DNA of 64,000 nucleotides from Manis javanica (Eukaryota; Chordata; Mammalia; Pholidota; Manidae), in the NCBI RefSeq assembly GCF_040802235.1, contig NW_027332181.1, forward strand, positions 186,001 through 250,000, written 5' to 3'. Below are positions 1-64,000 of this stretch, piece after piece (within the stretch, counting starts at the first letter, position 1; every line of letters begins with the position of its first letter). The position numbers and the translations under genes are program-made. The notes under the pieces were generated by a model. It was given only the letters and a program-made list of their open reading frames with translations, did no database searches and was not told the DNA's origin.

Positions 1-503
1 AGAGAGTGCTGTTCGCATATCTTCTGGATCACCATTATTATTAGTCAAAAGCTCATTACTCCAAAGGCACAAATAAAAAAATCCTTCATTTTATAAACTA
101 ATTGACAATCTATATAATGTTATATAAAAAGTTTATTAAAGAATACTTTTTTGCATACTGTAAATGACTACAGAAGCTAAAAGTATTTCTTTGGAGTCAT
201 CTAATAAAGACTGCTCAAAAGCTTTAATCTCATACTCTAGTTAGTAGTGCTGTAAAATCTGACATACACAAGACTTAGTGGCAGATGTGAAATTTAAGCT
301 CCACTTCCGTTATTAATTTTGTATTTCAATTTAGTGCTTTAGTGTTCCTCCCTTCATCATGGGAAATCTTTATTCGTTAATTGTTCAAAATTCACTAAAT
401 ACATAATATATAAAACATCCTTAGGATATACCTTATTAATAAACTCATAAACCAAATTTTAAAATGCATTATGAACTAAATTAAGAATAAAAACAGAAGG
501 TAC

Positions 504-604
504 CTGAGATTCAAGTGGAAGGAAGGAAATGTTTATTTCTTTACATCTTCTTATTGACTTGGAACAAGAAGCCTTAATTTTGTTAAAGAGACTATCAGGG
601 CAAA
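504..604 (-). CDS. STXBP3: STXBP3 coding exon 6
   Basis: 101 nt, phase 1 in and phase 0 out. The acceptor is TTACTCTCAG and the donor CTCAG|GTACC. It encodes residues 113-146, including [20 protein letters not shown]. This is the last STXBP3 exon in the window; the next, expected to start VYTLDVPDAF, is not found in bases 1-503. Confidence 0.95.
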
Positions 605-3600
605 CTGAGAGTAAAAAAGAGAAATCAAAGCATATCATTCCATCCGAACTTTTATTCTTTTGAATAAATCATTCCAACACTGAAGAGTATTTATTTTTTA
701 TGTATAATTACTGATTTTCACAAAATAATTTACCATGAGGGTAGAGATATATAAATATTGTTCTTTACAGAACAGATGTAGTCTAATCAAGAGGGCTGTA
801 ATAGAAATTCTACTTTTCCAATTAATATCCACCATAACCTAAAATATATTGGAGAGCTGCAAACACAGTAAACTAAAATTGTTTGGAGTGAAAATCAAGT
901 CCAAACTCATGGTTTAATAAATATTCATATTTTCAGAAATTCTTAGGAATTTACACAATGTTTTATTGTTGTGTACATTAAGGGCAACCATACAACACAA
1001 ACTATGAATTTTTCCTTGCATTACAGGAACTTTTCTAATTTCAAGAAATTCTAAGACTTTCTAAACTAGTATGTTCTGGATCTTACAGTCACATTTTTTT
1101 CCCCTTCTACTGAACTGTTGTTAATGGTTCCATTATATCTAGGTTGTAAATATCAACCACTGGCTCTAGTGTCTTTTTAATATGATGTTTTTTAGGCTCA
1201 AGATTCTGTAAGTTAAAAGAGGCTTTATATTTATTAAATTTTATCAATTCCATAAACATGAATTTCTGTATAATAAGGTTACTTACAATATGGTATGACA
1301 GTTTAAAAGGTTAAAACCATTATTAGCCATGAGATAATTAACTTACAGGATATATAGCTGATCCTTGAACAACACAGTGGTTAGTAGGGCTGACCTCCTG
1401 TTCTGTTGAAAATCCGTATATAACTTTTGACTCCTCTGAAGCTCAAATACTAATAGCCTATTGTTAACTGGAAGCCTTGCTAACAATATTAACATATTTG
1501 CAATTAACATATTTTGCGTGTTATAGCATTATATACTGTAAGCTTACAGTAAAGTAAGCTTGAAAACAGAAAATGTTTTCCAAATTGTCACAAGCCTCCA
1601 AAAAAATTTTCCAATGTACTTATTGAAGAAAATCTGCACTTAAGTGAACCTGCACAGTTCAAAACCCTGCTGTTCAAGGATCAGACGTATTACTTAAGGG
1701 TCAAAAGAATCTCTAATAGCAAAGACCAAGCAAGACTTAACATTAGATAAATGGCATTTTTATTTTGCAGTTCAATTATATATAAAATATAAAACATAAT
1801 TATATATGTCTCTGAACTTCTCTGTGATTATTTACTTTAGCTGCTTTCCAGTTAGAAATACTGCATAGTAAAAATACCAAATGTAAGAGTTTTTCTCCCT
1901 TAATATTTGCCAAACAGATGGCAGTTTCTTCAGAGCCCTCCAAAGGCGTTTTATTTTTTATTATATAATCAAATCCCCAACTGAAACTTTAATTTAAAAA
2001 AAGAATTCTTCCTATCATCAGTATAGAATTTGAGGGATAGACCTCTCCACCAACCTTCCACCACTGCATATCAGCAAAAATGACTGTCTTTTGAAACTAG
2101 TTTGGAATTTCTTTTTGGAATGATTATTCTATCACCTTAACATGAATTAGGATAGATACAATCTTTTATTTTTAGATTCTTTCTAACCTAGTAAGAACAA
2201 TAAACAGAAAGTCACTAGTATTAGAAGAATATTAATAAGAAATTGATACTTTATAATTAATAGAATTTTAAACAAAGCAATGCTTTTACGAAGTTACTTA
2301 CAGTCAGTGAAGTATATATATGCTGCTTTGTATTTGTTCTCTGATTTACTTGCAAAATCACATAAGAAACAGTCTACAGACTTAAAAAAGGATAGATGTT
2401 AATATACATTTTATCAAATACTAATTTAAATGTTAGCTTCTGAAATTAATAGGATTATTTTACTTCAATGATAAAATAAAACCTTAATTGTCTAAAGGCT
2501 TAATTTATAAACTGATTTTTAAGACACTATATTGCCTAGCCAATAATAGCTAGAAACGTGTTAAGTAGTAAGGTAATATGTATAAAAAGAGCGCTATGTG
2601 GCAATGAAAAGACCTGTGAATGATCAAGTGACTGGGAAGCTGAAGCAACAAAGACGACAAAATACTGGAAGGCAACAACAGATCAAGGAACTGAGAAGGC
2701 AGTGAACATACAGAAAATATTATCCACATGGATAATGAAACCACCAAGACTACAACTGTAGAAGTGTTGAGACTGACAGTGAGCTAGGAGCTAAAACTGT
2801 CAATGCATTAGAATGAAAGACCTAGAGGCTCGTAGATAACTGTAAGGAAGAGGGATAGCAGGTAATACAGTCTGCTAATACATGCCTCAATGCTGGTAGT
2901 TTTAAAGATACTACCTGGAAGCAAAACGGACTGGAAGCAAAAATGAAGACCAGAAAATCTGATTATCTCTCCTCCATCTGTTCCTTTTTCTCCTTCTGGA
3001 ACCCCTAAAACTGTATTTCATTTAGATCTCATAGATCTGTCCTATAAGCTCTTATCCTTCTTCCCATGGTTTCCATCACTTTGATTTTTGCTTTGAAATA
3101 TTCCATTTTGATCTTCCAGGATATTAATTCAAATTTCAATAGTTATTATTCTGTTTAATTAAGCAGTTAATCACACTTCTGAGCTTCAGAAAGTTTTTTT
3201 ATGTTCTATACACTAGACTCTCATTTTACGTACTATTTTTCTGTTCAGGTACTCATTCTTCTCTCCAAGCACCTATATTTTGCAATATGTGCATCTTCTT
3301 CATTCTTGGTGAACTTCCTCTGTCCAGCAGCTTGACCCACTTTCATGTGTGGTTGCTTTACTTTGTCAACTCACTGGAGGCTTAATTAGGTTTAGTTGTT
3401 GGAGTACCCTAATTAGAGGCAGCTCAACAAGAGGAGGAAGGCAAAGAGGTTTCTCCTACTGAGGGCTGCAGGTACAAGCAAACCAACTACGAGGGCTTTT
3501 CTGAAGCACCCAAGTGACTTTTCCCTAAGGTTCCCAGATCTTTTATAGCCAAATTCTTCCTGAAATTTGTCATTTAATGATCCCTGCTGGGAACTCTCTC

Positions 3601-6600
3601 GGATGCTGGCTTCCAGGTGCTTGTCCAGCCCCTAAGGAAGGAAGTTTTACACCAGGTTTCTCTGCCAGTGCACACAGAGCCCAAGACCTCACTTGCACCC
3701 AGAGGCCTGTAGGACCCACAGATAACTGACTCGGGACAGGAAGAGAAACGAGTTGGTTGTGGTAGAAAAGAGTCACATTCGGTACAACTGTCTCTGAGTC
3801 CTTTGCTCCTTTACTGAGTGTACAATTTTGTATCCTGCTTTTGCCATTTAACATTAAAAATGAACATTTACTTAGATCATTATAAGTTCCTAGAAACGTC
3901 ATTTTCTATCATTTTTCTTGATGGACACACAGTCTTTCATCTCATTATCTATTAATGCTAACAATTTAATTGGATTTATTTATTGCTAAGAATTTAATTT
4001 GACCATTTCTTTATTTCTCTACAATAAACTCCAAGGTAGAGAATGTTTTAAAGTTCTTGATAAAAAATGACAAATTATTTTCCAAAAATGCTTTGAGTTT
4101 ATACTCTGTGCCACTAGCAGTATATAGTGGTTTCTGTTCCACTGTCCACTGATAGCTCACAATGAGATATATATGTATATACAAATATATACACACATTT
4201 ATACACACGCTTTTAAAAAAAAATCCCTCTGCCAATTTAGTAGGTGAAAAATGGTGCTTTTTAACTTGTAGTTTTTTCAATTATGAATTTTATCTTATGG
4301 AATTATATCATAGATAGATAGAAAATGTAATTAAAACTCACCAGTAGCCACTATGTTGAAACTAAATAGTGTGAATATTTTTTTTTCCCTACTGTCTGCA
4401 GGAGTTAGAAGAAATGAAACTGGAATGCCAAGTTAATATTCTAGATGGGAATAAGCGAAAGAATGTGTTGGAAAATGTATTCTCAGATGCTGTGCTGAAT
4501 AAAGGATTCTGATACTTATTTGGCTCTAAAAGTTTGGCTTTAAGTATGAGTTAGATTATGGTTAGATTATGAACTACCTTTGACATTAAAAAAATATGCA
4601 TATATACATACATACATGAGTGTATACACATACATATGTATGCTATAGGGAAGGCACTAAGATAAATAAAGGATTATTGAAGACTACTTCTTTTATACAT
4701 TTCCATCCTTCCCGAAATTATGGTTGAATAGGAACTATATGAGTAACAAATTATTCAAAAAGACTCTATCATTTTATACAATTAAATTCTGCTTTCATAT
4801 GAGGGAGAAAGGAATTCATTCACTTATCTATTTTCATTGACAAGCATGCAAATGAAACAATTTTCGAACCCAAAAAACCTTTCCTAAGCAAACTATTTTC
4901 TGGCACTATTTTTCTAATAAAGAATACTTTACTACTGAATTTTCTATGAAAAAATCATGTCAATGACGAAAATACTGAAGAAGATATTTTTTAGAGATTC
5001 AAAATACTCACCTTTGACGTTGGAGAGATAAAATAAAGAGCTTTCATTTGTCTGACAGGTTCTCGATTCTTACAAATATTCTCCACAACTAAACACAAAA
5101 AATCAAATTATACAACCCAATATTTATACACTTGAAACAGTTTTTAAATAAACTTTACTTCTTAAAACAAAAGGGAAACATGTTTACATATTGTAGGTGT
5201 AACATTTTCCTGTCTTTATTTATAGATTAGGAAATCCTGAAAATGTGTTTTCTCTAAGGCTAGACTTCTCTAAGTCCTCATCATGAGAAAAAAAAGATAA
5301 AGCAGTTATTTTATAGTTAGGTCTATCAGCATAAGCAATGAACATGCTATGAAGCAAGAAAATATATGAGAAATTAAAATATGTATTTCTTTTAAAAATA
5401 TTCTACTATAGTAATGGCAAATATGATAACAGATACCAGGCAAAGCACTTTACATGAATTGGCTGTTAAACCTTGTAATAACCCCGTAAGTATTTTACAA
5501 ATAAGGAAACTAAGACTTAGAGAAGTCAGGAAGCATGTTCAAACTACACAGATAGAAAGCAGAACAGGCAGAACTGCAACCTATATCTGTCTGTCTTCAG
5601 AGCCCAAGTGTTTAACTACTATTACTTAAATAAATTATCAACTATTATTTAAAACCATTCATTAATACTTACAAGCTTTTTTCAACAAAAGTATCACAAT
5701 ATACTCAATTGTAATTTTATTACTGATATAAAACAAATTACCTAACATAAAACAAAGTGAATTTAAAGCTAGTAAACTCTAAATTGTTAAATTAACTATT
5801 AAAGTTATATTTTTAAGAAAAACTAATTCAAAGTATAACCTACAAATCAAGAGAATCATCTTTCAAGACTCATGTTGGCAAAGGACCTAGAAAGAATTAA
5901 AAACATTAATCTGACATGCAAGGGAGGCTACTGTTGGACTTCTCTTTTAAATATGGTGATTCATTTTCTCATTCCTAAATCTATATTAGTATAGATTTAT
6001 CATAGCTTCTGTTAAATAGATAGAAATTAGATTTCCAAGGAAATTATTTAATTTTATTTTTATCTCCATTCCCATCTTTAAAACATTAAGGTTAACTGTG
6101 TGTTAACTTTAACTGCTTACTACTAGAAATGAAAGGTCTTACAGTCCTCTTTAGGCTATACATACTATATCATGCTTGGTGAACAATGTACATGTTAAAA
6201 CATGAAAAACTGTGATATGATTTTGAACACAGACTGAAAATATTCTGAAATGTCTGATTATCAATAGCAGAAAGTTACACTTCTTCAATTCACTGAAAAG
6301 TGGGCATCTACTAAATGATAATAAAAAGAAAGGTTTTTTTAAAGCCACAATGAGATATCACCTCACACCAGTTAGGATGGTCAACATCCAAAAGACAAAC
6401 AACAACAAATGTTGGCAAGGATGGGGAGAAAGGGGAACCCTCCTACACTGCTGGTGGGAATGTAAATTAGTTCAACCATTGTGGAAAGCAGTATGGAGGT
6501 TCCTCAAAAAACTCAAAATAGAAATTTCATTTGACCCAGGAATTCCACTCCTAGGAATTTACCCTAAGAATGCAGCAGCCCAGTTTGAAAAAGACATATG

Positions 6601-9600
6601 CACTCCTATGTTTACCGCAGAACTATTTACAATAGCCAAGAAATGCAAGCAACCTAAGTGTCCATCAGTAGAGGAATGGATAAAGAAGAGGTGGTACATA
6701 TGCACAATGGAATATTATTCAGCCATAAGAAGAAAAGAAATCCTATCATTTGCAACAACATGGATGGAACTAGAGGGTATTATGCTCAGTGAAATAAGCC
6801 AGTTGGAGAAAGACAAGTATCAAATGATTTCACTTATCTGTGGAGTATAAGAACAAAGAAAAAACTGAAGGAACAAAACAGCAGCAGACTCACAGAACCC
6901 AAGAATGGACTAACAGTTACCAAAGGGAAAGGGACTGGGGAGGGTGGGTAGGAAGAGAGGGATAAGGGGGAAAATGGGGCATTATGATTAGCACACATAA
7001 TGTAGGTGGGGGGACACAGGAAAGGCAGTATATACAGAGAAGACAAGTAATGATTTTATAGCATCTTACCTCACTGATGGACAGTGACTATAATGGGGTA
7101 TATGGGGGGACTTGATAATGGAGGATCTAGTAATCATAATGTTGTTCAAGTAATTGTACATTAATGATATCAAAATAAAAATATTAAAAAATAAAAAAGA
7201 AAGGTTTTTATGATTATTCCTATAATAGTGACAAAGGAATAATCTAATTCCCAGGCTATTCTTTAAAGGTTTTTACTTGACTTTATTTACTCTCCACTGA
7301 AGTAACATCATATGTGCACTTTTTTCTCACCAATTTTTTAAAATGTTCCAAGGCACTGCTGCCTATTTGAATGACAGAAAGTCATTCCTGAATGAAAGAA
7401 AGTCTGATCACTGAATGTTCCAATGCCAAGTCTAATTAATAGAGGGATTCTTGGGAGAGTTTATGTGGAACGCAAAAGGACTATGACAAGCTCAAGTTAG
7501 TAGATATGATTATAATTAAACCAGAGTAAACCTAGGTAACCATGGAGGATACTGAGATAAAGGAATGTGCTTCCAGACTATCAGTCCTATTAAATGTTTC
7601 TTTAAAAAGGCTTTCTGTGGTCAAGTAAGTTTAGAAAATTGAATACTATACCTGTACCCAAGAGATCGCTATATACTAGCATTTAAAAAACTCCAAAATG
7701 TCCTAAAGAAACCTATTCAGTTTGGTTAAGTTTCCCACAGAATCCTTTTCTTGAAAAGTATCTATCAACTGAACACACAGTAAGAAACATCAACAAAAAT
7801 TCAATGAAACATCATTACAGAGCAAAATGGTTCTGCAGTTTCATAATGCTTTCACATATATTATTCATGGTTCTCACTCTAAATGCACATCAGAATGACC
7901 TCTGAGAACAAAACATTTAAGTGATTTTATCAATAATACTTACCCAGTAATAGAAATATCAAGGTTCTAATCATCTAGTTTCTAGTTTAGTACTTTTTCC
8001 ACTGAAGGTCATAAAGACCACAAACTAAATGCAAGAATAATCGGTTATTTTACATATAAATATCAAAATATTACAAAAATGTTTAGATAATCCTCCCATT
8101 ATACACACTGCTCAGGCTTTCTTGAAAATAATGAGTGAACTTTTGAACCTCAAAAGTTAGGAGTGATAGAGGGTACATATACCACATTAGGATCCAAAAC
8201 ATAAAAAAATTACATTTGACTTTGAGTCTCAGTTTCCTCATTACAAGTGGGGATATTTAGTATCTGTTAATGGTTGTTACGAAGATCAAAATTAAACAAC
8301 TAAGTAAAGGATGATGAGTTAAAGATGGTATGAATATGAATGTAACAAGATACTGGTATTTTCCCTGTAAGGTAAGAGATTAAAATCTCATTATAATACA
8401 ATCCTGTGTTGTGGAAGATAACTGTGGCAACATTTTTTTCATAACCCAACACTACAGCTGATTTAAACTTTTAAATAATTGCTTCATTTCTATGGAAACC
8501 TACAAAACCAGTATTAACAGTTGTAAATGTGTACAAAAGTTGACTTTATGACATAAATCTTACTAACCATTTAAGGCAATACATGAAAACCATAAGCATT
8601 AATCAAACCATAAGCATTACACAGAGGTAAAACTAATTTATCAACATACAAAGCTATTTAATAAATGTGTAAGAATAAAAAATTCGAGAACAAACTCAAC
8701 TTGGTTGGGCACTTAATTATGTATCCCAAATGATAAAATAAACAACAAAAAAAAACCCCGCCAGACTTAAAGATGTTATTCCAAAGATTGACAGAGAAAA
8801 GAAAAATGCCCAGTGTAATTACTGCAGCTAGAGTTATTTAAAAAAATTACCCCCTCAGAAACACAATTACTAACTAAAATTTATTAATACTTCAAACTTT
8901 CCCAAACACAGTAAAAAAAGCTTTCATAATCAGTAGTGGTGACACTTACCAGTTATACCCTCTGCTAGAAGATCAGTCATTTTGCAGCATGATGCCAAGA
9001 GCTTAGTGGTAAATTCATCTAAAAGCATTATCTTACAAGAACATAAATTAAGAAATAGTATAAGAATTTGATTGCAGAGAATTCACAAAAGAAAGAATTT
9101 AATCCATTAAACCTATTCAAATTTACATTTTATAACATAAAGTTAAAATACTGGAACAGTAGGCAAAATTACCTCAATTCATCTTTTAACTTGAATGATC
9201 CAGAGATCATTTTCCCTCTCTCTCTATATATGGTATTATATATGAGTAAGCAAATAGAAATATTTCCATTTTGAAGCAGAGAACTTGCTCATTTTAAATA
9301 TATCTTATGTTTAATTCAAATTTTCTTAAAATTATAAAATGCCACTTGTACAATAATCATTGTTGCAGGCACTGTTCTAAGCATTTTACATGGATTCATT
9401 TAATGTTTCAACCACCTTGTGAGGTCCTAACACCCATTTTATTGACAAGGCAACAGAGGCACAGAGAAGCAAGCAATTTGCCCAAGAAACCACAGTTGTA
9501 AGTGGTGAAACTAGGATTTGAAAAGAAGCAGCATGGTTCCAGACACCATACTCTTACAGAAGTATAGTAAGAACAATATAGTGAAGTCCTCAATATAAGG

Positions 9601-12600
9601 GCAAAATATGCAAATTCTACCTTCCATTCGCCTTCTTTCTTACAGTCATCAAACACTGTTGTTTTTATCTCTGGAAAAGAAAAAAAAAGAATTATTTAGG
9701 ACTCTTACTCAACAGTTAGAAATGCAATAGATTAACTTCTCAAAAGGTCCAAGATGACTGGGGAAATATCCAACATGAAAATCTGCTAAGCTACATAAAA
9801 AGAATGTATGCCTGTTAAATGCTAAGTAAAAATCCAATTTTCTTTAATACTTAACATATATGGTACATTTAAACTGTAATATTTTTGAGCTTTTCAGAAT
9901 AAGAGTATTACAAAAAAGGTTAATATAGTTAAGTATACAAATATATCTGGAAAATATTTCTGAAAGTATCTGATTTGGTTTTTCCTATTCTACTTAGATC
10001 CCAAGAAAACAAGTGAAAACAAAAAAAACGACTGGAAAATCCCTAACTAGATCCCAATGCTAGATTGTATCTGAAAATGAAAACTGGGTAAGAACTTTTC
10101 TTCTGGGTTTACAATATTATAATTTTCAACAATATAAATCACAACATTAGGATACAAATACACAGTTTTGTTTTATAATCAATAAATATTAATATGTTCC
10201 TTGCAACGATTTTCAAAGTTTAATCAAAATCTATTTTTTAAATTATTTACTGATTCATAAAAACCTTTTTTCTTATGTACTAAGTAATGCACATAGGCAA
10301 TTCAAACAAGTATCTTTTCTTCTACTTTATAAAGACAATTGCCCATATTTAATGTTTTATTAATTCCAATTAATTTTGAAAACTGTAGTAATATGCAGAA
10401 TATAATAATAAATGGAAATAAAATGGAAATTACATCAACCATTCTGTCTTTTATTAATTCTTGGTAATGAGATGTTTATATAATTCAAGTTTTTCTGTTT
10501 CTTAGATTATATTTGTTTTAAGTGAATGCTTTTAGAAATTTATCACTGAGTTTTTAGCACCATGCTAAAAATTGACATGTTCAAGTAGAGGGTATATTTA
10601 ATAAGGGTTATACTAATATTCATCATAATAATTGTGATCTGGATGGTTTTATGGTAACTAGGAAAGTTTGAAAGTGTTAAATATTAGTTAAGGTGCTTAT
10701 ATGTATTTGCTAGGAAGTTTATAATGTTAAATGAGAAACATGGCAAAAGCCTGATCTGTTTACCCATTATTTAAGCCTAAAGCGCTGGTTTCTGGGGTAC
10801 TCTACTGGCAAAAATGAGTATTTTCTCTGGCAGAACTCAGACACCCAAATATTATGCGACTTCCCTTTCGAAGTTTGCTTTATTCCTAATACCCCAAGAA
10901 ATGAAAATCAAGGACATCTGGCTTATTTTCATAGGATTCTCTTAAGAAATGCTCACAGAATTGATGATTGGAATTGGAGAATTCCAATTGGAGAATAGGA
11001 TGAACTCACAACATTAGTCTTTAAAACCTTAGAAACATGGCACTGCCCTATATGATAGAAACTAGTTACATGTGGCTCCTGAGCACTGACATGTGGCTAG
11101 CCTAAACAGGGATGTCCTGCAAGTAAAAACACACACCAGATTTCAATGACTTAGTACCAAAAAAAGGAATGTTAAGTATCATTAGTTTTTATATTGATTA
11201 CATGTTGAAATGATAACATTTTGGAAATACTGGGTTAAACAAAATATATTATTAAAATAAATTTTACCTGTTTTTCTTATTAAAAATGTAGCTACTAGAA
11301 AATTTTAAATTACATACAGGTACACCTGTGTGTAATTTTACTGTGCTGTGTCTTATGCTTGTTTTACTGCACTTTGCACATATGCATTTTTACAAATTGA
11401 AGGTTTGTGGCAATCCTGAGTTGAGCAAATCTATCATCACCATTTTTCCAACAGCATTTGCTCACTTCATGTCTTTGTGTCACATTTTGATAATTCTCAC
11501 AATATTTCAAAATTTTTTTGTTATTATATTTGTTATGGTGACCTGTGATCAGTGATCTCTGATGTTACTATTATTATTTTGGGGCGCCATGAACCACACC
11601 CATTTAAGGTGGCCAACTTAATTGGATAAATGTGTTCTGACTGCTTCACTGACTGACCAATCCCTTTCTCCCACTTACTGGGCCTCCCTGCTCCCTGAGA
11701 CACAACAATATTGAAATTTAGCCAATTAATAACCCTACAATGGCCTCTAAATGTTCAAGTGAAAGGAAGAGTCTCAAATCTCTCGATTTAAATCAAGATT
11801 TAGAAATGATTAAGCTTAGTGAGGAGTGCATATCAAAAGCCAAGACAGGCTGAAAGCTAGGTCTCCTTTCCAAATGGTCACCTAAGCTGTGAATGCAAAG
11901 AAAAAGTTCGTGAAGGAAATTATAAGTGCTATTCCAATGAATACACAAATGTTAAGAAGGTGAAACAGCAAATCACAGATTAAAGATGGCAACATGAGAG
12001 GTGAGACAGAGGCTTCCTCCTAAAACCACATATAATACAAAAATATAATTAATACTACTAATCCTGAAAGAGCAACCAGAAAGAGGGCTTCACCAAATTG
12101 CATACACCTGGAGAAAAGAATAAACCTCAAGGAGCAGGGTAACGTATTAAAGCTGTGGCCCAGTGGGACCCAAGCCTTTCCCCCACCCCAGCTCACCAGC
12201 AGGAGGAATAGAAACAGAGCGGGGAAGGAGTGGAGGCCTGGGACTGCTGAATACCTAACTCCGGAGATCTGCTCTAGGAGCACAAACCTAGATTTCATGG
12301 TGCTTTCATGGTACTCTCGTGATTAGGGGGTTGGAAAGGTAAGACAGGCAGAATTCCTGGAGAGACTGAGATTCCAGTTGCTTGTAGAAAGCAGGGATCC
12401 ATATATGGCCACTCTGGGGCAAAAGAAAGGCGGGCAGTCTGAGAGACTTCCTTACAGCAAGAGGGCTGCCAAAGGGGCAAGGACTACACAGAGCTTACTG
12501 CTCAGGAGAAACGACAGGTAGACAAAATTATCCAAGTACACTCTGCCCAGAGGTTGGGAGCTGTCTTGATTTTCAGGTGCTCCAGCTCCCTGGCTGGCTA

Positions 12601-15600
12601 CACAGCTTGAAGTATCCCCTCTGTGATATGCAGCCTACTGCGCCTTTCTCCCAGCCAACCACACCTGGTTCGCAAACCAGGAAACCCTACCCTTGCATTA
12701 GGCCAGCCAGAGGGAAGCCCCATCTACAGTAACTACAAACTGTAGTTGTAGCAAAGCACAGAGGCTTATACCTGTGTGCTAGGCCCACTGGTTCTGGCAG
12801 TGGAGGCAGGCATAGCAGCCGGGAAGCAGGAAACAGCTCTTTCCTCCCCCCTGGCACCAATACAGCTCCCCTGCAACCCCCAACATTGCTTCAGGAGCTG
12901 AGCAGCTCCAGAGACTAGAGCTTCTGGGCACTAGAGGGCTCCATACACAAATATGAGACGCTAAAGAAACCTAGTTCAAAGTAAAATTATGAAGACAACA
13001 CCTGAGAAATATTCAAATGAAATCAACCTCATGAATCTTCCTGAAAGGGATTTCAAAGTAAAAATCATTAACAGAAAAATATTCAAGAACTCAGGAATGA
13101 ATTCTGGTCAGAGATCCCTCCAATTGATGAAGAGCAAAATGGAGGGTATTAAAAGCAGATTAGATATGGTGGAAGAGATGATAAATGAACTAGAAATTAG
13201 AGAAGAAGAAAACAATGAAGCTGAGGCACAGAGAGAAAAAAGGATCCCTAAGATTGAAAGAATATTGAGAGAACTGTATGACTAATCCAAATGGAACAAT
13301 ATTCACATTATAGGGGTGCCAGAAGAAGAAGACAGAGAAAAAGGGATAGAAAGTGTCTTTGAGGAGGTAATTGCTGAAAACTTCCCCAATCTGGGGATGG
13401 AGATAGTCTGTCAGGCCATGAAGGTGCACAGATCTTCCAACACAAGGAACCCAAGGAAGACAACACCAAGACATATAATAATTAAAATGGCAAAGATCAA
13501 GGATAAAGACAGACTGTTATTAAAAGCCAGAGAGAGAAATAAGATCATATACAAAAGGAAAGCCCATCAGGCTATCATCAGACTTCTCAGCAGAAACCTT
13601 ACAGGCCAGAAGGGAGTGGCATGATGTATTTAATGCAATGAAGCAGAAGGGCCTCAAACAAACAATACTTTATCAGGCAAGATTATCATTTAAATATGAA
13701 GGAGGGATTAAACAATTCCCAGACAAGCAAAAGTTGAGGGAATTTGCCTCCCACAAATCACCTCTACAGTGTATTTTGGAGAGACTGCTATAGATAGAAG
13801 CGTTCCTAAGGTTTAATAGCTGTCACCAGAGGTAATAAAACCACAGTAAAGAAAGTAGAACAGCTAATTACTATGCAAATGCGAAATTAAATCAACTATC
13901 ACCAAAGTCAATCAAAGGATAGACAAAGAGCACAGAATATGATAACTAATACATCAAGAATGCAGGAGGAAGAAAAAGGAGGAGAAAAAAAGAACGTCAA
14001 GATTGTGTTTGTAACAGCATATTAAGTTAGTAAGTTAGATTCTTAGATAGTAAGGAAGTTAATCTTGAATCTTTGCTAACCATGAATCTAAGGGCTGCAA
14101 TGTCAGTAAGTACATACCTATCGATAATCACCCCAAATGTAAATGGACTGAATGCACCAATCAAAAGACACCAAGTCACTGAATGGATAAAAAAACAAGA
14201 CCCATCTATATACTGCTTACAAGAGACTCACGTCAAACCCAAAGACATACACAGACTAAAAGTGAAGGGATGGAAAAGGTATCTCGTGAACTAATAGAGA
14301 GAAAAAAGCAGTAGTTCCAGTAGTTGTATCAGACAAAATAGACTTCAAAACAAAGAAAGTCACAAGAGATAAAGAAGGACATTATGTAATGATAAAAGGA
14401 TCAATCCAACAAGATGATATAACCATTATAAATATTTATGCGCCCAACACAGGAAGACCAACATATGTGAAACAAATACTAACAGAATTAAAGGACGAAA
14501 TAGAATGCAATGCATTCATTTTAGGAGACTTCAACACTCCACTCACTCCAAAGGATAGATCAACCAGAAAAAAAATTAGTAAGGACACAGAGGCACTGAA
14601 CAACACATTAGAACAGATGGACCTAACAGACATCTACAGAACTCTACACCCAAAAGCAGCAGAATACACATTCTTCTCAAGTGCACATGGAACATTTTCA
14701 AGAATACATCATATGCTAGGCCACAAAAAGAGCCTCAGTAAATTCAAAAAGACTGAAATTGTACCAACCAGTTTCAAAGACTACAAAGTTATGAAACTAG
14801 AAATAAATTATGCAAAGAAAATGAAAACTCCCATAAACACATGGAGGCTTCACAACATGCTCCTAAATAATCAATGGACCAATGACCAAATTAAAATAGA
14901 GATCAAGCAATATATGGAAACAAATGAGAATACAAAGCCCCCAACTTTTGTGGGACGTGGCGAAAGCAGTTTTAAGAGGAAAGTATATAGCAACCCAGGC
15001 ATATTTAAAGAAGGAAGACCAATCCCAATTGAATAGTGTAAAGTCACAATTATTGAAATTAGAAAAAGAAGAACGAATGAGGCCTAAAGTCAGCAGAAGG
15101 AGGGAAATAATAAAGATCAGAGAATAAATAAAATTGAGAAGAATAAAACAACAGAAAGAATCAGAGAAACGAAGAGCTGGTTCTTTGAGAAAATAAACAA
15201 AACAGATAAGCCTCTACCTAGACTTATTAAGAGAAAAAGAGAATCAACACACATCAACAGAATCAGAAACAAGAAAGGAAAAATCACGACAGACACCACA
15301 GAAATATTAAGAATTATTACAGAATACTATGAAAACCTATATGCTAACAAGCTGGAAAACCTAGAAGAAATGGACAACTTCCTAGAAAAATACAACCTTC
15401 GAAGACTGACCAAAGAAGAAACAGAAAATCTAAACAGATCAATTACCAGCAACGAAATTGAAGCGGTAATCAAAAACTACCCAAGAGCAAAAGCCCTGGG
15501 CCAGATGAATTTACATCAGAATTTTATCAGACATACAGAGAAGACATAACACCCATTCTCCTTAAAGTTTTTCAAAAAATAGAAGAGGAGGGAATACTCC

Positions 15601-18600
15601 CAAACTCATTCTATGAAGCCAGCATCACCCTAATACCAAAACCAGGCAAAGACCCACGAAAAAAGAAAATTACAGACCAATATCCCTGACAAACATAGTT
15701 GCAAAAATACTCAACAAAATATTAGCAAACCGAATTCAAAAATACATCAAGAGGATCATACACCATGACCAAGTGGGATTCATCTCAGGGATGCAAGGAT
15801 GGTACAAAATTTGAAAATCCATCAACAGGAGGTGGAGCCAAGATGGCGGCATGAGTAGAGTAGCGGAAATCTCCTCCCAAAACCAAATATATTTTTGAAA
15901 ATACAACAAAGAACTCTTCCTAAAAGAGAGACCAGAAGACACAGGACAACATCCAGACCACATCCACACCTGCGAGAACCCAGCGCCTCGTGAAGGGGGT
16001 AAGATACAAGCCCCGGCCCAGTAGGACCCAAGCACCCCACACCCCAGCTCCAGGTGGGAGGAGAGGAGTCGGAGCGGGAAGGGAGAGGGAGCCCAGGACT
16101 GCTAAATAGCCAGCCCTAGCCATCCACACCAGAGCGCAGACACAGTGCATGCATGGGGTCCTGGATAATAGGGAAACAGGATAGTAAGGCCTGTAAGCGG
16201 GTCCCCGCGGCCGGCGCTCTGGGACAAAGAAAAGCGAGTGCTTTTTGGAAGTCTTAAAGGGACAGGGACCCCACTGCTGGACTGAAGTGTCCTGGGACAA
16301 TTCAGTCTAGCAGCAAGGAATCTGGGGAACTCTGGGCACTCTAAACCCCTGGGGAGCAGGGAGCACGGAGGCCCCTCACAGAGATAAATAACCTCCCAGC
16401 CGTTCCCCCTTCAACGTGGCTCCACCATACAGGAGCAGCAGCCCGAGGCAGGGCACGCTCAGTGCAACAGCAGAGATAAACTCCATGGCGGCTAGGCAAG
16501 AATCAGAAGCCCCGTCTGCATGCAGCTGCCCATCACAAGCCACTAGAGGTCGCTGATCTCCCGGAGAGGAAGGCCACAAACCAACAAGAAGGGAAGTTCT
16601 TCCAGCCGTTACTCGTACCAGCTCTGCAAACTATCTCTATCGCCATGAAAAGGCAAAATTTCAGGCAGACAAAGATAACAGAGACAACACCTGTGAAGGA
16701 GACAAACCTAAACAGTCTTCCTGAAAAAGAATTCAAAATTAAAATCATAAACATGCTGACGGAGATGGAGAGAAATATACAAGAGCTAAGGGATAAAGTC
16801 CGGAGGGAGATTACAGATGCCCAGAAAGAGATTACAGAAGTGAAACAAACTCTGGAAGGATTTGTGAGCAGAATGAATAAGATGCAAGAGCCCACTGATG
16901 GAATAGAAACCAGAGAACAGGAACACATAGAAGCTGACATAGAGAGAGATAAAAGGATCTCCAGGAATGAAACAATATTAAGAGAACTGTGTGACCAATC
17001 CAATAGGAACAATATCCATATTATAGAGGTACCAGACGAAGAAGAGGGAAAAAGGGATAGAAAGCGTCTTTGAAGAAATAATTGCTGAAAACTTCCCCAA
17101 ACTGGGGGAGGAAATAATCAAACAGACCACGGAAATACACAGAACTCCCAACAGAAAGGACCCAAGGAGGACAACACCAAGACACATAACAATTAAAATG
17201 GCAAAGGTCAAGGACAAGGACAGAGTTTTAAAGGCAGCTAGAGAGAAAAAGGTCATCTATAAAGGAAAACACATCAGGCTATCATCAGACTTCTCAACAG
17301 AAACCTTACAGGCCAGAAGAGAATGGTATGATATATTTAATGAATGAAACAGAAGGGCCTTGAACCAAGGATACTGTATCTAGCATGATTATCATTTAAA
17401 TATGAAGGAGGGATTAAACAATTCTCAGACAAGCAAAAGTAGAGGAATTTGCCTCCCACAAACCACCTCTACACGGTATTTTAGAGAGACTTTTCTAGAT
17501 GGGAGCACTCCTAAAACTAAACAGATGTCACCAGAGAAAATAAAATCACACCAAAGAAAGCAGACCAACCAAATACTAACTAAAGACAAAAAATAAAATC
17601 AACTACCCACTAAAAGCAGTTAAAGGAAACACGAAAGAGCACAGAATAAAACAACCAACATATAAAGAATGGAGGAGGATGAATAAGAAGGGAGAGAAGA
17701 GAAAAATCTCCAGACTGTGTATATAACAGCTCAATAAGCGAGCTAAGTTAGGCAGTAAGATACTAAAGAAGCTAACCTTGAACCTTTGGTGACCACGAAT
17801 CTAAAGCCTGCAATGGCAAAAAGTACGTATCTTTCAATAGTCACCCTAAATGTAAATGGACTGAATGCACCAATCAAAAGACACAGAGTAACAGAATGGA
17901 TAAAAAAGCAAGGCCCATCTATATGCTGCTTACAAGAAATTCACCTCAAACCCAAAGACATGCACACACAAAAAGTCAAGAGATGGAAAAACATACTTCA
18001 GGAAAACAAAAGAAAGATGAAAGCAGGGGTTGCAGTACTAGTATCAGACAAAATAGACTTCAAAACAAAGAAAGTAACAAGAGATAAAAAAGGACATTAC
18101 ATAATGATAAAGGGCTCAGTCCAACAAGACGACATAACCATTCTAAATATATATGCATTCAACACAGGAGCACCAGCATATGTGAAACAAATACTAACAG
18201 AACTAAAGGGGGAAATAGAATGCAATGCATTCATTTCAGGAGACTTCAACATGCCACTCACCCCAAAGGATAGATCCACTGGGCAGAAAATAAGTAAGAA
18301 CATGGAGGCACTGAACAACACACTAGAACAGATGGACCTAATAGACATCTATAGAACTCTACATCCAAAAGCAACAGGATATACATTCTTCTCAAGTGCA
18401 CATGGAACATTCTCCAGAATAGACCACATACTAGCCCACAAAAACAGCCTCAGTAAATTCCAAAAGATTGAAATTCTACCAACCAACTTTCCAGACCACA
18501 AAGGTATAAAACTAGAAATAAATTCTACAAAGAAAACAAAAAGGCTCACAAACACATGGAGGCTTAACAACATGCTCCTAAATAACCAATGGATCAACGA

Positions 18601-21600
18601 ACAAATTAAAACAGAGATCAAGGAATATATGGAAACAAATGACAACAACAACACAAAGCCCCAACTTCTGTGGGACGCAGCAAAAGCAGTCTTAAGAGGA
18701 AAGTATATAGTGATCCAGGCACACTTAAAGAAGGAAGAACAATCCCTAATGAATAGTCTAACATCACAATTATCGAAACAGGAAAAAGAAGAACAAATGC
18801 GGCCTAAAATCAGCAGAAGGAGGGACATAATAAAGATCAGGGAAGAAATAAACAAAATTGAGAAGAATAAAACAATAGCAAAAATCAACGAAACCAAGAG
18901 CTGGTTCTTTGAGAAAATAAACAAAATAGATAAGACTCTAGACAAACTTATTAAGAGAAAAAGAGAATCAACACAAATCAACAGAATCAGAAATGAGAAT
19001 GGAAAAATCACAACATACCCTACAGAAATACAAAGAATTATTAAAGATTACTATGAAAACCTATATGCCAACAAGCTGGAAAAAATAGAAGAAATGGACA
19101 ACTTCCTAGAAAAATACAAACTTCCAAGACTGACCAAGGAAGAAACACAAAAGTTAAACAAACCAATTACGAGCAAAGAAATTGAAATGGTAATCAAAAA
19201 ACTACCCAAGAAGAAAACCCCTGGGCCAGACGGATTTACCTCAGAATTTTATCAGACACACAGAGAAGACATAATACCCATTTACCTTAAAGTTTTCCAA
19301 AAAATACAAGAGGAGGGAATACTCCCAACCTCATTCTATGAAGCCAACATCATCCTAATACCAAAACCAGGCAAAGACCCCACCAAAAAAGAAAATTACA
19401 GACCAATATCCCTGATGAACGTAGATGCAAAAATACTCAATAAAATATTAGCAAACCGAAATCAAAAATATATCGAAAGAATCATACACCATGACCAAGT
19501 GGGATTCATCCCAGGGATGCAAGGATGGTACAACATTTGAAAATCCATCAACATCATCCACCACATCAACAAAAAGAAAGACAAAAACCACATGATCATC
19601 TCCATAGATGCTGAAATAGCATTTGACAAAATTCAACATCCATTCATGATAAAAACTCTCAGCAAAAATGGGTATAGAGGGCAAGTATCTCAACATAATA
19701 AAGGCCATATATGATAAACCCACAGCCAGCATTATACTGAATAGTGAGAAGCTGAAAGCATTTCCTCTGAGATCGGGAACCACACAGGGATGCCCACTCT
19801 CCCCACTGTTATTTAACATAGTACTGGAGGTCCTAGCCATGGCAATCAGACAAAACAAAGAAATACAAAGAATCCAGATTAGTAAATAAGAAGTTAAACT
19901 GTCACTATTTGCAGATGATATGATACTGTACATAAAAAACCCTAAAGACTCCACTCCAAAACTACTAGAACTGATATCAGAATACAGCAAAGTTGCAGGA
20001 TACAAAATTAACACACAAAATCTGTAGCTTTCCTATACACTAACAATGAAGCAACAGAAAGAGAAATCAGGAAAACAATTCCATTCACCATTGCATCAAA
20101 AAGAATAAAATATCTAGGAATAAACCTAACCAAAGAAGTGAAAGACTTATACTCTGAAAACTACACGTCACTCTTAAGAGAAATTAAAGGGGACACTAAT
20201 AAATGGACACTCATCCCACACTCATGGCTAGGAAGAATTAATATCGTCAAAATGGCCATCCTGCCCAAAGCAATATACAGATTTGATGCAATCCCTATCA
20301 AATTACCAGCAACAATCTTCAATGAATTGGAACAAACAATTCAAAAATTCATATGGAAACACCAAAGACCCCGAATAGCCAAAGTAATCCTGAAAAAGAA
20401 GAATAAAGTAGGGCGGATCTCACTCCCCAACTTCAAGCTCTACTACAAAGCCATAGTAATCAAGACAATTTGGTACTGGCACAAGAACAGAGCCACAGAC
20501 CAGTGAAACAGATTAGAGACTCCAGAAATTAACCCAAACATATATGGTCAATTAATATTTGATAAAGGAGCCATGGAAATACAATGGCAAAATGACAGTC
20601 TCTTTAACAGGTGGTGCTGGCAAAACAAGACAGCTACATGTAGGAGAATGAAACTGGACCATTGTCTAACCCCATATACAAAGGTAAACTCAAAATGGAT
20701 CAAAGACCTGAATGTAAGTCATGAAACCATTAAACTCTTGGAAAAAAACATAGGCAAAAACCTCTTAGACATAAACATGAGTGATCTCTTCTTGAACATA
20801 TCTCCCCGGGCAAGGAAAACAACAGCAAAAATGAGCAAGTGGGACTACATTAAGCTGAAAAGCTTCTGTAAAGTGAAGGACACCATCAATAGAACAAAAA
20901 GGAACCCTACAGTATGGGAGAATATATTTGAAAATGACAGATCCAATAAAGGCTTGACGTCCAGAATATATAAAGAGCTCACACGCCTCAACAAACAAAA
21001 AACAAATAACCCAATTAAAAAATGGGCAGAGGAACTGAACAGTTCTCTAAAAAAGAAATACAGATGGCCAAGAGACACAAGAAAAGATGCTCCACATCGC
21101 TAATCATCAGAGAAATGCAAATTAAAACTACAATGAGGTATCACCTCACACCAGTAAGGATAGCTGCCATCCAAAAGACAAACAACAACAAATGTTGGCG
21201 AGGCTGTGGAGAAAGGGGCACCCTCCTACACTGCTGGTGAGAATGTAAATTAGTTCAACCATTGAGGAAAGCAGTTTGGAGGTTCATCAAAATGCTCAAA
21301 ACAGACCTACCATTTGACCCAGGAATTCCACTCCTAGGAATTTACCCTAAGAACGCAGCAATCAAGTTTGAGAAAGACAGATGCACCCCTATGTTTATCG
21401 CAGCACTATTTACAATAGCCAAGAATTGGAAGCAACCTAAATGTCCATCGGTAGATGAATGGATAAAGAAGATGTGGTACATATACACAATGGAATACTA
21501 CTCAGCCATAAGAAGAGGGGAAATCCTACCATTTGCAGCAACATGGATGGAGCTGGAGAGTATTATGCTCAGTGAAATAGCCAAGTGGTGAAAGAGAAAT

Positions 21601-24600
21601 ACCAAAAGATTTCACTCATCTGAGGAGTATAAGAACAAAGGAAAAACTGAAGGAACAAAACAGCAGCAGAATTACAGAACCCAAAAATGGACTAACAGGT
21701 CCAAAGGGAAAGGAACTGGGGAGGAAGGGTGGGCAGGGAGGGATAAGGGGGGGGAAGAAGAAGGGGGGTATTAAGATTAGCATGCATGGGGGGGAGGGAG
21801 AAAGGGGAGGGAGGGCTATACAACACAAAGAGGACAAGTAGTGATTCTACAACATTTTGCTATGCTGATGGACAGTAACCGTAATGTGGTTTTTAGGGGG
21901 GACCTGATATAGGGAGAGCATAGTAAACATAGTATTCTTCATGTAAGTGTAGATTAAAGACTAAAAAAAAAAAAAAAAGAAAGAAAGAAAAGGGGGATTA
22001 CTCCTTGATAGGATAAAACTATTGGTAAATCAAAGATTAACACATGCTTTAAATATCCTTAATGTTGATCACTTAAAGGGTGTCAGATGATCAGCTATGG
22101 AGGTACTCTTTTCTGATAATATTCCTTTCTCTTAATAAAAAAAAAAAAGAAAGCAGCTCCTGTGTGCTGACCTCCAATGAGTTCTACACAGTGGTATAGA
22201 GGGCATGTCAAAGTGTGGGCAAAGGGTCTGTTTGTTTCTATGCAGAAGATTAAGGCCTAGCTTGGCTACCCAGAAAACGAACTAAGATACGAAATGAGGA
22301 GGTGCTTCCAGCATCAGCACTCTCTGGAGGCCTCGTGCCGGGGGATGATCATCAAAAAGCCTCCACAGGGATCCGGCGATGCTGCGGTTGTGGCTGCGTC
22401 CACCCCACCGTTTCCTGGACTTGCCGTAGGAATGAGGAGGGAGATGTCTAGGCTGGCATGTGCATACAGTGAGACAACGAATTTGACCGGATCTGTACTG
22501 TTGGAACTCAACCAGGAGTTGGGAGGGGTGCAAGTTGTAGTGCTCCAAAATCTTACGACTATAGACTATCTACGGTTAAAAGAACATATGGGATGTGAAC
22601 TGATCCCAGAAATGGGTTGCTTTAATTTGTCTGATTTCTCTCAGACTGTTCAAGTACAGTTGGACAATATCCATCATATCATAGACAAATTTTTACAAAT
22701 GCCTAGGGTGCCTAAATGGTTTTCTTGGCTTCACTGGAGATGGTTGGTAATTATACATTTGCTTTGTTTATGTCACCGTATTACTATTATGTGAATATGT
22801 GTGCGCAAGTTAGTTAGTAGTTTAAAACCTATACATGCTTAAGGTACTCTACAAGAAGATATGTCAAAGAAATAATCAATCTTCCCATGTTTTCTTCCAT
22901 AAGCTACCTCTATAGCTTTTCTTCTTCCTTCCTAATTACAACCCTTAAATAGAATTCGTGCCTCATATCGAATTTACCAAGTATCATAATTCCTCCAAGT
23001 GGTAAAGATACCTCGAGAAAAGTGCTGGGCATAGAAGCCACAGGGCATAAATCTGCAAAGAAGTAAAAAAGCTAACCTTTTCAAACAATATGGCTTCTCT
23101 CTCACTTACCAACTTTACATTTCCCTGTATGGCCCTGGAAGATGACTGGTTAGCCAGAGACGGGTAAGATTCCTCAAGGGAGGAACAGCCTAAGACAGGC
23201 ACAGTCGCAGGGGGGCCATCAGGTGAGAAGTCGGGGAACAACAGTGGTGAAGCTTAGAACCTCACCCCCCCCCCCTGTTTTGAGAGAAAGCTTCTGCATC
23301 CATGGATGTTTTATTGCCCTTGTCTAGCTCGGATTAGCACATAGTCTACTGGCACACACCTGATCATCTACAACTGCTCTCTTACAACACTAAACTATGT
23401 TTTCTAACTTTATCTTGCATCTACCTACCACTTCAGCATTTTATGAAAAATAAAAATAATAATAATAATAAAGGGAGAAATGTGGGATCCACATATAAAT
23501 CAAGTAAAAAAATCAAATGAATATTCATATTTGACCTGATTGTTTATAGTTCATAATGCGTGATCAAAACCGAAAGTTTCTGTGATGAATGCCCTTGTAC
23601 TGTTCACCATGTAAGAACTTATTCACTATGTAAGAATTCGTTCACCATATAAGAACTTGTTCGTTATGCTTCAAAAGATTGGAGACTGATGAGAATTAGG
23701 CTTGAGATGGATTAATGATTGTGCATTGAGCACTGACCCCCCTATACAGAATTTTATTGTTGTTAACCATTTGATCAATAAATATGAGAGATGCCCTCTC
23801 AAAAAAAAAAAAACACTCAGCAAAATGGGTATAGAGGGCAAGTACCTCAACATAATAAAGGCCATATATGATAAACCCACAGCCAACATTATATTGAACA
23901 GCGAGAAGCTGAAAGCTTTTCCTCTGAGATCGGGAACCACACAGGATGCCCACTCTCCCCACTGTTATTTAACATAGTACTGGAGGTCCTAGCCACAGCA
24001 ATCAGACAAAACAAAGAAATACAAGGAACCCAGATTGGTAAAGAAGAAGTTAAACTGTCACTATTTGCAGATGACATGACATTGTACACAAAAAACCTTA
24101 AAGACTCCACTCCAAAACTACTAGAAGTGATATCGGAATACAGCAACGTTGCAAGATACAAAATTAACACACAGAAATCTGTAGCTTTCCTATACACTAA
24201 CAATGAAACAATAGAAAGAGAAATCAGGAAAACAACTCCATTCACAATTGCATCAAAAAAATAAAATACCTAGGAATAAACCTAACCAATGAAGTGAAAG
24301 ACCTATACCCTGAAAACTACAAGACACTCTTAAGAGAAATTAAAGGGGACACTAACAAATGAAAACTCATCCCATGCTCTTGGCTAGGAAGAATTAATAT
24401 CGTCAAAATGGCCATCCTGCCCAAAGCAATATACAGATTTGATGCAATCCCTATCAAATTACCAGCAACATTTTTTCAACAAACTGGAACGAAATTCAAA
24501 CATTCATATGGAAACACCAAAGACCCAGGATAGCCAAAGCAATCCTGAGAAAGAAGAATAAAGTGGGGGGACCTCCCTCCCCAATTTTAAGCTCTACTAC

Positions 24601-27600
24601 AAAGCCATAGTAATCAAGACAATTTGGTACTGGCACAAGAACAGAGCCACAGACCAGTGAAACAGATTAGAGACTCCAGAAATTAACCCAAACATATATG
24701 GTCAATTAATATTTGATAAAGGAGCCATGGACATACAATGGCAAAATGACAGTCTCTTTAACACATGGTGCTGGCAAAACTGGACAGCTACATGTAAGAG
24801 AATGAAACTGGACCATTGTCTAACCCCATATACAAAAGTAAATTTGAAATGGATCAAAGACCTGAATGTAAGTCATAAACCATAAAACTATTAGAAGAAA
24901 ACATAGGCAAAAATCTCTTAGACATAAACATGAGTGACCTCTTCTTGAACATATCTCCCCAGGCAAGGATAACAAAAGCAAAAATGAACAAGTGGGACTA
25001 TATTAAGCTGAAAAGCTTCTGTACAACAAAAGACACCATCAATAGAACAAAAAGGTACCCTACAGTATGGGAGAATGTATTTGTAAATGACATAACCGAT
25101 AAAGGCCTGACATCCAAAATATATAAAGGGCTCACATACCTCAAAAAACAAAAAACAAATAATCCAATTAAAAAATGGGCAGAAGAACTGAACAGTTTTC
25201 CAAAAAAGAAATTCAGATGGCCAACAGACACATGAAAAGATGCTCCACATTGCTAATTATCCGAGAAATGGAAATTAAAACCACAATGAGACCATCACCT
25301 CACACCAGTAAGGATGGCTACCATCCAAAAGACAAACAACAACAAATGTTGGTGATGTTGTGGAGAAAGGGGAACCCTCCTACACTGCTGGTGGGAATGT
25401 AAATTAGTTCAACCATTGTGGAAAGCAGTATGGAGTTTCCTCAAAATGCTCAAAATAGACTTACCATTTGACCCAGGAATTCCACTCCTAGGAATTTACC
25501 CCAAGAATGCAGCACTCCAGTTTGAAAAAGACATATGCACTCCTATGTTTATCACAGCACTATTTACAATCGCCAAGAAATGGAAGCAACCTAAGTGTCC
25601 ATCAGTAGATGAATGGATAAAGAAGATGTGGTACATATAGACAATGGAATATTACTCAGCCATAAGAAGAAAACCAATCCTACCATTTGCAACAACATGG
25701 ATGGAGCTAGAGGGTATTATGCTCAGTGAAATAAGCCATATGAAGAAAGAGAAATACCAAATGATTTCACTCATCTGTGGAGTATAAGAACAAAGGAAAA
25801 ACTGAAGGAACAAAACAGCAGTGGAATCACAGAACCCAAGAATGGACTAACAGGTACCAAACAGAAAGGGACTGGGGAGGATGGGTGGGTAGGGTGGGAT
25901 AAGGAGGGGGAAGAAGAAAGGGGGTATTATTATTAGCATGCATAATGTGGGGGGTGGGAGAAAGGGGAGGGCTGTGCAACACAGAGAAGACAAGTAGTGA
26001 TTCTACAACATTTTGCTATGCTGATGGACAGTGACTGTAATGGGGTTTGTGGGGCGGACTTGGTATAGGGGAGAGCCTAGTAAACATAATATTCTTCATG
26101 TAATTGTAGATTAATGGTAACAAAAAAAAAGAGAAAGAGAAGGGGGATTACTCCCTGATAGGATAAAACTAACTGCAAATCAACGATTAATGCATGCTTT
26201 AAATATCCCTAATTTTGGTCTTTTACAGGGTGTCATATGATCAGCTATGGAAGTACATTTTTCTGATAATATTCCTTTCTCTTAAAAAAAAAAAATGCAG
26301 TTCCTGTGTGGTGATCTCCAATATGTTCTTCACAATAGTATAAAGGTCATATCAAAGTGTGGGCAAAGGGTTTGTTTGTGTTTATACAGAGGATCAAAGC
26401 CTAATTTGGCTACCCAGAAAATGAATTAAGCTACGATATGAAGAAGAACTTTCAACATCAACATCCTCTGGAAGAGTCATTCCAGAAGATGATCATCAAA
26501 AAACTTCAACAAAGATCCTGGCGCTGTTGCAGTTGTAGCTGCATTCATCCCACTGGTTCCTGGACTTGCCATTGGAATGAAGAAGGAGATATCTAAGTTG
26601 GCCTGTGCATACAGTAAAACAACAAATTTGACTGGATCTATACTGTCGGAACTCAACCAAGAATTAGGAGTAGTGCAAGTTGCAGCGCTCCAAAATCGTG
26701 CGACTATAGACTACTGTTAAAAGAACATATGGGATGTGAACTGTTCCCAGGAATGTGCTGTTTTAATTTGTCTGATTTTTCTCAAAATATTCAAATTTGG
26801 TTAGACAATATCCATCATATCCCTAAGTTTTCACAAATGCCTAGGGTACCTAACTGGTGTTCTTGGTTTCACTGGATATGGCTGGTAATTGTAGGTCTGC
26901 TTTTGTTATGTAGCTGTATTCCTATTATGTTAATGTGTGTATGCAATTTAATTAGTAGTCTAAAACCTACACATGCTTATGTTACTCTACAAGAAGATAT
27001 GTCAAAGAAATAATCAATCTTCCCATGTTTTCTTCCATCTGCTACTTCTATAGCTTTTCTTCTTCCTTCCTAATTACAACCCTTTAGTAGAATTTGTGCC
27101 TCATATAGAAAATTACCGAGTATCGTAATTCTTCCAAGTGGTAAAGATACCTCAAGACAAATGCTGGGCATAGAAGCCACAGGGCATAAATATGCAAAGA
27201 AGTAAAAAGCTAACCTTTTCAAACAATATGGCTTCTCTCTCACTTACCAACTTTACATTTCCCTGTATGGCCCCGGAAGATGACTGGTTAGCCAGAGACA
27301 GGTAAGATTCCTCAAGGGAGGAACAACCTAAGACAGGCACAGTCGCAGGGGGGCCATCAGGTGAGAAATTGGGGATCAACAGAGGTGAGGCTTAGAACCT
27401 CACACCCCCTGTTTTGAGAGAAATCTTCTGCATCCGTGGATGTTTTGTTGCCCTTGTCTAGCTTGGATTAATAGTTAGTCTATAGGCACAGACCTGATCA
27501 TCTATATTTGCCCTCTTACAGCACTAAATTATGTTTTCTACCTTTATCTTGCATCTACCTACCACTTCAGCATTTTATTAGAATAATAATAATAAGGGAG

Positions 27601-30600
27601 AATTATGGGATTCACATATAAATCAAGTATAAAAATCAAACAAATAATCATATCTCACTTGATTATTTATAGCTCATGATGTGTGATCAAAACCGAAAGT
27701 TTCTGTGATATGACTGCCCTTGCACTGTTCACCATGTAAGAACTTGTTTGTTATGCTTCAGAAGATGGGAGACTGTTGAGAATTAGGTTTGGGGTTGATT
27801 AATGAATGTGCATTGAGTCCCCTATACAGAATTTTATTGTTGTTAACAACCATTTGATCAATAAATATGAGAGATGCACTCTCAAAAAAAAAAATCCTTC
27901 TACCCACCACCCACCCATTCAAATGAACATTTTTCAGTTACCCAATGTATTTATGCTTGAAGAAAATAAACTTCCCATTTGTTTTCAAAAAAAAAAATCC
28001 ATCAACATCATCCACATCAACAAAAAGAACAAAAATCACATGATCATCTCCACAGACGCTGAAAAAGAATTTGACAAAATTCAACATCCATTCGTGATAA
28101 AAACTCTCAACAAAATGGTATAGAGGACAAGTACCTCAACATAATAAAGGCCATATATGACAAACCCACAGCCAACATCATACTGAACAGCGAGAAGCTG
28201 AAAGCTTTTCCTCTAAGATCGGGAACAAGAGCCAGCAATGCCCACTCTCCCCACTGTTATTCAACATAGTACTGGAGGTCCTAGCCACAGCAATTAGACA
28301 AAACAAAGAAATACAAGTAATCCAGATTGGTAAAGAAGAAGTCAAACTGTCATTACGTGTAGATGACATGATATTGTACATAAAAAACCCTGAAGAACCC
28401 ACTTCAAAACTAGTAGAACTAATATTGGAATTCAGCAAAGTTGCAGGATACAAAATTAATACACAGAAATCTGTGGCTTTCCTATACACTAACGATGAAC
28501 TAACAGAAAGAGAAATCAGGAAAACAATTCCATTCACAATTGCATCAAAAAGAATAAAATACCTAGGAATAAACCTAACCAAGGAAGTGAAAGACCTATA
28601 CCCTGTAAACTACAAGACACTCTGAAGAGAAATCAAAGAGGACACTAACAAATGGAAATTCACCCCATGCTCCTGGCTAGGAAGAATTAATATCATCAAA
28701 ATGGTCATCCTGCCCAAAGCAATCTACAGATTCAGTACAATCCCTATCAAATTACCAACAGCATTCTTCAACGAACTGGAACAAATAGTTCTAAAATTCA
28801 TATGGAACCACCAAAGACCCCAAACAGCCAAAGCAATCCTGAGAAGGAAGAATAAAGTGGGGGGGGGGATCTCGCTCCCCAACTTCAAACTCGACTACAA
28901 AGCCACAGTAATTAAGACAATTTGGTACTGGCACAAGAGCAGAACCACAGACCAGTGGAACAGAATAGAGACTCCAGACATTAACCCAAACACGTATGAT
29001 CAATTAATATACAACAAAGGAGCCATGGACATACAGTGGGGAAATGACAGCCTCTTCAACAGCTGGTGTTGGCAAAACTGGACAGCTACATGTAAGAGAA
29101 TGAAACTGGATCATTGTCTAACTCCATATACAAAAGTAAATTTGAAATGGATCAAAGACCTGAATGTAAGTCATGAAAGCATAAAACTCTTAGAAAAAAA
29201 CATAGGCAAAAATCTCTTGCACATAAACATGAGCGACCTCTTCATAAACATATCTCCCCAGGAAAGGGATACAAAATCAAAAATGAACAAGTGGAACTAT
29301 ATCAAGCTGAAAAGCTTCTGTATGGCAAAGGACACCATGAATAGAACAAAAAGGCATCCTACAGTATGGGAGAATATATTCATAAATGACAGATCCGATA
29401 AAGAGTTGACATCCAAAATATATAAAGAGCTCACGCACCTCAACAAACAAAAAGCAAATAATCCAATTAAAAAATGGGCAGAGGAGCTGAACAGACAGTT
29501 CTCCAAAGAAGAAATTCAGATGGTCAACATGCACATGAAAAGATGCTCCACATCGCTAATCATCAGAGAAATGCAAATTAAAACCACAATGAGATATCAC
29601 CTCACACCAGTAAGGATCACCACCAACCAAAAGACAAACAACAAATGTTGGCGAGGATGGGGAGAAAGGGGAACCCTCCTACACTGCTGGTGGGAATGTA
29701 AATTAGTTCGGCCATTGTGGAAAGCAGTATGAATTCCACTTTTAGGAATTTACCCTAAGAATACAGCAGCCCAGTTTGAAAAAGACAGATGCACCCCTAT
29801 GTTTATCACAGCACTATTTACAATAGACAAGAAATGGAAGCAATCTAAGTGTCCATCAGCAGATGAAAGGATAAAGAATATGTGGTACTATACACAATGC
29901 AATATTATTCAGCCATAAGAAGAAAACAAATCCTACCATTTGCAACAACATGGATGGAGCTAGAGGGTATTATGCTCAGTGAAATAAGCCAGGCAGAGAA
30001 AGACAAGTACCAAATGATTTCACTCATATGTGGAGTATAAGAACAAAGAAAAAACTGAAGGAACAAAACAGCAGCAGAATCACAGAACCCAAGAATGGAC
30101 TAACAGTCACCAAAGGGAAAGGGACTGGGAAGGATGGGGTGGGGGGAGAAAGGGGGCATTATGATTAGCATGTATAATGTGGGGGAGGCCACAGGGAGAG
30201 CTGTGCAACACAGAGAAGACAAGTAGTGATTCTACAGCATCTTACTACACTGATGGACAGTGACTGTAATGGGGGTTTTGGGGGGACTTGGTGAAGGGGG
30301 AACGTAGTAAACATAATGTTCCTCACGTAATTGTAGATTAATGATACCAAAAGTAAAAAAGAAAAATAAATCACAAAAGTAAACAATTTTTATTTGCACT
30401 GGGAAATCAAAAAGTTCCTTTGACTCATTTTTATTGTGATATTCACTTTATTGTAGTGATCTGGAGCTGAACCCACAGTATCTCCAGGGTATGCCTGTAT
30501 GTAGCATGTTGCATTATATTTCTAATGGATTGGACTGCTGTTGAATATAAGGATACCTAAGCAATATTAGCATCTTAAAAATAAATGATAAATAACTAGT

Positions 30601-33600
30601 TTTGTGGACAGAGATTGGGCACCTATGAAAGGTGATATGGTCACAGGCATGGTAAGTTTGGTGAGGAGTCAATGGAAGTCACATCAACTAACTTTACAGA
30701 ACTAAAAAGATTTCTTCTAAATAGTAATGAAAATCATTTGGCCTTACATGAATCCATTTCTCTAGCACCCTGAGTATAGCTCAAAACTCAATTCTTTTGC
30801 TCTGCTTGCTCTACAATCTTCCTCAGACACCATATTTAACATTATAGTTTCAACTATCAGATCAGTCCTTCAATTTTCCCTCCAATTTTATTGATATATA
30901 CTTCACATATAATATGGTGTAACTTTAAAGGTATGCAACAAGTTGATTTGATACATATATACTGCAATATAATTATCACTGTAGTGTTAGTTAATACCTC
31001 CATCACCTCACATAATTATTTCTTTTTTGGTGTGAGAACATTTAAGATATACTCTCTTAGCAACCTTTAAGTATATTTCAAGTACTGAATTTTTAAGTAC
31101 AGTATTGTTATCTATAATCACAAAGCTGTATATTAGATCCCCAAACTTACTCATTTAACTGGAAGTCTGTACTCTGACCACGTCTCTCCACCTCCCCTGA
31201 CTCCCAGCAGTCCTTCAATGTTCCACAAATCCTAGAGCCCAGCTCCTTGGACTTCATTCAGTTACACAATACAGTTTTAAGCACCTACATTCCTCAAATT
31301 GATACTATAATTCCCAAAAACTGTTCTAGACTTCTCCATTTCTCCGAGTTTTACTGTCATTTTGTAGTCTTTGGTTATTTCTCCCTTCCCCCATATCCAA
31401 TCATTAGGCAGTATTGATTATTCTTTCCAAAGACTGACAACGTCATCAGTATTGCCTTGATTCTCAACATCTGTCACTGAACTACTGCAGTTGTCTCCTA
31501 TCTGGATTTCCAGCTTTTCACTTCCAACACCTCTGCTTTCCCAATCCATCTTTCACACTGTGATCTTTCTGAAGCACAACCCTTTCTATGAACACCTACC
31601 TCAAATGCTCACTCTCACCTATGGAATAAAATCTGGCATCAATATCTGTCACCAACTAGCCTCTACATAATCTCTAAGCTGATCTGCCGTCAGTCCAGCT
31701 GCTACCCAAATAATTAGCTATTAATACCAACTACCCTATCTTTGTTCATTATGTTTCTCCAAAATGCAAAAGGAAATGTATTTAAAACCACAATGCCAAA
31801 GAGGAAGAGAAAACACCAAAGAGAAAAATGAAAATAGAACTAACAAAGTAGTGCACAGATGCTGAAGGTATACTTGCACAACTATCTTAAATCATAAACT
31901 ATTAATAAACCTAATATTAACACAAGAGAAACTGATTTGTCTGAGAAATAGAAAACAATCTATGAATAACAGTTTTCAAGGAAACAACAATTTTTAAATC
32001 ATAACAATGTGTAAATCATAATTAAAGAAATGGGAGGGGAAAATACCAGTGCTAAACATTAATCTCAGTATGGACCTGGAAAATGTACCTTCTTTTTTCT
32101 CTATCCAGTCTTCCATTTAAATCCTTGACTTTGGCCACCATCTATGTGCTGTCTTAAATCCAGATCTCTAATTCAGTTCCCCTTTTCTGAGACTTATACC
32201 TGTCTATCTCCAACTGCTGACTAGATACCTCAGCTTGCACTTAAAAGTAAACCTACATGATTTTCCTGTTCCTTCTCTTTCCTTTTATCAATAAATAGCA
32301 TCACCCACTACTTTGAGAGAGACCTTAGTCCTGGTGTAGGATGACTCTCCAGCTTAAATCCTATTGATCCTACCTCCCAAATCTCTCTCACATTCGCATC
32401 CATCTCTCTTTTGCCACAGTCGGCCATCTCTCCTGGACCAACAAAGTAACCAAACCAGTCTCCTTGCATCCCATTTCAATCTTTCCCCCCAAGTGTACAC
32501 CCTCTTCTGAGTTTGTTTTCCTAATAATCAAATTATTACAAAAATAGAATCAGCATTATACATTATTCCATCACTTGATTTTTATGCTAAATATACATCA
32601 TGGATATCCTCCGCATAGAATATAAATTCTGTGAAAATTAGTATTGGGAAACCTCACCGATATGGCATCAGGAGGCCTGCAGGGGATGCTCTCACACCTA
32701 CCACTCCTCACAAATCTCTGATCCCACTGGAAGAAACTGACACCAGGTGTTTTAGCTACTTTACTACCCAGAAAGAAGAAGGCAGGCTTTGGCTTTCTGC
32801 CTCCCCAAATAGCCCAGCCAATGAGAGACTCAACTCAGCCGATCAGAAGCCATATGTGGGTCTCCCAGTTTCCTCAGTGGACTTTTGCTTAGAACAGCCC
32901 TCCTAATTTGGCTCTTCCCCCTATCAAAGATTGGTCCTCTCCTTTGTTCTCTGTACATGCCTATGGTTCTGCTGTTTTGCTTGTCCCAGATTGTAATTAT
33001 CCTCCTATTCTCAAAAAAACCCGATTTTGCTAGTAAATTAACTATTTTAAAGGTTAACAACATATATATATAAATAATTCTTTTTAATAGCCATAATATT
33101 CTTTAGTACAGGCACACCATACTTTATTCAACTACTCTCCTATATAACAGCAATTCTCCTGTTTCCATTTGTGCCACTATACTAGTTACAATTAAACACC
33201 TTTACACGTTTATCTTTATTTACCATTATTTTTATTTCTGAAACAGAGGTTCAGAGATTTCTGGCATCAAAAGATGTGTGTCTCTTATTTCATTACACAT
33301 TACCAAATGTTTTCTCGAAAGCTATGACAATTCACATTCTCACCAGCAAGCTTCCCACTACAACATGCTATCAAACTAATTCTATCAATCCAGTGAGTTA
33401 AAAAGAGTAATTGGTCTTGATTTGCATTTCTCAGATTAGTAGGCAATCAAGCTTTTTAAAGGTAGGTTCACTATTGTGTCTTCTAATAGACATAATATAT
33501 ATTATTGAATTCTGGTGGGAACACAGCAATAGAAGGCAGACAAGTTCCTGCCTTCTCTCTCAAAGTTTGCATTCAGGAGGAGAAACAATAGAAAATAAAT

Positions 33601-36600
33601 ATGTAAACAAAAATAAACATGATTATACTGATATACAAGACAGAACAATTCCCTTTGTTTGAGTATAGGGAGACAAACAGTAAAAAGCAGGTTGGAGCTA
33701 AATAGTTTAGACATTCTTTAGACAGTGGAGGCCATGAAAGATGACTTTCTTCCCCTCCTTCTCAAAGAGGAGTTACCAGCATTTTGGGAGACTCTTAACA
33801 ATGCTGAAAGGAAGTAAATTTCTTGTTACTATTTTGAAAGGAAATGACTGTAAGAATCTGTTAAGAATAATAGTAGTGGAAAGTGCACAGATGCTAAATG
33901 TACAGGTGGATGACTTTTTATCCATGTAACAAGATCAAGATATAGAGTGTTTCCAAGCATCCCATAACCCTTCCCAACCCAAATTCTTTCCCAGAGTAAG
34001 TACTAGTTTAACTTATATTGCCATTAAATAATTTTATAATGATGGCATTTTACCTTTACACCCTTGTGTTTAAAACAGAAACCCTCCAGACCTTTCATTG
34101 TAAAGTACTTTCTTCAAGAATGAATACACTACATTTACTATATTTCTAGAAATAATTGACGATATTTTCTATGTATCTATTTAGTTGTTCTTATGGTAGT
34201 CCTCAGTTTTTATATGTTCTACTTTCAATTCTAAAGCTGTATGCCTTGGGAGGCTTGGGAAAAGATGATGGAGTAGGAAGGCAAGGCAGAAACCTCCTGC
34301 CACATACACACCAAGGAAGCAACTCTAGCAAATACAACTAACCCTGAAAACGACCTGAAGACTACAGAAGAGACCACCTACGCCTCAAGAAAAAGAGAAG
34401 CCCACACAGGGAAAGTAAAGTGGCAGAGCCAGGATGCAAGTGACTCAAGCCCTTCCCCCATCCCAGACCAAAAGTAGAAAGGAAAGGAATGGGGGGAGGT
34501 GGGGCATAAGCACTCACAAATCCTGCACACCTGGCCCAGGAGACCTGCTCTGGAAACAGGAGTTCACATTACCTTGGGCTTTGGTGATTAACGGGGCTGG
34601 ACACCAGGGAGAGCTAGAGCACTCTGGGAGACTGAGACTCCTTTCACTTGTGGAAGACAGACACGCTCTACTAGACCAACTGAGACCCAACACAGAGGTG
34701 GCAGTCTGAAAGATTTGGGGAGTGCTGGAGGGAGCTCTGTCTGGAGGAGAAAGAGCTCTGTCTGACACCACCCCAGCCCTCCTTCAGCCCAACTGATCAG
34801 GGATCATGGGAGCCAGCCCCAGGTGCTCCATTCCCCTTGCTGGTGGCTCACCCCAAGGCACTTCCCTGCACACCCACCCACCTTCCTGTCCCACTCAGCC
34901 TGGAAGCGGTCAGACTTTGCTGCCTGGAAGGGAGAGGGAGGCTTTCCCAGCCCTCTCAGCCCAACTACAAAGATGCCTGTGGGAGCCAGCTCCAAACATT
35001 TCTTCCTCCTTGGAGACCCAGGAATGCACTGTGCTCCTATGCATACCCACCCTGCCTGCCCCACCCAGCAGTGCTACCATTGCTGCCTGGCAGAGCAGAC
35101 AGAGGATGGCCCACCCACAACTACCCCAACAGAAGTGCAGCCACTAGGCTCACAAAGGGCTGAGATGAGCTATTAGCCACTGCTGAGTGGCCAGATCAGC
35201 CACTGCCCACAGACAGGCAGGAAGGCGGCCTCACTCACAGCCCACCAATAGCAACTGGGACTCCACCACAAGGGAGAACCAGGCATTAGTGAGCAAAGAG
35301 TTTTGAGCTTCTAGGCACCACAGGATGTCTTTTTTTATAAAGCCATTATTCTTTAGACCAGGAGGCACAGCAGATCTATCTAATACAAAGGAAGAAACAC
35401 AGAAAGCCAGACAAAATGAAATGGCAGAGAAATATGTTACAAACAAAACTACAGGATAAGACACCAGAATGAGGGCTAAATGAAAGGGAGATTATCAATC
35501 TTCTTGATAAAGATTTCAAAGTAACAGCCATAGTATGTCACTGACTTGTGAAACAGAATCGATGACCATAGAGAGAATTTCAACAAAGAGATAGCAGATC
35601 TGAAAAGGAGCCACTCAGAGCTGAAGAATACAGTAACTGAAATGAAATATACAATAGAGGGAATGTATGTCACTGACTTGTGAAACAGAATCAATGACCT
35701 TAGAGAGAACTTCAACAAAGAGATAGCAGATCTGAAAAGGAGCCACTCAGAGCTGAAGAATACAGTAACTGAAACGAAATATATGATAGAGGGAATGAAT
35801 AATAGATTGCAGCAAGTAGAGGAGACAATCAATGAGATGGAAATTAGAGAACTGGAACACAACAAGGCTGAGGAACAGAGAAAACAATCTGTAAAAATGA
35901 GAGGATGCTAAGTGGGCTGTGTGACAACTCCAAATGAAACAGTATTTGCACAATAGGGGTACCAGGAAGAGAAGACAGGTAAAGGAATAGAAAGTCTCTT
36001 GGGAAGAAATGATTGTTGAAAACATCCCACTTTTGGGGAAGGAAACAGATATCCAGGTCCTGGAAGCACAGAGTACTAAAAGCAGCATGAGAAAGGCAGT
36101 TACCTACAAGGGGAATCCCATAAGGCTATCAGCATATTTCTCAGCAGAAACTTTATAGACCAGAAGGGAGTGGCCTGAAATATTTAATGCATTGAAACAG
36201 AAGAAACTTCAACCAGGAAATCCTCTACGCAGCAAGTTTACCATTCAAAATTAAAGGAGAGATTAAAAGCTTCCCAGATAAATGAAAGTTAAAAGAATCA
36301 CCACCACTAAACCAGCCTTACAGGATATGTTAAATGGACCTCTGTAGATTGAAATGTTCTTAACCCTAATATTTTTCAAGAGAAAATAAACCTACAGTAA
36401 AGGTAGTAGACCAATTACTAAGCAAGTATGAAATTTAAAAATCAAAAACAAAAGTAGTAAAACCAACTATACACAGAATTAGTCAAGGGATACACAAAAA
36501 ATGCAGATTATGCTATCTAATAAATGAAGTGTGGAGGAAGAAGAATAAAAAAGAAGTACTTTTAGATTGTGTTTGAAACTGAGTGTTCATCAATTTAATG

Positions 36601-39600
36601 TAGACTGTTATATATTTAGGAAACTATCTTTGAACCTTATGGTCACCACAAACATAAAGCCTATAATAGATACAAAAAAAATTTTTTTAAAGATATCTAA
36701 TCACAGCACTAAAGAAAACTATCAAATAACAGGAGAACAGTGTAAGAGGAAGAAAGGAACTATAAAAACAACTAGAAAACAATAAAATGGCAATAAGTAC
36801 ATACCTATCAATAGCTACTTTAAATGTAAATAGACAGACTACACCAATCAAAAGACATAGGGTGGCAGAATGAAGAAACAAGACCCATCTATATCCTGCC
36901 TACAAGAGACTCATTTCAAACCCAAAGACACACACAGACTGAAAGTGAAGGGATGGAAAAAGATATCTCATCCAAGTAATAGGGAGAAAAAGCAGGAATA
37001 GCAGTACTTACATCAGAAAAAATAGACTTTAAAAAAAAGAAAGTAACAAGACACAAAGAAGGACATTACATAATGATTAAGAGGTCAGTTCAACAGAGGA
37101 TATAACCATTACACATATCTATGTACCCAACATAGGGGCATCTAAATATGTAAAACAGTAACAGAACTAAAGGGAGAAACAGACTGCAACTCAACAATAT
37201 TGGTGGATTTTAACACCCCAGTTACACCAATGGACTGATCATCCAGACAGAAAATAAGTAAAGAAAAAGAAGCACTAAACAACGTATTAGATCAGATGGA
37301 CTAACAGATTATCTATTAATAGAACATTCCACACAAAGCAGCAGGATACACATTTTTCTCAAGTTCATAGGGAACTGTCTTGCCAATGGGTTTCAGCCCC
37401 CAGGCAAGTTCACTAGAGATTCAATATGATCAAAGAAATTGACAGCAAAATGTTCTTTGGGGTGAAAGGGTTTATTCCCTGCTTGTTCTCCCAGCAGTAG
37501 GTCAAGCACTAGCGTCTCTGCCTCCCCACAAAGCACTGGGCCAAGCTCTCTATATAGCGCAATAATAGCTTATTGCCTAAAGGTGTGGAAGCAGTAGCCT
37601 AGCAACAGGCCAGTTACATCATCAGGTGGTTTAAGTTCAGTGAGGATCATGGCCATAGGAACCCCAACTTTCCCACACTCCACCCCTCCAGGATTCTCGC
37701 CTTACAATCTACACACTTCCAATCTTCCGCAATGGTCCCTGTGGGAGAAAGCTGGGGCACTGTAACCAGATTCCACAATAGCAACAGAGGATAACAACTT
37801 AGAGATCATAAAAATTAAGATACAGCAAGATTTTGATACAGGTAACAAAAATTGTAATAATCCCCAAGCTAGAGGAGGTTCCTAATAACAAAAAATTATA
37901 ACCTCCTCAAGCCAGAGGAAGTTCCCAATCCATAAAGACTTTAGGGGTAATAAGACACATTTTAATGACACCAACATAGGCAAATCTTGTCCACCAGGTA
38001 GAATGCATGCAAGACAGTGGTCCTGTGATAGGCCTGTAGCAGGAAGGGGGTCCCTCCCAGGTCTAGTACACCATACTTTTACTCCTTTCCCCATGGAGGT
38101 TACTGAAGGGTCTACATATAGTGCTACTGGAGGTGCATGCACTGGCCATAATGATAAAACAGAACTCCCTGGTAAGATGCTCTTATCTTCTGGCCATTCA
38201 GGATATACTACTGGGACCTTTGGAGGCCACTCTGCTGTTATTCCAGAAATACACAGGAGGCCAGCTTCCAGGCCTTGTCCCCAAGGTGCTAGGAGAGCCA
38301 GCCATCGTGGGTCCATATGTCGAAAGGTCCAAGGACATGTCCACTAAAAGGAGTCTCCGGGGCTCAGTGCAGTTGGTGCTGGCAGCAAGATATTATTCTG
38401 GTGGCCAAACCTCAGCTTCAGTGATTCTTCCTTGGTTTGTACTTGCACTTTTATAGGGGGGGGGCCATATGTGTTAAGATGTCTACAAAGCTCAGGGCTC
38501 GCTTTCGGGTCTCTTTTTCAAACGCTGTAGCATGGTCCATAAGCAGCCTGACCATCCCCGCAGACTATTGGTATCTGACTTTAGTCCGGATTTTAACAAG
38601 CCATTGTGCCTCTCTATCATGCCTGCTGCAGTAGGATTGTATAACACATGAAACTTCCCTTTGATTCCCAGTTGTCGCACCCATTCTTGCAGTGTATGTC
38701 CAGTAAAATGGGTGCCCTGATCACTCTCAATTACCTGTGGTTGGCCATAGGCAGCAAAGAGATGCACCAGGCTTCTTTTGGTCGTCTTCTGGTCTGCACA
38801 ACAGGTAGGAAAAGCAACCAGAAATCCAGTAGCTGTGTCCACACAAGTCATTACATACCGATATCCTTCTGACAGGTAGAGGCCCAATATAGTCTATCTG
38901 TCACCTGACAAGGGGTATAGGCCCCTTAGCTATTGTCCCATGTTGCTGTGAAACTCAGTGTGAGTCCCTTTTGGAGCACACGACACACTTCTGCCAGGCT
39001 CTACTAACTTCTTCAGAGGTTAAAGGCAAGCTCCACCAATGGGCTACAGCCCACATTGTCTTTTGTCTCACATGCAACAAACACTGATATAACCATTGGG
39101 CTACATCAGAGGCAGGCTTTCCTTCTAACCAATGTATCTGGGCCAATTTATCTGCTTCATCATTTCCTGGGGATGACAGTGGCAAATGACCCGTCACATG
39201 GAATACTATAATTATTTTAGTCTGACCATAGGCCCATAAGTCTTGCCAAAGTTCTTGCCCCTAAAGGGGTTGGTAACCAACCAGTCAGTTGGCATGGTAC
39301 CAGGTTGGTAGTCACAGGGTCAAGCCCTGATAGCCCAGCTATCAGTGCAGACAACTATAGGGGAGGGCTCCTGGCTGATTACAAGCCACACAGCCCGCGA
39401 CTCTGCCCATTGGCTGCTCTTCCCCTCACCATCTTCCATCCATACTGTCTCAGTCTTAGGATAGAAAGCTATGGCCCTCCATTTTGGGAGCTGCCCATGG
39501 CTGGAGCCATCTGTGTACCATGCATCTTCAGGTACAGGGGCTCTTCCCTCCCTATGGAGACTCTCTGCTACTAATGGTTCAAAAGCAAGTTCTTCCTGCT

Positions 39601-42600
39601 TTTCACTAGTATATGTCACCAACCCCAGTAAGTGTTGGGGTTCTACACTCAAGGGGCTACTAGAGAGGGCACTACACTGCTGTAGGTAAGCACCCCACTT
39701 GGCTAGTGTTAGTGTTTATGCCACGCCACTCCTTAAATTTTGGGTCCAGTCTTGTACCCACCCCAAGATGGGACAGGTGGTTATTACCTTTATTGGGGCC
39801 ATTCCAGTAATGGGTTCTGTAGCCAGCAAGGCATGATACACGGCAGCCAGTTGTTTTTCTATCAAAGTGTATCATACCTCTGCCCCTTTCCAGAGTTGTG
39901 ACCAGAATCCAATTGGGTGGCAAGTTCATTCAAGCTGCTGCCAGAGATCCAGCCATAAGCGTTTTCAGTCACATGAATATCCAGCTCACAGGGCCTTGAT
40001 GGGTCTATTACACTCAAGGCCTGCATGGCCTTCACAGCCCATTTTGCTGTAGTAAAGGCAGATGCACATGTCTCATCCCAGTCCCACCTGATGCCCTTTC
40101 GTACCAACTGGTAGACGGGCTTCAGAATTTGTGCCACGTGCGGGATAAACACTCTCCAGTAGCCTAAAAGACCCAGAAACTCCTGTAGCAATGCTATAGT
40201 TGTAGGGGTAGGAAAAGCCTGGACTTTGTCTATAACTGCTTCTGGTATAACTTTGGTCTTATCTGACCAGACGACCTCCAAGAGAATTTGACAGACAGAC
40301 CAGGTCCCTGAACCTTGGTGCTGTTCACAGCCCATCCTTTCTCCTGTAAATGTTGCACCAGTCTAGGTGCTGCACCTGCTAGATCTGAAAGAGAATCAGA
40401 CGTGAGCATGGCCATTGGTACAGCCACACCATTGGCAGTTTCTCCCATGTAGCCAAGTCCTAGGCTACAAGTCCATGACAGATGGTGAGGCTGTGGGACG
40501 TATCCCTGCGGAAGGATGGTGAAAGTCCACTGCCGTCCTTCCCACATGAAGGCAAAGTGTTCCTGACTTTCCTGCTCAATGTCAATGGAACAGAAGGCAT
40601 TAGCAAGATCTACTACATAATGATATGTTCCTAGTTCAAGGCTGAGGGTATCCATCAGGTCTGCAATAGAGGGGACAACAGCATGCATAGAGGGTATGAC
40701 TTTATTCAGTTCTCTGTAATCCAGTCATATTCCAGGAGCCATCTGGCTTTTTTACTGGCCACACTGGGGAATTGAAAGGACTATGGGTGGGCTTTATAAT
40801 ACCCACCTTTTCCAGCTCCTGGAGAGTTTCTCCAATCTTATTATGCCCTCCAGGAAGTTTGTATTGTTTGGTATTAGTCACCAGCTGAGGCACAGGCAAA
40901 GCTATGGGCCGGTGCCTAGCATGTCCCCTCAGAACTGCCTTCACCACATGTACTCTCAATCTGAACTCACCTGCAGTGGTCTGCACCCATAGACCCTGCA
41001 GGATATCAATCCCCAAAATATACTCAGCAATAGGAGATATATACACAGTATACTCCCTGACCTAACTGTACCATCTTCAGCTTAGTAAAACCTCTTCCCA
41101 GGCAAATGTATGATTTTCTTTCTTCTTAGGAGATTCATCATCAATTCTTTCAGACTCTTGATAACTGAGGCTTCCCCTTCTGTCCCTTTCTCTTCACTAA
41201 ATGCTGAATGAATATCATCTTGTCTTTTGGGTGTGCTTCTATTTACACAAAAATACAAAAAACTATCTTAACTTGCCTATGTCTTGTTTCATTCAGTCTC
41301 CCACCTTCTTCATTGTAAACTTCATCTGGATATCCTGATGCTACTACCTCAAGTTAACAGCACAAGACAGAACTTTTGTTTCCTCTAAGCTCTCCTTTTT
41401 GCCTAGTTTCTGTGCTATCGAAGACTAACACCCCTACGATTGGGAACAAGACAGGGATGCCCACTTTCCCCCCTTTTATTCAACACAGTACTGGAGATCC
41501 TAGCCACAGCAATCAGACAACACAAAGAAATAAAAGGCATCCACATTGGTAAGGAAGAAGTCAAACTGTCACTGTTTGCAGATGACATGATATTGTACAT
41601 AAAAAACCCCGAAGAACCCACTCCAAAACTACTAGAACTAATATCTGAATTCAGCAAAGTTGCAGGATACAAAATTAATACACAGAAATCTGTTGTATTC
41701 CTATATACTAACAATGAACTAGCAGAAAGAGAAATCAGGAAAACAATTTCATTCACAATTGCATCAGAAAGAATAAAATACCTAGGAATAAACCTTACCA
41801 AGGAAGTGAAAGACCTATACCCTGGAAACTACAAGACACTCTGAAGAAAAATTAAAGAGGACATTAATAAATGGAAATTCATCCCATGCTCTTGGGTAGG
41901 AAGAATTAATATTGTCAAAATGGCCATTCTGCCTAAAGCAATCTACAGATTCAATGCAATCCCTATCAAAATACCGACAGCATTCTTCAACAAACTGGAA
42001 CAAATAGTTCTAAAATTCATATGGAACCACCAAAGACCCCGAATAGCCAAAGCAATCCTGAGAAAGAAGAATAAAGCAGGGGGGATCTCGCTTTCTAACT
42101 TCAAGCTCTACTACAAAGCCACAGTAATCAAAACAATTTGGTACTGGCACAAGAACAGACCCATAGACCAGTGGAACAGAATAGAGAGTACAGATATTAA
42201 CCCAAGCATATATGGTCAATTAATATATGATGAAGGAGCCATGGATATACAATGGGGAAATGACAGCCTCTTCAACAGCTGGTGTTGGCAAAACTGGACA
42301 GCTACATGTAAGAGAATGAAACTGGATTACTGCCTAACTCCATACACAAAAGTAAACTCAAAATGGATCAAACATCTGAATGTAAGTCATGAAACCATAA
42401 AACTCTTAGATGAAAACATAGGCAAAACTCTCTTGAATATAAACATGAACAACTTCTTCATGAACATATCTCCCTGGGCAAGGGAAAAAGCAAAAATGAA
42501 TAAGTGGGACTATATCAAACTAAAAAGCTTCGGTACAGCAAAGGACACCATCAGTAGAACAAAAAGGCATCCTACAGTATGGGAGAATATAATCATATAT

Positions 42601-44906
42601 GACATATCCAATAAGGGGTTGACATCCAAAATATACAAAGAGCTCATGCACCTCAACAAACAAAAAGCAAATAATCCAATTAAAAAATGGGCACAGGATC
42701 TGAACAGACAGTTCTCCAAAGAAGAAATTCAGATGGCCAACAGGCACATGAAAAGATGCTCCACACTGCTAATCATCAGAGAATTGCAAATTAAAACCAC
42801 AATGAGATATCATCTCACACCAGTTAGGATGGCCAACATTCAAAAGACAAACAACAAAATGTTGGTGGGGATGTGGAGAAGGGGAGCCCTCCTACACTGC
42901 TGGTAGGAATGTAAATTAGTTCAACCATTGTGGAAAGCAGTATGGAGGTTCCTCAAAAAACTCAAAATAGAAATACCATTTGACCCAGGAATTCCACTCC
43001 TAGGAATTTACCCTAAGAATGCAGCAGCCCAGTTTGAAAAAGACATTTGCACCCCTATGTTTATCACAGCACTATTTACAATAGACAAGAAATGGAAGCA
43101 ACCTAAGTGTTCATCAGTAAATGAATGGATAAAGATGTGGTACTATACACAATGCAATATTATTCAGCCTTAAGAAGAAAACAAATCCTACATTTGCAAC
43201 AACATGGATGGAGCTAGAGGGTATTATGCTCAGTGCAGAGAAAGACAGGTATCTAAGGATTTCACTCATCTGTGGAGTATAAAAACAAAGAACAAACTGA
43301 AGGAACAAAACAGCAGCAGACTCACAGAACCCAAGAATGGACTAACAGTTACCACAGGGAAAGGGACTGAGGAGGATGGGTGGGAAGGGAGGGATAAGGG
43401 GAAAAAGGGGCATATGATTAGCACCCATAATGTGGGGGGGGGGGGCACGGGAAGGCAGTATAGCACAGAGAAGACAAGTAGTGATTCTATAGCATCTTAA
43501 TACACTGATGGACAGTGACTGTAATCGGGTATGTGGTGGGGACTTGATAATGGGGGGAATCTAGTAACCATAATGTTGCTCATGTAAGTGTCATGGTACA
43601 AAAAAAAAAAAAAAGACTGACACTGTTTTTAACTCTTTTTTCCCCTAATAAATGCTAATGTTAAGGACCTTGGAAAATATACAATGCAAATCACTACCCA
43701 TTTTCATATAAATGTATTTAAATGCCATTGTGATTTTTAAAAAGTACCAAATCTCAAAAGTCACCCTGTAACTCTTGATAAGCAAAATGCCAATCTTATA
43801 ATTATCCAATTTTTAAAAAGCCGTTTTCACACCTTTTTTCTTTCCCCTGTGTATACGTGTTTTCAGTACCTAGTATGTTAGCAACTATGCCAGTTGCTGA
43901 TTTGGAGTCTTAATTTTACACAAGGCACTCCGTAACTTCCAGAATTTTGTTAACTAAGTCATTTCTGTTCTTTGCTCAAAAAGCTGGAGCCAGAAATACT
44001 AATTAGATGGTATTCCCTTTCCATTACTGGACGGACTATAATTATTTTGAACCCGGCAATGACAATGATGGTGCTTCCTGTTTGGTGGTTTCGTTTCTTC
44101 TCTGACCTGGCCGACCTAGGTTCGTAGCGATTTTTATAAAAGTCCTAGATGATATGGCAGAATGACAGCACGTCAGTAACGAGTAAGGACTACAGTCCTA
44201 CAACACGGAGCGCCCAGAGAGTGAGGGGTGAGGCGAGGGTGCAGCTCTGCCCCCAGATTTCATCATTCCGATAGTCTGTTCTCAACAACTCTTTAGAAAG
44301 TGGGCTCCTCTAGGAAGAGAGAAAGAAGGGTCTGTGTAACATTTTACTTAAGGACAGACATTTAAAAGTACGGTTGCAAAATCCAATTTGATACTAAAAC
44401 GAGTAAGCCGAATACGCAGTTTTCGGAAACTCAAGTGTGGGAAGAAGGGGAGGGGCGGAATGGGCCGAGCGCCCAGGCTGCACCGGGCGGAGAGACCCCA
44501 GCGGCGGGGCGTGGACAGCGCCGCCGAGGTTACGCTCGAGGGCCGCGGGAGGAAACGCCGAGCCGGGAGCTGAAACCCCGGGCTTCGGGGCCAGAGCCGG
44601 GCCGAAGCTACAGGGGTGCCGACGCTAGCGAGGAGGCATCTCGCACCCGCACCCCGCCGTCCCCGGGCTGGCGAGGAAGAGGGCTGTGGGGGGAAGCGGG
44701 AAGGGAAGCAGGAAGAAGTCCAACAGGGACAGGGTCTCAATGCAACAAGTGCCCGCGGCAGCTCCCCAACAGACTGCAGGCCTGCAGCAGGTTCGCTAGG
44801 CCCGGCGCGGCGGCCCCCTGGCCTTCCCTCTCTCGGCCACTGCCCCACCGCACTTACTCTGCCACACGACGCTCTTCAGCCCCCGTTCCATCCCTGTCGG
44901 CGCCAT
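504..44906 (-). CDS. STXBP3: STXBP3 (Munc18-3/Munc18c), 5' six coding exons, partial
   Basis: Sec1/Munc18-family protein that binds syntaxin-4 and controls SNARE-dependent fusion at the plasma membrane, for example GLUT4 vesicle and granule exocytosis (family knowledge). Six exons with GT/AG borders join in frame on the minus strand: 44858-44906, 9621-9670, 8950-9031, 5012-5088, 2302-2380 and 504-604. They total 438 nt and encode residues 1-146 of about 590, the start of the Sec1 N-terminal domain. Diagnostic stretches are [41 protein letters not shown] and [12 protein letters not shown]. All splice phases agree: 1, 0, 1, 0, 1, 0. The remaining exons lie beyond base 1. FNDC7 lies upstream on the same strand, as in human. 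Intron 1 is about 35 kb and swollen by nested LINEs. Confidence 0.96.
605..2301 (-). other. STXBP3: STXBP3 intron 5
   Basis: AT-rich intron. Apart from the DNA-transposon-like element at 1358-1684, no further recognisable element or gene. Confidence 0.8.
1358..1684. mobile_element. Non-autonomous DNA transposon with terminal inverted repeats
   Basis: Begins CTGATCCTTGAACA and ends with the near-perfect inverse (TGTTCAAGGATCAG), about 327 bp, with no coding sequence. This is the familiar mammalian repeat whose end reads 'gatccttgaacaacac'; I do not assign the family with confidence. No clear target duplication. Confidence 0.6.
2302..2380 (-). CDS. STXBP3: STXBP3 coding exon 5
   Basis: 79 nt, phase 0 in and phase 1 out. 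The acceptor is TTTTTTAAG and the donor GACT|GTAAGTAA. It encodes residues 87-112, including [21 protein letters not shown] cysteine follows FL where I recall histidine in the human protein. Confidence 0.95.
2381..5011 (-). other. STXBP3: STXBP3 intron 4
   Basis: About 2.6 kb of AT-rich intron. The antisense reading frames at 2550-2747, 3570-3902 and 4011-4280 show no recognisable family and are treated as chance. A weakly L1-like stretch may lie near 3900-4280, but I cannot support a call. Confidence 0.7.
5012..5088 (-). CDS. STXBP3: STXBP3 coding exon 4
   Basis: 77 nt, phase 1 in and phase 0 out. The acceptor is GTGTTTAG and the donor AAAG|GTGAGT. It encodes residues 61-86, with [19 protein letters not shown] as the recognisable core. 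Confidence 0.96.
5414..5633 (-). repeat. MIR SINE fragment
   Basis: Contains the reversed MIR core: 'aataaggaaactaagacttagagaag', then a 'cacagatagaaagcag' segment and 'cagagcccaagtgtttaactactatt'. Ancient tRNA-derived SINE in STXBP3 intron 3, reverse orientation. The short reading frame here is part of the SINE. Confidence 0.8.
6339..7193 (+). mobile_element. 5'-truncated L1, 3' end of ORF2 plus 3' UTR
   Basis: Starts inside ORF2 (frame open 6350-6850: [33 protein letters not shown]), followed by the G-rich 3' UTR and an A-rich tail. Flanked by a 16-bp target-site duplication AAAAAGAAAGGTTTTT at 6323-6338 and 7194-7209. It lies in STXBP3 intron 3, antisense to the gene, with no ERV tail. 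Confidence 0.93.
7210..8949 (-). other. STXBP3: STXBP3 intron 3, remainder
   Basis: AT-rich intron. A probable MIR remnant at about 8217-8330 reads 'gagtctcagtttcctcatta'. Nothing else recognised. Confidence 0.6.
8950..9031 (-). CDS. STXBP3: STXBP3 coding exon 3
   Basis: 82 nt, phase 0 in and phase 1 out. The acceptor is CTTGTAAG and the donor ACTG|GTAAGTG. It encodes residues 34-60, including [18 protein letters not shown], part of the first Sec1 strand-helix unit. Confidence 0.96.
9346..9565 (-). repeat. MIR SINE fragment next to STXBP3 exon 2
   Basis: Reverse-orientation MIR: 'aagcattttacatggattcattta', 'attgacaaggcaacagaggcacagag', 'ttgcccaagaaaccacagttgtaagtgg'. It ends about 55 bases from the exon 2 donor. 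Confidence 0.82.
9621..9670 (-). CDS. STXBP3: STXBP3 coding exon 2
   Basis: 50 nt. The acceptor is a polypyrimidine stretch ending TTTTCCAG, and the donor is AAG|GTAGAA. It encodes residues 17-33, K(split)[17 protein letters not shown] tandem AG (CCAGAG) at the acceptor offers two possible cut sites, but only the first keeps the frame. Confidence 0.96.
9671..11040 (-). other. STXBP3: STXBP3 intron 1, exon-2-proximal part
   Basis: AT-rich intron with the polypyrimidine tract and acceptor of exon 2 at its left edge (9671-9690). I see no gene or clear repeat before the DNA transposon starting at 11041. Confidence 0.65.
11041..11316 (+). mobile_element. hAT-like DNA transposon, left part (outermost layer of nest)
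   Basis: Matches the element at 54441-54696 over 'catgtggct', 'acaccagattt', 'gacttagta', 'atatattattaaa' and 'gctactagaaaattt'. Its right end resumes at 30500-30540 after the Tigger insertion. The ends are inverted-repeat like (CACTGCCCTATATGATAGAA against the inverse of TTCTAATGGATTGGACTGCTG). The superfamily is inferred and no transposase is present. Confidence 0.65.
11317..11977 (+). mobile_element. Tigger1-like (pogo/Tc1-mariner) DNA transposon, left part
   Basis: Starts CAGGTACACCTG after a TA target duplication (11315-11316). It follows the Tigger1 consensus as I know it: 'acaaattgaaggtttgtggcaa', 'ttggggcgccatgaacc', 'cctgagacacaacaatattgaaatt', 'caatggcctctaaatgttcaagtgaaaggaagagtc', the start of the transposase region. 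The reading frame is broken. L1 copy A interrupts it. Confidence 0.88.
12989..13624 (+). pseudogene. L1 A ORF1 remnant (RNA-binding coiled-coil protein)
   Basis: L1 ORF1p is a trimeric RNA chaperone that coats L1 RNA. Here two frames cover it: 12989-13285 (N-terminal and coiled-coil region, [20 protein letters not shown]) and 13316-13624 (RRM/C-terminal region, [16 protein letters not shown]). They are separated by a stop just after the DQSN-like junction at 13285. The C-terminal tail beyond 13624 is degenerate. Confidence 0.85.
14073..15827 (+). pseudogene. L1 A ORF2 remnant, endonuclease to start of reverse transcriptase
   Basis: The endonuclease start [19 protein letters not shown] and CLQETH are in frame 14073-14294. 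After a frameshift, ILGDFNTPL and [10 protein letters not shown] (SRIDHI with D changed to H) are in 14389-15036. The reverse transcriptase region begins near 15500 and breaks at a TGA after the 'GWYKI' position (15812-15814). No function is expected. Confidence 0.85.
15838..15850 (+). promoter_or_regulatory. YY1-type site at L1 B 5' end
   Basis: CCAAGATGGCGGC about 11 bases inside the element, at the place where L1 promoters of other mammals carry a YY1 site that sets transcription initiation. L1 A (AAAGATGGCAAC) and the old L1 at 34.2 kb (AAAAGATGATGG) have decayed versions. Confidence 0.65.
16645..17540 (+). pseudogene. L1 B ORF1 remnant
   Basis: Frame 16645-17073 covers the N-terminal region and coiled coil ([20 protein letters not shown], then VPDEEEGK). 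A one-base shift near 17045-17060 breaks the frame. The RRM and C-terminal domain ([50 protein letters not shown]) continue in another frame. Confidence 0.88.
17786..21600 (+). pseudogene. L1 B ORF2 remnant (endonuclease, reverse transcriptase, C-terminal domain)
   Basis: The first 584 codons are open (17786-19540; the likely true start is the internal Met of [10 protein letters not shown]). The endonuclease motif set looks complete: [41 protein letters not shown]. The reverse transcriptase runs to GMQGWYNI, where a TGA (19538-19540) replaces an expected CGA. Further frames hold the [12 protein letters not shown] catalytic site near 19907, a fingers/thumb segment (20138-20506), 20573-21103 and the C-terminal [14 protein letters not shown] (21262-21591). 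Several frameshifts and stops make it non-autonomous. Confidence 0.92.
22294..22794 (+). pseudogene. ERV env transmembrane-subunit remnant, tail 1
   Basis: A 166-codon frame. Visible are a hydrophobic Ala/Gly/Pro stretch like a fusion peptide, a heptad-like segment ending LLELNQEL, an immunosuppressive-loop-like region, a Cys-x6-(C)C site whose first paired Cys is mutated to Gly (EMGCF), and a Trp-rich membrane-proximal region and membrane anchor ([11 protein letters not shown]). It fits the covalently linked (gamma/type D) class of retroviral TM. It is truncated upstream and not functional. Confidence 0.72.
23131..23217 (+). ncRNA. CTE-like RNA export hairpin, tail 1
   Basis: Lies between env and LTR, where type D retroviruses carry the constitutive transport element. 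Nested pairs: GGCCCT with GGGGCC (one U-G), GACTG with CAGTC, TTCCTC with GAGGAA closing an AAGG loop. The internal loop has GACGGGTAAGA (23159-23169) opposite CCTAAGACAGG (23189-23199), the pair of motifs known to bind NXF1/TAP in the CTE. Only one of the two symmetric loops of the classical CTE is seen. Function is inferred. Confidence 0.7.
23481..23800 (+). repeat. ERV 3' LTR (U3-R only), tail 1
   Basis: 320 bp from TGTGGGATCC to GATGCCCTCTC, with AATAAA 17 bases before the end, then poly(A). It holds a minisatellite-like triple of 'caccatgtaagaa' variants (about 23607-23660). Cleavage at the R end indicates RNA origin. Confidence 0.82.
23814..26120 (+). mobile_element. L1 copy C, 5'-truncated within ORF2
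   Basis: Starts CACTCAGCAAAATGGGTATAG directly after the A-run of tail 1, inside the ORF2 palm region (the same place as 19658 in L1 B). It runs through the LFADD site (24060, 'ttgcagatgacatgaca'), thumb and C-terminal domain (25416-25640) to the G-rich 3' UTR and A-run at 26122-26130. Many stops. Its target duplication would lie in the A-runs and cannot be resolved. Confidence 0.9.
26729..27013 (+). pseudogene. ERV env transmembrane-subunit remnant, tail 2
   Basis: A 94-codon frame homologous to 22600-22794. It keeps the full Cys-x6-Cys-Cys motif (CELFPGMCC), the FNLSDFSQ block, a Trp-rich membrane-proximal segment, a membrane anchor ([12 protein letters not shown]) and a short cytoplasmic tail ending in Lys-Lys. 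The upstream half is in broken frames. Confidence 0.72.
27269..27355 (+). ncRNA. CTE-like RNA export hairpin, tail 2
   Basis: GGCCCC/GGGGCC, GACTG/CAGTC and TTCCTC/GAGGAA all pair perfectly. Loop motifs are GACAGGTAAGA (one change from GACGGGTAAGA) and CAACCTAAGACAGGC. Position and form are as in tail 1. Confidence 0.7.
27895..27993 (+). other. 92-bp unique segment with own poly(A) signal (candidate 3' transduction)
   Basis: Sequence between the A-run of ERV tail 2 and the target duplication of the whole block. It contains AATAAA at 27964-27969, then 17 bases, then 11 As. It does not resemble L1, the ERV tail or anything else in the window. This is how genomic flank looks when read-through L1 RNA uses a downstream poly(A) site. 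Confidence 0.65.
28008..30367 (+). mobile_element. L1 copy A, 3' part (ORF2 second half and 3' UTR)
   Basis: Resumes ORF2 of copy A exactly where it broke, after the second 14-bp target duplication (27994-28007). It includes the palm region (a diverged FADD-like site near 28355, 'cgtgtagatgac'), the 28701-29732 frame (thumb and C-terminal region), then the G-rich 3' UTR and an A-rich end near 30340-30367. A short deletion near 29730 removes part of the C-terminal domain. No ERV tail. Confidence 0.9.
30368..30497 (+). mobile_element. Tigger1-like DNA transposon, right end
   Basis: 'gcactgggaaatcaaaaagttcc', 'tattgtgatattcactttattg' and 'tatctccagggtatgcctg' match the Tigger1 3' end. It ends CCTG followed by the second TA (30498-30499). 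Most of the transposase gene is missing, so the copy was deleted internally or that part was lost. Confidence 0.88.
30500..30540 (+). mobile_element. hAT-like DNA transposon, right end
   Basis: Continues the element broken at 11316: 'gtagcatgttgcattatatttctaatgg' corresponds to the right end of the copy near 54670-54696. It ends GGACTGCTG. Confidence 0.6.
30880..31200. repeat. Old L1M-type remnant
   Basis: 'ttttattgatatatacttcacatataatatggtg', 'gtatgcaacaagttgatttgatacatatata', 'ttaagatatactctcttagcaac' and 'tcatttaactggaagtctgta' follow the ancient mammalian L1M sequence that usually begins 'tttattgagatataattgacata'. Highly diverged. Confidence 0.6.
31440..31740 (+). repeat. L2-like LINE remnant
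   Basis: 'actactgcagttgtctcctatctggatttccagcttt', 'atctttctgaagcac' and 'ataaaatctggcatc' match the 3' part of L2 ('ctcctaactggtctccctgcttcc'). Confidence 0.5.
32095..32480 (+). repeat. L2-like LINE remnant
   Basis: 'tatctccaactgctgactagatacctcag', 'aaatcctattgatcctacctcccaaatctctc' and 'cagtcggccatctctcctgga' parallel the L2 region upstream of that matched at 31440. The two are separate copies because their order is reversed relative to the consensus. Confidence 0.5.
32630..33060 (+). repeat. Possible solo LTR
   Basis: About 430 bp from TGTGAAAATTAG to a CA end, with 'cagccaatgagagactcaac' of U3 type. No family assigned and no internal sequence. Confidence 0.3.
34248..37375 (+). mobile_element. 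Old L1 copy D (5' UTR, ORF1, start of ORF2)
   Basis: 5' UTR from 'gggaaaagatgatggagtagg', with a low-CpG GC-rich part at 34500-35230 where overlapping chance frames occur. ORF1 remnants 35440-36280 ([24 protein letters not shown]; coiled coil duplicated) in many frames. ORF2 start near 36787 ([13 protein letters not shown]). It ends inside the endonuclease at 37375, where the ERV LTR begins. It is more diverged than copies A-C. Confidence 0.85.
35533..35796 (+). repeat. 132-bp tandem duplication in L1 D ORF1
   Basis: Unit 1 is 35533-35664 and unit 2 is 35665-35796, both beginning GTATGTCACTGACTTGTGAAACAG and differing at only a few bases. The length is 44 codons, so frame-preserving, in the coiled-coil region. 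Confidence 0.9.
37376..37677 (-). repeat. ERV-L-like 3' LTR
   Basis: 302 bp, starting TGTGGGAAAGTTGGGG and ending ACA on the minus strand, preceded by the purine-rich GGAGGGGTGGAG. It contains TATATAG (37551-37557 region) and AATAAA (37471-37476), spaced like a promoter/R unit. In STXBP3 sense orientation it could supply a poly(A) site. Confidence 0.72.
38492..39197 (-). pseudogene. ERV-L-like integrase remnant
   Basis: Frame 39197-38955 ends the RNase H ([10 protein letters not shown]) and contains the zinc-binding HHCC region (CVVCSKRD). Frame 38887-38492 is the catalytic core with the DDE triad visible: [17 protein letters not shown] and GMIERHNG. The two frames are offset by stops and the C-terminal DNA-binding domain is not clear. 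Confidence 0.85.
39320..39652 (-). pseudogene. ERV-L-like RNase H remnant
   Basis: 110-codon frame with the catalytic WYTDGSSHG and the ESRAVWLVI segment (Glu) and CTDSWA (Asp) characteristic of retroviral RNase H. A closely similar fragment is at 55730-56012 in the opposite orientation. Confidence 0.85.
39862..41046 (-). pseudogene. ERV-L-like reverse transcriptase remnant
   Basis: Three frames: 41046-40702 (N-terminal, [16 protein letters not shown]), 40688-40230 (palm, [15 protein letters not shown] and LPQGY) and 40335-39862 (thumb/connection, [13 protein letters not shown]). The YxDD catalytic box is not readable: where it should stand the frame gives [13 protein letters not shown], so the site is destroyed. 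Frameshifts separate all three parts. Confidence 0.85.
41091..41431 (-). other. STXBP3: Intron segment between ERV-L remnant and L1 E
   Basis: About 340 bases with no recognised element. It ends in the left target duplication of L1 E (AAGACTAACAC, 41421-41431). Confidence 0.5.
41432..43612 (+). mobile_element. 5'-truncated L1 copy E
   Basis: Starts in the ORF2 palm ([29 protein letters not shown] in 41440-41844), then a long open stretch of 328 codons (41920-42906), the C-terminal [14 protein letters not shown], a G-rich 3' UTR and an A-run. Flanking 11-bp duplications AAGACTAACAC / AAGACTGACAC (41421-41431, 43613-43623) differ at one base. No ERV tail. Confidence 0.92.
43624..44429 (-). other. 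STXBP3: STXBP3 intron 1, exon-1-proximal part
   Basis: Unique-looking intron leading into the CpG island. No repeat or extra exon recognised. Confidence 0.6.
44858..44906 (-). CDS. STXBP3: STXBP3 coding exon 1 (start codon)
   Basis: The ATG is at 44904-44906 with a good context (A at -3, G at +4). It encodes [16 protein letters not shown] plus the first base of the next codon, then a GTAAGT donor at 44857. The GLKSVVWQ block is conserved in STXBP3. Residues 4-6 (TGM) differ from the human protein as I remember it, so this short N-terminal stretch appears variable. The exon sits inside the CpG island. Confidence 0.95.
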
Positions 44907-45145
44907 CTTCCGAACACTGCAGAGGACCAGCCACTGCCCACAACACGCAACCTACTTCGGCCGTGAGGGAGCAGCTCCGGCGAACCCGCCCCCTCCCACG
45001 GGTCGCGCCCTCCGGAGACGTCACACGCGTCTGCAAGGGATTCCGGCCCACCCCCGGACGGAGGCTGCGCAGTGCAGGTGGACTCTCAGTGGGCAGCCGC
45101 GCGCCCCCTGGTGGGAGGCTGCGTCCACTGAAGTTCGATGTCCCG

Positions 45146-45153
45146 TGACGTCA
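45146..45153. promoter_or_regulatory. Palindromic CRE (TGACGTCA)
   Basis: Perfect 8-bp cAMP response element consensus, about 240 bases upstream of the STXBP3 start codon, at the edge of the CpG island. A second GACGTCAC site lies at 45017-45024. CREB/ATF binding is an inference from the motif. Confidence 0.6.
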
Positions 45154-45924
45154 AAAGCCGAAACCTTGCATTGCGCTGTGAGTTAACAGGGTGTAAGAAA
45201 TTCCTAGTTCGCGCATATAGTACTTGAAGAAGGGAGGGATCCTGCGCTTAACAAAAGAATCCATAACAAAAGCAATTCGTCATAGACCTCAATAGGCCGC
45301 TCAACTACCGAATGGAAAATTTACCCCGCCCCACAAAAGCCTATTTTATCCATTTTTCAAGGACATTGCATAGAGCTATGAGGTACCCACCAGTGTATCC
45401 AGAACTGAGCAGGTCTTTCAGAAAACTCGAAGAAACGAGAGACCCTTCTGAAGAACTTAAAGTCTAATTAGACAGCTCAATTCCGGGCCTGCTGAAGGTA
45501 GTCAAAAGTTGGTCGAAAAGGGAATGCTTTAATGATGATAATATATGTAAATGAACCAATAAAATAAAATTATTCAACAAATTCATGTGCAAAATTGTAT
45601 GGAAGGGGCTGTCAATGCTTAAGGATTTAAAAGAAGGAATTATTGTTGAAAGCAGATTTGCAAAGGAGGTAATTTGATGTCAGACTTAGAAAGTTTAGGC
45701 AGAGATCTATTTCCTGAGATGGTTCTTTTGAGACATAAAAACAAAGTAATCAGTCATGAATTAAAGCAGTTTAGTTGCTAAGAGCCCCAAGTGACACAAT
45801 CATCGTCTACACTAACAAAGTAGATTTCCCTCTGAGAGTTGCAGATAACCTAGAGTCTTAATACGAGTTGGTCAAATAGGGAAGTTTAAATGGTTAGTTA
45901 GTACTAGTAATAATAATAATGGCT

Positions 45925-46080
45925 AATATTTACTGAGTGCTTACCATCCGCCAGGGTCTAAGTAGATTATCTCACTGATCCTCTGAGCAGCCCTATCAGA
46001 CAAAGAGACTGAAGCTTAGGGAAGTTAAGTAACTTGCCAGGGATGCACAGCTAGTAGTAGAGTGGAAACCAGGATGAGGC
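45925..46080 (-). repeat. MIR SINE fragment
   Basis: 'ggctaatatttactgagtgcttacca', 'gaagttaagtaacttgccagggatgcacagctagtagtagagtgg': reverse-orientation MIR core. Confidence 0.85.
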
Positions 46081-46596
46081 TTGGGTTACTCAGAAGGCGA
46101 TATAGAGCAGTCTTGCAATTTTTGCTCTTTAGAAGAGAAAAGAAGAATGAAGAATAAAAACAGCCATACAATGGATTCAAGAGCAACCTATGGCATGAAT
46201 GGTTTTTCCTTCAAGTCTTATATGGAAATGAAACCTGGAGTTCTGGCTTCTTTTAAATCCACCTTAAATATACTCAGCTGCTCAGAATTTTAAATGAACA
46301 CATTATTTCCCTTTCCCTTTTTGATTTTAAATCAGATTCTGCAAAGGATGGCAGGATGGAGTGCTGGCCAAAGGTAAAAGCTATGACAGTGCAGACTCAC
46401 CCTTCTAAAATGGAACTCTTTGCCCTAGAGGGTCACAAGACAGAGGAGTCTGGTGGGTGAAGTACCTCCATCTCCTATTCTTCAGGAGAATGACCAGGTG
46501 CCAGGGAATGACACAGAAAGGGCCTTCTGGGTTGGAAGTTTGACTTGGGTCACTTGAGCTATAGCTGGTGCTCATATCCTTGAAGGCCATACTCCA

Positions 46597-46850
46597 AGGT
46601 GGCAGTGTGCAATAGTGGAACAAATGTGGGCTTTAGCCCCACAGAGGGACAGGTCCACATCCTACAAATCCTGGCTCTGCCTCTTACTAGCAGTATGACT
46701 TCAAACATCCCAATTTCACTGCATTTATGTGTTGACTATGAGTATAATATCTCAAACCTCACAACTCAGCAAGATGATAATCCTTATTGCCATTTTACAA
46801 ATGTGAAAACTGACATTTAGAGAAGTTAAATAAATCACTTAAGATCTCAA
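46597..46850. repeat. Two adjoining MIR fragments, opposite orientations
   Basis: 46597-46720 is forward ('aatcctggctctgcctcttactagcagtatgac'). 46735-46850 is reverse ('gccattttacaaatgtgaaaactgacatttagagaagttaaataa'). Confidence 0.7.
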
Positions 46851-47309
46851 GATGGCTCCAAGACCATTACCCTTTCCATGGTACCATACTGCCTACCTTC
46901 CCTTCCGCCTCTAGTTTTGCATAATCTCCCTGAGCTGTCTCTCTAGTGTCCTGTAGTTTGTTTGCCTAAACAAATCAAACAAAACAAATCAAACAAGGAA
47001 TTTGAATTTCCTGAACATGACACAGCAGAATGGAATGTAAAATCCACCTGCACTGGTCAGAGATGAAAAATCTGCTTTGCATAATTCAAAGAGCAGACAG
47101 CCAAAATAACTGAGGGCTGAATGTAAAAATGCTCTTGAGTTAGGGCAGATCACGCACTCACCATCCTATTTCCAGGTCTTCTTCACTAATAACTGGTGAT
47201 TTACTTAATCATGATAATCCAGAGAAATATTTTCTATAAAGATATCATGGATTAGCAGGTCTAACCAATGCTACATATTTATTTGGCCCCCTGAGAATTT
47301 GTGTTTCAA

Positions 47310-47470
47310 CTGGTTAGCTGTGTGAACATAGGTGAGTTATTTGACTTTTCTGGGTCTCATTTATTATTGTATAAAGAAATAATATCATTATCTAGCTCAT
47401 AGGGTTGATATGAGAATGACATGAATATGTGGAAAGCACTTAAAAAGTGCATAGTAGGTGCTACATCCAT
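47310..47470 (+). repeat. MIR SINE fragment
   Basis: 'ctggttagctgtgtgaacataggtgagttatttgac' and 'tagctcatagggttgatatgagaatga': forward MIR. Confidence 0.8.
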
Positions 47471-48294
47471 TTTTTGGTTTGATGTTCACCCAGTGTGGAC
47501 CACATTGTCTTCTGTGGAATTTTGACCAAAGCAGCCCAGCCTTAAATGCCCAGATAAGCACATGGCCATTTCATTTTCTATGTTCTGGTGTTCATAGGGT
47601 ATGAGTATACTGGTTCCAGCCCCTAGTACCCTAGGACCAGGAATCCTGGCCTTCCATTTGGACTTTGCCCTTGGCTCTTTGGCCAGTCTAATCAGCCCTG
47701 GACACAACTCTGTTCAGAGGGCACACCCTGCTGGCAGCTAGACCCAGTGTACAGTCTCACATGGGCTGGGCACCCCAGCCTAGAACACTACCCCAGTTCA
47801 TGGTTGCTCTCACAGGGCATGGACCCACTCTGAACCCTCTTCGTATCAGTCTTGCCTCACATGCCACAGCCCTCTATCTTCTGTTAAATTTATTAAATAA
47901 GGGGGTGGTTAAACTGAGGTGGTTCTGATGCCTTAGCAGCCTATGTAAGCAAACCAGAACCTAAGCCTGTAAGTGCCTCAAGCTTAAAAATTCAAAATCT
48001 AAGGACAGCTAATCACAAATAGCCAAGTAGGCTTTCCCCAGTAAGACAACCACTTAAGCTATAGTCAGTCAAATAATATCCTTGCTTTGCTTCTGCCTCC
48101 TCTATATGAAAGTCTTTCCCTCAGCTCCAGTCAGTAGAGAACTCCTTGCCACTTCTGGTTTGATGCTGCTGAGTACAATTTCTGTTCACATAAACTCCTA
48201 AAATGTCTAATATGCCTCCATTTATCTTTTAAGACTTCTCAGCTCCCATCACTGAAATTTTGCTTCCAGAAAGAGCTCACGAGGGCAAGCCTTT

Positions 48295-48457
48295 TCAAGT
48301 TTCCAAACCTGACCACATGTCAGAATCACTTTGTGAGTTTGTTAAAAAAAATACAGATTCCCAGGCCTGGTTCCAGATCTACTGAGTTACAATCTCCAGG
48401 GGTGGTACCTGGGAATCTATATTAAGTAGTGAGTTCCCCAAGTGATGTGGGTGCACC
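48295..48457. repeat. MER5A-like (hAT-Charlie) MITE
   Basis: 'catgtcagaatcactttgtgagtttgttaaaa', 'cagattcccaggcctgg' and 'ggtacctgggaatct': MER5A internal sequence. Confidence 0.75.
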
Positions 48458-49669
48458 TAGCCCAACTCCTATTCATTCACTGGTATTTAGGAACAAAAGT
48501 GAACTAAACTCAGCCTTCCTGTGTGTGTGCTCTCTGATGCAGCAAATTCCATTTTTTGGATATCTCTGGCTTTGGTCTGTCTCTTCAAGTGCAGATGTTT
48601 TGGGGAGCATCTCTTATTAGTGACAATTATATATCTCTCACCAGTCTTACATAGAAAGAGAAAGGAGACATCGAAAAGGAAGTTTGCCCTCCCTGCCAGT
48701 TTACCTCAAGCCTAACTCCATGCTCCAGTTCCCTCTAGGCTGAGTTTTATGGCTGTTTCTAACTACAGATGTTCTTGGCTCCACAGCTATGCTTTGGGGG
48801 AAAAATACTTTAGTTGTGTGTGTGTTTCAAAAATCCTACTTGCACTGTTTTTTAAATAAGTTTACTGGTATTTGAAGGACAAACATTTTTCTAGGTGTAA
48901 CAGATTTATTTGATATATCATTGCCTTTCCTTTCCAAAGATGAAAAAAGCAGTTGCAGTGTGAGTGAGAGGTATAGCCAACAAGATTGATGGTTCCCTCC
49001 CAAAAGATGCACATATGTCCCTCTGCAACAGCTCAAGACTCTCTCCCTGGCTGTCCCTCCAGCCAAAGTCTTTGCTCACTCAAAAGCATGCCTGCAATCC
49101 TTCTAGCAACCAGCCTGCAGCCCCACTTTCCCAGATGCTCATGTGAAGGTCACATCACATGATGCTTTGCCTTAGCAAACCCTGCAAGCAGCTTGGTTTC
49201 CTCCTAATTTGAGATGCAGTGTTTGTTACTCCAGGCTGTCCTGGCAGCTGCTGCTATCCAATCTACGCTGAAGTCCTAGTGGAGATTCGTCTTGGGATGA
49301 GCAGTGTCTCTTTGCTCTGGCTTCTTTCGACTTCTCTGTGAGCATACATTCCAGCCCTTGAATGGCTAGAGGGCTGCCTGGCAGGTTGATCAAACAGTTA
49401 TGAAGTGGATGTGTTGAAATCTGTGGTGTGTCTGGATATGAAATCTCAGAAGGAACTTCTGCTAAGCAGATCTTAGGATTTCCCAGTATGTGGGCTCACT
49501 CTTGCAGCTGTCCAGAGAACTTTCCGGATCCATTTCTCCACCAAGTCCTCTCCAAAGCAAATCTTGAACTTCTGTGCAGGTGAGGACATACTTGCCTTTG
49601 CCCTCAGGAAATGGAGTCAGAGATGCCCTTCTAAAGGCCAAAGGAGTTTGTCCTATCCTAGAAATATTT

Positions 49670-49675
49670 TTTATT
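49670..49675 (-). terminator. FNDC7: Candidate FNDC7 poly(A) signal
   Basis: TTTATT on the plus strand is AATAAA on the minus strand, about 175 bases past the FNDC7 stop and the first such hexamer downstream. Use of the site is inferred only. Confidence 0.4.
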
Positions 49676-49846
49676 TTAATACATCTTTTCCATCTCTAAT
49701 CACACTAACAATTGAGACAACTCTGCAAAAGATATGGAGAGAATTTTTTAAAAACAGAGCCAAAAATCTTTGCCTTTGAATCATATAACTTCAATTTAAA
49801 TTACTCACTAGGTCAAGTCTCTGTTTTTCCCCCATGACTCACAGTA

Positions 49847-49878
49847 TCATTCTGCATTTCTCTTCCCTCTGTAAATCA
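49847..49878 (-). CDS. FNDC7: FNDC7 terminal coding exon
   Basis: 32 nt to the stop. The acceptor CCCTTTTCAG is followed by VIYRGKRNAE and TGA (49847-49849). The frame continues from the microexon in phase 1. The 3' UTR would run toward lower coordinates. Confidence 0.85.
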
Positions 49879-52800
49879 CTGAAAAGGGCAGGATGAGAGA
49901 GAAGGCACAAAATAAAATAAATATGCAGAAATATTATTAAATAAAAAGTCCCTCAAGTGTCTCTGAGATCTAGATTAGTATTTTGATTTGAAAATATTTC
50001 TGTAGCACTTCTCAGCAAGTAAGCAGTAAATTAAGACAATCTGAATTGTTCAAAGGGCAAGAAGAAACTGACCACTGGTTTCTAACTCTCAGAGTGATCT
50101 CTCTCCTGCTTCATGAGATGAATCCTCCCAGAGTCTCTTTAAGCTCAGACTACTGACTCAAGACCAAAACCTTTCCTCTCTACCCTCAGGCCAACTTGCT
50201 GTGTTCTCAGAGACCTCCCAAATTTTATTGATTCATAGTTGTGTAGGGAGGATTTAAGCCTGTTCGACAGCTGAGGGACTTGCAGAGAGGAAACTTCCAT
50301 GGAATGTACAGAAGACACTGAAGCAGGCTGCATGCTGAAGACAGTATCTGCCCCCATGGAGTAATGTCAGTCACAACCCCTCCAGTCTACCTTCTGTTAG
50401 CGACCCCTCACTTCAAGTAGATTGTTTTTTCTCCCTTCCAACCTGTATCAAATTTCCAGCATCAAAGAAGCTTCACTGAATCAGAGCCGTAGTTCTCAAA
50501 CTAGCGTGCATCAGAATCATCTGGAGGGCGTGTTAAAACAAGGATTGCTGGGTACGGACCCCAGAATTTCTGATTCATCAGGACTATGTTGGAACCCCAG
50601 AAATTACATTTCTAAAGAAGTTCCAGATATTGCTCATGCTGTTAGCCTTGGTATCACCCTTTGAAAACAAATGAGTTAGGGTATTATGAAGACTGAGGTT
50701 AATGTACAAATATCTTAGTTAGAAGTAGCACATTAGGATGTTAATACCTAACACATAATAGAATTGAGTGTGATATGAGCTTAAAGTGATCCTGAACTAA
50801 TAATAACTACCCCTTATTAAATGCTTATTATGGTCCTGTCATTGTGTCCAATAATTTACATCTCCTTTAATCCTCATAATGTCTTATGAGGTGATGATTC
50901 CAATTTACAGATGAGGAAACCCATGCTTAAAGCGAATTGAAACAACTCACCTAAGGGTAAGTGATAGTGACAGGATTTGAACTCAGATATGTCTCTTAAA
51001 AAAACCCATTCGTGCTGTTGCAAAGCTTTAGGAAAACCTAAGAGTCAAAGAAGACCAAAACTCTCAGGTCAACAAGATTCTTAAGGGTTCTCTTAATGTA
51101 TCTGGAAGCCCCACATCAGCAAAGGATCTAATTTGACTCGTACAGGAGAAAAAATGCCAAAACTAGAGACAGCGATTTAGAATTTTTCCCTAGATACAAT
51201 GAATTGTTTGGTGTAGATGCCCTCAAATGATCTGGTTTACTCTTGTATTTGAGAGTCTTGCAGGATTTCTACAAAGATATGCTTAAAGAGAGGCCAAATT
51301 TCAGACTCAAGACTGAACCTTGCTAAGGGAGAAGCCAAGGTCAAGGGTATCCCAAGAGGGACAGAAGGAGGGGAAAGTAGTGACTTCGTTCAGTGCTTCT
51401 CAAAATTCAAGAGTGTTAGAATCACCTGGGAACCTGATACAAGTGCAGAGGCCCAGGCCCTATTCCATTTCAATAGACCTGGGCCTCTACAGTCTATTGG
51501 ATCTCCAGGAGAGTCTGATACACACCCGAGTTTGAGAACTACTACCTATGCAGTGTTTCTCAAACTTAAATACGCATATGAATCACCTGGGCATTTAGTA
51601 AATCAAGGTGGAGCCAGAGATTGTACATTTTTTACAGCTTTCTGGTGATGCTGATGAGCAGCAAGGTCTGAGTGATGGTTTTCAAGCATTTTTTTTTTAA
51701 GCATTGCAATTCTTTCCTTAACAAAATCTTAGGCAAGGCCAGTATATAATACAACGTTCTTCTCCTAGGGTTCCCCAAGACACTTCTACTACCCCTCTAT
51801 GGCTCAAGGAACACTGATTAAACATCCCCATAACACTGGAAGTAGGTTCTAAAGATGCAGACCTGGATCTGTGTACATTTCACTGAAGACCAGAGCTTCT
51901 GTTAATTAGTACTTTGGGAATTTTTAAAAGTAATTTTTATAATTTTGTAAGTTCCTCACAGTTTGCTTTCAATAAGCCAGATCTGTTTCCCTGTAGTCAC
52001 TGGAAGCAGAAACCTCTTAAAAATTAATAGGGATTGTGTTTATTTCAGACCTGCAGGTAGCACAAGAATTGGTAAAGCATGTGTCCTGTGTCCTGTGTCC
52101 TGTGTCCTGTGTCCTACAGTGCTCAGAGAAGCAATGGACTGAGAGAGGGAGTAGAGAACAGGCAGTGGGAGAGATTCCAGACCAATCCCTGCCAAGGTAA
52201 AGAAGTGTCAGATGAGGAGCTGGCCCAGACAGGGAGGGTTTTACTAGTAGGAAGGCATCATTTCCACACACGGCGTCTGAAGTCAGCCACGTCCGACTCT
52301 GCTTGTGTGTGTGTGTGTGAGTGCATGCATGTGTATGTATGCACACACACGTGCACATGTTCTGTCTGTAGTTTGTGGTTGATAATATTCCCTGGAGATT
52401 TTCCCAAGGCCTCAAACAAAGCAGGCCTCTGGAAGGTATGGCAAGGATTCCCCATGAAACAGCACTTGCTGCTGACTGGGTCAGCACACGCAGTTCTGTG
52501 TGGTCATCTCCGCAGTTGGGCCCAAGAGTAGCCTCCATGGAGCACCCGGAAAAGCCTAGATGGGATCAGCCCTGAGTGGATCAACCAACAATTGAGGACA
52601 GAGTGAGGATTACCTTTATTCCACTTCCCTTATTCAGCACCCTTTTTTATCCACAGGGCATATCTGCCATGCAAACTGGAAGCAGGCATCCTGGCTCTCT
52701 GTGGTCTGTCAACAGATTCCCACTAAAGCCTGCCTACTACAAGTGCGGTCACACCAGCAGCATCAATATCATGGGCATCACCTGGACCTTCCTAAAAATG

Positions 52801-55800
52801 AAAAGTCTAGACCCTTCCCACATCTACCAAATCAGAATCTGGTTTTAACAAGGCCTGGGTGATTTTGTGCACACTAAAATTTGAGACGGCCTGCTCTAAA
52901 GCAGCAGTTCTCAGCCTTGCTACATTTTAGAATGATCTATGGAGCTTTTAAAAATCCTGATGCCCAGACTAATTAAATCAAACCTTCTTGGAATAGAGCC
53001 CAAGCATCAATTACTTTGAAGCTTCCAATGTGACTCAGTGTAAGCAGCCCTGGGAGCCACTCTCTGAAGGAAGTGAAGCAACTGCCTCTCTGAAACATGT
53101 TTATATTTTCCTGTGGAACCTGGAAGACTGATATGACTTCAGGAATTCATTTCAACTGATAGAATCTGAGGGAAGACATTCTAATAGGAGAGAAAAGTTT
53201 CTGGGAAGGGAGAGCAAGAAACTCTCACATCAGAGAAAGAAAACATTTTCCTTTCTAATTGAAGTTAGCTTTGATCCCGAATTCATTAAGTCACCCTAAA
53301 GATCAACAACAAAAATTTGCTTCTATTTCATCAATGAGAAAAATGACTTACCCATTCCAAGTGTACTTCCAGAGCAGGTTACTGTAATAAATAAAAACAC
53401 AAGCATTTAAGATATATATTTATGAATATACTTTAAGATGGTAAAGATATCACTTTAGAAAAAATAATGGGTAAATGAACTAAAGAATGAATAAGAACCA
53501 GCTTGGGTGATAAGAAAAGGAGATACCAACTATCAGGATGACCTTGGGCAAGAAACATCACTTTTCTGTGCCTCAGTTTATCTGCTAAGTAGTAAGAATA
53601 AGCATGTCATCTTGATAGAGTTGTTATGAGGAACCAGTGAGTTAATACATGTAAAGCGCTTAGAATAGTACCTGGCACATAGCACTCAATAAATATTAGT
53701 CATGATTATCAGTTACAATATTATCCTGATTATCAAAGGAAGGCAGCACTGATGTTGGGGGAAAAAAAAAACTTGCCTCAAATGCATGGTTTTTACCAGA
53801 GACAGAACAAAGATGGATTCTCTAACTTAATTCTAGACACCCATTCCTTGCTAAAGTGAAATGGCTGCAGAATTAAGCTAGCACCACACCAAAGGATGTA
53901 TTGGAGTTCTAACTAACAAGGACTTTTGGTGGCTAACAGATTCTTAAAGGAATGACTCTCTAAGAGTTGAATTGTGGGTATGTGGCAGGGGAAAGAATAA
54001 AGACTTCCATTGCTCACTTACTGGCTGTATGATCATAGGCAAACACATAAACTCATTTATTCATTCTTTTTTTTTAAATTTAAAATATATAGGACAACAG
54101 TTGTGTGCTAAGCACTGAGAGTCCAAGAGATCACCACTTATTAGGGGAAATACAGTATATTCAACTCACAGTAATATGGTGTGGTGAAGATAAGGGTGAT
54201 ATGGGGTCATAAAGAAGGGAGGAAGGAGGCTCAGCCTGTGGGAATTTGGGGAGACTTCACAGAGGAGGGGAAACTTGGGCTGGTGGATTCCCTTGGTGGA
54301 GGTGAGATGGAGTGCCAAGCAAAGAGGAGACACAGCATTATCTCAGAAGCATGTATGGTATGGTATGTGTGTGTGGTAAGAGTAGGTGTGTGGATGATAA
54401 CATGGCATTAAATTAAAGAATAGAATCCTCTCCAGAGCTCTCCAAATGTGGCTAGTCTCAACTGAGAAGTGTCATGAGTATTAAATGCACACCAGATTTT
54501 GAAGACTTAGTATGGAAAAAAATAATGCAAAATTTTTATATTGATTCCATGTTGAATTTATTATATTTTGGATATGTTGGCTTAACAAAAATATATTATT
54601 AAATTAATTTACCTATTTGTTTTTACTTTTTTAATGTGGCTACTAGAAAATTTAAATTTTTATATGTGATTTGCATTAAATTTCTAGTAGACAGTGCAGG
54701 TGTACAAAGACAGACTGGGAACAGATTATGAGGGACCTTGAATGCCATGCTCAGAGGTATTGGATTTTACCCTATGGAGGAAAGTAACACTTCTGAAGAT
54801 TTTGAAGCATAAAAATAACACAAGCAGATCAGTGTCCTGGAATAATAACTCTGGTTATGAAGACAAGACGAACACAGTAGTCCAGGCGAGAGGTGGTGAG
54901 GGCCTAACAGTAGCTGTAGGAATGAGGAGAAGACGGTGGATTTAGAAACCGTCATGAAGTGAACAGAACAGGACTTGGAGATTACTTAGATATGAAGGAT
55001 GAGGGAGAGTGAAGCTGACTCTAGGGTTTTCAGCTCATGTACCTAAAAAAGGGATAATGGGAGGAAGATCGGAAACTGCAGAAGATATAGGACTTCTTTT
55101 TGGCCCTGAGGAGTTGAAATGCCTGGGACACCTCCAGCTTGAGGTGACAAGTTCAAATATGGATTTAGAGCTTAGAAGAAGAGAAGTGCTGCAGATAGAA
55201 ATTTGGGAGTCTCTGCATGTCAGTTTTTCATTTACAATTTGGAGATAATAAGATGTGTTAAGCCTACCTCATAGAGTTATTCTGAACATTTAGTGAGATA
55301 TTCAATGTGAAAACACTTGATAAACTGTAAAAACATTATACAAATATGATGAAGCACTGTCATTGGGCTGTAAGTTCCTCTTCCTAAGGGTTCATCCTCA
55401 CCCCAAGAACCTATTCCTGCCTCTTCCCACAGGACCATGCTTTGGGCCAGCTTGTCCTTCAGACAAGATAATGAAAAAGCAATGAAAGCATGACCATCAA
55501 GGAGAGTGTGAGCACTCCCTCAAAGAGGAACTGGCCCCGTTCTATCACCAGGAGCCATCTTAAACCTTCTTGTCACCTAACAGTACCTGGAAACTTTACA
55601 TTGTGGTTATCAGTGAAGGTTTCTGAACCAATATTTATTCTTCTTATGTTCATCTGCAAAGTTCCAGAGCTTTATCATAGCTTTCCTTTTTTCAGATTTT
55701 AGAAATACATGAAAAATAAATGACTATGCGCTGGGCAAGGTAGCAGCAGGTGCTGGAATACAGAGCAGGATAGTGAGGCACATACCTACAGCAACATAGC

Positions 55801-58800
55801 ACCCTTTCTACTAGCCCCTGGAGTGAAGAACTCCAAAGCTTACTGAGGCCAGTGACATATACCAGTGAAAGGCAGGAAGAATTTGCTTTAGAGCCATTAG
55901 TAGCAGAGAGCCCCTACTGGAAGGAGAGAGCCGCTATACCCAAAGATGCACAGTACACAGATGGCTCCAGCCATGGGCAGGCCCTGAAATGGAGGGCTGT
56001 ATTCTCTAATGTGTTCCTGCCAGCTCTGGTGAGATGGCAATTGCTGACAGTCATGTTTTGTGATCACAGACTGTCTGCCCACTCATATTTCCAAACCTAG
56101 ATTATGAATTATAATTCTTTTTTTCTGATCCTCCAACTCTTCCTCAGTCATAAGTCTGAATCTGTGCAAATAAAGGTTCGGTTCTCTAATTTCCAATATT
56201 CTAGGGTGCCTATCATTATCTCTGAAACTATGTTAAAAATCTACCCCCAACTCTCAGAACAGAAACTCATTTGAAATCTGCTTTATTATTTAAACAGCAA
56301 GCATCTGGTCCTTTTTCTGAAGGAGAAGAGAGGGACAGGGAAAAGAGGAGTGTCTCTAAATCAAATAATATTAAAACATCAACAATACCAAAGAAGCTTG
56401 GGGTCCCTGGTAGCCAGACTGCCTAAAGGATGTAGAAGTTTCACATCCTCTTTGACCTTTCTACTTGGCAAATACGTGGGATTGATCTGAATCTTAATTC
56501 ACAGACTGAGTTGAGGGTTAGTTTTAAGTAAAGGGTCATAACTTGCTCTACCTGAGTATATTTTTTTTGGACAGAAAGTGACCGTCAGTCCTGTCTCAGC
56601 AACTGGTGAGACCATCACGGTATATACATCCCCACAGGGTATCTCAGCGACATCACAAAAACTGAGGCCAGGGCGTGGGGCACAAGTAAAAATGCCTTTG
56701 GAACCATAGAGGTCAGTGCTATAATTGGCAGAGCCCCTGGAGGCTTGCCAGTAGATCCGGATGCCATTAGGGCCCAGCCTATATAATTTCACCCCCAAAG
56801 GACAGCAGGCACCTGAAAGATAAAAACAAACACACACACAAATTACTTATTCCACCATCACACAAACATGGCCTTAATTGCTGCAGGGAAACCATATAAG
56901 TAACCTCTTCTAAAAATATATGACTAGAGCAATATTTGCAGAGGTACTCAAGCTCTTTCCATGGTGGCCACATGACTAGAAATTCACATGTGAGGGTGAG
57001 GTGGGGCATGAAGTTTAAATAGAGGACAATGGTGAGTCAGTCCACCTGAGGCAGAGATGTATGGTATATGACTCAAACTTTATTATGAGTCAAAAGCAGG
57101 AAGTTCTTGTCAAGGTACTTGATAATGCCCTAGTTTCATGATTTTAGTGGGAATGAATTTACATGTAATTAATTGCATTCAGCTTGAATTGAAAAGACCT
57201 ATTTTGCTGAGCTGAGCAGCATGTCGCCTGGGGAGCAGTCACTTACACAAAGAGGCAGGTGACTAAGCTTTGCTCGTCCATGCTTCATCCATACTGGCTG
57301 ACGTGGTACTATTTTTTTTCTTTTCTAAGAATCTTGAGTAGGCGGTACATTAGGTGTCAAACAGGGCACCAAATGGTGGATTCCTCAGTAACTAAAGTAA
57401 TGATGTTATTGTATAATAATAAAAAATATTCAGTTACCATCAGTCTCATTTGATTTATAATTATTTTTTTTAAAAAGATGTTTTAGCCTCGAGACAAGTG
57501 CTGGGCATAGAAGCCACAGGGCATAAATCTGCAAAGAAGTAAAAAGCTAACCTTTTCAAACAATATGGCTTCTCTCTCACTTACCAACTTTACATTTCCC
57601 TGTATGGCCCCGGAAGATGGCTGGTTAGCCAGAGACGGGTAAGATTCCTCAAGGGAGGAACAACCTAAGACAGGCACAGTCGCAGGGGGGCCATCAGGTG
57701 AGAATTTGGGGATCAACAGAGGTGAGGCTCAGAACCTCACCCCCCCTGCTTTGAGAGAAATCTTCTGCATCCGTGGATGTCTTGCTGCCCTTGTCTAGCC
57801 TGGATTAATACTTAGTCCATAGGCACACACCTGATCATCTGATCATCTACATTTGCCCTCTTACAGCACTAAACTATGTTTTCTACCTTTATCTTGCATC
57901 TACCTACCACTTCAGCATTTTATTAAAAATAAAAATAATAATAATAATAGGAGAAATGTGGGATCAACATATAAATCAAGTACAAAAATCAAACGAATAT
58001 TCATATTTGACCTGATTGTTTATAGGTCATAATGCATGATCAAAACCGATAGTTTCTGTGATGAATGCCCTTGTACTGTTCACCATGTAAGAATTTATTC
58101 ACTATGTAAGAATTCATTCACCATGTAAGAACTTGTTCGTTATGCTTCAGAAGATTGGAGACTGACGAGAATTAGGCTTGAGATGGATTAATGATTGTAC
58201 ATTGAGCGTTGACCCCCCTATACTGAATTTTATTGTTGTTAACAACCATTTGATCAATAAATATGAGAGATGCCCTCTAAAAAAAAAAAAAAAAAAAAAA
58301 AAAGATGTTTTAGGTGTGAAGATAAGCCATGGGCCATATTTCCAGAATTGGGTATCAGGGTGAGAATTTAGGCAGCAAGTCTAATGGAAGAAATGGGCCA
58401 CAAGAAAGTGTAAACCAGCATACATATGTGGAGCATGTTATACACGCTTTCACATTACAGTTATTCCTGTTTCTCTTACCAGTGAGGAAACAGAATCAGG
58501 GAAGGTAAGGCAAAGCAGCTTATAAGAAACCATGTCTTAGTAGGGACTGTGGCATCTTACTACACTGATGGACAGTGACTGCAATGGGGTATGGGGGAGG
58601 ACTCGATAATATGGGTGAATGTAGTAACCACATTGTTTTTCATGTGAAACCTTCATAAGAGTGTGTATCAATAATACCTTAATTAAAAATAATAATAATA
58701 ATAAAAGAAAGAAGCCATGTCTTTAGACTCCTAGTTGAAGACTCTTTCTACTACCCCTGGGATGGCAACATTATGTTTCACCTCTTCCATCCCATGCCCT

Positions 58801-61800
58801 GGGGCAGACACAACGAACAGATTATTGTACTCTTTCCTTGAAAGGCATCCTCAGTTTTTGTTTTGTTTTGTTTTTTTAAACAGTGCTCCAAGCGGCCACT
58901 TCAGTGGCTATTCCCTAATGGTTTGGTCTTTGTGAGGAACAAGATACAATACTGTCAGTCAACTGTGCTCTTTTAGCCTGTTGTAATAAGAAACTGTAAT
59001 AAGAAACTGGAGTGGTTTCAAAGAGAGAGGCAGCAGCTTAAAAATAAGAAGACAAAAAAGTTCAGGCCAAATAGAATGTGTGATCCACTTTCTGGAAATT
59101 CTAACTCTGAGTTACTCTGTACTGCAGGGAGCTGGATCATATAAAAATCTGTTCTTTTGGAAAAAGTATACCCAAACCTTGTTATCAATGGGAGTTAATT
59201 CATCAACAACCAACAGAAGCCTCTGAAGCTTTGAGGTTCTAAGTCAAGAGAAAACTGTAAACATTTTAGGAAGTAAACAGAATTTTCAATGCAAGCTAGG
59301 CGGAGATGCAGCAGCTTCTTAAATGAGAAGGAAGGATTATAATAGTAGAAGTCATTATTGATTCTCTAGAGTTAGAGTTTGGAGTTCACTTACTAGAGGA
59401 ATAGCTTCGGTAGGTGCAGTCCGCAGTCGACCCAGTGGCACTAACTGCTTTTAATGATACTGTGTAATTGACGCCACATGTGATGCATCCCAGGAGGCAG
59501 TGGTTTTGTTGGGTATGACACTTAGACACCCCAGTGCGCGACTCCAGAACTGTCACATAGGTTTGGGCCCCAGTCCCAACAGTCCAGCTCACATTGATTA
59601 CTGACTGGGTGACCTGAGTTACTGTCAGACCCATTGGACAGCATGGCACTTAAATGGGGGAAAAAAAGAAAGAGTTGAGGATTTATTTCCACATATAACT
59701 TCCATAATATATTATTTCTGCTGAGGGTTATTTGTGAAAAACAGTCGAGAATGGCATTTTGCCTGTTTCAAAATCCTAATTTTCTCAAACCTTCAATTGT
59801 TAATCAAAATTTCCTTTTGTTAAGCAAAATTTTATTTCCTCTGATACATCTTTTAACATCAGCTCTATATGGTGGGTGCTTCCCCAAGAATGCAGAGCCC
59901 TAACTGGCTGTCAGTAATGTGAGGTCCTCCTGGTTATTTTTCAGAATAAGAAATTCTTCATTGTCTCCCCCAGTTTTAACAATTCCAGCTGTAAACTTCA
60001 AAGCACTGGTTGCATTCATCTCTTCTCCCAGTATAATATTTCACAGCACTTCAATTAAATGTATTTTGCCTTTCTCGTGCATTTCTAGTACATAATTGAT
60101 ATAAAAGCTTGAAATACTCTTGGCCACCTAAGAATACCATAGCCAGTTCTCAATTTTTCAGGGACCCATTATGCAGGACATAGGATGTCTAGACTCTTCC
60201 TGTATATTTGGTACTGTCTCTATTCTGCTGCTTCTTACATTCTGACTTTTATAGTCTAACGTGCCATCTATCATTGTATATAAGGGAAAATAATATCCAA
60301 AGGCCTTAAATGATTTACTAAGTTTCATTCACACATAATGCTATCAAGCAATGACAGCCTTCTTTTATCAAGCTCTTCCTATGCACCAGGCACTATGCTA
60401 AGCACTTTGTAGTAGTAACTTAATACAACTCTGTGATGAAGCTGTTATCCCCCTTTACCAATTAGGAAACCAATGCTCTGAAAGCATTTTTTTTTAAGTA
60501 AGATTTCAAAGGGTTGAGCCAAAGAAATGAATAATAAGCCAGCTCATTTGGTCACTTGTTAGTTGTTTTGGTAGACTGTGTTATGGGGGAATATGAGTTC
60601 AAATAACTGTTTTCACAGAATCACTGTATTACTTCTTTGGCATCAGTGTACAAATATAGCAGAGTCTTCTGACAGTGCTTTTACTGAACCTGTGTCCAAA
60701 GGTTGAAAATTTTATTTCTAAGACTGGGGCTCTTCAAAAGGCCTCTGAGATTAATGGATTTCTATCACATTTAGGGTAGAGCGGATAAGACAGTTCATGT
60801 CTTACAACAATCCTTAAGGAATTAGTGTTCAGGCTGGCATTGCTACATACCTGTTTCTAGGGGTACACTGTAGCTTGGAAGGCTCTGTCCTGCCTGCGTT
60901 TCGGCTACAGCGGTGACAGAGAACACAGAGCCGCAGGGCAAGCTGCCCATGGCACAGGACTCCCCTGTGCTACTGCACCTGTACAGCCCTTTGTCTCCCT
61001 GTGCAGTCACGGTGTAAGTAGCATCATCATTAGTGGATCGCCAGTGCACATTAACCATGGAGAATGCATCCTTTGAAACATTTTTTATCTCAGGACTGCA
61101 AGGAGCTAAGAGATTTTAGATTATTAATTCAAACAGTGAAAGTGAATAGTATCATTGTTGACCATGAGAGACAAAAATACCACAAGTGCCATTTGGTCTA
61201 ATACTGGTTTTTTCCCCAAGTGAGATCTTACATTCAGCCACACCATGCATGTCAGCCAAACTCTTAGAACCTCAGTATGGATACGGTATTGGGTTCCTAT
61301 AGAGTCAGACTAACTGGAAATGTTAAGAAGCATTTTAAACTCCAAAAAGCAGAAGTAATTAAGGCAAATATTTGTGATCTTAACCTTGATGGTATGAATA
61401 CATGCATGCCTCCAAAGGTAGCAGGCAGTGAATGGCTGGGGTACTCACTGTGAAAACTTCCACTCTCCCGAAAGTCTCCTTTTCTGTTTTTTTCCTCACT
61501 TCCCCTCTTCCACTTCTTCTTTTGCCCATCCTTAGTAAGATAGGGGCTCTAATAGTCCCCACTAAGAGTGGCTAAGGGGAGTTGGCCTTTTCATAATTAT
61601 TGCTGAATGCCCATCTTGAGGGACACAGAGGGAGTGAATTGTTCAGACATGAGTGAATGAAATTATAGCTGTATTGTACCTGTGGTTACAAATTGGGAAG
61701 TACATGACATATTGCTGCCCCGCACTTCACTGAAGGAATACACTGTAATGTTGTACGTGGTGTCACATTCCAGAGCTGAAAGGGTGCAAGCAGGAGCCGT

Positions 61801-63332
61801 GTCATTGCACTCAACCACGTTGAGCCCATCCACTGCCTTGGTTTCATAAAGTTCTGCACCACGGACAGGAGACCAGACAATCTCTACTCTGTCACTAGAC
61901 ACCAACACAGGGTTAATGTCACTAGGACAACAGGGAGCTGAAAGCAGGAGCAGAGAGAGAATGTAGGTCAAACAGGAGCAGTGATGTCAGAGAGGAGCAT
62001 TGAGTCTGACTTCTCCATGCCCAGAGCCTCTGCCGCCGCCTTTCTATATTACTGCAAGAATCTCTCTCGTATCGTACAGCTCTGTCCAGTTCCAATCCTG
62101 GCCTAATACCCACTCCATAGAGTCCAACCTACATTCTGTCAATTCTTAAATATCCAGTTCAAGGCCACTCCTTCTGGAAGGCCCTCCTGTGCTCTTGAAA
62201 CTATTGATAGCCTCTTATTCTGAATTCCAAAGACACCAATGACATGAGTCCCTCATCCTGGTAATATTTATTATAATCTAGATAACATTATATACATAAT
62301 TATAGTACGCTTATTTGTAAGCCTAATTAATTTCAAGTCTCTCACTCCATTCATTCTTCAAATATCGAACATCTCCCATATGCTGATCACACTATGATAA
62401 GCACTGAGGATGAAGAGATAAAACAGAATCCCTGCCCTGTAGAAGATCCCAGCCTAGTGGAAGAGAATAGTTGTAAGAGTAATAATGATACTAATAAGAA
62501 TATATGCATTGTGCTTTACCACATAGAAAGACTTTTCCTACTCATGTTCTCATTATTATTTGTCTCATTTTGCCATGGAGAATTGTAAAGAACTAGCAGG
62601 GTAACGTCATTATGCCCATTTTACACACGAGTTAGTGGCCAGGTTAGGCCCAGGTTGCGATGCTGATTTCCCACTGCAAAGCCCTCTCCAATAGGCAGCA
62701 TCTGTGCCATTGCATCTCTGTGTCCTGGTCTCAGGGAAGAAGCGAACTGAGACAGGAAGACTGCATCCCCTTCAGCACCCAGCACAGGGTGCTGAACACT
62801 GAGCAGATCAGGCAGAGGGGTCAGTTTTTCAGAGCAGATTTGAAAACTCATTCTTTCCCCTCTCTTCACTCCTAAACCTTGCATTCTTGTTAGGCTTGTC
62901 CATGAAGCCGAAATTTCCTAGTCTGGAAAGAATGTGAGAGAAGAGATTCACTTTTCATTCTTGGCCCTAGAATGACTCCCAGCTGGTTTATGCAAATCAG
63001 TAAGTACAATAGGTGATTCGTTCTGCTGCTGAGTTTATGAACTTAGACCTCCTTTATAAGCATCAAGAGCAACTTACCTGTGGTATAATTGAACACATCA
63101 CCCAAAGGACTCTGCCCTGCCTTGTTAAAGGCAAATATACTAATAAAGTAAGTGAAGCCACATTCAGATAAGAAATTGCACTGGGTGAAGGATGTGTTGC
63201 AGTGTACTTCCAAGCCATCGTCACTCTTCACAAAGGCCACATAGTAGTCACTCAGAGCTACACTGGACCAAGCCACAGACAGGTGGCCAGGGGGGTCCTC
63301 TTGGATTGTCACTCTTCCAGGTGCACAAGCAA
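49847..63332 (-). CDS. FNDC7: FNDC7, C-terminal part: five fibronectin III exons plus two short terminal exons
   Basis: Fibronectin type III domain-containing protein 7, a poorly characterised, probably extracellular protein. Exons on the minus strand are 63078-63332, 61680-61937, 60851-61105, 59394-59648, 56552-56812, 53352-53381 and 49847-49878. All join in phase 1 and end at a TGA. They give 447 complete residues plus a split first codon, roughly 60% of the expected protein; the N-terminal exons lie beyond base 64000. Each long exon is one FN3 domain with the B-strand Trp (VAW, IVW, VHW, VSW, IYW) and a Cys-(Gly/Asp)-x-x-(Tyr/Phe) motif. Four of the five begin with (A/P)C(C/S)P. The tail is VTCSGSTLGM-VIYRGKRNAE. 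Order and strand relative to STXBP3 match human 1p13.3. Confidence 0.93.
50482..50667. repeat. MER5A-like MITE
   Basis: Starts 'cagagccgtagttctcaaac' and ends 'ggtatcaccctttgaaaac', the inverted ends of MER5A; 'gcatcagaatcatctggagggc' is internal. It lies in the last FNDC7 intron. Confidence 0.8.
50795..50990 (-). repeat. MIR SINE fragment
   Basis: 'tttacatctcctttaatcctcataatg', 'ttacagatgaggaaacccatgcttaaag', 'gtgacaggatttgaactcagat': reverse-orientation MIR. Confidence 0.85.
51391..51545. repeat. MER5A-like MITE
   Basis: Begins CAGTGCTTCTCAAAATTC and ends GAGTTTGAGAACTACTACC; 'agaatcacctgggaacc' is internal. Confidence 0.82.
51551..51690. repeat. MER5A-like MITE, head to tail with previous
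   Basis: Begins CAGTGTTTCTCAAACTTAAA, with 'gaatcacctgggcat' and 'tctggtgatgctgatgag'. Only five bases separate it from the copy ending at 51545. Confidence 0.78.
52080..52114 (+). repeat. (TGTGTCC)5 minisatellite
   Basis: Five perfect 7-bp units. Confidence 0.95.
52303..52360. repeat. Alternating purine-pyrimidine tract (TG/CA)
   Basis: A TG run followed, after one GA break, by 40 strictly alternating purine-pyrimidine bases (52321-52360), including GCATGC and CACACACACGTGCAC. Z-DNA-prone. Confidence 0.85.
52741..53065. repeat. Two MER5A-like MITEs in tandem
   Basis: Copy 1 is 52741-52893 ('catgggcatcacctggacc', 'ccaaatcagaatctgg', 'aaaatttgagacggcctg'). Copy 2 is 52902-53065 ('cagcagttctcagccttgctac', 'tttaaaaatcctgatgccca'). 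Confidence 0.75.
53352..53381 (-). CDS. FNDC7: FNDC7 30-nt microexon
   Basis: Ten codons, phase 1-1, VTCSGSTLGM. The acceptor is TTTATTACAG and the donor ATGG|GTAAGTCA. The frame and the join to VIYRGKR in the next exon agree with my memory of the FNDC7 C-terminus. It is too short for ordinary ORF calling. Confidence 0.85.
53520..53712 (+). repeat. MIR SINE fragment
   Basis: 'gaccttgggcaagaaacatcac', 'tgtgcctcagttta', 'gagttaatacatgtaaagcgcttagaatagtacctggcacatag', 'caataaatattag': well-preserved forward MIR. It starts about 140 bases from the FNDC7 microexon. Confidence 0.9.
54441..54696 (+). mobile_element. hAT-like DNA element, second copy
   Basis: Same family as 11041-11316/30500-30540: 'atgtggctagtct', 'acaccagattttgaagacttagtatgg', 'atgtggctactagaaaattt', ends 'tctagtagacagtg'. 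Uninterrupted here. It lies in an FNDC7 intron. Confidence 0.65.
54705..55215 (-). repeat. L2 LINE fragment
   Basis: 'gtagtccaggcgagaggtggtgagggc', 'acaggacttggagattacttagatatgaaggatgagggagag' and 'gatagaaatttgggagtc' are the reverse of the L2 3' region. The plus-strand frames here are incidental. Confidence 0.7.
55225..55330 (+). repeat. MIR SINE fragment
   Basis: 'cagtttttcatttacaatttggagataataa' and 'ctacctcatagagttattctgaac': forward MIR 3' half. Confidence 0.7.
55730..56012 (+). pseudogene. ERV-L-like RNase H fragment
   Basis: Homologous to the minus-strand RNase H at 39320-39652: YTSERQEEFALEPLVAES and YTDGSSHGQ are shared with small changes. No LTR or other pol part is recognised next to it. 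It lies between the last FN3 exon and the microexon of FNDC7, antisense to the gene. Confidence 0.8.
56552..56812 (-). CDS. FNDC7: FNDC7 last FN3 exon
   Basis: 261 nt, phase 1-1. The acceptor is TATCTTTCAG and the donor ACTCAG|GTAGAG. It encodes ACCPLGVKLYRLGPNG to TFCPKKIYS. The frame stays open past the donor to a stop near 56499. The phase-1 donor leads in frame to the 30-nt exon at 53352-53381, so splicing is preferred over read-through. Confidence 0.9.
57487..58303 (+). mobile_element. Solo ERV-R-type retrocopy (no L1 attached)
   Basis: 5'-truncated copy of the ERV tail: starts just upstream of the CTE-like hairpin, then polypurine tract, LTR from 57957 to 58278 with AATAAA, and about 25 As. 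Perfect 15-bp target duplication AAAAAGATGTTTTAG at 57472-57486 and 58299-58313. These are the hallmarks of L1-driven insertion of a polyadenylated RNA. It lies in the FNDC7 intron between the fourth and fifth FN3 exons here, antisense to the gene. Confidence 0.92.
57606..57692 (+). ncRNA. CTE-like RNA export hairpin, solo copy
   Basis: GGCCCC/GGGGCC, GGCTG/CAGTC (A-to-G change gives a G-U pair) and TTCCTC/GAGGAA with AAGG loop. Loop motifs are GACGGGTAAGA (57634-57644) and CAACCTAAGACAGGC (57661-57675). Confidence 0.7.
58539..58708 (+). mobile_element. Severely truncated L1 (3' UTR only)
   Basis: 170 bp: 'gatggacagtgactgcaatggggtatggggg', 'tagtaaccacattgtt', 'ttcataagagtgtgtatcaataataccttaat' and an A-rich tail. 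Near-identical 15-bp duplications AAGAAACCATGTCTT / AAGAAGCCATGTCTT (58524-58538, 58709-58723). The 3' end differs from the L1s of the nest, so this is another L1 subfamily. Confidence 0.88.
58724..59393 (-). other. FNDC7: FNDC7 intron segment
   Basis: No repeat or exon recognised. Confidence 0.55.
59394..59648 (-). CDS. FNDC7: FNDC7 FN3 exon
   Basis: 255 nt, phase 1-1. The acceptor is CCCATTTAAG and the donor TCTA|GTAAGTG. It encodes PCCPMGLTVTQVTQ to YRSYSS, with INVSWTVG and ITCGVNYTVSLKAVSATG. Confidence 0.92.
59649..60850 (-). other. FNDC7: FNDC7 intron
   Basis: About 1.2 kb. A reverse-orientation MIR lies at about 60355-60490 ('tcctatgcaccaggcactatgctaagcactttg', 'ccctttaccaattaggaaac'). 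Nothing else recognised. Confidence 0.7.
60851..61105 (-). CDS. FNDC7: FNDC7 FN3 exon
   Basis: 255 nt, phase 1-1. The acceptor is ATCTCTTAG and the donor AACAG|GTATGT. It encodes APCSPEIKNVSKDAFSM onward, with VNVHWRST and LPCGSVFSVTAVAETQAG. Confidence 0.92.
61106..61679 (-). other. FNDC7: FNDC7 intron
   Basis: Short intron of about 570 bases with no recognised element. Confidence 0.6.
61680..61937 (-). CDS. FNDC7: FNDC7 FN3 exon
   Basis: 258 nt, phase 1-1. The acceptor is CTGCTTTCAG and the donor CACAG|GTACAA. It encodes APCCPSDINPVL through SQFVTT, with RVEIVWSPV and LECDTTYNITVYS. Candidate N-glycosylation sequons NIT and NMS are present. Confidence 0.92.
61938..63077 (-). other. FNDC7: FNDC7 intron
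   Basis: About 1.1 kb. 62340-62470 ('gctgatcacactatgataagcactgagga', 'gaatccctgccctgtagaagatc') resembles an ancient mammalian repeat of the 'tgccaggcactg ... ccctgccctcatgg' type; I do not name its family. No exon seen. Confidence 0.55.
63078..63332 (-). CDS. FNDC7: FNDC7 FN3 exon (first in window)
   Basis: 255 nt, phase 1-1. The acceptor is ATTTCTAG and the donor CACAG|GTAAGTT. The exon encodes a whole FN3 domain from ACAPGRVTIQED to FNYTT. It carries LSVAWSSV and extra cysteines (HCNTSFTQCNFLSECG), suggesting a disulfide-stabilised domain. Confidence 0.93.
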
Positions 63333-63555
63333 CTAGAAATGATAAATAATAAACAATTGTGAGAGTACTGCAAGAGATTTTTTTTGTATCTTTGCAATTG
63401 TTCAGGATACCAGATGCTATGGACAAAGAATAAACCAAATAGTATGTGCAAGCCAATGTGACATTCTCACATGTCCTAAAATTTATCTCACACAGTACAT
63501 GCCAGACTATGTCAGAAACAGGCACAGATCATCTTGGCTAATATTGTCTGTGTTT

Positions 63556-63745
63556 CTAAACTATGTTTTCTACCTTTATCTTGTATCTACCTACCACTTC
63601 AGCATTTTATTAAAAATAATAATAATAAAGAGAGAAATGTGGTATCCACATATAAATCAAGTATAAAAATCAAATGAGTATTCATATTTGAACTGACTGT
63701 TTATAGTTCATAATGCATGAGCAAAACTGAAAGCTTCTGTGGTGA
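63556..63745 (+). mobile_element. Fragment of the ERV-R-type element
   Basis: Matches the stretch just before the LTR ('aaactatgttttctacctttatcttg'), the purine tract and the first about 110 bases of the LTR (from 63638). It has no CTE part, poly(A) or clear target duplication, so it is a fragment. MER5A-like sequence (63760-63830) follows. Confidence 0.82.
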
Positions 63746-64000
63746 AAGCTTAATTGGTCTTAGGTGAATTTTATAAAAGCTCCCCAGATGCTCTTAATGT
63801 GAATCTAAGATTGAAAAACACTGGATGGTTCTCTCCTGCTTTAAATGACTAACTTGGAACTGCTGTGCTTTTGGAAGTGTATTTCTTATCTCTCCCCTCA
63901 CCCTCAGCTATCCCATCTTCAAAATAATTTCTGATGTGCCATCCACATTAATTTATAGTGGTCAAAAGAGAAGCTGAATCACCAAGTGTAGGGAAAATGG

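Follow-up and report, generated by a model that had tools for sequence, protein, structure and literature searches.

Structure of the L1 and ERV-derived units in the window

The window, by which we mean the whole stretch of 64,000 nucleotides of Manis javanica DNA that was analysed, holds two L1 units, each ending in a tail derived from an endogenous retrovirus (ERV), and a solo copy of such a tail. The features are the following:

15831..21962, + strand: L1 body of unit 1 (part of the 5' UTR, ORF1, ORF2 and its own 3' UTR), broken by mutations
21963..21978, + strand: A-run (a remnant of the L1 poly(A)) closing the L1 3' UTR and preceding the ERV junction
21990..23060, + strand: env-derived part of tail 1, at 70-81% to the env part of loci L008 and L049
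23131..23217, + strand: one-loop hairpin resembling a constitutive transport element (CTE), copy 1, in tail 1
23470..23801, + strand: polypurine tract (23470-23480) and LTR U3-R, with AATAAA at 23778-23783; boundaries set by eye
23802-23813, + strand: poly(A) of tail 1
23814..26131, + strand: L1 part of unit 2, truncated at its 5' end and set head to tail behind unit 1
26140..27894, + strand: tail 2, ERV-derived, with env part, hairpin and LTR part
27269..27355, + strand: CTE-like hairpin, copy 2, in tail 2
57487..58303, + strand: solo 5'-truncated tail copy with poly(A), flanked on both sides by the target-site duplication AAAAAGATGTTTTAG
57606..57692, + strand: CTE-like hairpin, copy 3, in the solo copy

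We found that positions 15831-23813 represent a near full-length member of an L1 family, whose left end at 15831 is not fixed to the base, and that a truncated member at 23814-27894 adjoins it head to tail. The first unit is collinear with six full-length genomic copies at about 94% over 17634-23484 and contains endonuclease and RVT_1 domains within 17759-19537. Both tails display the identical junction and order, running from the A-run of the L1 3' UTR through the env-derived part, the hairpin, the polypurine tract and U3-R to a second poly(A). A 15-nt target-site duplication (TSD), a poly(A) and a 5' truncation mark the solo copy as an L1-type insertion. Three further L1 copies in the window terminate in A-rich tails and carry no ERV sequence.

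Additionally, an isolated tail fragment consisting of the polypurine tract and the start of U3, with the hairpin absent, lies at 63556-63749, and broken pol pieces of another ERV occupy the minus strand at 38492-41061 (integrase core, E 7e-14; weak RVT_1 match). A retained env protein was considered and rejected, since neither the tail 1 nor the tail 2 env peptides match a Pfam family at E 0.01 (at E 5, tail 2 gives one weak, unrelated match) and the six full-length copies hold no forward frame of at least 150 amino acids beyond ORF2.

A full-length L1 family with an ERV-derived 3' end

When the genome was searched with the solo tail, the best 40 of 668 first-look candidates were scored and proved 98-100% identical over the whole query; the 30 best loci, one of them the window's own copy, were excised. 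The left edge of the ERV part is reached in 18 of the 30, and all 18 join the L1 3' end at the same point, while the remaining 12 break off within that part. Upon extending eight copies by about 10 kb upstream, we observe six full-length L1s with ORF2, ORF1 and parts of the 5' UTR; L041 is rearranged, and L044 has lost an internal piece along with most of its 5' side. Splicing as the origin of the internal deletion in L044 was rejected, as the junction letters conflict with GT-AG.

Clear TSDs were found in two of the six full-length loci, L042 and L043 (14 and 15 nt), both of which have a GGCGGC-bearing L1-type 5' end; no TSD was found at L040 and L045, and the matches at L039 and L046 look spurious. 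Among 12 truncated loci searched, eight carry TSDs of 9-18 nt that are not mere A-runs and the other four, only short A-rich matches, L033 being without a TSD call. Three of 12 truncated loci (L024, L033, L035) start at positions equivalent to 22150-22152, next to an A-run at 22138-22152 within the env part that is perhaps a stalling point of reverse transcription. Both L1 ORF1p domains (PF02994, PF17490), the endonuclease (PF03372) and the reverse transcriptase (PF00078) are present in L043, and ORF2 is interrupted in all six copies examined. For the group of copies related to tail 2, two upstream fetches yielded the 3' part of ORF2 in L101 and a copy cut off at the tail in L100, with no full-length L1 seen in these two. 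With ORF1 and ORF2 regions in six of the eight long fetches, the carrier is unlike SVA-type composites, which are non-autonomous and without L1 ORFs. The ERV tail is thus the fixed 3' end of an L1 family. A preliminary description of the window had spoken of an L1-mobilised ERV tail, of which the L1-type mobilisation is borne out but the separately mobilised ERV piece is not.

The exact 37-base core of the hairpin has 16,979 matches in the genome (8,469 + 8,510; reversed control, 0 + 0), far from the three copies first described. Exact matches of a 26-mer of the LTR number 5,574 + 5,678, and those of a 30-mer at the left edge of the ERV part 2,237 + 2,332. The mean pairwise difference is 2.3% within the young group of copies, 4.5% within the tail-2 group (11 copies) and 11.7% between the groups. 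At a mammalian substitution rate of 2.2e-9 per site and year, this gives a rough estimate of 20-27 million years for the split between the two groups and of about 5 million years for the young copies.

Loop motifs and folding of the hairpin

All three 87-nt hairpin copies noticed at the outset are present, and a pairwise count over them agrees with the 2-3 differences originally judged by eye. The motif pair GGTAAGA N15-45 CCTAAGACAGG is matched three times in the window, whereas 100 shuffles predict 0.01 matches, which places the CTE-type loop motifs beyond chance. Both stem substitutions singled out in the preliminary description retain wobble pairing; an additional A-to-G substitution in tail 1, at 23188, could also form a wobble pair, but the MFE fold of tail 1 differs there. 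The folding energies of the 87-nt copies are lower than those of shuffles (z = -2.5, -3.5 and -2.6), as is that of 106 nt of the solo copy (z = -3.1), and a 196-nt stretch around the solo copy displays no unusual stability (z = -0.26). In the MFE folds of the solo copy and tail 2, a helix of GGGU (AGGU in tail 2) with ACCU and a 6-bp hairpin, UUCCUC-AAGG-GAGGAA, stand above an internal loop, and GGTAAGA and CCTAAGACAGG face each other beside the stem, whereas tail 1 does not bring the motifs together and takes a different inner form, which counts against a conserved export element. The outer stem of the hairpin reaches CCUGUAUGGCCCC/GGGGGGCCAUCAGG.

Scanning the window against Rfam gave no match at the gathering score, and the best match of the hairpin itself (E 2.4) is unrelated. 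Four control loci with two- or four-lobed elements, together with their neighbours, were likewise without a match, so Rfam apparently holds no usable CTE model. The motif pair was also met in 31 stretches of viral contigs, in a scan run without a control.

The likeness to the type D retroviral CTE that had been proposed stands as regards the loop motifs and the placement, since an env part precedes the hairpin and a polypurine tract and LTR follow it, but not as regards architecture, as the type D element has two loops. The L1-borne hairpin has one loop per element, and two identical internal loops in one long stem were not found in it, which weakens the case for an export function; we therefore class the element as CTE-like, at most half a CTE, and not as a canonical CTE. 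Two or four lobes were found solely in other ERV loci of the genome. The provirus-like loci L049 (6717-7010) and L008 (1497-1800) display four CTE-type lobes in a row between env and the polypurine tract, apparently two complete elements each, and a separate ERV family, represented by L006 (1497-1620) and by further pairs among the matches listed, has a two-lobed CTE-type element directly before the polypurine tract. Elements with two lobes fold so that one lobe's 5' motif lies opposite the other's 3' motif, whereas in the L1-borne form both motifs of the single lobe lie opposite each other. A motif pattern with 20-40 bases between the motifs, which excludes the 19-base spacing of the L1-borne hairpin family, has 522 + 496 matches in the genome (controls, 1 + 4); among the matches listed, many are lobe pairs 71 bases apart and a few are insertion variants of the L1-borne family. 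The ERV lobes of the genome carry the loop motifs of the L1-borne hairpin on stems that are unrelated yet pair, which counts in favour of the export reading.

Constraint on the hairpin relative to the rest of the tail

The hairpin patch had been described as little diverged compared with the env part, and counts over tails 1 and 2 agree, with 5 differences in 174 positions over 23061-23235 as opposed to 62 in 300 over 22151-22450 and 45 in 293 over 22451-22750. Between tail 2 and the young full-length copy L043, divergence is 6.5-8.3% on the ORF2 side, 16% in the L1 3' UTR, 11-21% in the env part, 2.3% over 23061-23235 and 7.5-9.1% downstream.

We aligned 47 tails longer than 1 kb, comprising 27 of the 29 young loci (two being too short) and 20 others, and built the tree without the 175-nt patch. 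The young group had been sampled through a query that includes the hairpin, L084-L095 through env only, and L052 and L096-L099 through the motif pair. At non-CpG sites, the hairpin carries 3 shared and 56 private changes, compared with 245 shared and 817 private elsewhere (p 2.7e-4) and with 108 shared and 464 private in the 3' part alone (p 0.003); the motif core at 23160-23199 (38 non-CpG sites) has no shared and 24 private changes (p 0.002). Among eight blocks the hairpin has the lowest shared rate at all three thresholds, differing from the two env blocks, the two downstream blocks and the LTR (p about 0.02 or less). It does not differ significantly from the nearby upstream block 22841-23060 (p 0.09-0.12), which counts against selection on the hairpin in particular, and differs from 23061-23130 at the loosest of the three thresholds only (p 0.04, 0.07, 0.12). 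When 87-nt windows are slid along the tail, 62 of 1,544 are as low as the hairpin or lower, the lowest, at 23093, overlapping it.

With CpG sites included in the count, the 175-nt patch differs from the rest combined (p 0.002), but from neither of its neighbours (p 0.38, 0.17), a further point against. Shared changes at paired sites retain pairing in 8 of 8 cases, compared with 28 of 54 private ones (p 0.009), a contrast tempered by the fact that several of the eight recur at the same positions (23136, 23207). The hairpin shows no shortage of private changes (0.69 per non-CpG site vs 0.55), which indicates that single copies decay freely and that only the source lineage looks constrained. Furthermore, the best hairpin 37-mer is common to 33 of the 47 sampled copies, and 37-mers at 22845-22881 and 23397-23433 to 34 and 37, which also speaks against a privileged hairpin. 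Overall, the hairpin is under lineage-level constraint in the sample studied. The earlier suggestion of selection on RNA structure agrees with the few shared changes and the retained pairing, and is qualified by the upstream block, from which the hairpin is not significantly different.

Origin of the tail and proposed export function

An L1 poly(A) lies between the L1 and the additional piece and a second poly(A) lies at the end, as in 3' transduction, and the one shared L1/ERV junction points to a single capture event. In the proposed course, an L1 would have landed in sense orientation within the env region of a type D-like endogenous retrovirus, transcription would have read through from it to the poly(A) site of the retroviral 3' LTR, and the transduced piece (remnant of the L1 poly(A), env end, CTE-like hairpin, polypurine tract and U3-R) would have become the 3' UTR of an L1 lineage that was to be very successful. 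No parent provirus was found among the loci fetched, which counts against this course. The env part of the tail is related to that of the provirus-like L008 and L049 (70-81%). An env fragment of L049 matches structures of retroviral fusion TM proteins (4jpr, E 2e-8; 5h9c, E 2e-8).

L1 mRNA is intronless. The two loop motifs, facing each other below the local hairpin, would form a one-loop version of the retroviral CTE, and from motif, place and constraint we infer that the hairpin would most likely recruit NXF1-NXT1 to the L1 RNA and so aid its exit from the nucleus. Selection would then have kept the hairpin in the active L1 lineage, to the advantage of the L1. Direct recruitment of NXF1 by CTE loops is described in PMC4377836 and PMC7551171. 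A one-loop element may bind more weakly than two loops. According to PMC3045867, human L1 has an NXF1-binding element (Lindtner et al. 2002, cited there), and putting the native NXF1-type element back into a synthetic human L1 that carried an intron-bearing reporter slightly lowered retrotransposition, which counts against the proposed function; the authors of that work remark that an intron-marked reporter may bypass the need for export.

Weighing these observations, we lean slightly towards a read-through capture of a CTE-like hairpin, most likely an aid to NXF1-NXT1 export, that was kept by selection. The fuller account, in which the L1 lineage took a retroviral NXF1-recruiting element by 3' transduction, kept it under selection for its own RNA export over roughly twenty million years or longer, and thereby became a major family that seeded about 17,000 export-type hairpins through the genome, is put forward tentatively, as possible but short of even chances. 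It is rather unlikely, though a serious competitor, that the hairpin is a passenger that came with the captured ERV poly(A) site, its low divergence reflecting recombination or gene conversion between L1 subfamilies and an uneven history of the tail blocks. The gradual course of the ratio of shared to private changes (0.6 at 22172, 0.13-0.16 near 23022-23147, about 0.3-0.4 in the LTR) is what such a history would give, and neighbouring blocks are low too, with equally shared 37-mers in other stretches; yet the low divergence is bounded on both sides, the shared changes retain pairing, and private changes in the hairpin are not depleted.

Less probable again is that the conserved 3' part (about 22840-23240) has another task, for example in forming the 3' end of the L1 RNA or in its stability, translation or recognition as template, the CTE resemblance being due to descent only: the conserved region is indeed broader than the hairpin, but it is in the core at 23160-23199 that the 38 non-CpG sites combine 24 private changes with no shared one. 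That we are dealing with ordinary ERV remnants or solo pieces, close to L1 by coincidence of insertion site, has next to no probability. Parts of env, polypurine tract and LTR are held by the copies, as this would predict, but it is contradicted for the copies examined by the one L1 junction common to 18 of 18 loci reaching the edge, the cut-off inside the tail in the other 12 of 30, the fixed 3' end, the poly(A) and the TSDs.

Should the favoured reading of capture followed by selection for export be true, one class of mobile element would have taken a working RNA signal from another, and thousands of hairpins in transcribed DNA could alter the export of host transcripts with retained introns. 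The publications consulted appear to leave unsettled whether L1 retrotransposition is limited by RNA export, and the family makes the question testable. The parts are known singly: 3' transduction by L1, the spread of ERV-derived tails by L1 and NXF1 elements carried by L1. Among the titles and opening lines of abstracts listed, with subscription journals mostly outside the scope, we found no L1 with an ERV-derived or CTE-bearing 3' end, nor a full-length L1 family in which these parts together make up a fixed 3' end.

Comparison with known systems

The tail shares with L1 3' transductions the L1 poly(A), the additional 3' sequence and the second poly(A), and differs in that the piece has become permanent, as the 3' end of a family numbering thousands of copies. 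The 3' part of SVA (SINE-R) is derived from ERV env and LTR sequence. SVA is mobilised by L1 (PMC7353768). The spread of an ERV-derived 3' part by the L1 machinery is common to both systems, whereas SVA is non-autonomous and the carrier here is a full-length L1 with ORF1 and ORF2. The mouse chimeric L1/MaLR piece, as presented in PMC6500023, is a different thing from an L1 with an ERV-derived tail. The SERV-K/MER11 transport element resembles the L1-borne hairpin as an export-type element acquired by recombination between elements, but, as portrayed in PMC11379458, it is about 1 kb long, without recognisable NXF1 loops, and resides in a retrovirus.

The human L1 element described in PMC3045867 is likewise of the NXF1 type and located close to the 3' end of an L1 RNA; it lies at the border of ORF2 and the 3' UTR within L1's own sequence, whereas the element here is ERV-derived and lies about 1.2 kb past the L1 3' end. 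Finally, among TAP-binding elements and CTEs, the CTE of type D retroviruses (MPMV/SRV) also lies between env and the 3' LTR with paired loop motifs flanking a stem, the loop motifs here matching those that we take to be the motifs of the MPMV CTE. The type D CTE is carried by a virus and the element here by an L1, and the former has two identical 16-nt loops (PMC4377836), whereas the pangolin element has one.
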